Assembly: GCF_030382115.1 (NCBI RefSeq)
Contig: NZ_JAUDRJ010000003.1
Span: forward strand, 4,266,639-4,303,676
Direction of reading: 5' to 3'
Source of the DNA: Nostoc sp. GT001
GTDB taxonomy: Bacteria; Cyanobacteriota; Cyanobacteriia; Cyanobacteriales; Nostocaceae
Length of the DNA stretch: 37,038 nucleotides
How positions within the stretch are numbered: position 1 is the stretch's first letter; each line of letters starts with the position of its first letter. Positions 1 through 37,038 of the stretch are shown one piece after another. Under the pieces are notes generated by a model. The model made no database searches, was not told where the DNA came from, and saw nothing but the letters and a program-made list of their open reading frames with translations. The position numbers and the translations under genes were made by a program.

Positions 1-351
1 ACCCCCAGCTTTCGTCGTCCCTCTCCTAGAAGTAACGTTTTTATCTCTCGCTTGCATGTTCGCTATACCCGCGACAAATTCCCTGAAGACTTGATATTTC
101 AACAAACAGCCAACAGTGAATCTTTCCAAGGACGTTATGTTTTGCAACATCCGTTCCAAGGGGAACTCAAATGTCAGGCTGGTAGACAATATAAGCAGTC
201 TTTACCTAAACGTTTTGAACAAGAGGCGCAAACTCTAGCTAAACTAACCAACTGGAAAATCCAAGATATTCGCAACAAAATGAAATTGAGTGTAGGTAAT
301 CTGAGATATTCTTGGTGGGAAAATATCCTATCCTGGCTAGGATTATATTAA
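1..351 (+). CDS. C-terminal end of a DUF2330-like protein (5' end outside window)
   Basis: The frame is open from the first base, so this is the last ~116 residues of a longer protein. The visible part contains SRLHVRYTRDKFPEDL, FQGRYVLQHPF and QEAQTLAKLTNW, which I recognise from the C-terminus of cyanobacterial DUF2330 proteins (function unknown, usually exported). A TTG at 52 could serve as a start, but the homology-like text runs through it, so it is not the true start. The gene ends in TAA at 349-351 and is followed by a strong hairpin at 478-513. The family assignment is from memory of the motif; the function is unknown. Confidence 0.6.
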   Translation, partial: TPSFRRPSPRSNVFISRLHVRYTRDKFPEDLIFQQTANSESFQGRYVLQHPFQGELKCQAGRQYKQSLPKRFEQEAQTLAKLTNWKIQDIRNKMKLSVGNLRYSWWENILSWLGLY

Positions 352-477
352 AGAGAGTGGGGAGTAAGATAAAAATCAAATCTGATACAGCAGAATTCAG
401 AAGGAAAACCTGGTTTATATCTTGGTGACAGAGTTAGCTAGTGTAACTCCCCAACTTGAAATATACTATAATTTTAT

Positions 478-513
478 TACCTTAATTTTTATCATTTGAT
501 AAAAATTAAGGTA
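478..513. terminator. 16-bp perfect hairpin between convergent genes
   Basis: Positions 478-493 and 498-513 are exact reverse complements (stem TACCTTAATTTTTATC) with a 4-nt ATTT loop. It lies between the end of the plus-strand gene at 351 and the end of the minus-strand gene at 564, the expected place for a bidirectional terminator. The stem is AT-rich, so its strength as an intrinsic terminator is uncertain. Confidence 0.6.
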
Positions 514-563
514 TTGTTGTAAGTACTCTTCACCGAACCTCTCAAATCTCGAATAAGCTAATC

Positions 564-848
564 TTAATTATTGAGGTCGCTCCGTTTTTTACGGTTTAAT
601 AATCCAGACATACTTATTCCTGTCACCAGCAACCCAATCAATCCCAATCCATTAAAAATTGGGTAAATTGCTTCTAAATGCAAGATTTCCCCTGTATGAA
701 TTCTTAACAGCAAACTAGAAGAAAGCCCAGTACTAATTGACCATTCCTTAACAATAGTTGTCAATATACCAGTCAATACAGTTAACATTAAAGGTAGACA
801 AATTATGATACCGATCGCGCGGTGATACTTGCGAAATGCTCGTTTCAT
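564..848 (-). CDS. Small PepSY-associated membrane protein
   Basis: This 94-residue protein opens with KYHRAIGIIICLPLMLTVLTG, the arrangement of a PepSY-associated transmembrane helix (basic residues and a His just before the span). It has a short extramembrane loop with an LLRIHTGEI motif and a second span at about residues 62-82, ending in a basic tail (NRKKR). Full PepSY transporter-like proteins are several times longer; short stand-alone forms of this kind are common in cyanobacteria and have no known function. The ATG at 848 is the natural start. It is monocistronic, convergent with the DUF2330-like gene and separated from the next gene by a repeat-rich gap. Confidence 0.6.
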   Translation of the reverse strand: MKRAFRKYHRAIGIIICLPLMLTVLTGILTTIVKEWSISTGLSSSLLLRIHTGEILHLEAIYPIFNGLGLIGLLVTGISMSGLLNRKKRSDLNN

Positions 849-940
849 AGTCTTTGCTCCAGAAAGATTATTATTTTATACTAGTGGTTATTAAAATTAG
901 GCTTTGCGGAATTAGGAACTGACAAGAAATAAATTATCCA

Positions 941-1005
941 TCTTGTAGGGTGGGCATCCTGACCGCCTTGAATATGTGACGGATGAGGACACCCATACTA
1001 CAAGA
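941..1005. repeat. Imperfect palindromic repeat
   Basis: The arm TCTTGTAGGGTGGGCATCCT at 941-960 pairs with 986-1005 at 16 of 20 positions. It sits in the 849-1467 gap, which holds no convincing gene. The rest of that gap is AT-rich sequence plus the MITE at 1305-1444. Confidence 0.55.
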
Positions 1006-1304
1006 GAATTTGGGATATTTTTTATTTGGAAGTCTCTTATGGGATAATTTAAACCAATATGGCTTGAAATTTCGATGCTTACAGCCGCCAATTTATCCTG
1101 CAAAGGAAGCAGTTATCTCCTGTATAAAAAATTATTAATCAAATGCCCGTCTTATGTTACCTTTTTTTGCTTTTGAAACTTATTATAGAAATAAGTATAG
1201 GATTAAATGATATATTTAGCTAGTAGAGACTATCTCTATAAATGTTGCTGTTAATACTGGCAAATATGAGACTTTTTTCTTTCATCAATTAGATTTTAAT
1301 AATT

Positions 1305-1444
1305 CAGGACTTACGCAAAATCATGAAAAAACGAACCGCATTCGCGTTAGCGTCTCCCCTTGGAATAAGGACGCATTCGCGCAGCGTCTCGTTAAAGAAG
1401 GACACAAAGGAACAAGAGTTTCAGAGAGTTTTTGCGTAAGTCCT
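1305..1444. mobile_element. MITE copy 1 (15-bp terminal inverted repeats)
   Basis: The element starts AGGACTTACGCAAAA at 1306 and ends TTTTGCGTAAGTCCT at 1444, perfect inverted termini around about 139 bp with no coding capacity. It is flanked by the direct repeat ATAATT (1299-1304 and 1445-1450), with one extra C at 1305 on the left. A second copy, differing at only about seven positions, lies at 10659-10797 and has its own 6-bp duplication. It ends only 24 bp before the lipoprotein start, so it may supply or disrupt that gene's promoter. Confidence 0.8.
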
Positions 1445-1467
1445 ATAATTAATCAAGGAGTTTTACA

Positions 1468-1896
1468 ATGAAGTTTTTTCAACTAATGTCGAGCGTTGTA
1501 GGTATCAGCTTGCTAGCTTTGGTAGGCTGTAACAGTCCCGAACAAGCTACTACCCAAACTACCCCAGCGGTGACTCCTAATCCTAGCGTAGCATCAGCCC
1601 CGGCGACAACATCTACTACAGGTAATAGTAGTTTACTAACTATAGTATCCAAAACTAAAGCCGCAGTTACATCTGGCAACTTTGTTCAAGCTAAAAAAGA
1701 ATTTGATAAATTTGAGGATTCTTGGAAAGAAGTTGAAGACGGTATCAAAGTTAAATCTCGTAATAATTATGAAACTATAGAGACAAATATGGATCAGATT
1801 ACAGGAGAACTTAAAGCTTCTAAACCCCAAAAAGGCAAATTATTGACAGCATTGCAATCATTAGAAAAAACTATTACTGCTGTTTCAAAAACTTAA
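1468..1896 (+). CDS. Small lipoprotein with DUF4363/EfeO-like helical domain
   Basis: This 142-residue protein has a signal peptide ending in a lipobox (ALVGC, Cys21), followed by a Thr/Pro/Ala-rich linker (about 25-52). A helical domain follows with SGNFVQAKKEFDKFEDSW and VEDGIKVKSRNNYETIE. That pattern (residues accumulated per cell step, W, then VEDG.k.rs...Y..IE) resembles the helical units of iron-transport-associated EfeO/DUF4363-type proteins, but the match is loose. It should be anchored in the plasma or outer membrane. A good Shine-Dalgarno (AAGGAG) lies 7 nt before the ATG. The MITE ends just upstream, so the promoter is either inside it or very short. Confidence 0.65.
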   Translation: MKFFQLMSSVVGISLLALVGCNSPEQATTQTTPAVTPNPSVASAPATTSTTGNSSLLTIVSKTKAAVTSGNFVQAKKEFDKFEDSWKEVEDGIKVKSRNNYETIETNMDQITGELKASKPQKGKLLTALQSLEKTITAVSKT

Positions 1897-1943
1897 CTAA
1901 AATATGCATTTAAAATAACTTGAATGCACCACCGCCTTTTAAA

Positions 1944-1959
1944 AAGATACTAGTATCTT
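1944..1959. promoter_or_regulatory. Perfect 16-bp palindrome upstream of the sigma-like gene
   Basis: AAGATACTAGTATCTT is its own reverse complement. A second dyad, CGAAAG-6 nt-CTTTCG, follows at 1962-1979. Both lie 48-137 bp after/before coding sequence, between the lipoprotein stop (1896) and the sigma-like start (2033). The absence of a T-run makes an operator for the downstream cluster at least as likely as a terminator; this is inference. Confidence 0.4.
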
Positions 1960-2032
1960 GACGAAAGGTAATTCTTTCGGGTGTTGTTATACGCAATACT
2001 AAGATATTCTTGCTTTCTTCGCCAAGATTGTC

Positions 2033-2683
2033 ATGGTTCAATTCGATGAACAGCTACGCCGCTTAGTTATAGAAGCCTGTGGACACCAACCTGGAAGCCC
2101 TCAGCGTCAGAAGCTGCTCACGCAAATTATTCGCTTGACAGCAAGTAGACTCTGGAGGGAAACTACTCCCTACTATCAAGACGCACTACAACAAACTTGG
2201 TTGTATTTCTGTCGTAATGTTTGTGAAGGTTTGACAGGTCAAATCTACGATCCAAATTATGGCAGTGTGATCACCTGGCTGAATGCTTACCTAAAACGGA
2301 GACTACAAGACTTTTACCTTAAGCAGAACCGAGAACAAGCCACAACAGTCCCTTTGAGAATTCGTCAGTCTACATCTGGTGGAATAAGTGAAACCATCGA
2401 TCCTGTAGATAACCTACACGCTACCCCCCAAGCACCTCCAATTTTGGAAGAGTTGGAGATATGGGCGAAGACAGATTCGGATGGGGAACTGCGCGGTACT
2501 TACATTAAAGGGCGTCCAGATGTGAATTGTCAGGTGTTAATTATCAAACGCTTACCCCCAGAAGTTAGCTGGAAAGATTTATCTGAGGAATTTGGGTTGT
2601 CAATTCCGACATTAAGCAGTTTTTATCAACGCCAATGTTTACCGCGTTTGCGTAAGTTTGCAGAATTGGAGGGATTATTATGA
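2033..2683 (+). CDS. Divergent sigma-70-family (ECF-like) protein
   Basis: This 216-residue protein has two halves. Residues ~40-105 resemble sigma region 2 (YYQDALQQTWLYFCRNVCEG, then YDPNYGSVITWLNAYLKRRLQDF). Residues ~175-212 resemble region 4, a helix-turn-helix (VSWKDLSEEFGLSIPTLSSFYQRQCLPRLRKF). The linker of ~55 residues is Pro/Thr-rich. The layout fits cyanobacterial sigma-70-like proteins that are far from the housekeeping and classic ECF groups; whether it binds core polymerase is not shown by the sequence. It is the first of five same-strand genes leading to CHAT, DUF1822, CHASE2 and DUF928 proteins, and may control them. A palindrome lies upstream at 1944-1959. No anti-sigma gene adjoins it. 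Confidence 0.75.
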   Translation: MVQFDEQLRRLVIEACGHQPGSPQRQKLLTQIIRLTASRLWRETTPYYQDALQQTWLYFCRNVCEGLTGQIYDPNYGSVITWLNAYLKRRLQDFYLKQNREQATTVPLRIRQSTSGGISETIDPVDNLHATPQAPPILEELEIWAKTDSDGELRGTYIKGRPDVNCQVLIIKRLPPEVSWKDLSEEFGLSIPTLSSFYQRQCLPRLRKFAELEGLL

Positions 2684-3022
2684 TCGGTGCTGTTAACGAA
2701 TAGCTAGCCACGGTCGAGCCAGTGCTGAGTCAGAAGTAGTACTGATGAATCTTCCCGTTTTCAGCCGAGGTATTCATCCTCGGAATTGATTTCATGTCTA
2801 GACCTAGTTAATTTTACTTTTTACTCAGTACTGTTTCGGCGGGTTTTTGGTTAAGGTTAGCGATCGCCTTTTAACTATACTTTGCTAATCAAGTTTCACC
2901 GCGATCGCCATAAATCAGAAAATTGTGGAAGCTCAAAGATTGCTGAGGGATGGGAATGGTAACATTACCCTGTTAGCCTATAGTTCATCCTATGTGTTTC
3001 TGGTTATCACCTACCTCTCGTC
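2684..3022. other. Intergenic gap with a small hairpin and two HIP1 sites
   Basis: No gene is visible. A 6-bp GC hairpin (CCGAGG at 2765-2770, CCTCGG at 2778-2783) lacks a T-run. HIP1 octamers GCGATCGC occur at 2860-2867 and 2901-2908. The promoter of the TPR-CHAT gene probably lies here, but no clear -35/-10 pair was seen. Confidence 0.5.
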
Positions 3023-5776
3023 ATGCTTATGGCTAAAACAACTAGGATTTTTGGCGCAAATTCTCTAAAGTTTAAAAGCAGGAGTAGAGAAACGGCAAGG
3101 ACGCGCTGGCTCACTGCACTAGCTCACTGTTTACGTTTGCCTTTGTACTTTTTGATCGCTTTGCTATGCATTGTCGGTTCACCAGTGCTAGCAAAAGTTC
3201 CTAGCTCAATCAATTCTTTATCCCAACTGCCAATAAATAGTACAATATCGCTGGCTGTGCCCACTGATGCCGCTTCACTCCTACAGCAGGGCAAAGTTTT
3301 ATACAGGAATGGCAAATTTGCCAAAGCTGTAGAAGTATTACAACAGGCTGTCCAAATATATAAGCACACTTCGGCATTGCTCAGTGACCAGCAAGGGGAG
3401 AGCCTTGCACTAGCAGTGACACTGAGTAATCTTTCCCTAGCTTACCAGCAACTCGGTGCATGGAGTCAGGCGCAGCAGGCAATTACAGAAAGCTTAAATT
3501 TACTCCAAGGACAGGATAAAAACCAAAATCTGCAAATATTTGCCCAATCATTAGATATTCAAGGTCGTCTGCAATTGGCAATGGGACAGTCTGAGGCGGC
3601 TTTGGCAACTTGGCAGCAGACAGAAGAAATTTACAAACAAGCAGATAATCAAAGTGGCGTGGTGCGATCGCTAATCAATCAAGCACAAGCGTGGCGCACC
3701 CAAGGATTTTACCCGCGAGCGTTCAAAACACTCGATCGAATAAGTAAGACGTTAAAATCTCAACCAGATTCTAGAGAAAAAACAGTGAGTTTGCGATCGC
3801 TCGGTGATGCCCTTTTGGTATTGGGCGATTTGAAAAAGTCACGCAAAGCCTTAGAAGCAAGTCTGATAATTGCTCAAAATCTCCAATCAAGCGCTGATAT
3901 TGGGGCTAGTCTGTTCAGCTTGGGGAATAATGCCCGTAAACAAAACCAAAAGGAACAGGCGATCGCCTATTATCAACAAACAGTTGCAGTATCTCCCTCA
4001 CCCCTCACAAAAGTTCAAGCACAACTCAATCACCTGGGACTACTGATTAAAGATAAAGAATGGGCAAAGGTGCAAACTATTTTGCCGTCCATTGAGTCCC
4101 ACCTCAAGCAACTTCCCCTCAGCCGTGCGAGTATTTACGCTCACGTTAACTATTCACAAAGTTTAGCCAAAGTCAAGAGTGGTGTATTGCAAGCATCAAG
4201 TCAGAGTTCTTACTCAGGATTAAGTACAAAAGACTCAGCAAAATTACTCGCTAGTGCCATCCAGCAATCCCGCAGTTTAGAAGACAAACGGGCAGAGGCT
4301 TATGCTCTAAAGAGTTTAGGCGGCTTGTACGAAGAAACCAGACAGTGGGCAGAAGCGCAAGACCTGACCCGGCAAGGATTAGCTTTGGCACAGAGTAGCA
4401 ATGCCTCAGAAATTACCTATAGCTTGGAGTGGCAGTTAGGTAGATTGCTTTGGGCACAAAAAGATATTAATGGTGCGATCGCCGCTTATGATGCTGCTGT
4501 AGACACTCTTGAGTCTCTCCGCAAAGATTTAGTAGTCAATAAAGATGTCGTGAACCAAGATGTGCAATTTGACTTCCGGGACAGTGTAGAACCCGTTTAC
4601 CGCCAGTCAGTGGAGTTGCTACTGCAATCCCAAAAAGGAAAACCAAATGAAAAAATATTGGAGAAAGCACGCGAACGGATTGAAGCACTCCAACTAGCAG
4701 AATTAGACGACTTCTTTCAGGAAGCTTGTCTGCAAGGTCAGAAAGTAGCCCTCGATCGAGTAGTAGAGAAAGATAATTCCAAGGCTGCCATCCTTTATCC
4801 AATTATTCTTCGTGACGAACTCCAGGTAATTGTCAAAATTCCTACACAATCTTTGCAAAGCTACAGTACCAAGATTTCCCAAGCCGAAGTAGAGAACCTT
4901 TTAATAGAACTGCGAAGAAATCTTGTCAATCCAACTGCTACTAAGATCGTCCAAACCCAATCGCAAGAAGTTTACAACTGGCTACTTAAACCTATTGAGT
5001 CACAATTGCAACAAAGTGGCGTCGATACGTTAGTGTTCGTCCTAGATGGGCCATTACGCAATTTACCAATGGCAGCTCTCTACGATGGTAAACAATATTT
5101 AGTAGAGAAATATGCGATCGCTCTGAGTGTCGGTCTGCAACTCCTCGACCCAAAACCGCTGGTAAAACAGCAACTGAGAGCGCTAACCGCAGGACTGACT
5201 CAGCCACCGCCAGGATTTCCCAAGTTTGCACCATTGCTGGCGATCAAATCTGAATTTGACGGTATTGCGAAAGCTGGAGTTTCGACAACCAGCCTATTAG
5301 ATGGCGATTTTAAGAAAAAGAATTTGGAAAGTGAAATTGGTGCTACTTCATTCAACATAGTGCATTTGGCAACCCACGGTCAGTTTAGCTCCCGCCTTGA
5401 AGACACTTTTATTTTAGATTTCGATGGTCAGATCAATGTCAAAGATTTTGATACTCTCTTTCACAGTCAGGGTAAAACCATCGTAGAATTATTGGTTTTG
5501 AGTGCTTGCCAAACAGCAACAGGAGACAGCCGTGCAGCACTCGGTCTAGCAGGAGCAGCTGTCCGTGCTGGGGCACGTAGTACCATCGCTTCCCTGTGGC
5601 AAATTGATGATGAATCAACAGCGATGTTTGTTAGTGCCTTCTATCGAGAACTCAAGAGTGGCAAAATCACCAAAGCCGAAGCAGTCCATCGTGCCCAACT
5701 ACAACTGCTAAAACATCCCAACTACAGAGCGCCAAGCTTTTGGTCTGCCTATATATTGATTGGTAATTGGTTGTGA
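3023..5776 (+). CDS. Secreted TPR-CHAT caspase-like protease
   Basis: This 917-residue protein has a long basic N-region, a hydrophobic stretch at ~38-54 and a probable signal cleavage after VLA (57). TPR-type helical repeats run from ~85 to ~510 (e.g. LLQQGKVLYRNGKFAKAVEVL, ALVTLSNLSLAYQQLG pattern). The C-terminal CHAT domain (~620-917) carries the caspase-like dyad: His785 in HLATHGQF and Cys829 in LSACQTATGD, followed by GLAGAAVRAGARSTIASLW and FWSAYILIG. Both catalytic residues are present, so it should be an active cysteine peptidase; substrates are unknown. The export signal places it outside the plasma membrane. ATG at 3029 is an alternative start. It is second in the CHAT/CHASE2 cluster. 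Confidence 0.88.
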   Translation: MLMAKTTRIFGANSLKFKSRSRETARTRWLTALAHCLRLPLYFLIALLCIVGSPVLAKVPSSINSLSQLPINSTISLAVPTDAASLLQQGKVLYRNGKFAKAVEVLQQAVQIYKHTSALLSDQQGESLALAVTLSNLSLAYQQLGAWSQAQQAITESLNLLQGQDKNQNLQIFAQSLDIQGRLQLAMGQSEAALATWQQTEEIYKQADNQSGVVRSLINQAQAWRTQGFYPRAFKTLDRISKTLKSQPDSREKTVSLRSLGDALLVLGDLKKSRKALEASLIIAQNLQSSADIGASLFSLGNNARKQNQKEQAIAYYQQTVAVSPSPLTKVQAQLNHLGLLIKDKEWAKVQTILPSIESHLKQLPLSRASIYAHVNYSQSLAKVKSGVLQASSQSSYSGLSTKDSAKLLASAIQQSRSLEDKRAEAYALKSLGGLYEETRQWAEAQDLTRQGLALAQSSNASEITYSLEWQLGRLLWAQKDINGAIAAYDAAVDTLESLRKDLVVNKDVVNQDVQFDFRDSVEPVYRQSVELLLQSQKGKPNEKILEKARERIEALQLAELDDFFQEACLQGQKVALDRVVEKDNSKAAILYPIILRDELQVIVKIPTQSLQSYSTKISQAEVENLLIELRRNLVNPTATKIVQTQSQEVYNWLLKPIESQLQQSGVDTLVFVLDGPLRNLPMAALYDGKQYLVEKYAIALSVGLQLLDPKPLVKQQLRALTAGLTQPPPGFPKFAPLLAIKSEFDGIAKAGVSTTSLLDGDFKKKNLESEIGATSFNIVHLATHGQFSSRLEDTFILDFDGQINVKDFDTLFHSQGKTIVELLVLSACQTATGDSRAALGLAGAAVRAGARSTIASLWQIDDESTAMFVSAFYRELKSGKITKAEAVHRAQLQLLKHPNYRAPSFWSAYILIGNWL

Positions 5777-5962
5777 TTGAACGCTCAAATTGTCGGCTCA
5801 AAATTTGGCAACCTATCTGCTAGTTGATAAACCGCTTTTAGCAGTTTGAGGCTATCTTCATAGAAGTATAAATACTCAAAATCTCTATCTCCCAGATCAT
5901 TTCAATATACAATCTTTTAATTTTATGGGATATTTTTACCTAATCCCCAGTCCCCAATTCTC

Positions 5963-6001
5963 TTTTTCCAGTATTCAGTTTTTTTTCCAGTATTCAGTTT
6001 T
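5963..6001. repeat. 19-bp tandem duplication
   Basis: TTTTTCCAGTATTCAGT occurs twice with a 19-bp period in the gap before the DUF1822 gene. It is a local duplication in non-coding DNA, with nothing else recognisable around it. Confidence 0.6.
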
Positions 6002-6066
6002 GTGGCATAAATTTATTGAATGCGGGTGATATATACATAGCAGCATTGATCCCTAGAAATTGACTT

Positions 6067-7035
6067 ATGAATAACTCCACCTATCAGCTAGATGATGTCG
6101 CTTTAACATTGCCGATTTCCCAAACAGCCCGCATAACTGCCCAGCAATTTGCTAACCAGCAACCAAATCTTGAAAAAGCAGAGCAAGTCCGGCTGAATAC
6201 TTTAGCTGTATGGGTGGTGAATGACTACTTGCAAATGATGGATATTCCTACCGATCTTCAAGCTAGTGACAGTTGGAACCCCATCATGCGCCTTTGTGGG
6301 GATATCGCTGATTTAGAACTGCCCTCAATTGGCCGTCTGGAGTGTCGCCCTGTCCATCTGCATCAGCAAATATGTTTTATTCCTCCAGAAACTTGGGAAG
6401 AACGGGTGGGTTATTTAATAGTTCAATTTGATGAATCGCTCGAAGAAGCAAGGCTGCTTGGTTTTATCCCTACTGTAGCCACTGAAACAGTTCCTTTAGC
6501 GCAACTGCAACCATTGGAAGCGTTTATTGACCACATCTGGGAACTGCGCCAATCCCCACCTAATTCATTAGTGAATTTGAGTCAATGGTTTGCTGGTATC
6601 TTTGAAACTGGTTGGGAGACTATTGAATCGCTGTGGAACGTGCCAGAACTCATGCCAACTTATGCCTTTCGCAGTATTGAAACTTTGGAATTAGATACCC
6701 TCAAACAACCAGAATCAATTACTAAACGGGCAAAAGTGATTGATTTAGGTATCCAAATCCACAACCAACCTGTGATGTTGATTGTAGAAATCAGCCCCGA
6801 AAAAGATCAACAAACTAGTATTCATCTCCAATTGCACGCCACTGGAAATCAAATCTACTTGCCACCAGGAGTTCATCTCACTGTTATAGATAGTTCAGGA
6901 GCAATATTTCTAGATGCTCAATCGAGAAAATCAGACAACTATATTCAGTTGCAGTTTCGTGGTGAACCTACAGAGCAATTTAGTGTTAGGGTATCCTTGG
7001 ATAATACCAGTATTACCGAATATTTCCGAATTTGA
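6067..7035 (+). CDS. DUF1822 family protein
   Basis: This 322-residue protein lacks a signal peptide and should be cytoplasmic. The N-terminal half has LTLPISQTARITAQQFANQQ, VRLNTLAVWVVNDYLQMM and a following W near residue 74 (SWNP), the signature layout of DUF1822, a cyanobacterial family with no assigned function. The middle has FIPPETWEERVGYLIVQFDESLEEARLLGF, also typical. The C-terminal third (from ~222) forms a beta-rich segment (VIDLGIQIHNQPVMLIVEI; LPPGVHLTVIDSSG) seen in such proteins next to CHAT genes. DUF1822 genes commonly sit beside CHAT/CHASE2 genes, so a shared pathway is likely. The gap to the next start is 174 bp. Confidence 0.85.
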   Translation: MNNSTYQLDDVALTLPISQTARITAQQFANQQPNLEKAEQVRLNTLAVWVVNDYLQMMDIPTDLQASDSWNPIMRLCGDIADLELPSIGRLECRPVHLHQQICFIPPETWEERVGYLIVQFDESLEEARLLGFIPTVATETVPLAQLQPLEAFIDHIWELRQSPPNSLVNLSQWFAGIFETGWETIESLWNVPELMPTYAFRSIETLELDTLKQPESITKRAKVIDLGIQIHNQPVMLIVEISPEKDQQTSIHLQLHATGNQIYLPPGVHLTVIDSSGAIFLDAQSRKSDNYIQLQFRGEPTEQFSVRVSLDNTSITEYFRI

Positions 7036-7209
7036 AATATGTAGCTATCTTCCTTCTTTGTCGGTAATTTATTAAGTGATAATTCATTAATTGAAAATTA
7101 AAAATTAAAAATCCAAGCCAGTTTTTGGGGATTTTGAAAAAAATCTGTAGACGCTTGTGATCGGACATTAGAACAGGGCACGATCTTGCATGGGGAAATA
7201 GCGACGGTT

Positions 7210-9552
7210 ATGGGTAAATTAGTGGCGATCAAATTTGGAGAGGGTAGTTTTGAACAGGGGTTTGCTGTCACCCTCCAAATTGGTGAAGAACACGAGCGTG
7301 CTACAACCGAAATCACCGGGAGGCTCCCTTCATTCCCGGAAATGCCGCTCTATTATAGTCATTGGCAGTCTAGTTATCGGCAGATAGGCAATCGTTATCG
7401 CCTCCATGCTGACAAAATGCAGGTGACGAATGTATCGATGGTGCAAGACTGCGAAAACGCTTCTCATATTTTGCGGGCACGCTTTAATACCTGGCTGCGA
7501 GCAGAGGAGTTTCGCCCGTTGAGGGAAAAATGGTTAGAAAGATTATCGTCTAGCGACGAAGTACGGGTGATTCTGCAAACAGAAAATAGCCAATTGCAGT
7601 TATTACCTTGGCATCTTTGGGACTTGTTAGAACGCTATCCCAAAGCTGAAATTGCCCTTTCTTCACCATCTTACGATCGCACTCAAAAGCCACGCACTCT
7701 CAATCAATTAGTCAATATTTTGGCAATTGTGGGCAATAGTAAAGGGATTGACACCCAAGCCGATCGAGCTTTACTGCAACAGTGTAGTAACGCAGAAGTG
7801 AGCTTTTTGGTAGAACCACAACGTAAGGAATTGACTGACCATCTCTGGGGAAAAAACTGGGATATTCTCTTCTTTGCGGGACACAGTTCTAGCAACAAAA
7901 ATGGGGAAAGCGGACGAATTTACCTGAATAGAACTGATAGTCTTACCATTGGCGAGTTAAAGTACGCTCTCAAAAAAGCCATTGAAAACGGTTTGCAATT
8001 AGCTATATTCAACTCCTGTGATGGATTGGGGTTAGCGCGAGAATTGGCTGATTTGCAAATTCCTCAAATAATTGTCATGCGCGAACCCGTCCCAGACCAG
8101 GTTGCGAAGGAGTTTTTAAAATATTTTCTCCAAGGCTTTGCTGGTGGCGAGTCTTTATATCAAGCGGTACGCCAAGCGCGGGAACGCTTGCAAGGACTTG
8201 AAGATAGATTTCCTTGTGCGACTTGGCTACCAGTAATTTGCCAAAATCCGGCGCAGATACCACCGACTTGGGATGAATTAAGGTCTACAAAATCTAAAGA
8301 GGAAGAGCAAGCAAGTTTACCTTTGTCTAACAGACGCAAATTTAAGAGAACTGTATTATCCAGCTTGGCAATTACAGCTTTGGTTTTTGGCGCGAGATTG
8401 GTGGGATTGCTAGAAAATCAAGAGATTCAAGCCTTTGACCTGATGATGCGATCGCGCCCTGCCGAAGCTCTCGATCACCGACTGTTGATCATCACAATTG
8501 ACGATGACGATTTAGCCATTCAAAGACAAAATGGCGAGTACTTGATCGGAGCTTCTATTTCCGAAAAATCTCTCAATAAACTCTTAGCAAAACTGAATCA
8601 GTACCAACCCCGCGCGATCGGCTTGGATATCTACCGTGATTTTCAGGCCAAAGAGCCAGATTTAATTACTCGTCTCCAGCAAACTCATAACTTGGTTGGC
8701 GTATGCAAGGGGAGCGATCGCTCAGAAAATATCAAAGGCATTAAGCCGCCACCAGAAATCCCCCCAGGAAATCTGGGATTCAGTGACTTTATTCACGATC
8801 GCGATGGAGTTATTCGTCGGCATCTTCTGTTCATGAGTCAGGAGACGACATCATTGTGTTCTGCTGAATATTCCTTCAGTTTACAACTAGCATCCCTTTA
8901 TCTGCGCCCTTTAGGAATTCAAACAAAGTTCACCCCTGAAGGAAATTTGCAGTTGGGTAAGACTATTTTTCCAAATCTGAAGTCTCGTACTGGTGGCTAT
9001 CAGAAGATTGATGCGAATGGCGGTCAAATCTTACTCAACTATCGTTCTTCAAAAGAAATAGCCGAACAGGTAAAGCTAACGCAATTTTTATCTAGTCCAA
9101 TTAACCCCAACGCCATCAAAAACCGAATTGTTCTCATTGGTGTGACTGCAAAGGGCGATTCTCCAGACACCTGGCCTACACCTTATGGCATTCCTTTAGA
9201 TGAGCAAATGCCAGGAGTACTGGTACAAGCTCACATGGTCAGCCAGATCCTTGGTGCAGTCCAGGATGGGCGGCCTTTGCTGCGGGCTTGGTCATGGTGG
9301 GCGGAGGTCGCCTGGATTTGGGGCTGGTCTTTGATTGGGGGAGTCTTGGCTTGGCGCAGGCTTTCCTTACCCTGGTTGGCATTGTCAATCGGTGTTACTT
9401 CTAGCGTTTTGTATGTAGTTTGCTTTGGTCTGTTCATTTCGGGTGCTTGGGTGCCTTTCGTACCCTCGGCTTTATCGTTGGTAGCTATGGGGGTTTTGAT
9501 GTCAATTTATAATAATTCAAAAACAAAAGCGCGGGCGGGAAATGGGGAATAG
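7210..9552 (+). CDS. CHAT-CHASE2 membrane protein
   Basis: The start chosen is ATG 7210 (780 residues), because MGKLVAIKFGEGSFEQGF matches the usual beginning of this family; a TTG at 7186 would add eight unlike residues. The N-terminal half is a CHAT-type caspase-like domain with His225 (LFFAGHSSS) and Cys270 (FNSCDGLGLA), then FAGGESLYQAVRQARERL and CATWLPVICQNP. One membrane span (~381-401) leads into an extracytoplasmic CHASE2 sensor domain (LLIITIDDDDLAIQ, RAIGLDIYRDF, GVIRRHLLF, IVLIGVTAKGDSPD). Hydrophobic spans fill residues ~690-775. Topology therefore puts the protease-like domain inside and the sensor outside. CHASE2 usually feeds kinases, cyclases or adenylate-type outputs; here the linked module is CHAT. 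Confidence 0.88.
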   Translation: MGKLVAIKFGEGSFEQGFAVTLQIGEEHERATTEITGRLPSFPEMPLYYSHWQSSYRQIGNRYRLHADKMQVTNVSMVQDCENASHILRARFNTWLRAEEFRPLREKWLERLSSSDEVRVILQTENSQLQLLPWHLWDLLERYPKAEIALSSPSYDRTQKPRTLNQLVNILAIVGNSKGIDTQADRALLQQCSNAEVSFLVEPQRKELTDHLWGKNWDILFFAGHSSSNKNGESGRIYLNRTDSLTIGELKYALKKAIENGLQLAIFNSCDGLGLARELADLQIPQIIVMREPVPDQVAKEFLKYFLQGFAGGESLYQAVRQARERLQGLEDRFPCATWLPVICQNPAQIPPTWDELRSTKSKEEEQASLPLSNRRKFKRTVLSSLAITALVFGARLVGLLENQEIQAFDLMMRSRPAEALDHRLLIITIDDDDLAIQRQNGEYLIGASISEKSLNKLLAKLNQYQPRAIGLDIYRDFQAKEPDLITRLQQTHNLVGVCKGSDRSENIKGIKPPPEIPPGNLGFSDFIHDRDGVIRRHLLFMSQETTSLCSAEYSFSLQLASLYLRPLGIQTKFTPEGNLQLGKTIFPNLKSRTGGYQKIDANGGQILLNYRSSKEIAEQVKLTQFLSSPINPNAIKNRIVLIGVTAKGDSPDTWPTPYGIPLDEQMPGVLVQAHMVSQILGAVQDGRPLLRAWSWWAEVAWIWGWSLIGGVLAWRRLSLPWLALSIGVTSSVLYVVCFGLFISGAWVPFVPSALSLVAMGVLMSIYNNSKTKARAGNGE

Positions 9553-9566
9553 GAGCAGGGGCAGGG

Positions 9567-9734
9567 GAGCATACTTCGACTACGCTCAGTAACCGAGGGA
9601 GCAAGGGAGCATACTTCGACTACGCTCAGTAACCGAGGGAGCATACTTCGACTACGCTCAGTAACCGAGGGAGCATACTTCGACTACGCTCAGTAACCGA
9701 GGGAGCATACTTCGACTACGCTCAGTAACCGAGG
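9567..9734. repeat. Five copies of a 32-bp direct repeat
   Basis: Units start at 9567, 9607, 9639, 9671 and 9703; units 2-5 are contiguous, and 8 bp separates units 1 and 2. Each unit contains CATACTTCGACTACGCTCAG. They are embedded in a purine-rich arm (GGGGAGC-type, 9545-9760) followed by a pyrimidine-rich arm (9768-9795), the same design as at 29742-29876. The array fills most of the 301-bp gap before the DUF928 gene. Confidence 0.9.
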
Positions 9735-9803
9735 GAGCAGGGGAGCAGAGGAGAAGTAGCAGTAAGTCTTTCGCCTCTGTCCCTCTGCCTCTTTTAAATG
9801 CCC

Positions 9804-9835
9804 AATCTAAAATCTAAAATCTAAAATCTAAAATC
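9804..9835. repeat. Heptanucleotide tandem repeat (STRR type)
   Basis: AATCTAA is repeated four times exactly (9804-9831) and followed by AATC. Short tandemly repeated heptamers are a known feature of filamentous cyanobacterial genomes. The array ends 18 bp before the DUF928 start codon, where it could affect the leader. Confidence 0.8.
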
Positions 9836-9853
9836 CTATGAGGTCAGGTTTCT

Positions 9854-10654
9854 ATGAATTCAAATTCACAACCGATAAAACTGTTTTTAGTAGTAGCTTT
9901 TAGCTGTACAAATTTATCAGTTAGTCTGACTCCAGTACTGGCGAAACCAACCCCTAATCGCTCTGATACTAAAACGATCCTTGCTCAAGCGAAAACCTTT
10001 AATCAACCTCCAATTCCAGCTGGCTCCCCTCCTGGAGGTCGCGTTCGTGGTGGAGCGAAGCGTGGGGAAACTGGATGTCCTACAACTAAAATTGACTTGA
10101 CTGCTTTAGTACCCTTTACTGAGGAAGCTAACTCAGTGATTAATGTCTGGGGACAAACAACTGTAGAACATCCAAGTTGGTTTTTCTATGTGCCATATAC
10201 CAAAGATTCGCCATATACAGTTGAATTTGTACTGCAAGATCCAGACGCTAACGAGGTATACAAAAAAGCGATCGCTTTATCGGATAAGCCAGGAGTAATC
10301 CGCGTTTCTTTGCCTAGCAATGCTCCCGCTTTAGCAGTAGACACACAATACCGTTGGTTTTTCACAATTAACTGTGACAAGCAAAAGAACTCGCCCCCAA
10401 CTTTTGTTGAAGGGGTAATCAAACGAGTTAACCTGAGTCAACCAACAGTCAAAGAAATAGAAACAGCAGAACCTATAAAGCGCTATGCTATCTATGCCCA
10501 AAATGGGATATGGTACGAGGCACTGACGACGTTGGCTGAACTGCGTCAACAAAATCCTCAAGATGCAGCCCTGAAAGCAGAGTGGCGAAATTTGTTAGGC
10601 AGCATCCGCTTAGATGATGTTGCCGGAGAACCGATTCTTCCAGGAACACCTTAA
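9854..10654 (+). CDS. Secreted DUF928 protein
   Basis: This 266-residue protein has a signal peptide (hydrophobic ~9-28, cleavage after VLA at 30). A low-complexity Gly/Arg segment precedes GCPTTKIDLTALVPF. The folded domain has HPSWFFYVPYTKDSPYTVEFVLQD and YRWFFTINCDKQ, which I recognise as DUF928, a periplasmic cyanobacterial family of unknown function often found next to CHAT and CHASE2 genes. Two Cys residues (in GCPTT and INCDK) may form a disulfide. The C-terminal ~70 residues are helical (AIYAQNGIWYEALTTLAELRQQNP). The stop codon TAA at 10652-10654 overlaps the target-site duplication of a MITE, so the insertion stopped just short of damaging the gene. Confidence 0.82.
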   Translation: MNSNSQPIKLFLVVAFSCTNLSVSLTPVLAKPTPNRSDTKTILAQAKTFNQPPIPAGSPPGGRVRGGAKRGETGCPTTKIDLTALVPFTEEANSVINVWGQTTVEHPSWFFYVPYTKDSPYTVEFVLQDPDANEVYKKAIALSDKPGVIRVSLPSNAPALAVDTQYRWFFTINCDKQKNSPPTFVEGVIKRVNLSQPTVKEIETAEPIKRYAIYAQNGIWYEALTTLAELRQQNPQDAALKAEWRNLLGSIRLDDVAGEPILPGTP

Positions 10655-10658
10655 ACTA

Positions 10659-10797
10659 CAGGACTTACGCAAAATCATGAAAAAACGAACCGCATTCGCG
10701 TTAGGTCTCCCCTTGGGAGAAGGACGCATTCGCACAGCGTCTCGTTAGAGAAGGACGCAAAGGAACAAGAGTTTCAGAGAGTTTTTGCGTAAGTCCT
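10659..10797. mobile_element. MITE copy 2, inserted at the DUF928 stop codon
   Basis: It has the same termini as the copy at 1305-1444 (AGGACTTACGCAAAA / TTTTGCGTAAGTCCT) and about 95% identity through the body. It is flanked by the direct repeat AAACTA (10653-10658 and 10798-10803), again with one extra C on the left (10659). The different duplications at the two copies indicate independent transposition. Confidence 0.82.
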
Positions 10798-10837
10798 AAA
10801 CTAAAAAATAATGTTTAGTTAAGCCAATATTTAATGT

Positions 10838-10868
10838 TGTAGAGATGTTGTATTGCAACATCTCTACA
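10838..10868. terminator. 13-bp hairpin between convergent genes
   Basis: TGTAGAGATGTTG at 10838-10850 pairs perfectly with 10856-10868 over a 5-nt loop. It sits between the ends of the DUF928 gene (plus) and the M3 peptidase gene (minus), fitting a bidirectional terminator; the same palindrome type is a common intergenic repeat in Nostoc genomes. Confidence 0.6.
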
Positions 10869-10878
10869 TAGGTGTTGT

Positions 10879-12984
10879 TTAGTTTGCAGCTGCACTTACT
10901 AAACCATTGTGCCTGAGCAAAGCGATCGTACTTGGCTCACGACCCCGGAAAGTTTTAAACACCTCCATTGGATGCTTGCTACCACCGAGTGCTAGCACCG
11001 TATCCCGATACCGCCGACCTGTAGTTTTTATAGCTTCTTCATTTTCTAGCCCAGCTTCTTCAAAAGCGGCAAAAGCGTCAGCACTAAGGACTTCAGCCCA
11101 TTTGTAACTGTAGTAACCTGCTGCATAACCACCCTCAAAAATGTGCCCAAAAGAACACAACATTGAATCTTCTGGAAGTGGTGGTAAAACAGTAGTAGTC
11201 TTAGCTATGCGATGACGCACATCTGCTGGAGTTTCATTGCTGCCAGAACGATAGCGGTAGTGTAGTTCTAAATCAATACTGCTAAGGTGAATTTGCCGTA
11301 ACATACCAGTACCACTCATATAATTACGCGCCGCTAGCAGCTTTTGATAATAATGCTCTGGTAGGGCTTCTCCAGTTTCGTAATGTTTAGCCATGCCAAA
11401 CAAAGTGGGTCGTTCATAACACCAGTTTTCCATAAACTGACTGGGTAGTTCCACTGCATCCCATTCCACATTATTGATGCCTGCGGCTCCAGCATAGTCA
11501 ACCTTGGTGAGCATGTGATGCAATCCATGACCAAACTCGTGGAACAAAGTCTCTACTTCATAGAAAGTCATCAAACTCGGCTTGCCATCTACTGGGGGAG
11601 TTTGGTTACATATCAAATAAGCCACAGGCAACCGGATGGCAGTTGCACCATTTTCAGTTTTGGCACGATTAATGCATACATCCATCCAAGCACCGCCGCG
11701 TTTTTCTGCTGGACGGCTATAGGGGTCTAAGTAGAAGTAAGCGATGGGAGAACCAGTTTCATCGGCTATTTGGAAATAACGGACATCCTCATGCCATACT
11801 GGAGCTTTACCATCGGCAGGGGTTACTGTAACACCAAACAGCCGCTTAACAAGCCCAAACAAGCCATCTAGCACTTGGGGAAGGGGAAAGTAGGGACGTA
11901 ATTCTTCAGCGGTAAAGGCAAATTTTGCTTCTCGTTGGCGTTCTGCCCAAAAGCTGATGTCCCAATGTTTTAAATCTTGATATTCTTCTCCATAAGATGC
12001 AGCAAAAGCTTGGAGTTCTTTTAAGTCTTTGACAGCAGCATCATAACTGGCCTGGCGTAGTTCTTCTAATAGTGCTTCGACTGCCTCAACATTAGGAGCC
12101 ATTTTACTTGCAAGGCTCAACTCGGCAAAACTCTTAAAGCCAAGTATATCTGCGAGTTCTTGCCGTAACTCCAAAATACGCACAATTAACGGATTATTAT
12201 CTAAATCGCCACTAGAAGCGCGAGTAATATGAGCTTTGTAGAGCTTTTCACGCAAATCTCGACGGGTGCTGTGCTGTATGAAAGGGCCGTAACTGGGGAA
12301 GTCTAAAGTGATGCGCCAAGGGCCATTTTCTGGTGTGGCGTTCTCTTCTTTTGCGGCTCGTGCAGCTTGGGCAGCTAAACTCACTAAACTTGGTGGTAAA
12401 CCGTCAATTTCTGCTTTTGTTGTCAGGGTTAAGCTAAAGGCTTTCGTGGCATCAAGTACATGGTTAGAGAATTTAGTAGAAAGTTCTGCCAACTCCATCT
12501 GAATGGCGTTGAAACGGTCTCTTGCCTCTCCTTTTAAGCCAACACCAGAAAGTTCTGCATCTCGAATGGCGGCTTCTACAATGCGCTGTTGCGCTAATTC
12601 TAAAGTTGCCCAACTATCACTGCTACGGAGTGCCTTAAAAGCATTGTAGATGGGTTGGCTTTGACCGAGTTTGTTGATAAATTGTACAACTAGTGGCTGT
12701 ACGATTTCATGAGCTTCGCGCAGTTCCGGGCTATTTTTAACACCCATTAAATGATTTACCGTCCCCCAACTCCAGGTAAGCCGTTCTGTCAGCTTTTCTA
12801 AGGGTTCTACTAAACCACTCCAAGTGGGCTGTACACTAGCCTCTAAGCTGGCAAGTTGGTGGTCAAGTTCTGCTAGCAACTGATTGAAGGCTGGTACTAC
12901 TCGTTCTGGTTTAATCTCTGTAAAGGGAGGTAAACCATTGCCTTGGAGTAAGGGATTATCGGAAATAATGGTACTTGCACTCAT
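10879..12984 (-). CDS. prlC: M3-family oligopeptidase A (thimet-type zinc peptidase)
   Basis: This 701-residue protein is of typical oligopeptidase A length. The zinc motif is H482-E483-F-G-H486 within LFHEFGHGLHHM, and the third ligand should be the Glu in the downstream NVEWDAVELPSQFMENW segment. Other family marks are YFYLDPYSRPAEKRGGAWM, GHIFEGGYAAGYYSYKWAEVLSADAF and a C-terminal ALGGSKHPMEVFKTFRGREP. It lacks a signal peptide, so it is cytosolic and should degrade short peptides, including cleaved signal peptides. It stands alone on the minus strand, convergent with the DUF928 gene, with a hairpin between. The ATG at 12984 is well placed before NPLLQGNGLPPF, the conserved N-terminus. 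Confidence 0.93.
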   Translation of the reverse strand: MSASTIISDNPLLQGNGLPPFTEIKPERVVPAFNQLLAELDHQLASLEASVQPTWSGLVEPLEKLTERLTWSWGTVNHLMGVKNSPELREAHEIVQPLVVQFINKLGQSQPIYNAFKALRSSDSWATLELAQQRIVEAAIRDAELSGVGLKGEARDRFNAIQMELAELSTKFSNHVLDATKAFSLTLTTKAEIDGLPPSLVSLAAQAARAAKEENATPENGPWRITLDFPSYGPFIQHSTRRDLREKLYKAHITRASSGDLDNNPLIVRILELRQELADILGFKSFAELSLASKMAPNVEAVEALLEELRQASYDAAVKDLKELQAFAASYGEEYQDLKHWDISFWAERQREAKFAFTAEELRPYFPLPQVLDGLFGLVKRLFGVTVTPADGKAPVWHEDVRYFQIADETGSPIAYFYLDPYSRPAEKRGGAWMDVCINRAKTENGATAIRLPVAYLICNQTPPVDGKPSLMTFYEVETLFHEFGHGLHHMLTKVDYAGAAGINNVEWDAVELPSQFMENWCYERPTLFGMAKHYETGEALPEHYYQKLLAARNYMSGTGMLRQIHLSSIDLELHYRYRSGSNETPADVRHRIAKTTTVLPPLPEDSMLCSFGHIFEGGYAAGYYSYKWAEVLSADAFAAFEEAGLENEEAIKTTGRRYRDTVLALGGSKHPMEVFKTFRGREPSTIALLRHNGLVSAAAN

Positions 12985-13517
12985 GATTTTGTGTGAACTG
13001 CGAACGAAAAAAAATCATTGTTGATTTTTATTTATATATCTTCTAATGTAACGATCGCTGTGCTATTTATTATTGTCACTGTGGCAAAAAGGTAAAAAAA
13101 ACTATAATTCCTCACAAAAGTATCCTGATATGATTATTTTGTTTAGTTTATGAACTTTGCGATCGCATATCATAGGCACTTTGCATCGGGAACAGAGTGT
13201 ATTCACCTAGCTGACTCTGACTAAAGGCGATGCCTATGGCGGGCTACGCCTACGCAAAAAGACGCGATCGTGTACTATATCAAATAGGTAACTCGTCCGT
13301 CAGCATAGGCGTTACCTTGAAAGCGCAGTTTCAACCGAAGAATTCCACATCTTGAAAATGTGGCAGCGTACAAATCAACTGACCATCAGCGAGCTTCCTT
13401 ACAAACCGCAAAAGAAGGCTCTATATTTCTATATTTATGATATTATTTGGCAACTCATCTTTTTACTCGTAAAATCGAAGACAAGATCAAGGTCAGTAGA
13501 AAAGAGTCCCTAAATTA
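12985..13517. other. Intergenic gap with a GC-rich palindromic repeat
   Basis: No gene is visible in 533 bp. A palindromic repeat at 13226-13255 (GGCGATGCC...GGGCTACGCC) matches a motif I know as widespread in Nostoc-type genomes. A partial HIP1-like GCGATCGC lies near 13160. It must hold divergent promoters for the peptidase and the membrane-protein gene. Confidence 0.5.
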
Positions 13518-14474
13518 ATGAATACGTTAATCAGTCAGGGTGGAAGAGCTATCACTAAATTTCAGGTGGTAGACCGGATAAACGATATAGCTTGGCAAGC
13601 TCACCAAGGCAGCGTTGCGGCAATTATTCAGCTATTGAACGAAAAGCTAGCCCAGTCTTGTGTCAGAACTAGAGCCATTTTTTCTGATGGTGTCTTACAA
13701 ATTCTGTGCGAGGCAGCTAAAGTAGAGCAACTAGAGCAATCTCCCCTGGTAGAACAAATCCAGCAAATTCTTGAGTCTATCGCCCCGCGTCACATTCGCC
13801 GTGTTAAGATCAATAGTCGGATTGTTCGAGAACAACAATTGCTGTGGTTAAAAGAAATAGATAGCGATCGCGAAAACCAATTGCTTTGGTCACAGGAAAT
13901 TACATTAATTCAGCCAAGTATTCTAAAGCAATTAATTAAAGATTTCACAGAAGCTCAAGCTGAACTAGGAAAACCAAATTATCCTAAAACTCAAGTCTCT
14001 CGTCCTTTAGTACTTATTAACAAAGAAAAATACAAAAATAAACCTAAAACAAAGATATTAGCAGCAGCTGGTTTATGCTCGCTGTTGTTGCTTAGTTGGG
14101 TTGTTTATGCCCAGCTAGGTAATAAACTGAAAAACCTAATACAACCAGAAAGTTCCAAATCTTTAACTACAGAAAATACTAACGAGAGGAAAGCCCAAAC
14201 ACCATCTCGCTCTCCTAACAATAGCTTTTCTGAGCCATCTGACGATCCATTTCAAATATCTGTGCGAATTGCCAACCAAGCCTCTGCATCTGGAAAAACA
14301 GCTACAACCTCAACTCAGTGGTTAGAGATTGCTGCTAAGTGGCAACGGGCTTCAGATTTAATGAGTACAGTACCACAAACCCACAGTCGTTATCAAGAAG
14401 CTAAGATTCGTACTCAACTATATAAAAAATATAGTGAGGCGGCACAGAAAGAATCAGGTAAGAGCAAATCTTAG
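13518..14474 (+). CDS. Unknown single-span membrane protein, cyanobacterial
   Basis: This 318-residue protein has three parts. The N-terminal domain (~20-165) includes IAWQAHQGSVAAIIQLLNEKLA, SDGVLQILCEAAKV and IRRVKINSRIVREQQLLWLKEI, a pattern I have seen in conserved cyanobacterial proteins without a known function. One membrane span lies at ~180-199, followed by a Ser/Asn/Pro-rich linker. The C-terminal ~75 residues (DPFQISVRIANQASASGKTA to YSEAAQKE) form an amphipathic helical unit of the sort repeated in other cyanobacterial envelope proteins. Orientation is probably N-terminus inside. A weak Shine-Dalgarno (AAAGAG) lies upstream. Its neighbours are unrelated, so context gives no clue to function. 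Confidence 0.7.
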   Translation: MNTLISQGGRAITKFQVVDRINDIAWQAHQGSVAAIIQLLNEKLAQSCVRTRAIFSDGVLQILCEAAKVEQLEQSPLVEQIQQILESIAPRHIRRVKINSRIVREQQLLWLKEIDSDRENQLLWSQEITLIQPSILKQLIKDFTEAQAELGKPNYPKTQVSRPLVLINKEKYKNKPKTKILAAAGLCSLLLLSWVVYAQLGNKLKNLIQPESSKSLTTENTNERKAQTPSRSPNNSFSEPSDDPFQISVRIANQASASGKTATTSTQWLEIAAKWQRASDLMSTVPQTHSRYQEAKIRTQLYKKYSEAAQKESGKSKS

Positions 14475-14728
14475 TACAACATTTCATTAATTCTTAGCGA
14501 ATTCTTTGCGTACCTTTGCGTTTAAATTTCAACCCTCAATTGCCATGATTTTACGCAAAGCTGTACTTATAGGACTTCAATTTGATTTCTGAAAACATAA
14601 TGAGACTCAAAAGCCCATTTGTTCGGGGTTTTATCTGAAATATTCTTCAAAAATCAGAATCGTGAAACTTTTTTTGTATAGTAGTCAAACAGTCTTGTAC
14701 AAAATACTGTTCTGGACAATTGGAAAAA

Positions 14729-14759
14729 AAATCGACTTTATTGGCAATAAGGTCGATTT
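14729..14759. terminator. 14-bp hairpin between convergent genes
   Basis: AAATCGACTTTATT (14729-14742) pairs with 14746-14759 with one G-T-type mismatch over a 3-nt loop. An A-run precedes it and T's follow. It is the only clear structure in the 339-bp gap 14475-14813, between the unknown membrane protein (plus) and the ABC transporter (minus); the rest is AT-rich with repeat debris (TTTGCGTACCTTTGCG). Confidence 0.65.
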
Positions 14760-14813
14760 AATCAAGCAGATTAATTTGTAGGGTCAATCCAAAATCCCAA
14801 ATGTGTATGTCGC

Positions 14814-16634
14814 CTAACTCAGAAGTTCTCCTGTTTCTTGCAGGGAGTGCAAGCGGCGGTAAATACCCTCGTGACGCAAGAGTTCGTCGTGGCTACCCAC
14901 TTCTACAATCTTTCCTTGCTCTAGAACGACAATTTTATCTGCTTCCCGTACTGTGCTTAAACGGTGGGCAATAACAATCGTGGTGCAAGTGCCCTGAATC
15001 GATCGCATCGCTAGCTGAATTGAACGCTCAGACTCATAATCTAAACTAGAGGTGGCTTCGTCAAAAATCAGCACGTCTGGTTCCACTAACAACGCCCTAG
15101 CAATTCCTAAGCGTTGTCTTTGTCCTCCAGATAACCTGACACCTCGTTCTCCCACCACGGTGTAATAACCTTGGGGTAAGTGCTGCACTACTTCATCGAC
15201 TCTGGCAATTCTACAGGCTTCCTTAACCTGCTCCAAACTGGCATTTGTTCTGCCATAAGTCAGGTTATCCAAGATAGTACCGTTGAAAACGTCTACTTCT
15301 TGGTGAACGATCGCTAGCCTTCGTCTATACTTACCTACATTCAAAGTGCGAATATCTTGACCATCAATCAGAATTTGACCTGATTGAGGTTCAAAATATC
15401 GCAACAGCAATTTCACTAAAGTAGACTTACCAGAACCGGAACGCCCCACTAATGCCACTGTTTGGTATGGCTCAATCAACAAGTTGATATCTTGCAAAAC
15501 TTGACGGTTGGGATCATATCCAAAACTGACGTGTGATAACTCGACTTTTCCAGTAAATTTATAAGGTGATTCTGTCTGGTTACTCTCTTCTAAAAGACTA
15601 GCTGAATCAGATGCAGTTGGCTCTTGGAGAAATTCGTGAAACCGCAACATTGAAGAATAACGACGGGCAAAAATTTCTGCCAAATTGCTAATAGGTTCTA
15701 ATTCGGCATAAGCCATGCTAGAAAGAGTTAAAGTCATAACAAAGTGACCCAGAGAAATTCTTCCGTCTGCGGTTGCTGCGAGAGTCATACCCAGAATAGT
15801 AAAGACGCAGAACTGAATTACAGTTCTTTGCCAAGTAGCCAGTTTCGTATAACCTTTGTGGACACGATACTCAACCACCATTAATTCGCGATCCAAACGT
15901 TGCTTTTGCCGCTTCAGTTCGTTAGCTTCTGTGGCAAATGCTTTCACCGTTTTGATGTTGGTGATCAGTTCCGAATTGCGACTTTCAGTATCCTCTCCAT
16001 ATTTATCCAGAATAGTTTCGTGCCAAATTAGCTGCTTTAAATCTTTCAAGGTAAAGCTAAGAATAAGCACAAAGGAAATCAGATATAAAATCGCAATTCG
16101 CCACTCAATCACTAAGATAAATACGAAAATTCCCAGCACCCGAACTAGTTTAGGAATCAACTGCCCCGCAATTTCAGGGTATGTAAAAGTGTGGTTAGAG
16201 ATACCTCTAGCTATTCTTCCAGCGATGCGTCCAGGGTTATTTTCATCATAAAATTCTAGTGGAAGAGTGAGAATTTTTTCTATGGCTGTTTGGGCTTTCT
16301 GCCGACGCAACCTTAAGGTTATATCCCAATGAAACCAGTGGGTTAACCAAGGTTGTGTTGGCGCTCTCACTACAGTGACAAGGAAAACTAAACCCAGCAA
16401 TAAACTCAAAGATAGAGTTTTAGTAACTGGATAATTAGTGATGTCCGAAAAAGTTGCGATCGCACTTTGAAGTGGTTTGTCCAAAGGTTGAGCAGACAAA
16501 ACGTTTAATATCTGCCCGATCGCATAAGGAACAACTAAATCAATAATTTCGTAAACGCTGGATGCTGCGATACTAAAGAGACTCAGCTTCCAGTCAGAGC
16601 GAAAGTAATTGACAATATCTTGAAATTTAGCCAT
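14814..16634 (-). CDS. ABC half-transporter (membrane domain fused to ATPase)
   Basis: The start chosen is ATG 16634 (606 residues); a GTG three codons upstream is also possible. The first ~330 residues form a six-span type IV exporter domain. The ATPase has Walker A GRSGSGKST (Lys403), Q-loop HQEV, signature LSGGQRQR, Walker B DVLIFDEATSSLD and switch His in IAHRLSTV. This is the layout of MsbA/heavy-metal-tolerance-like exporters that act as homodimers. Substrate cannot be told from sequence: lipid, peptide, drug or polysaccharide precursor are all possible. It ends at a terminator-like hairpin. The next minus-strand gene upstream, an exported protein, ends 88 bp away. Confidence 0.9.
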   Translation of the reverse strand: MAKFQDIVNYFRSDWKLSLFSIAASSVYEIIDLVVPYAIGQILNVLSAQPLDKPLQSAIATFSDITNYPVTKTLSLSLLLGLVFLVTVVRAPTQPWLTHWFHWDITLRLRRQKAQTAIEKILTLPLEFYDENNPGRIAGRIARGISNHTFTYPEIAGQLIPKLVRVLGIFVFILVIEWRIAILYLISFVLILSFTLKDLKQLIWHETILDKYGEDTESRNSELITNIKTVKAFATEANELKRQKQRLDRELMVVEYRVHKGYTKLATWQRTVIQFCVFTILGMTLAATADGRISLGHFVMTLTLSSMAYAELEPISNLAEIFARRYSSMLRFHEFLQEPTASDSASLLEESNQTESPYKFTGKVELSHVSFGYDPNRQVLQDINLLIEPYQTVALVGRSGSGKSTLVKLLLRYFEPQSGQILIDGQDIRTLNVGKYRRRLAIVHQEVDVFNGTILDNLTYGRTNASLEQVKEACRIARVDEVVQHLPQGYYTVVGERGVRLSGGQRQRLGIARALLVEPDVLIFDEATSSLDYESERSIQLAMRSIQGTCTTIVIAHRLSTVREADKIVVLEQGKIVEVGSHDELLRHEGIYRRLHSLQETGELLS

Positions 16635-16721
16635 GATGCACACCGTCCAAGAGCGCGATCGTAAACTTGGAATTTATATACTACAGACGTATTACAAAGT
16701 AGTCAAGAGCTAGATGACAAA

Positions 16722-17513
16722 TCACCCTTTGGGAGTAGTTGGTAGTTCTTGAGGGAAAAATTCGAGGCGATAGCGGTAGAGAGCAACTGGTCGAGAACCG
16801 GCTTTAAAGTAATCTGGATCTTGGGGTGAAAGATAGACAGCAGTTACTTGATCTGCCTCAATCGCCGGATTGGATTTTGGAAGTTTATGATAAGCCGTAG
16901 TAGATTCTACAGAGTTTAAATAAGGGCGCGAACCGCCTTTAAATAGTTGTTGAAACACTTCTGTGGTGATGAACTTACCATTAGGGGTAGTTTCTGTGGC
17001 GCGTGCAGTCACAATGGAAACTAGTTGGCGACTGCTACGCAAGAATGTAATTTGACGATTAGGTGAATCTGGATCTACTTTGACTGATAACACTGCTTCA
17101 TCCCCTAAATAAGCCCTTGCCAAATTCAAGCTATTAAATGCTCTATCCGCTACTAAGTTGGGGGATTTATCATCTATCTCAGGTAATATTTTTAACCAAG
17201 GAGTATGTGCTTGCTCCTTCACAAATCTTACAACAAAACTCACAGGCTGATTTAATTGTCGGCGATTACCTTCAAATCCTGGTGTTACAATCTCTGGTGC
17301 CAAAGGTGCAGCTAAATCTACTAAGGTACTTGTAACTTTCCAAGTACCAGACATCCATTCAGGGTAAACTAAATCACCCGAAGCCGATTGCACTGAAGTT
17401 AGTTTTTCCCATTGGGGAAAATTTGCTAACCTTTCAGACAACTCTCCTGCTAAAGCATCGCCACCCCAGATAAGGAATAAAAATAGCAAGCAAAAACTCC
17501 AAATTACCTTCAT
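16722..17513 (-). CDS. Exported conserved protein, DUF6816-like
   Basis: The start chosen is ATG 17513 (263 residues) because it gives a clean signal peptide (MKVIWSFCLLFLFLIWGGDALA, cleavage after ALA); ATG 17522 and TTG 17528 are in frame. The mature part begins ELSERLANFPQWEKL, then DLVYPEWMSGTWKVTSTLVDLAAPLAPEIVTPGFE, a lipocalin-like opening (WxxGxWxVTSTL) seen in cyanobacterial and plastid lumen proteins. I assign it to DUF6816 with reservation. Location is periplasm or thylakoid lumen. It is divergent from the ccmK gene (126 bp between starts), so the promoters may overlap. Confidence 0.65.
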   Translation of the reverse strand: MKVIWSFCLLFLFLIWGGDALAGELSERLANFPQWEKLTSVQSASGDLVYPEWMSGTWKVTSTLVDLAAPLAPEIVTPGFEGNRRQLNQPVSFVVRFVKEQAHTPWLKILPEIDDKSPNLVADRAFNSLNLARAYLGDEAVLSVKVDPDSPNRQITFLRSSRQLVSIVTARATETTPNGKFITTEVFQQLFKGGSRPYLNSVESTTAYHKLPKSNPAIEADQVTAVYLSPQDPDYFKAGSRPVALYRYRLEFFPQELPTTPKG

Positions 17514-17638
17514 TACAAGCATTAGCAATTTTGTATTTAATGGTTATTGTTTATCGATTAAAAATTAAGTAATTTTCTGTAATAAATTAAAACTTTGTAG
17601 TGAGATAATTAGCCCTATCCCGAATTTATAGTAATAGC

Positions 17639-17977
17639 ATGACATTGGCATTAGGCATGATTGAAGTTTATGGCGTTCCCGCAGCAGTGGAAGTGGGAGA
17701 TGCCATGTGTAAAGCTGCCCGTGTAACCCTTGTTGGTTATGAAAACACTGATTTGGGACGAATTACTGTCTTAATTCGAGGAGCTGTAGGCGAAGTGAAT
17801 GTAGCAGTGACAGCAGGATTAAAGGCGGTGCTGCGAGTTGACGGTGGCGAGGTACTTTCTAATCACATTATTCCCCGTCCCCACGAAAATTTAGAATATA
17901 TTTTACCGATTCATCGCAGCGTTAATATCGAGCAGTTCAGTGCAGATATCCGATTTCCTCCACCCTTATCAGTTTAG
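17639..17977 (+). CDS. ccmK: CcmK-type carboxysome shell hexamer (BMC protein), atypical pore
   Basis: This 112-residue single-BMC-domain protein matches CcmK throughout: GMIEVYGVPAAVEVGDAM, KAARVTLVGYE, VNVAVTAGLKAVLRV and PRPHENLEYILPI. It should form hexameric tiles of the beta-carboxysome shell. In CcmK1/2 the pore loop at residues 36-40 reads KIGSG; here it is NTDLG, losing the pore Lys and adding an Asp, so metabolite selectivity probably differs. This and its location away from other ccm genes point to an accessory paralogue (CcmK3-6 type); which one cannot be settled here. The C-terminal tail (SADIRFPPPLSV) is short. No strong Shine-Dalgarno precedes the ATG. It is convergent with the next gene, with 5 bp between stops. 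Confidence 0.87.
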   Translation: MTLALGMIEVYGVPAAVEVGDAMCKAARVTLVGYENTDLGRITVLIRGAVGEVNVAVTAGLKAVLRVDGGEVLSNHIIPRPHENLEYILPIHRSVNIEQFSADIRFPPPLSV

Positions 17978-17982
17978 CTGTA

Positions 17983-18387
17983 TTAAATTTCTGCTGGTAA
18001 AGGTTGCCAAACTTCGCCATACTTCTCTTTTAGAGTTTGCCAAGCTTCCACTTGTCCTGGTTCATATTCTCCCGGTTTACCCCATTGTAAAAAGAGGCTT
18101 AAAGCAGATTCCTGTTTATCATCTAAAAACCGGATGGCATAAGTTGTAAAGTTACCCCTCTTCGCTTCACCTGTTTCAAATTTAACCTGAGTGATTTTAT
18201 CCATATTCAAGTGAAACTCAAAGCCTTCAGTATGCATATTCGCATACTTTCCTTTAGGCAATTCTGCATAAAATAACTTTTCTACCTTACCTCGTGCTTC
18301 TAAAACAGCAGCGCTACTAGTAACAATTAAACGCAACGTTCCAAGAGTCTCGCAAGCTTCTAAAAATTCTTTCAAAGTAGTACTCAT
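17983..18387 (-). CDS. Small ChuX/HutX-like (heme-utilisation fold) protein
   Basis: The start chosen is ATG 18387 (134 residues); a TTG codon directly upstream is less likely. A Shine-Dalgarno-like AAAGGA lies about 11-16 nt upstream. The sequence (TLKEFLEACETLGTLRLIVTSSAAVLEA, FEFHLNMDKITQVKFET, SLFLQWGKPGEYEPGQVEAWQTLKEKYG) resembles the half-size heme-utilisation fold proteins of cyanobacteria, which relate in fold to ChuX/HutX heme carriers. The family link is from memory of similar structure-determined Anabaena proteins. A heme role is inference; no clear axial His or CP motif stands out beyond the His in FHLN. It follows phoH on the same strand by about 49 bp and may be cotranscribed. 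Confidence 0.55.
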   Translation of the reverse strand: MSTTLKEFLEACETLGTLRLIVTSSAAVLEARGKVEKLFYAELPKGKYANMHTEGFEFHLNMDKITQVKFETGEAKRGNFTTYAIRFLDDKQESALSLFLQWGKPGEYEPGQVEAWQTLKEKYGEVWQPLPAEI

Positions 18388-18436
18388 CAATTGTTATCCT
18401 TTGTCAGTTTTTTCACTAATGACTAATGCCCAATCC

Positions 18437-19390
18437 CTATTTTTCATATTGTTCATAAGCAGCGACAATACGCTGAACTAGAGGATGGCGCACGACATCT
18501 CTTTGGGAAAATTCGCAAAAGGCAATGCCTTCAACGTGTTTTAAAATTTGTAAAGCCACTCCTAAACCCGATTGTTGATGAAGCGGTAAATCAGTTTGTG
18601 TCATGTCGCCTGTAATCACCATCCGCGAACGGAAACCCAAACGAGTCAAAACCATTTTCATCTGAGCGGGTGTAGTATTTTGAGCTTCATCGACAATTAT
18701 AAAAGCGTTATTGAGAGTGCGTCCCCGCATATAGGCGAGTGGTGCGACTTCAATCACACCGCGTTCCATTAAACTGGGTATTTTTTCTGGGTCGATGAAT
18801 TCATAAATAGCATCGTAAAGTGGGCGAAGATAAGGATTAACTTTCTGCTGTAAATCTCCAGGCAAAAAACCGAGTTTTTCACCGGCTTCGACGGCAGGGC
18901 GAGTTAAAATTAGCTTTTCCACTTGGTTGGCAAGGAGTGCTTGCACGGCGACAACAACAGCGAGATAAGTCTTGCCGGTACCAGCAGGGCCAATTCCAAA
19001 GGTGAGATCGCGTCTACGGAGTGCGTCGATATATTGGCGCTGGCGGAAGGTTTTGGCACGGACTTCTTCACCGCGGCGACTTTTGGCGAGGACATCTCGC
19101 TGTAAATCTTGCAGTTCCCCTTGCCGATCGCTATCTATGGCTTGACGGGCTGTTAAAATATCGGCACTGGAAATAGTATTGCCTTTAATCCAGAGGTCTT
19201 CAAGCGATCGCACTAATCGAGAAGCCAGATCAATTTGCTTTTCAGTACCAGAAATCACTAATTCTTGCCCGCGTAGCACTAAAGCGGCTCCTGTTTGCCG
19301 AGATAGGATTTTGAGATTTTCTTCTCCATCTCCTGCAAGAGCGATCGCACTGGGAACATTCGGCAGCTGAATTGTTAAGGCACCTGCCAT
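18437..19390 (-). CDS. phoH: PhoH-family ATPase
   Basis: The start chosen is ATG 19390 (317 residues) because MAGALTIQLPNVPSAIALAG resembles the usual PhoH opening; a TTG at 19426 would add 12 residues. An N-terminal KH-like region (NLKILSRQTGAALVLRGQELVISG) is followed by the ATPase: Walker A GPAGTGKT (134-141 from this start), LTRPAVEAGEKLGFLPGDLQQKV, Walker B FIIVDEAQNTTPAQMKM and ITGDMTQTDLP. PhoH proteins are P-loop ATPases tied to RNA metabolism and ribosome maturation, often near ybeY; ybeY is not in this window. It lies downstream of ffh, rpsP and the KH gene on the same strand, but a 502-bp repeat-filled gap makes separate transcription likely. Confidence 0.93.
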   Translation of the reverse strand: MAGALTIQLPNVPSAIALAGDGEENLKILSRQTGAALVLRGQELVISGTEKQIDLASRLVRSLEDLWIKGNTISSADILTARQAIDSDRQGELQDLQRDVLAKSRRGEEVRAKTFRQRQYIDALRRRDLTFGIGPAGTGKTYLAVVVAVQALLANQVEKLILTRPAVEAGEKLGFLPGDLQQKVNPYLRPLYDAIYEFIDPEKIPSLMERGVIEVAPLAYMRGRTLNNAFIIVDEAQNTTPAQMKMVLTRLGFRSRMVITGDMTQTDLPLHQQSGLGVALQILKHVEGIAFCEFSQRDVVRHPLVQRIVAAYEQYEK

Positions 19391-19492
19391 AGTATTTCTT
19401 AATTGGTGAGGATCTGTATTTGACAAAGGTTAATTTTTTCTTGCTAAGGGATCTGCGGGTTAATAGTGTCCCAGCCAGGAGGGTTTCGACAC

Positions 19493-19556
19493 TTCGACTG
19501 CGCTCAGTGCATCGCTGCGCTCAACTCTCGACATCTGAGGGTTGAGCGCAGTCGAA
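19493..19556. repeat. Nested palindromic repeat
   Basis: TTCGACTGCGCTCA at 19493-19506 is exactly inverted at 19543-19556, and an inner arm CTGCGCTCAA also pairs with TTGAGCGCAG. The core CACTTCGACTGCGCTCAGTG is the same motif as in the 32-bp repeats at 9567-9734 with one change. It occupies part of the 19391-19892 gap, which holds no gene. Confidence 0.75.
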
Positions 19557-19660
19557 ACTCGGTTTATTGGTACTTTATTTTCACGCAAGTCCCTAACGGC
19601 GAAATTATGTTTTTATTACCTAACATTTTGAAAAATTTTTGTAATAAATGAATCATCCCT

Positions 19661-19780
19661 AGGGGCGTACAGCTTGCCCTCATCCCCTAACCCCTTCTCC
19701 CTGTAGGGAGAAGGGGAACTGGAGAATTTACTCCCCTCTCCTATGTTGGGAGAGGGGCCGGGGGTGAGGGCATAGCCCCT
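19661..19780. repeat. GC-rich inverted-repeat element
   Basis: Outer ends AGGGGC (19661) and GCCCCT (19780) are inverted. Inside, GCCCTCATCCCC pairs with GGGGTGAGGGC, and CCCCTTCTCCC (19691-19701) pairs exactly with 19706-19716. It looks like a non-coding repetitive element; transcribed in either direction it would fold into a branched hairpin. Confidence 0.7.
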
Positions 19781-19892
19781 ACTGGTGAAGAGTCCAAAAA
19801 AAGATTTTTAAATCTTTTTGCTACTTTCCATCTTTATAAAAATTCTGAGCGGAGGTAACAACAACCGCTCAGACTTGCTCTTTAGTTTCAAC

Positions 19893-20324
19893 CTAGCGGA
19901 GGCGTGGTTTAACAATGGGTTTAGGCTCATCATTTCGCGGTTCTCTCTTAGTCGGCGGTGGCGATCGCTCTTCTGTCTCTTCATCAAAAGACATACCCTC
20001 GCGGCCCGGCGTGGTGCTGCCGTAGATATCCAGGTATGTTGATTGCCCAGCTGCGGCTGCGGCTGCGGCAATTACTGTACGAATCGCCTGAATATTGCGT
20101 CCCCCTCGACCAAACACTTTTCCTTTATCTGTGCTTTCAAAGGCGATGCGAACCCAAACCCGGTTGAGGGCCTGAGAAATTTCACAATCGACACTTAATG
20201 TCTCTGGAGATTCCAAAAACGGCTGCACCAAAAACCGAACCAGCTCAACATAGTTGGGGCTAGCTGTTGGGAGTTTTGTTCCGAAATTATGATGCGGCTG
20301 TTGCACTGACCTGCTCAAAAACAT
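19893..20324 (-). CDS. khpA: KH-domain RNA-binding protein (KhpA-like)
   Basis: Up to 143 residues. The KH domain includes [27 protein letters not shown] and the RNA-binding loop [16 protein letters not shown] (GRGG at 72-75). A longer, charged C-terminal tail ([22 protein letters not shown]) is absent from the ~76-residue KhpA of Firmicutes. The farthest start (ATG 20324) overlaps rpsP by 38 bp; GTG 20306 would give a smaller overlap and is equally plausible, since the conserved part begins only near residue 22. The order ffh-rpsP-KH is conserved in many bacteria. The overlap suggests translational coupling with S16. Confidence 0.85.
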
Positions 20325-20547
20325 TAGCTTTTACTAGAATGCGACGAACGGTGTCAGTGGGTTGAGCGCCTTGTTGTAGTCGCTTGACGATACCGGGAAC
20401 GTCTAGTCGCACTTCATCAGTTCTGGGGTTATAAAAACCCAATTCTTCTAAGGGACGGCCATCGCGGCGAGCGAGGTTGTTAATGGCGACAATGCGGTAA
20501 CTTGCTTCCCGCTTTTTACCGAATCGTTTCAAGCGCAGTTTGATCAT
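20287..20547 (-). CDS. rpsP: 30S ribosomal protein bS16
   Basis: An 86-residue protein with the canonical S16 text: [44 protein letters not shown] and [13 protein letters not shown]16 is a small-subunit assembly protein. The ATG at 20547 is certain from the conserved MIKLRL start. It lies between ffh (328 bp upstream) and the KH gene, which overlaps its 3' end. Confidence 0.97.
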
Positions 20548-20769
20548 GGTTGAAGAATCATTCTCCTGTTGTTAGATATTAGTTAGCAACTAATTGGTGA
20601 GGAAGTATCCTAAATGTGGCTATTGCCAAGAAATTGAGGGTTAGTTTCCTCTGCTGATAAATTCTGAGGTCGAAATGCTAATTTTAGCACTGCCTAGCAT
20701 TTGCTGCTATTTGTCATTAGTCCTTTGTCATTTGTCATTGGTAATAGACTTATTGCCAAAGTCCATAAC

Positions 20770-20836
20770 ACCCCACCCCCAACCCCTCCCCGCAAGCGGG
20801 GAGGGGAGACAAAGCATAGCTTTGGCGGGGTGGGGT
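20770..20836. repeat. Nested GC-rich hairpin in the ffh-rpsP gap
   Basis: The outer arm ACCCCACCCC (20770-20779) pairs with 20827-20836; the inner arm CCCCTCCCCGC (20783-20793) pairs exactly with 20796-20806. Lying 40 bp past the ffh stop, it may act as a terminator for ffh. The rest of the 20548-20875 gap has TTTGTCATT repeats at ~20708-20740. Confidence 0.7.
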
Positions 20837-20875
20837 TCTTATTTTTGATTTATGCAAGAGCCCCATGCCCAATAA

Positions 20876-22342
20876 TTAAAGATTACCAAAGCCTTTTTTC
20901 TTTTTATCTTTGGGTTTTTTCTTTTTCGTGGCTGGGACACCATCATAACCTCGCCATCCGGGGGCTGCGGGACGATTACCAGCGCCTGCGAAGGCATTAC
21001 CCATGCCACCGCCACCGCCGAACATTCCCGGCATTCCAGGGAAGCCACCTTGGCCCATTTGCTGCATGAGCGATCGCATTTTTTGGAAATCACCTACCAA
21101 TTTGCTGACATCTGACTCTCTATAGCCTGAGCCAGCAGCAATCCGCCGCCGCCGGCTGGGAGAACTGGCTAATAAATCGGGGTCGTGGCGTTCTTGGCGA
21201 GTCATGGAGTTAATCATCGCCTCACAGCGCTTTAACTGGGTTTCTCCCTGCTTGAGTTGATCGTCTGAAAGCTTGTTCATCCCTGGAATCATCTTGATCA
21301 AGCCTCCCAGAGAACCCATGTTCTTCAGCATTCGCAACTGCTTGAGAAAGTCAGTAAAGTCAAACTTTGCTGACAGGATTTTCTCCTGCATTTTCTCAGC
21401 ATCGGCTAAATCAAACTCTTCTTGGGCTTTTTCTACCAGGGTTAACACATCGCCCATTCCCAAAATCCGCGATGCCATGCGATCGGGATAAAACGGTTGC
21501 AGTGCCTCGACTTTTTCACCTACGCCCACAAATTTAATCGGTGCTCCCGAAATCTTTCGCACCGAAAGCGCAGCACCACCACGGCTATCACCATCTAATT
21601 TGGTGAGAATCGCTCCAGTAATTCCGATCTGTTCGTGGAAAGTGCGGGTAAGATTTGCGGCCTCTTGACCAGTCATCGCATCCACCACCAACAGAGTTTC
21701 ATGGGGTTGGACGGTTGCTTTGATGCGGGCTAATTCCGCCATCATATCTTCGTCAATTTGCAGGCGACCAGCAGTATCAATAATTACTGTGTTTACATTT
21801 TCTGCCCTGGCGCGTTCTACACCTTGCCTTGCAATTTCTACGGGATCGGCGTCGCTTCCTAGTTCAAAGACTGGTACGTCAATTTGCTTACCCAAGGTTA
21901 GCAACTGATCGATCGCTGCTGGGCGATATACGTCTGTCGCCACCAACAAGCAGCTACGCTCTAATTTTCTCAGATGTAAGGCTAACTTAGCGGTAGCTGT
22001 GGTTTTACCAGTACCTTGCAACCCAGCCATCAGAATAATAGTAGGCTGTTCTGGTGCTTCTGCAATGGGAACATTTTCGTCTCCCATCACCTGCACCAGT
22101 TCATCATGAACAATTTTGATGAACTGTTGGTCAGGTCGCACGCCGATAATCACCTCGGCTCCCTGTGCCTTGGCTTCGACTTCGCTAATAAAATCTTTGA
22201 CTACCTGGAGATTGACATCTGCTTCCAACAGGGCGCGGCGCACTTCGCGCAATGCATCTTGAATGTTGGATTGAGAAATTTTGTCCTGTCCCCGCAGTTT
22301 TTTCCAGGCGGATTCTAAACGGTCAGATAATGCATCAAACAT
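20876..22342 (-). CDS. ffh: Signal recognition particle protein Ffh (SRP54)
   Basis: This 488-residue protein has an N-domain (1-~90), then GTPase motifs: G1 GLQGTGKT (107-114), DTAGRLQID, TKLDGDSRGGAAL and GVGEKVEALQPF. The M domain (LGGLIKMIPGMNKLSD, then RRRRIAAGSG) binds 4.5S RNA and signal sequences. The tail is Met/Gly-rich (MPGMFGGGGGMGNAF) and ends KKKKGFGNL; the length is slightly greater than E. coli Ffh. It targets membrane and exported proteins cotranslationally. It heads the conserved ffh-rpsP-KH run. The gap upstream (22343-22851) contains HIP1-like sites and a MITE. Confidence 0.97.
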   Translation of the reverse strand: MFDALSDRLESAWKKLRGQDKISQSNIQDALREVRRALLEADVNLQVVKDFISEVEAKAQGAEVIIGVRPDQQFIKIVHDELVQVMGDENVPIAEAPEQPTIILMAGLQGTGKTTATAKLALHLRKLERSCLLVATDVYRPAAIDQLLTLGKQIDVPVFELGSDADPVEIARQGVERARAENVNTVIIDTAGRLQIDEDMMAELARIKATVQPHETLLVVDAMTGQEAANLTRTFHEQIGITGAILTKLDGDSRGGAALSVRKISGAPIKFVGVGEKVEALQPFYPDRMASRILGMGDVLTLVEKAQEEFDLADAEKMQEKILSAKFDFTDFLKQLRMLKNMGSLGGLIKMIPGMNKLSDDQLKQGETQLKRCEAMINSMTRQERHDPDLLASSPSRRRRIAAGSGYRESDVSKLVGDFQKMRSLMQQMGQGGFPGMPGMFGGGGGMGNAFAGAGNRPAAPGWRGYDGVPATKKKKPKDKKKKGFGNL

Positions 22343-22540
22343 AATGTAATTACAGGTAGTTCGCCAATGGGGAATTCTAAACCGCCGATGAATGCGATCG
22401 CGAATTTCCGCTAAAGTTTTAACGTGCTATCTACCAGCTTAGTATTTTTCACCGCGACTGTAGCAACCAGATACTGAGCATGGGGCATCCGATGCTTGAA
22501 TACTCGCTAATGCAACCCGATCGCGGCGATCGCTAATTCG

Positions 22541-22687
22541 TAATAACCCAAGTTGCTAGTTACTCTTTTAGACGAGCACTAGGGGTCACTTAAGGAGTAA
22601 AATCCCCTCCAGTGAGAAAATTGGCGATTGCGCTAATTTCTGGATGAAAAGCACCCAGATTTTGATAACCCGCAACTTGGGTTATTA
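22541..22687. mobile_element. 147-bp MITE with perfect 16-bp inverted ends
   Basis: TAATAACCCAAGTTGC at 22541-22556 is exactly inverted at 22672-22687. The interior has no coding capacity. No clear target duplication beyond the terminal TA was found. It lies directly left of the integrase remnant. Confidence 0.75.
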
Positions 22688-22851
22688 GATAAGTGTTGTG
22701 CGTGAGTCAATATCCTGACTGTCTAATCTCTTTCCCTCTAATCAACCACGGCGCGATCACTCTCTCCCTTTTCTCCAATTTTGACAAAACCGCAATCGCT
22801 GATACGAATGGCAGTAATCCCAGTTCACTAAATCCTGGTATTGGTCGATAG

Positions 22852-23196
22852 GTGCGTGGAGAGAGTGAGGCAAACGCTAGGATTTTGAGAACAGCTTGCA
22901 AACAAGTTGGGATAATTGGCGTGAGTATCCACAGCTTCAGGCGTAACGCGCTCACCCAGATGAGTAATGCTGGTATCCCACTGCGGGTAATTCAGGAAAT
23001 TTCGGGACATCGGAATTTAGAACAGTTGCAGAAATATTTGGAAGTGACTGACGAGCAGGTGTTAGGAGCAGCGGCTAGCTTGGCTATGTTATCGCCTGTG
23101 GTGGAACCGTTATTAAGAATAGAAGAGGCTTCATCACACCAACAAGCCAAAGTAAACACCAAACGACAGGACAAAAAAGCTTCTCCCTCTCCATAA
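22852..23196 (+). pseudogene. Tyrosine-recombinase (integrase) remnant
   Basis: The 114-residue stretch from GTG 22852 contains only the C-terminal end of a phage-type integrase. It has ARILRTACKQVGI, then the box with catalytic Arg (HSFRRNALTQMSNAGIPLRVIQEISGH) and the nucleophile Tyr in LQKYLEVTDEQV. The same frame continues upstream (NPGIGR, like the usual FPG.R segment) but is broken by TAG at 22849, and no N-terminal or first-Arg half is present. It is therefore non-functional. It marks the left edge of an AT-rich islet of unusual genes. Confidence 0.78.
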
Positions 23197-23217
23197 GTAA
23201 ACCCAAAGCATCACCTA

Positions 23218-23991
23218 TTAGGCTTCTAGGAATCCTTTTATTGTTTCAACCGGAATACTAAAAGTTGGATGGTTAAATATTGCCTTTAACGCTTCCAGTC
23301 CTCCTGCTTCCAGTGCAGATTTCAATCTTTCTTTTAATTTCGGATTCTGTTTAATTTTCTGATCAATCTCTTTTGTAACTACGTCTGTTGTTGGATTAGT
23401 TTGAGCTAGTTGATTGATAAGTTGTTGAATTTCTGCTGCTGCCTCAGCAAGATTTTGTCTCTGTTCTGGCGGATAGTTTTTAAAATCGCCTTCAACATTT
23501 CCAACGACTCCGTAGACCGGACCATGAAAATCTTGCTGTACTTTTGGTTGTTTCTTATTCTTTGGCATAAATACTTCATCAGGAGAATACTTATAATAGT
23601 CTAAATACTTCTTAAGTATAGATAGGTGCTTTTCTCGATAATCAGATGGTTTTTCTTTTTCTATAAGTTTTTTTGCTATATTAAATTCTTCCTTAGCATT
23701 TTTTATTGACATTGTTTCTGGCAATTTACAAAGAGCCATACCGTAAAAAAGATGTAGATATGGATTATCTCTATCATAATTAATTGCTGTCGCAAAAATA
23801 CTTATAGCCGCATCGTATTCATTTTTATCTAATTTTTTCACCCCTAAATTACGTAAAATTAAAGTTATCTCTTGTTTGTGAAAATTTTCTGTTAAATAAT
23901 CAAGGTATCTTTTTTCTATAATTCCGTTTTCTGGGATTTCTTTTTCTAGAGCATTAACAAATGCTTCTAATTGTTCTTCCATGTTTTCCAT
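23218..23991 (-). CDS. TPR protein with modular cyanobacterial C-terminal domain
   Basis: This 257-residue protein has TPR-like helices at ~40-130 (EITLILRNLGVKKLDKNEYDAAISIF, YLHLFYGMALCKLP). The C-terminal ~100 residues start FHGPVYGVVGNVEGDFKNY, then LAEAAAEIQQLINQLAQTNPTT, and end LKSALEAGGLEALKAIFNHP..SIPVETIKGFLE. I recognise that domain from the ends of many Nostoc proteins with pentapeptide, WD40 or NTPase modules, where it looks like an adaptor; no function is established that I know of. There is no signal peptide, so it is cytosolic. Its AT-rich codon use resembles the gene just upstream (18 bp away), and the two are probably one operon. A second Met at residue 4 is an alternative start. 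Confidence 0.72.
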   Translation of the reverse strand: MENMEEQLEAFVNALEKEIPENGIIEKRYLDYLTENFHKQEITLILRNLGVKKLDKNEYDAAISIFATAINYDRDNPYLHLFYGMALCKLPETMSIKNAKEEFNIAKKLIEKEKPSDYREKHLSILKKYLDYYKYSPDEVFMPKNKKQPKVQQDFHGPVYGVVGNVEGDFKNYPPEQRQNLAEAAAEIQQLINQLAQTNPTTDVVTKEIDQKIKQNPKLKERLKSALEAGGLEALKAIFNHPTFSIPVETIKGFLEA

Positions 23992-24008
23992 GTTTTCGGG
24001 ATTAAAAG

Positions 24009-24551
24009 TTAATTACTTACCAATTCAGCAGCACACTCTTCTTTAACACATATGTATATACCACCACCAGTTAGTGTCACTACAGTACCAAATACAACTA
24101 TTTGAAAACGTCCATTCCCTTTTACTACTCGTTGTAAATAGTCGTACTCCTCCTTTGATAGTGAAATTTTTTCTGGGAATTGTGATAATTCTTGTCTAAG
24201 AATATCAGCTTCTTCTATAGAAGATACTTTTTTAAACTCTCCTCTTAAAGATTCAGCAAGTTGTCTCATCGCTGGTGGAATAGCTCCTTGAGATATAGTA
24301 AATTGATATTGTTTTGAAAGTCTACCTTTATAGTTTTCACTTTGAAAAAACAAATTACTTTTTACTGAATTTAACTCTGAATCGATTGCTATACTATCCC
24401 ATCTATCACTAACGTAATTTTGAGTAATTACATTAGCTTGATTTTGTTTTAAACCTTTTATCTTACTAGCTAAGGTATAGTCAATTAATGATAAATTACT
24501 GATAGATAAAACCAAAACAAAAACACTTGAAGATTCAAATTTATTCAGCAT
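24009..24551 (-). CDS. Secreted or membrane orphan protein
   Basis: 180 residues, not recognised. An N-terminal hydrophobic stretch (VFVLVLSISNLSLIDYTLA, ~10-28) looks like a signal peptide with possible cleavage after LAS. The middle is hydrophilic and helical (AMRQLAESLRGEFKKVSSIEEADILRQEL). A second hydrophobic segment (QIVVFGTVVTLTGGGIYICV, ~152-170) near the C-terminus could anchor it, followed by CVKEECAAEL. A possible Shine-Dalgarno (AAGAGAG) precedes the ATG. It lies 17 bp upstream of the TPR gene on the same strand and shares its low GC content, suggesting joint acquisition. Confidence 0.6.
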   Translation of the reverse strand: MLNKFESSSVFVLVLSISNLSLIDYTLASKIKGLKQNQANVITQNYVSDRWDSIAIDSELNSVKSNLFFQSENYKGRLSKQYQFTISQGAIPPAMRQLAESLRGEFKKVSSIEEADILRQELSQFPEKISLSKEEYDYLQRVVKGNGRFQIVVFGTVVTLTGGGIYICVKEECAAELVSN

Positions 24552-24822
24552 AACACAGATAAACTCTCTTAAATTTACGTCTTACAGAAATATGTTTAGA
24601 GATTTAATAATTCATTAACTTTTCTTTAAAATTTACATTTAATTAAGTATCGTTCTTTACGTTGAACAATTAAGACTACTTAATTCTGTTTCAATAATTT
24701 TTAAGGAGTAGTTATGAATCACTTAATGTTCAGACAATAACACCTTTTATGATATTTATATTAAATATAAGTAAAATAAATCATTTTTTGCTCTTGTTGG
24801 TATTGCTCTTGCCGAAAAATCT

Positions 24823-25419
24823 TTGCAAGGTTTACCTGTTGATATTGAACGACGACCAATGTACATACCGAAGGAACGAGGTATCAAGGTAGCTGACCTA
24901 CAAGGACGAAGTGAAAGCGCCGTGTTATCGTCCTATCACAAAGAAGATTGTCTGCGGTGGGCGAAAAAGTACGGCATTGAAATTCGGCTCAAGGAATTTG
25001 AAGAATTTGGTAGGTGGGTGAAGCGTTGGGAGAAAATGAAGTTTGGTCGCGAAGAACTTCCCGCGAGAGCCTATTACGCTGCTTGTGGAGCTGGGAAAGA
25101 GCATCTGCTTGATGCTGCGTTCTTTCGAGCGACGTACATTGACCAACTTGATGTCAACGATGAGTCTGTGATTAAGAAAGTTGCAAATGATGTTGGGTTG
25201 AATGGCGATCGCATTCTTGAGTTAATCTACGGGGAAGCAGCAAAACTTGCAGCAGTGGCAGCTTTGGCAGAATACGAACAATTTGGCTGTCCCGGAGTCC
25301 CGACTTGGGTAGTCGAAGGCGAGAGATTTTGGGGAAAGGATCGTGTTGATTGGGTAACAGAAAAAGTAAAACAATTATGTAACACCACTGTTACCAAAAC
25401 AGTAGTGAGTGCTGAGTAA
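24823..25419 (+). CDS. DsbA-family oxidoreductase-like protein, 5'-truncated (possible pseudogene)
   Basis: 198 residues from TTG 24823. The frame has GLPVDIERRPMYIPKERGI, CLRWAKKYGIEIR, YYAACGAGKEHLLDAAFFRA and a C-terminal GCPGVPTWVVEGERFWGKDRVDW, where the cis-Pro (GVPTW) is typical of DsbA / 2-hydroxychromene-2-carboxylate isomerase-like thioredoxin folds. The first beta strand and active-site loop expected at the N-terminus are missing: upstream text SFFALVGIALAEKS is in frame without a start codon and is closed by TAA at 24772. A good AAGGAG plus ATG at 24714 begins only an 8-codon ORF (MNHLMFRQ), which could be the original start cut off by frameshifts. Confidence 0.65.
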   Translation: MQGLPVDIERRPMYIPKERGIKVADLQGRSESAVLSSYHKEDCLRWAKKYGIEIRLKEFEEFGRWVKRWEKMKFGREELPARAYYAACGAGKEHLLDAAFFRATYIDQLDVNDESVIKKVANDVGLNGDRILELIYGEAAKLAAVAALAEYEQFGCPGVPTWVVEGERFWGKDRVDWVTEKVKQLCNTTVTKTVVSAE

Positions 25420-25420
25420 A

Positions 25421-25463
25421 AAAGTGATAATTTTTCAGTTTAACTGGTAAAAATCATCACTTT
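25421..25463. terminator. Long hairpin between convergent genes
   Basis: AAAGTGATAATTTTT (25421-25435) pairs with AAAAATCATCACTTT (25449-25463) with one mismatch, and CAGTT-T-AACTG extends the stem towards the tip. It fills the 54-bp space between the DsbA-like stop and the kinase stop. A-run and T-run on the two sides suit bidirectional intrinsic termination. Confidence 0.8.
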
Positions 25464-25473
25464 ACCTCTTTGC

Positions 25474-28400
25474 TTATACCTGGTCTAACACCTTGAGTTT
25501 AGCTACTGATTTTCTAGCTGCGACCTGACGAATCGGCAACTCAATCACAAACTCTGTACCTTTGCCAAGTTCAGATTGGCAGTATATTTTACCGTTGTGT
25601 TTTTCTGTAACTATCTGATAACTGATAGACAGTCCCAAACCTGTACCTTTACCGACAACCTTGGTAGTAAAAAATGGATCGAACAGTCGAGAGAGGACTT
25701 TTTCATCTATGCCGAGTCCGTTGTCGGCGATGCGAATGACAATCCAATCTTTATTGAGTAGGGAGGTAGAAATTTGGATTTTGCAGGGGTTTTTTGCCAG
25801 TGCTTCAGAAGATTCCTGCGTGGTTCGTTCTTCTAGAGCATCAATGGCATTGGACAGCAAATTCATAAATACCTGATTTAACTGACCGGGATAGCATTCT
25901 ATTAGAGGTAAAGTACCATAATCTTTGCTCACATGAATGTTGAGGCTATCGGCTGAGGGCTTCAAACGGTTTTGTAAAATCATTAATGTACTGTCGATGC
26001 CTTCGTGAATATTTGCTGGTTTGAAGTCAGCTTCGTCTAGGCGCGAGAAGTTCCGCAAAGATGTGACAATTTCCCGAATGCGTTCAGTACCTACCTGCAT
26101 GGACTGGAATAATTGAGGTAAATCCTCGACCAAATACTCTATTTCGGCTTTTTTGAAGAACTCTTGGATTTCTGGTGCGGCATTGGGATAATGATGCCAA
26201 AAAAGCTGCACGTAGCGAAGCAATTCTTGCGTGTATTGGTGGGCGTGTTCTAAGTTACCGTGAATGAAATTAATCGGGTTATTAATTTCATGGGCAACTC
26301 CCGCCACCAGTTGCCCCAAACTGGCCATTTTTTCAGCGTGGATAATTTGCATTTGGGCAGTACGCAGCTCATTCAGTGCTTGAGCGAGTTGATTCGCTTC
26401 TTCACGAGTTTGACCCAGTAAACTGGATTGTTGAAATAAGTTGGCTTGACGTAGTGCTACACTGAGTTGAGCTGCCACTTGGGTGACAAATTCCAATTCA
26501 GCTTCTTCCCAATGACGTGTATGGGTGCATTGGTGAATGCACAACAACCCCCACAATTCATCCCCTTCCATCAACGGCACAACAATCTGTGCTTTGACTT
26601 GGAATCGCTCAATTACATCCAGATGAGGGACTTTGGAGCCAACGCTGTTGACATCAGACATTACTTGCACTTGCCCTTGACGATATTGGGGTGCGTATTG
26701 ATCGCCGAAGCAATAGTCTTGTACCTTCACAGCAAGGGCAGAATCAAACTTGGGTAAGACATCTTCAGCAATAAATTCACCGCTGCAAAAACCGACATTC
26801 GGATCGAAACGGAAGATGCCGACTCGATCTGTATTTAGCGATCGCCTCACTTCCTGTACTGTAGTCTTAAGGATCGTCTCCAAATCCAAGGATTCCCGAA
26901 TTTTGACGACCAAATCAAATAAAATCCGGCGCTGTTCAGCTGATTGTTGCAGTTCATCAGCGCGAGTTTGAATTTGAGTCACCATTTGAGAACTTTGCAG
27001 TGCTACTCCTAGTTGGCTAGCAACCTGTCCTAAAAATTCCACTTCCACACTATCCCACTGGCGCGGTGCAGAATGTTGATAGGCAGCTAGCAATCCCCAG
27101 AGATTCCTTCCCACAAAAATTGGGATTAGCGCATAAGCGCGAATCTTAAACTGCTCCAAAATATCGAGGTGACAGCGTGAGTGTCCAGCTTGGTAAATAT
27201 CCTCTACGGCAAAATTTTCATTGTTGCGATAGCGTCCCCCTTTAGTTTCTTGGAGGTGGGTATCTTCCCAAACGAGATTTTTGCCAAAGGGATTGATGCT
27301 ATCCCACTGTGCCTCAACCATACCGAAATTACTGACGAATTCGCCACTCCAGTCTTCATTGAAGCGATAAACGCCAACCCGCTCAACTCGCAGCAGTTTA
27401 CATACTTCTTGGCAAGTGGTTTTTAGGATTAAATCAATATTCAGGGAGGAGCGAATTTTACCGACTACTTCAGTTAATGCTCGTTGCCTTGCGATCGCAT
27501 CTTGTAGGGCAGAAGCCTGTTGTTTCGACTGAGCCAAATTCTCGGCTTGCTGAATCGCTACTCCTAATTGTGCCCCTACCTGTCCCAGAAACTCCACTTC
27601 GTAATTTGCCCATTGGCGCGGCCCGGAGTGTTGATATGCTGCTATCAGTCCCCACAGTTTTGGGCCGATGAAGATGGGCGCTAAAGTATATGCCCGAATC
27701 TTAAATTGCTCCAGAATATCGATATGACAACGCGAGTGTCCGGCTTGGTAGATATCGTTGACAACAAAACTTTCGTTATTGCGATAGCGTCCACCTTTCG
27801 TCTCTTGGAGGTAGGTATCTTCCCAAACGAGATTTTTACCAAAAGGATGGATTCTATTCCACTGTGCTTCTACCATCCCGAATTGGCTGACAAATTCGCC
27901 GCTCCAGTCTTCATTAAAGCGGTAAATTGCTGCCCGCTCTAACTTCAGGAGTTTGCAGAGTTCTTGACAGGCAGTGTCTAGAATAATTTTGGTATTTACA
28001 GACGAGCGAATATTTCCTACTACTTCCGTCAACGCACGTTGCCTTGCGATCGCATCTTGCAGTTCTGCTGTGCGTTGTTTAGTCTGTTCTAAATTTTCTG
28101 CTTGCTGCATTGCTAAACCGAGATGGCTGGCAGCTTGGGCAAAGAATTCGACTTCGTGAGGATACCATTGCCGAGGAGCAGAGTGTTGATAAGCTGCCAG
28201 CATTCCCCACAATTTTGGCCCGATGAAGATGGGTGCGATCGCATACGCCCGAATCTGAAACTGTTCTAATACTTCAATATGACAACGAGCGTGCCCGGCA
28301 TCGTAAATGTCAGCTACAGCAAACGGCTCATTTTTGCGATATCGCCCTCCCTGAGTTTCTTGCAAATGCGAATCTTCCCAAACTAAGTCCTGTCCAAATG

Positions 28401-28677
28401 CGGTCAATGCATCCCAAGGATGTTCTGCAAAGCCAAAACGATTGAGAAAACTACCGCTCCAGTCAGTGTTAAAGCGATAGATTGCAACTCGCTCAATCTT
28501 CAATTGCCGACAAATATCTTGACAAGAAGTCGAACAGAGGGATTCGATGTTTACAGATGCGCGAATCTTAGCCAGAATCCTCGCCAATATTTTTTGATAT
28601 TGAACCGTGAGATGTAACTGTTTGTGACACTCTTGCAGGTCTAAGTGGTTCGACGTTTCATAACTGTTCGTTGTCAT
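25474..28677 (-). CDS. Hybrid-less histidine kinase with four GAF domains (possible bilin photosensor)
   Basis: 1067 residues, no membrane span. Three near-identical GAF domains repeat every 185 residues; each has WED..LQET.GGRYR.NE, then DIY.AGH.RCH..(V/I)LEQF.IRAY and LWG..AAYQHS.PRQW. Cys132, Cys317 and Cys502, each followed by His, align with the bilin-attachment Cys-His of cyanobacteriochromes. A fourth, more divergent GAF has Pro684 there and should not bind bilin. The kinase has phospho-acceptor His796 ([14 protein letters not shown]), an N-box ([12 protein letters not shown]), and ATP-lid motifs DNGLGID and [10 protein letters not shown]. Its autokinase output would go to an unlinked response regulator; none adjoins it. 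Chromophore binding is inference. Confidence 0.9.
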
Positions 28678-29196
28678 AAAGTATAAAGAAAATACACTAC
28701 CTGCTTTCAGTATTCCCTTGTTTATTTGTAATTGCTCAACTAGTCTTGCTTGGTGGATAGTCTTGATTACTTGTCGCTTCCAGTGCGGTTTTTAGTTTCT
28801 GGATTTCCTTTCATAGCTAAACTATCAAGGCTTCTGTTTCCTCCTTTGATAGTTGTTCGAGTCCGGGAAGTTTGTGTATTTATTCAGTTAATCTTTATCT
28901 CGTCTCCTTGTTAAAAGTGTTGAGCAATTAAAAAATCAATTCATAATTAACTTTGGGTATACAGAGGTCTAACTTTAATTATGAAAAATAGAAACCTGGT
29001 AAGTATTTTTATTCAGAAATACCGGGATTTATCCGTAGTGTAAAAATTACATAAAGAACTCATATTGATTGCGTCAAAAAGCTCAGTATAACTCAAATAG
29101 TCTTCTTGCTCTTGCCTCTTGCCTACTAAATCAAGTAAATTCTCCAAATCAAAATGAATTTCTATCTTTCTCTCTGACTGCCAACAGAATTCAAAA

Positions 29197-29319
29197 TAGA
29201 CCTCTTGCAAAAATATATTTTTCCAAGAGAGGGAAAAGGGTAAAGGTTAAATGGGAAGGATTTTGAGTTTCTTTACCCTTTTCCCCTTCACCTTTACCCC
29301 GACTTTTGCAAGAAGTCTA
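29197..29319. mobile_element. 123-bp MITE-like element
   Basis: The end TAGACCTCTTGCAAAA (29197-29212) is inverted at 29304-29319 with one mismatch. The interior has a second inverted pair (GGGTAAAGG / CCTTTACCC). It lies in the 765-bp gap 28678-29442 upstream of the kinase gene, which otherwise holds AT-rich sequence, a 30-bp palindrome and no gene. Confidence 0.72.
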
Positions 29320-29357
29320 ATTAGAGAGCCTACCTGCTACTAAAGGTGTAATAAACA

Positions 29358-29387
29358 CTAGTGGCGCACAGCTAGCTGTGCGCCACT
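29358..29387. repeat. 30-bp perfect palindrome
   Basis: TAGTGGCGCACAGCT followed directly by its exact reverse complement. Weaker pairing continues outside (AGGTG near 29343, CACCT near 29393). It is 56 bp past the rpmB stop and may end rpmB transcription, although no T-run follows. Confidence 0.75.
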
Positions 29388-29442
29388 ACGAATCACCTAT
29401 ATTCCAACCTAAGAAAGTTTCGGGTTATAAAATCCAGATTAC

Positions 29443-29679
29443 TTAGTAATGATTCAGGTTAATCCCAGCTGCTTTTGCCATTGCTTCTAACCCATTAATT
29501 TGTAGGGTTTTAATTGCTTTGGTAGACAACTTTAGTCTTACCCAGCGATTTCCGCCTTCCCACCAAACACGCTTGTCTTGCAGATTAGCGTGCTGAAGGC
29601 GTTTTGTACGGCGGTGGGAGTGAGAAACAGAAAAAGCGTTATTTGCCTTCTTACCAGTTAGTTCACAGCGACGGGACAT
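29443..29679 (-). CDS. rpmB: 50S ribosomal protein bL28
   Basis: A 78-residue protein with [50 protein letters not shown] and a C-terminal [12 protein letters not shown]. This is the full bL28 of the cyanobacterial/plastid type, a large-subunit protein. It has an ATG start at 29679. It is downstream of htpG on the same strand, but a 213-bp repeat-filled gap separates them. Confidence 0.97.
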
Positions 29680-29741
29680 AGCTACTATCTCCAGATTGTT
29701 ATTTTAATACAGCCTTTCCATTTTAGGTCTTAGGCAGCAGA

Positions 29742-29876
29742 AGTGGGGAGATGAGGGAGATGAGGGAGCAGGGGAGGTAGGGGAGGCAGGGGAGGCAGGG
29801 GAGCAGAGGAGAAGTTACACTAAGTTTTTCCCCTCTGCCCTCATCCCCTCTGCCACTCTGCCTCTTTTCAATGTCC
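29742..29876. repeat. Purine-arm/pyrimidine-arm repeat
   Basis: A G-rich arm of irregular GGGGAGGCA-type units (29742-29812) is followed by a C/T-rich arm (29832-29868). The joining text AGCAGAGGAGAAGT...CTCTGCCTCTTTT...AATG.CCAAT is shared with 9740-9806. It fills the gap between rpmB and htpG. Confidence 0.7.
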
Positions 29877-29892
29877 AATGCTCCACTCAGCA

Positions 29893-31878
29893 CTATTTAC
29901 TCGCTTGTTCTGTCAGCTTGGTGAGTACTTCATTTGATCGCTCGACGAAGGATTTCATTCCCTCAGCGTCAAATCCTTTCTGAGACATCAGCGCTAAATC
30001 GTAGACGTGTTGGCAAATCAAGTTGACTAACTGATTTGTAGACGATTCACCATCACCTTGAATGATACTACCTTGGTTCAGATTTGCCAGATTTTGAATG
30101 AGCGGGTGAGCAGTATTCACCAACAAAATGTGGTCTTCGGGAAACTCTGCTGTTCCCTGCTGCATCATGGCGCTCATTTCTCGCAGCCGCAGGAGAATCT
30201 CTGGTAAAAGCACGATCGCAGGTGGTGTTCCATGAGGATCGTCTGATTTCAACGCTTCAGTACGGATGTTGAGTTTGGGTTTGTTGAGAGATTTCTCAAA
30301 TAACTCTTTGATTGTCTCACTCCGGGTTTTGTTCGTCTTGGGATCGACAATTTCCTTATCTTTATCTTGTTCCAGCAGGGTATTATCTAAATCTGAGTCT
30401 ACCCGCGTAAACTTGACATCCTGATATTCCCGCTCTAGGAAGTTGATAAAGTGGGTGTCGATGAAGGAGTCCATAAACAGGACTTCCAAACCTTGATTTT
30501 TGTGCAGTTCTATGTATGTAGTTTGGGTTGTTTCATCAGTGCTGTAGAAAACCCGGTTTTCGTTACGTTCTTTGTTCCGTTCTAGATACTCTTTCAGCGT
30601 AGTATAGGGAGCTATGGGAGTTGAGTCAGAACTGGGTGAAGGAGTGACATCTTGCCAAGCATCGCCGTCTGAAGACTGGACTTCAACCACTGGAGTTTCA
30701 GCAGCAACTTTTTCTGTCAGCTTGGCGGTGGTGCGGAAGACGATGATATCTTCGATTTGTTTTTTGAATTTCTCGTCGTTGAGAACGCCGAATTTTACGA
30801 AAGTACCGAGGTCTTTCCAGGCGCTAATGTATTGTTCGCGGTTGTCGCGGAAAAGTTCTTTGAGGCGATCGCCTACTTTTTTGGCAATGTAGTCACCAAT
30901 TCGCTTCACGGTGCGATCGCCTTGTAAGGCACTGCGCGATACGTTCAGGGGAATATCGGTACTATCAATCACACCCCGCATCGGCATCAGGAATTGCGGG
31001 ATAATTTCTTCGCAGTTGTCGCTAACGAAAACTTGATTGCAAAATAGCTTGATCTGCCCTTTGGTAACATCTACATCCGGTCGCATTTTGGGAAAATACA
31101 AAATCCCGTTGATGATAAAGGGATAGTCTGTATTTAAATGTACCCATAACAGCGGTTCTTCCTGAAAAGGATACAGGTAGCGATAAAACTCTAAATAATC
31201 TTCTTGAGTTAAGTTACTTGGAGACTCTCGCCACGGTGCTTTTTGCTTATTTATTACTTCGCCATCGAGTTTAATTGGGACTGGCAAGAAGTCGCAGTAT
31301 GTCTTGACAAGATTCTTGATTCGTGCTGATTCGAGAAATTCCTCTTCTTCCCCTTGCAGACTGAGAATAATAGTAGTACCGCGAGTTGTCCGGGAAGATT
31401 CTTCGAGAGTAAAAGCTGGCGAACCATCACAAGTCCAGTGAACCGCTTGCGCCCCTTCTTGGTAGGATAGGGTATCAATTTCTACCTTTTGCGCCACCAT
31501 GAAGGAAGAGTAGAAACCAAGACCAAAGTGGCCGATTATCGGTTGATCTGATTTGCCTTCATATTTATGAATAAATTCTTCAGCACTAGAGAAGGCAACC
31601 TGATTGATATATTTCTTAACTTCATCTGCGGTCATCCCGATACCGTTATCGGAGATGGATAGAGTTTTCTTATCTTTGTCAATGGCAATTTCAATTTCTG
31701 GTTCGCCGATATCTCCAGCATAATCGCCGGCGCGGGATACCATTTTTAGCTTTTGGATGGCGTCTACAGCGTTGGATACCAGTTCCCGCAAGAAGATTTG
31801 GTGGTCTGAGTAAAGCGACTTCTTAATGATCGGGAAAATATTCTCAGTATGAATACTGATAGTGCCTTGTTCTAGCAT
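29893..31878 (-). CDS. htpG: Hsp90 chaperone HtpG
   Basis: A 661-residue bacterial Hsp90. The N-terminal GHKL ATPase has catalytic Glu32 (FLRELVSNAVDAI), DNGIGMTADEV and GHFGLGFYSSFMV. The middle domain has RGTTIILSL, then FPKMRPDVDVTKGQIKLFCNQVFVSDNCEEIIPQFL and DIPLNVSRSALQGD. The C-terminal dimerisation domain is complete and ends KLTEQASK, without the MEEVD of eukaryotic forms. An acidic/Ser-Pro linker (~395-410) is longer than in E. coli. It is cytosolic. No CIRCE element was seen upstream. A HIP1 site (GCGATCGC) lies in the 222-bp leader region. Confidence 0.96.
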   Translation of the reverse strand: MLEQGTISIHTENIFPIIKKSLYSDHQIFLRELVSNAVDAIQKLKMVSRAGDYAGDIGEPEIEIAIDKDKKTLSISDNGIGMTADEVKKYINQVAFSSAEEFIHKYEGKSDQPIIGHFGLGFYSSFMVAQKVEIDTLSYQEGAQAVHWTCDGSPAFTLEESSRTTRGTTIILSLQGEEEEFLESARIKNLVKTYCDFLPVPIKLDGEVINKQKAPWRESPSNLTQEDYLEFYRYLYPFQEEPLLWVHLNTDYPFIINGILYFPKMRPDVDVTKGQIKLFCNQVFVSDNCEEIIPQFLMPMRGVIDSTDIPLNVSRSALQGDRTVKRIGDYIAKKVGDRLKELFRDNREQYISAWKDLGTFVKFGVLNDEKFKKQIEDIIVFRTTAKLTEKVAAETPVVEVQSSDGDAWQDVTPSPSSDSTPIAPYTTLKEYLERNKERNENRVFYSTDETTQTTYIELHKNQGLEVLFMDSFIDTHFINFLEREYQDVKFTRVDSDLDNTLLEQDKDKEIVDPKTNKTRSETIKELFEKSLNKPKLNIRTEALKSDDPHGTPPAIVLLPEILLRLREMSAMMQQGTAEFPEDHILLVNTAHPLIQNLANLNQGSIIQGDGESSTNQLVNLICQHVYDLALMSQKGFDAEGMKSFVERSNEVLTKLTEQASK

Positions 31879-32100
31879 AATTGGTAATTTTCGATGTTAG
31901 TATCTGAAATGATGATAGTAGGTAATACAACCTAGCCATCTGTTTTCCAGGATAAACCCGGAGAACATAGAAGGGTATGATACCAATTAGGATTTTAAAA
32001 GCATAACTTAAGCGATCGCACCTTTTTGAAGCATTGTTTGCCGCCATTTTCTGATTCGGATTCCCCTACTTCCGACTCCCCACTCCCCACAGATTGCTGT

Positions 32101-32742
32101 TTAAGTATTACTAGAATTCTTCTCCAACACCAAAAAATAATGGTATGGATAAGTGGGATCGATAAATTCTTGCTTAACAGTTAACCCAGCTTTGGCAACA
32201 GAGTTTAAAATCCGCGTTTTCGGATATCCTTTCAAACCCATTTCCCAGCAGTGTTCGTCACAGACTGGTGTTGTACTCCAGAATTTTGGCACATTGAATA
32301 GTAAATGCCTTGGTCTACCGGAGAAAGAAGTTTTCACCTGAAACGAGAGGTATTGAGTGCAATAGGGAATCGAAATCACCAAAAATTTCTTAGTTGCAAT
32401 AGCGAGTTTTCTCAATGCTTCTTCTGACTGTTCGTAGGGGAAGTGTTCCAGAACTTGAAACAGGACAATCGCATCAAATTTATCTTTTGGTAAGGAAAAA
32501 TCTGTAGTCAAATCCAAAATTATTTCTGGCTTGAGGCTGGGGTCAACATCAGCAGTGGAGACGTTGTATCCATTATTCTTCAGGATGTCTGTTAATAGAG
32601 AATTAAAAATCCCAATTTCCAGAACGTTTTTTACCTGATTACCCAGCGAAAAAATTAAACGCAACTGGTGATGGTAACTGATGAGGCGATTTTTTGATAA
32701 ATATTCTGAATTTCTAATATCTAACGAGTCTGTGAGTTGCAT
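32101..32742 (-). CDS. Class I SAM-dependent methyltransferase
   Basis: A 213-residue protein with the Rossmann methyltransferase pattern: motif I NVLEIGIFNSLLTDIL (Gly-poor variant, GIF), acidic VSTADVDPS after strand 2, and FDAIVLFQVLEHFPYEQSEEALRKL for motif II/III with ISIPYC as strand 5. The C-terminal part has FNVPKFWSTTPVCDEHCWEMGLKGYP. The layout resembles Methyltransf_11/23 enzymes; a methyl acceptor cannot be inferred. It is monocistronic, with repeat-rich gaps on both sides. The ATG at 32742 is reasonable (MQLTDSLDIRNSEYL). Confidence 0.85.
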   Translation of the reverse strand: MQLTDSLDIRNSEYLSKNRLISYHHQLRLIFSLGNQVKNVLEIGIFNSLLTDILKNNGYNVSTADVDPSLKPEIILDLTTDFSLPKDKFDAIVLFQVLEHFPYEQSEEALRKLAIATKKFLVISIPYCTQYLSFQVKTSFSGRPRHLLFNVPKFWSTTPVCDEHCWEMGLKGYPKTRILNSVAKAGLTVKQEFIDPTYPYHYFLVLEKNSSNT

Positions 32743-32844
32743 AAATAAGCCTACCTAAGCTGAGAGATTAACAAATTTGGTGCGCATACAACTACAGGAT
32801 TCCCGTAAAAATCAGCAAAGTAACATCTGAACCTCTCTCCTACA

Positions 32845-33021
32845 AGGCTACAGTGTACACACATCTTTGTATAAAACTAAAATCGAATCGTTGAAGATCC
32901 CCCTAAATCCCCCTTAAAAAGGGGGACTTTGACTCTGGTTCCCCCCTTTTTTAAGGGGGGTTAGGGGGGATACTAAACGCTGCGAGGCAACTCTCAAAGA
33001 CTTGTGTTTACACCGTAGCCT
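32845..33021. repeat. Nested inverted repeats
   Basis: An outer arm AGGCTACAGTGTACACACA at 32845 pairs imperfectly with 32995-33021. Inside it, GATCCCCCTAAATCCCCCTT (32896) pairs with the GGGG..TTAGGGGGGAT end at 32971, and CCCCCTTTTTTAAGGGGGG forms its own hairpin. It looks like one repeat inserted into another. With the element at 33165-33267, it fills the gap 32743-33305. Confidence 0.65.
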
Positions 33022-33164
33022 ACAAGGAGGAGTCACTGCGTTGGGCGGGTTTCCCGACTTGAAGCACGTGGCGTTAGAGGCTTTGAATCTTACTCCCCTT
33101 CTTCTCCTACCAGGAGAGGGTTAGAGAGGTAGAGAACAGATTAGGGCGATTTTCCAGAGCAAAA

Positions 33165-33267
33165 TATAGCAATCCTATTTGATTTGTGAAAATCGTTAGG
33201 CTCAGATCCTTGACTTCTCCAAGAAGTCGGGGATCTTGTTGTTCACGAATGATTTAGGATTGCTATA
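33165..33267. mobile_element. 103-bp MITE-like element
   Basis: TATAGCAATCCTATTTGATT (33165) is inverted at the right end (to 33267) over about 26 bp with few mismatches. The centre has a hairpin (GACTTCT-CCA-AGAAGTC within GATCC...GGGATC). It ends 38 bp past the metH stop, so the hairpin could also terminate metH. Confidence 0.7.
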
Positions 33268-33305
33268 TCACTAACACCAAGCGTATTACTTTAACGAGTA
33301 AGATT

Positions 33306-36300
33306 CTACGCGCTAAAGTATTTTGCTACTGGGTGATAGGTAATAATTGCAGTGGTAGACTGTTCTGGATAAAGTTGTTCACTTTCATCCATATACAAGT
33401 TAATCTTGTCAGTCTGCAATAACTCCAGTTGCTTGTACTGATCCTGAATATTTGGACAAGCTGGATACCCAAAACTATATCGTGAGCCACGATAGCGTTG
33501 TGCCAATATATCCCGAATATTGTCGGGTTCCTCAGCAGTAAAACCTAACTCACGACGAATTCTGGCGTGTGTCCATTCAGCTACAGCTTCCGCTACCTGC
33601 ACCGCCATGCCGTGGAAATACAGATAATCGGTGTATTGATTGGCAGCAAACAGCTTTTGGGCAAACTCTGTAGCAATTTCCCCTACAGTCACGGCTTGCA
33701 TGGGGAAGACATCAATAATTCCCGACTCCTTTGGTGCAAAGAAATCTGCGATGCACAGCCGTCTTAAAGACTTTTGTCTGGGAAACTCGAAAGTTGCAAT
33801 CTGTTGTGATTGGTTTTCTGAGTCATATATATGTAGAGAATTGCCCTCAGATTGACAAGGGAAATACCCATAAATCACCTGCGGATGCAACAGATTCTCT
33901 TCAATAATTCGCTGTTTCCAACTTTCTAAAATTGGATACACTTTCTCAGCCAAGAAAGCCTGATACTCCTCCTTAGATTGTTCCTTTGGTTTGCGGAATT
34001 GCCACTGTCCAGCAATCAAAGCTTGTAAATCCAAGTGCCAGAATATTTCCTCAATGGGAATATCGCTAGGCTGCAACAATTTCGTTCCCCAGAAAGGTGG
34101 GGTGGGACGTTCAATATCTACAGCCACAGCTTCAGAACGTCTTGTATCTACTACTTTTGGTTCAGCAGATGTTTCTTCAGCAGTTGTAGCTTTTGGTTCT
34201 TTGTGACCATTTGTCGAAACTTCAGCAGTTTCCACTTCATTCAAAAATCCCTGCAAATCTTCCCAGTTATTAGTTGCCTTTGCTGGCATTAATTTATCCA
34301 TGAAGTGCAAGTCAGAAAAGGCATCTTTGCCATAAACAACTTTACCTTTGTAGGTATTTTGGCAATCTTCATAGACAAACTTGGGAGTTAACGCCGCACC
34401 ACCTAAAATTACGGGGACACTAATTCCCTTTTCGTTGAATACCTCCAAATTCTCTTTCATGAAGGCGGTGGATTTCACCAGCAAACCACTCATGGCAATA
34501 CAATCAGGTTTGTGCTGTTCGTAAGCGTTGATGATGTTTTCTACTGGCTGCTTAATTCCCAGATTAATCACCTTGTAGCCGTTGTTGGACAAGATGATAT
34601 CCACCAAGTTTTTACCAATGTCATGGACATCGCCTTTGACTGTGGCAATGATAAAGGTTCCCTTGGCATTGTTGCCTGATTCTGATTTTTCCATGAAGGG
34701 TTCTAGAAACGCCACCGCAGCTTTCATAGTTTCCGCAGATTGCAAGACGAAGGGTAACTGCATTTGTCCAGAACCGAATAACTCCCCGACAACTTTCATG
34801 CCATCTAGCAAGAAGGTGTTGATAATTTCTAAGGGGGGATGTTCTTCTAAGGCTTTTTTCAGATGTTCTTCTAAACCAATGCGTTCGCCGTCGATGATAT
34901 GGCGTTTGAGACGTTCTGGGATGGGGAGACTTTCATCTAAGGAGCGATCGCGTTTAGTTGTTACCCCAGCAAACGCTGTGGTAAGCTCTCCCAAGGGATC
35001 GTAAACGCAAACATTACCCTCAAACTTCCGCTGATCATAAATCAACTGGCGACAAATTTCTTGATGGCGTTCGTCAATCTTCGAGAGTGGTAAAATCTTG
35101 TTAGCGCTGACAATAGCTGCATCCATTCCCGCCGTTGTCGCTTCGTGCAAAAACACCGAGTTCAGCACCATCCGCGAGGCTGGAGTCAAACCAAAGGAAA
35201 TATTGGAAACACCCAAAATCACATGACATCCAGGCAATCCTTCACGAATGCGCCGGATGGATTCAATGGTGGCTTTACCGTTTTCTCGGTCTTCTTCAAT
35301 CCCGGTGGAAATTGGTAACGCTAGGGTATCAAAGAATATTTCTGTGGGTGGTATGCCATATTCTACAGCTTGGCGGTATGCGCGTTGGGCGATCGCAAAC
35401 TTTTTCTCGGCTGTCCGCGCCATCCCATCTTCATCGATAGTACCAATGATTACACCAGCACCGTATTTCTTCGCTAACTCCAGCACTTTCAAAAAGCGCG
35501 GTTCCCCATCTTCGTAGTTGGTGGAGTTCAGCAAACACTTACCACCTACAACCTTTAAACCCGCCTCCATCTTTTCCCATTCGGTGGAGTCAAGCATTAA
35601 AGGCAGTGTGACATTATTAACAATGCGCGAAACTAATTCGTGCATATCCCGCACACCGTCACGTCCCACGTAATCGACGTTGACATCGAGGATGTGTGCG
35701 CCTTCTTTAACTTGCGCCCGCGCCATTGAAACGAGTCCGTCCCAATCTTCCGCATTTAGCAAATCGCGGCACTTCTTGGAACCACTGGCGTTGAGACGTT
35801 CGCCAACAATCAAGAAGGAATTATCTTGGTCGTAAGGCTGAGTGGTGTAAATTGATGCTGCTGCTGGTTCTAAACTAGGTTGTCTAACTTTTGGCTTCAG
35901 ACCTTTAGCAAGTTCTGCCAATTGTTGAATGTGTTCTGGACGCGTCCCACAGCAACCCCCGATCACTTGGACACCCAAATCTTCAACAAAATGCATCAGC
36001 GACATCCGTAATTCTAACGGTGTCAGGCGGTAGTGCGCTTGACCGCCGACGTTCTCAGGTAAACCCGCGTTGGGAATACAGGAAACAATGAAAGGTGAAT
36101 GTTCTGACAGATACTTGATATGTGGTTTCATCAAGTCTGGGCCAGTGGCACAGTTTAGACCGAGAATATCTATTGGGTAAGGTTCCAAAATTGTCAGCAC
36201 AGCACTGATTTCTGAACCAACCAACATTGTGCCCATGCTTTCCATTGTCACAGACACCATCAACGGTCTGCGATCGCCTTTTTTGGCAAACACTTCTTCA

Positions 36301-36833
36301 ATGGCATTCAGCGCCGCTTTAATTTGCAGCACATCTTGGCAAGTTTCCACCAGAAATAAATCGACACCACCATCCCACAGCGCCTCTGCTTGTTCAGCAA
36401 AAGTCGCCTTCATGGTGTCAAAGTCAATATGTCCCAAGGTAGGGAGTTTCGTTGTGGGGCCGATAGAACCAGCCACAAATCGGGGTTTTTCTGGCGTGGA
36501 AAATTCCGCGGCCACACGCTTCGCCAATTCTGCGGCTGTCTTGCTGAGGTAATAAGCTTGGTCTGCCAAGTCATATTCCGCCAGCACTAAGGACGTACTA
36601 CCAAAGGTATCGGTTTCAATCACATCAGCACCAGCAGCGAGAAAGTCGCGGTGAACCTTAGCGACTGCTTCGGGTTTGGTATGGACTAGGTATTCGTTGC
36701 AACCTTCATACTGTGCGCCGCCGAAGTCTTCAGCGGTGAGGTTTTGGGTTTGTAAGTTGGTTCCCATCGCCCCGTCGAATACGAGGACTGGGCTATCTGG
36801 ACTACGCAGGCGTTCAAGGAAAGAATGAGTCAT
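33306..36833 (-). CDS. metH: Cobalamin-dependent methionine synthase
   Basis: A 1175-residue, four-module enzyme transferring a methyl group from methyltetrahydrofolate to homocysteine. The homocysteine domain has zinc ligands Cys228 (LNCATG) and Cys294/Cys295 ([10 protein letters not shown]). The folate domain follows ([26 protein letters not shown]). The B12 domain has the lower axial ligand His737 (DVHDIGKNL), NLGIKQP and SGLLVKST. The reactivation domain ends with [10 protein letters not shown] and [11 protein letters not shown] Glu/Thr-rich linker (~880-920) joins the last two. No cobalamin or SAM riboswitch signature was found in the 177-bp leader; two dyads lie there. No partner gene adjoins it. 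Confidence 0.96.
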
Positions 36834-36856
36834 ATTTTCCGAGAAGAATTTGGGTT

Positions 36857-36875
36857 AGTCGTATAATATTCGACT
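36857..36875. promoter_or_regulatory. 19-bp near-perfect dyad upstream of metH
   Basis: AGTCGTATAATATTCGACT pairs end to end with one mismatched pair. It starts 24 bp before the metH ATG and contains TATAAT-like boxes on both strands, so it may be an operator overlapping a promoter. A second dyad (CAGTATGTAGT 36911 / ACTATACTG 36944, one bulge) lies further upstream. Confidence 0.4.
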
Positions 36876-37010
36876 TACTTTATTATTTTCCAAAATTTTG
36901 AGAGTTTCGGCAGTATGTAGTGGAAAAGTTTTGATACTATACTGAAATTGCTAATGTATCTATAATATCACTGTAAATAATAAACTAGTTCATAAAATAG
37001 AGGTTGTTCT

Positions 37011-37038
37011 ATGGAAAGAAGGAAAATTTTAATTGCAA
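37011..37038 (+). CDS. Possible start of a divergent gene, cut by the window end
   Basis: ATG at 37011 opens MERRKILIA and remains open to the last base. An AGAGG Shine-Dalgarno at 36999-37003 has good spacing (7 nt). The 177 bp between this and metH would be a shared divergent promoter region. Only nine codons are visible, so no product can be named. Confidence 0.4.

Follow-up and report, generated by a model that had tools for sequence, protein, structure and literature searches.

The five-gene set at 2033..10654 in Nostoc sp. GT001 is real, and it is best explained as a CHASE2-type member of the EACC2/ECF sigma/DUF1822 systems, in which a membrane sensor-protease would relieve the hold of a DUF1822 protein on an ECF sigma factor (probability about 0.5). 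The core of such a system, that is, an ECF sigma factor, DUF1822 and a caspase-like protease with a variable sensor, is already published; the original prediction that no such pathway had been described fails for this core, since sigma, DUF1822 and a caspase-like protease with a CHASE2 tail are found together in the text of PMC8195603. What is new relative to the published core is that sigma and DUF1822 form its constant pair, and that it is linked to DUF928 and to cell-surface secretion genes; the probable wiring among its members is new as well.

In the window, that is, the whole stretch of 37,038 nucleotides that was analysed, five adjacent open reading frames on the plus strand were confirmed from the ORF list and Pfam (Table 1), with intergenic gaps of 174-339 nt, and their positions and domains agree with the original prediction. 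The topology given there (cytosolic CHAT, periplasmic CHASE2, secreted DUF928 and exported TPR-CHAT) fits the hydrophobicity of the products. The His/Cys dyad that it had pointed out in both CHAT proteins is kept without exception in the homologues that align at these positions, and the gene-neighbourhood survey across cyanobacteria that it had suggested gave strong co-occurrence, so the neighbourhood is not random. Taken as a whole, its interpretation is partly supported. Outside the five genes, a small lipoprotein-like gene with no confident family match lies just 5′ of sigma (1468-1896), and an M3 peptidase gene (10879-12984) is convergent with DUF928; judged by length only, an ORF of 700-703 aa recurs at the position of the M3 peptidase in several Nostoc loci.

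Table 1. Features of the five-gene locus, in window coordinates.
Feature	Position	Strand	Basis or remark
Short ECF-type sigma factor, 216 aa	2033..2683	+	region 2 ~1-105, region 4 ~136-212
TPR-CHAT protein, 917 aa	3023..5776	+	hydrophobic export segment 39-57; C-terminal CHAT protease domain
TPR-CHAT catalytic His785 codon	5375..5377	+	H in 58/58 aligned homologues
TPR-CHAT catalytic Cys829 codon	5507..5509	+	C in 58/58 aligned homologues
Non-coding block 5′ of DUF1822 resembling sigma 3′ end	6000..6051	+	conserved in Nostocales
DUF1822 protein, 322 aa, candidate sigma inhibitor	6067..7035	+	Pfam and predicted model
CHAT-CHASE2 sensor-protease, 780 aa from invariant Met	7210..9552	+	ORF opens with TTG at 7186
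CHAT domain of sensor-protease	7582..8205	+	Pfam match
Catalytic His codon H225 (numbered from nt 7210)	7882..7884	+	alignment
Catalytic Cys codon C270 (numbered from nt 7210)	8017..8019	+	alignment
CHASE2 sensor domain	8374..9342	+	Pfam match; hydrophobic segments before it and at its C-terminal side
DUF928 protein, 266 aa, candidate CHASE2 partner	9854..10654	+	N-terminal signal-like segment

The first gene is a divergent ECF sigma factor, which would direct transcription from its own promoter class; residues 102-135 form a low-confidence linker joining regions 2 and 4, and other domains are absent. A same-strand sigma gene lies directly 5′ of DUF1822 in 90/104 cases, with a median gap of 15 nt over the 90 pairs, namely in 54/62 of set A (62 DUF1822 genes, 60 neighbourhoods) and in 36/42 of set B (42 genes, 40 neighbourhoods), the latter having been collected once the rules were known from A, and from genomes partly shared with A; the split genes of locus L196 were counted as two DUF1822 rows. 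When sigma alone was searched for in 60 genomes, 35 of the 40 homologues had a same-strand DUF1822 within 3 kb downstream, and the window sigma is the 36th case, with DUF1822 at 3.4 kb. That is to say, DUF1822 is encoded with its cognate sigma, as is expected of an anti-sigma factor. By profile score, the DUF1822 proteins of set A are of a short type (median 324 aa) or a long type (median 394 aa), and the sigmas match them: 27 short-short and 27 long-long pairs with no mismatch in set A, 27 short-short and 7 long-long with two mismatches in set B (L204 and L208, with DUF1822 of 460 and 426 aa and sigmas of 246 and 221 aa). In loci L101, L103, L107, L111, L114, L186 and L218, a single sigma paralogue of 242 aa is flanked by two DUF1822/CHAT-CHASE2/DUF928 blocks set back to back.

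The gene order was also compared in 80 named Nostocales loci, where some stretches end at contig edges. CHAT-CHASE2 comes next after DUF1822 in 77/80 loci, DUF928 comes next after CHAT-CHASE2 in 70/70 loci with room for it, and TPR-CHAT is directly 5′ of DUF1822 in 29/80; one or two genes 5′ of DUF1822, sigma on the same strand is present in 10/80 loci, and any sigma within the stretch in 20/80, both being counts in which some stretches are limited by the edges. Sigma is kept in all 23 genomes of the genus, the source included, with an identity of at least 88%; in the 22 of them that have a DUF1822 orthologue by score and length, it is near sigma in 6 and non-adjacent in the assembly in 16, and on three chromosome-size contigs (G115, G120 and G123) the two genes are 0.8 to 2.9 Mb apart. 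Likeness of sequence suggests, and only suggests, that the block at 6000-6051 could be what is left of an ancestral junction between sigma and DUF1822, possibly retained as a promoter. Compared with the sigma 3′ ends of loci in which sigma directly precedes DUF1822, its consensus scores 38 (highest score among 1000 dinucleotide shuffles, 34) and the window copy alone 31 (shuffle maximum 29), and 361 other sigma-gene pieces score 22 or less, but unrelated 70-nt pieces of the window score 32-37 against the same sigma set, which weakens the likeness. In the Fischerella-type loci L142, L148 and L152, stops were seen by eye in the sigma frame of the block, so it may be retained as a promoter. The order sigma-DUF1822-CHAT-CHASE2-DUF928 is likewise suggested to be ancestral, with the intervening TPR-CHAT derived.

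The DUF1822 protein of the window shares 96% identity with one from Nostoc cf. edaphicum. Its predicted model (mean pLDDT 83, pTM 0.55) consists of an alpha/beta N-terminal domain, a linker at about 195-215 with pLDDT below 50, and an Ig-like beta-sandwich at 217-322. An N-terminal hydrophobic segment occurs in 2/163 DUF1822 proteins, and DUF1822 looks soluble; the modelled build is what one would expect of a soluble partner of sigma that could be cut at an exposed linker. No conserved motif was found in the linker, which is no objection to cleavage, because the cut site of Csx30 is not conserved between orthologues either (PMC11106740). The DUF1822 profile gave no sequence match in the PDB, to Csx30 or otherwise. 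The fold search, covering mainly the Ig-like domain, gave no Csx30 match either; RsgI4, an anti-sigma factor, was matched at its sensor domain, but only through an undistinctive Ig-like fold. As for the cleavage target, for which DUF1822 or sigma had been proposed, DUF1822 is most likely what the CHAT protease would cut, and sigma is more likely to be the output than a target; no report of cleavage of these proteins was found in the literature searched. In small genomes of the same phylum (L018-L030), proteins some 850-1300 aa long have matches like the DUF1822 N-terminal domain; a long acidic stretch comes after this domain in L018, where the 3.5 kb examined show no sigma gene.

In the sensor-protease, all of the 36 aligned sequences have Met9 (7210), and a start at this residue gives the H225/C270 numbering of the original prediction. 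About 130 residues precede the CHAT domain and are conserved in 36 sequences; they stand where the published system has its alpha+beta EACC2 domain and are a candidate for it. Among 122 CHAT sensor-proteases, the dyad is His in 120/120 and Cys in 121/121, the rest being gapped. Such a protein is next after DUF1822 in 69/104 cases (A 37/62; B 32/42); the sigma-DUF1822 pair thus also occurs with none adjacent, in 25/62 of set A, of which 22 are of the long type and 6 have TPR-CHAT within five genes. The fused sensor domains vary (CHASE2, Peripla_BP_6, PBP_like_2, nSTAND1-WD40, or pentapeptide in front of CHAT), and in two loci, each a single case, another protease stands in the place of CHAT: a double trypsin 122 nt 3′ of DUF1822 in L050, and an M48 peptidase 412 nt 3′ of it in L080.

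DUF928 is probably secreted, and it follows the CHASE2 version of the sensor-protease. It is the next gene in 36/39 CHASE2 copies vs 0/30 copies with other fused domains (A 21/23 vs 0/14; B 15/16 vs 0/16), with a P of 1.7e-16 that, like the P values of all the counts around CHASE2, overstates independence since the loci are related. In L090 a weak Pfam CHASE2 without DUF928 was missed by the survey model, and counting it as CHASE2 gives 36/40 vs 0/29. Where no CHAT sensor-protease is adjacent, DUF928 is the next gene in 1/35 copies. In nine genomes, among the matches listed, DUF928 is within 3 kb of CHASE2 in at least 19/43 cases vs 0.3 expected, and 14 of those at least 19 pairs stand outside DUF1822 loci. 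Around the CHASE2 copies, secretion genes are gathered as well: TPS or ShlB genes lie within six genes of 18/39 CHASE2 copies vs 2/30 others (21/39 CHASE2 copies having none in that range), and TPR-CHAT within six genes of 24/39 vs 2/30. TPR-CHAT has an export-like N-terminal segment in 58/63 proteins longer than 800 aa, often adjoins ShlB or TPS genes, and may be tied to secretion and not to the switch; a natural fusion of 1489 aa joins a TPS secretion domain to a CHAT protease domain (L069:13652-18121), and in L211 sigma, DUF1822, CHAT-CHASE2, DUF928, TPS, ShlB and TPR-CHAT form a same-strand run of seven genes. At the window locus, no TPS or ShlB gene is found among the 18 proteins scanned. 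In L044 (10067-12288), a Bpu10I-type restriction endonuclease and a C5 methylase are inserted between TPR-CHAT and DUF1822.

Distance correlations suggest a DUF928-CHASE2 pair and a sigma-DUF1822-CHAT chain. In 42 non-redundant triads, the partial correlation is 0.40 (0.26 to 0.55) for sigma-DUF1822, 0.54 (0.31 to 0.71) for DUF1822-CHAT and 0.15 (-0.09 to 0.38; permutation 0.05) for sigma-CHAT, the last being not clearly zero; in a first run of 46 triads the values were 0.56, 0.43 and 0.13, respectively. CHASE2-DUF928 is the other strong pair, with 0.64 in 25 sets and 0.50 in 58 sets, the excess of its raw correlation over CHASE2-CHAT not being significant, and the partial value of 0.36 for DUF1822-CHASE2 is unexplained by a simple chain.

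To the observed identity of sigma, the conserved dyads and the gene pairings, the proposed switch would add inhibition, cleavage, a direction of the signal and an output. DUF1822 would bind the ECF sigma factor in the cytosol and keep it inactive, while the membrane protein would carry CHASE2 outside and the caspase-like CHAT protease inside. The state of the envelope or surface would be sensed by CHASE2, probably with secreted DUF928 as its partner, and the protease would thereby be switched on; it would then cut DUF1822, most likely at the flexible linker, and the freed sigma would activate a regulon that probably includes surface proteins, with TPR-CHAT as an exported CHAT protein of the surface arm. 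The logic of this switch is that of the CHAT/Csx30/sigma precedent in type III-E CRISPR, but it would work without CRISPR. The exchange of sensors and proteases around the sigma-DUF1822 pair speaks for sigma release, and the missing Csx30 match of DUF1822 and the frequent separation of sigma in close relatives speak against it. A wider claim is tentative and falls short of an even chance: CHAT-gated sigma release would be general, type III-E being its RNA-triggered case, with the DUF928-partnered CHASE2 protease of cyanobacteria cutting DUF1822 to control a TPS surface arm to which the exported CHAT belongs, and with the sensor and even the class of protease exchangeable around the sigma-DUF1822 pair.

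The published view of this architecture is a conflict system that counters invaders or resembles cell death, whose caspase module is prompted by the sensor tail to cleave itself; on this view sigma lies downstream as a transcription step, and DUF1822, termed a TPR protein, is an adaptor and not a substrate (Kaur et al.; PMC8195603). The conserved caspase-like dyad, the presence of several copies in a genome, with differing fused domains, and weak matches of TPR-CHAT to the PADLOC models for TPR and BovA all agree with it. Nevertheless, it is considered unlikely here: the DUF1822 fold is predicted as alpha/beta plus an Ig-like sandwich, not TPR; sigma, DUF1822, CHAT-CHASE2 and DUF928 have no PADLOC match at E 0.1; and among the families counted around the CHASE2 copies, two-partner-secretion genes lie within six genes of 18/39. 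The sign of the DUF1822 effect could also be reversed, that is, DUF1822 would be a chaperone or co-activator of sigma, and the protease would turn the response off by destroying DUF1822 or sigma. The constant pairing and the co-variation of sigma and DUF1822 fit either sign. Most known dedicated partners of ECF sigma factors are inhibitors, which counts against a positive partner. Csx30, the closest working precedent, is an inhibitor too (PMC10028731), and a positive role is improbable.

The original prediction had instead placed all five products in one linear envelope pathway, with TPR-CHAT and DUF928 acting in the periplasm, here taken to be on a shared substrate. The enrichment of TPR-CHAT around CHASE2 copies, its export-like segment and its kept dyad fit such a cascade, but 15/39 CHASE2 copies have no TPR-CHAT within six genes, its place directly 5′ of DUF1822 is held in the minority of Nostocales loci counted above, and it often stands beside ShlB/TPS genes or, in L069, is fused to a TPS domain; TPR-CHAT is no constant member of the core, which makes the single cascade rather improbable. 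That five unrelated genes are neighbours by chance could be read from the window gaps and from the separability of sigma and the DUF1822 block in Nostoc, but cross-genus co-occurrence is far above chance, and this explanation hardly deserves any credence. The sigma-release switch gives function hypotheses for two uncharacterised cyanobacterial families, DUF1822 (sigma inhibitor) and DUF928 (outer partner of CHASE2), as well as a testable route from envelope to transcription via a caspase-like protease; and if DUF1822 is the substrate, the type III-E set of CHAT, inhibitor and sigma would be no peculiarity of CRISPR but an instance of a broader class of signalling.

Among known systems, the EACC2 system is shared in its main parts: a caspase-like domain with the His/Cys dyad in the constant part, a highly variable C-terminal sensor/effector tail, and neighbouring ECF sigma and DUF1822 genes. 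Kaur et al. 2021 described an EACC2-caspase module that stays constant while its tail varies, CHASE2 being one such tail, beside these two genes, and proposed that stimuli activate the autopeptidase, with sigma as a possible ultimate step; in the main text of that paper the whole words DUF928, two-partner, hemagglutinin and CHAT are absent, and its description of DUF1822 as a TPR protein disagrees with the model predicted here (PMC8195603). In type III-E Craspase/CASP, Csx29 (TPR-CHAT) is described as cleaving Csx30, a binder and inhibitor of an ECF sigma factor (PMC10028731, PMC9729208). A CHAT protease, a candidate sigma inhibitor and an ECF sigma are encoded together in both, but the trigger there is RNA via Cas7-11, whereas here a membrane CHASE2 protein takes its place; no Cas family, Cas7-11/gRAMP included, appears in the Pfam matches of the 18 window proteins. 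Another related cluster carries the code 'NOSP7', which we take to be Nostoc punctiforme. Its CHASE2, DUF928 and WD40 genes were read as a response to extracellular signals, and as here the CHASE2 gene adjoins the DUF928 gene, sigma, DUF1822 and CHAT not being named in that passage (PMC5587647). The HetF model (NF045509) aligns to the CHAT part here at 1.9e-7, but 29.8 bits against its cut-off of 1200 reject an identity with HetF. HetF is a CHAT-domain cell-division protein of cyanobacteria. In regulated anti-sigma proteolysis of the RseA/DegS and RsiW type, an envelope signal acts through a protease to release an ECF sigma, and the anti-sigma factor is itself a membrane protein. Proteolysis of this type, also named in PMC10028731, shares with the proposed switch the course from envelope signal through protease to sigma release, whereas here a single membrane protein holds both sensor and protease, and DUF1822 seems to be soluble.
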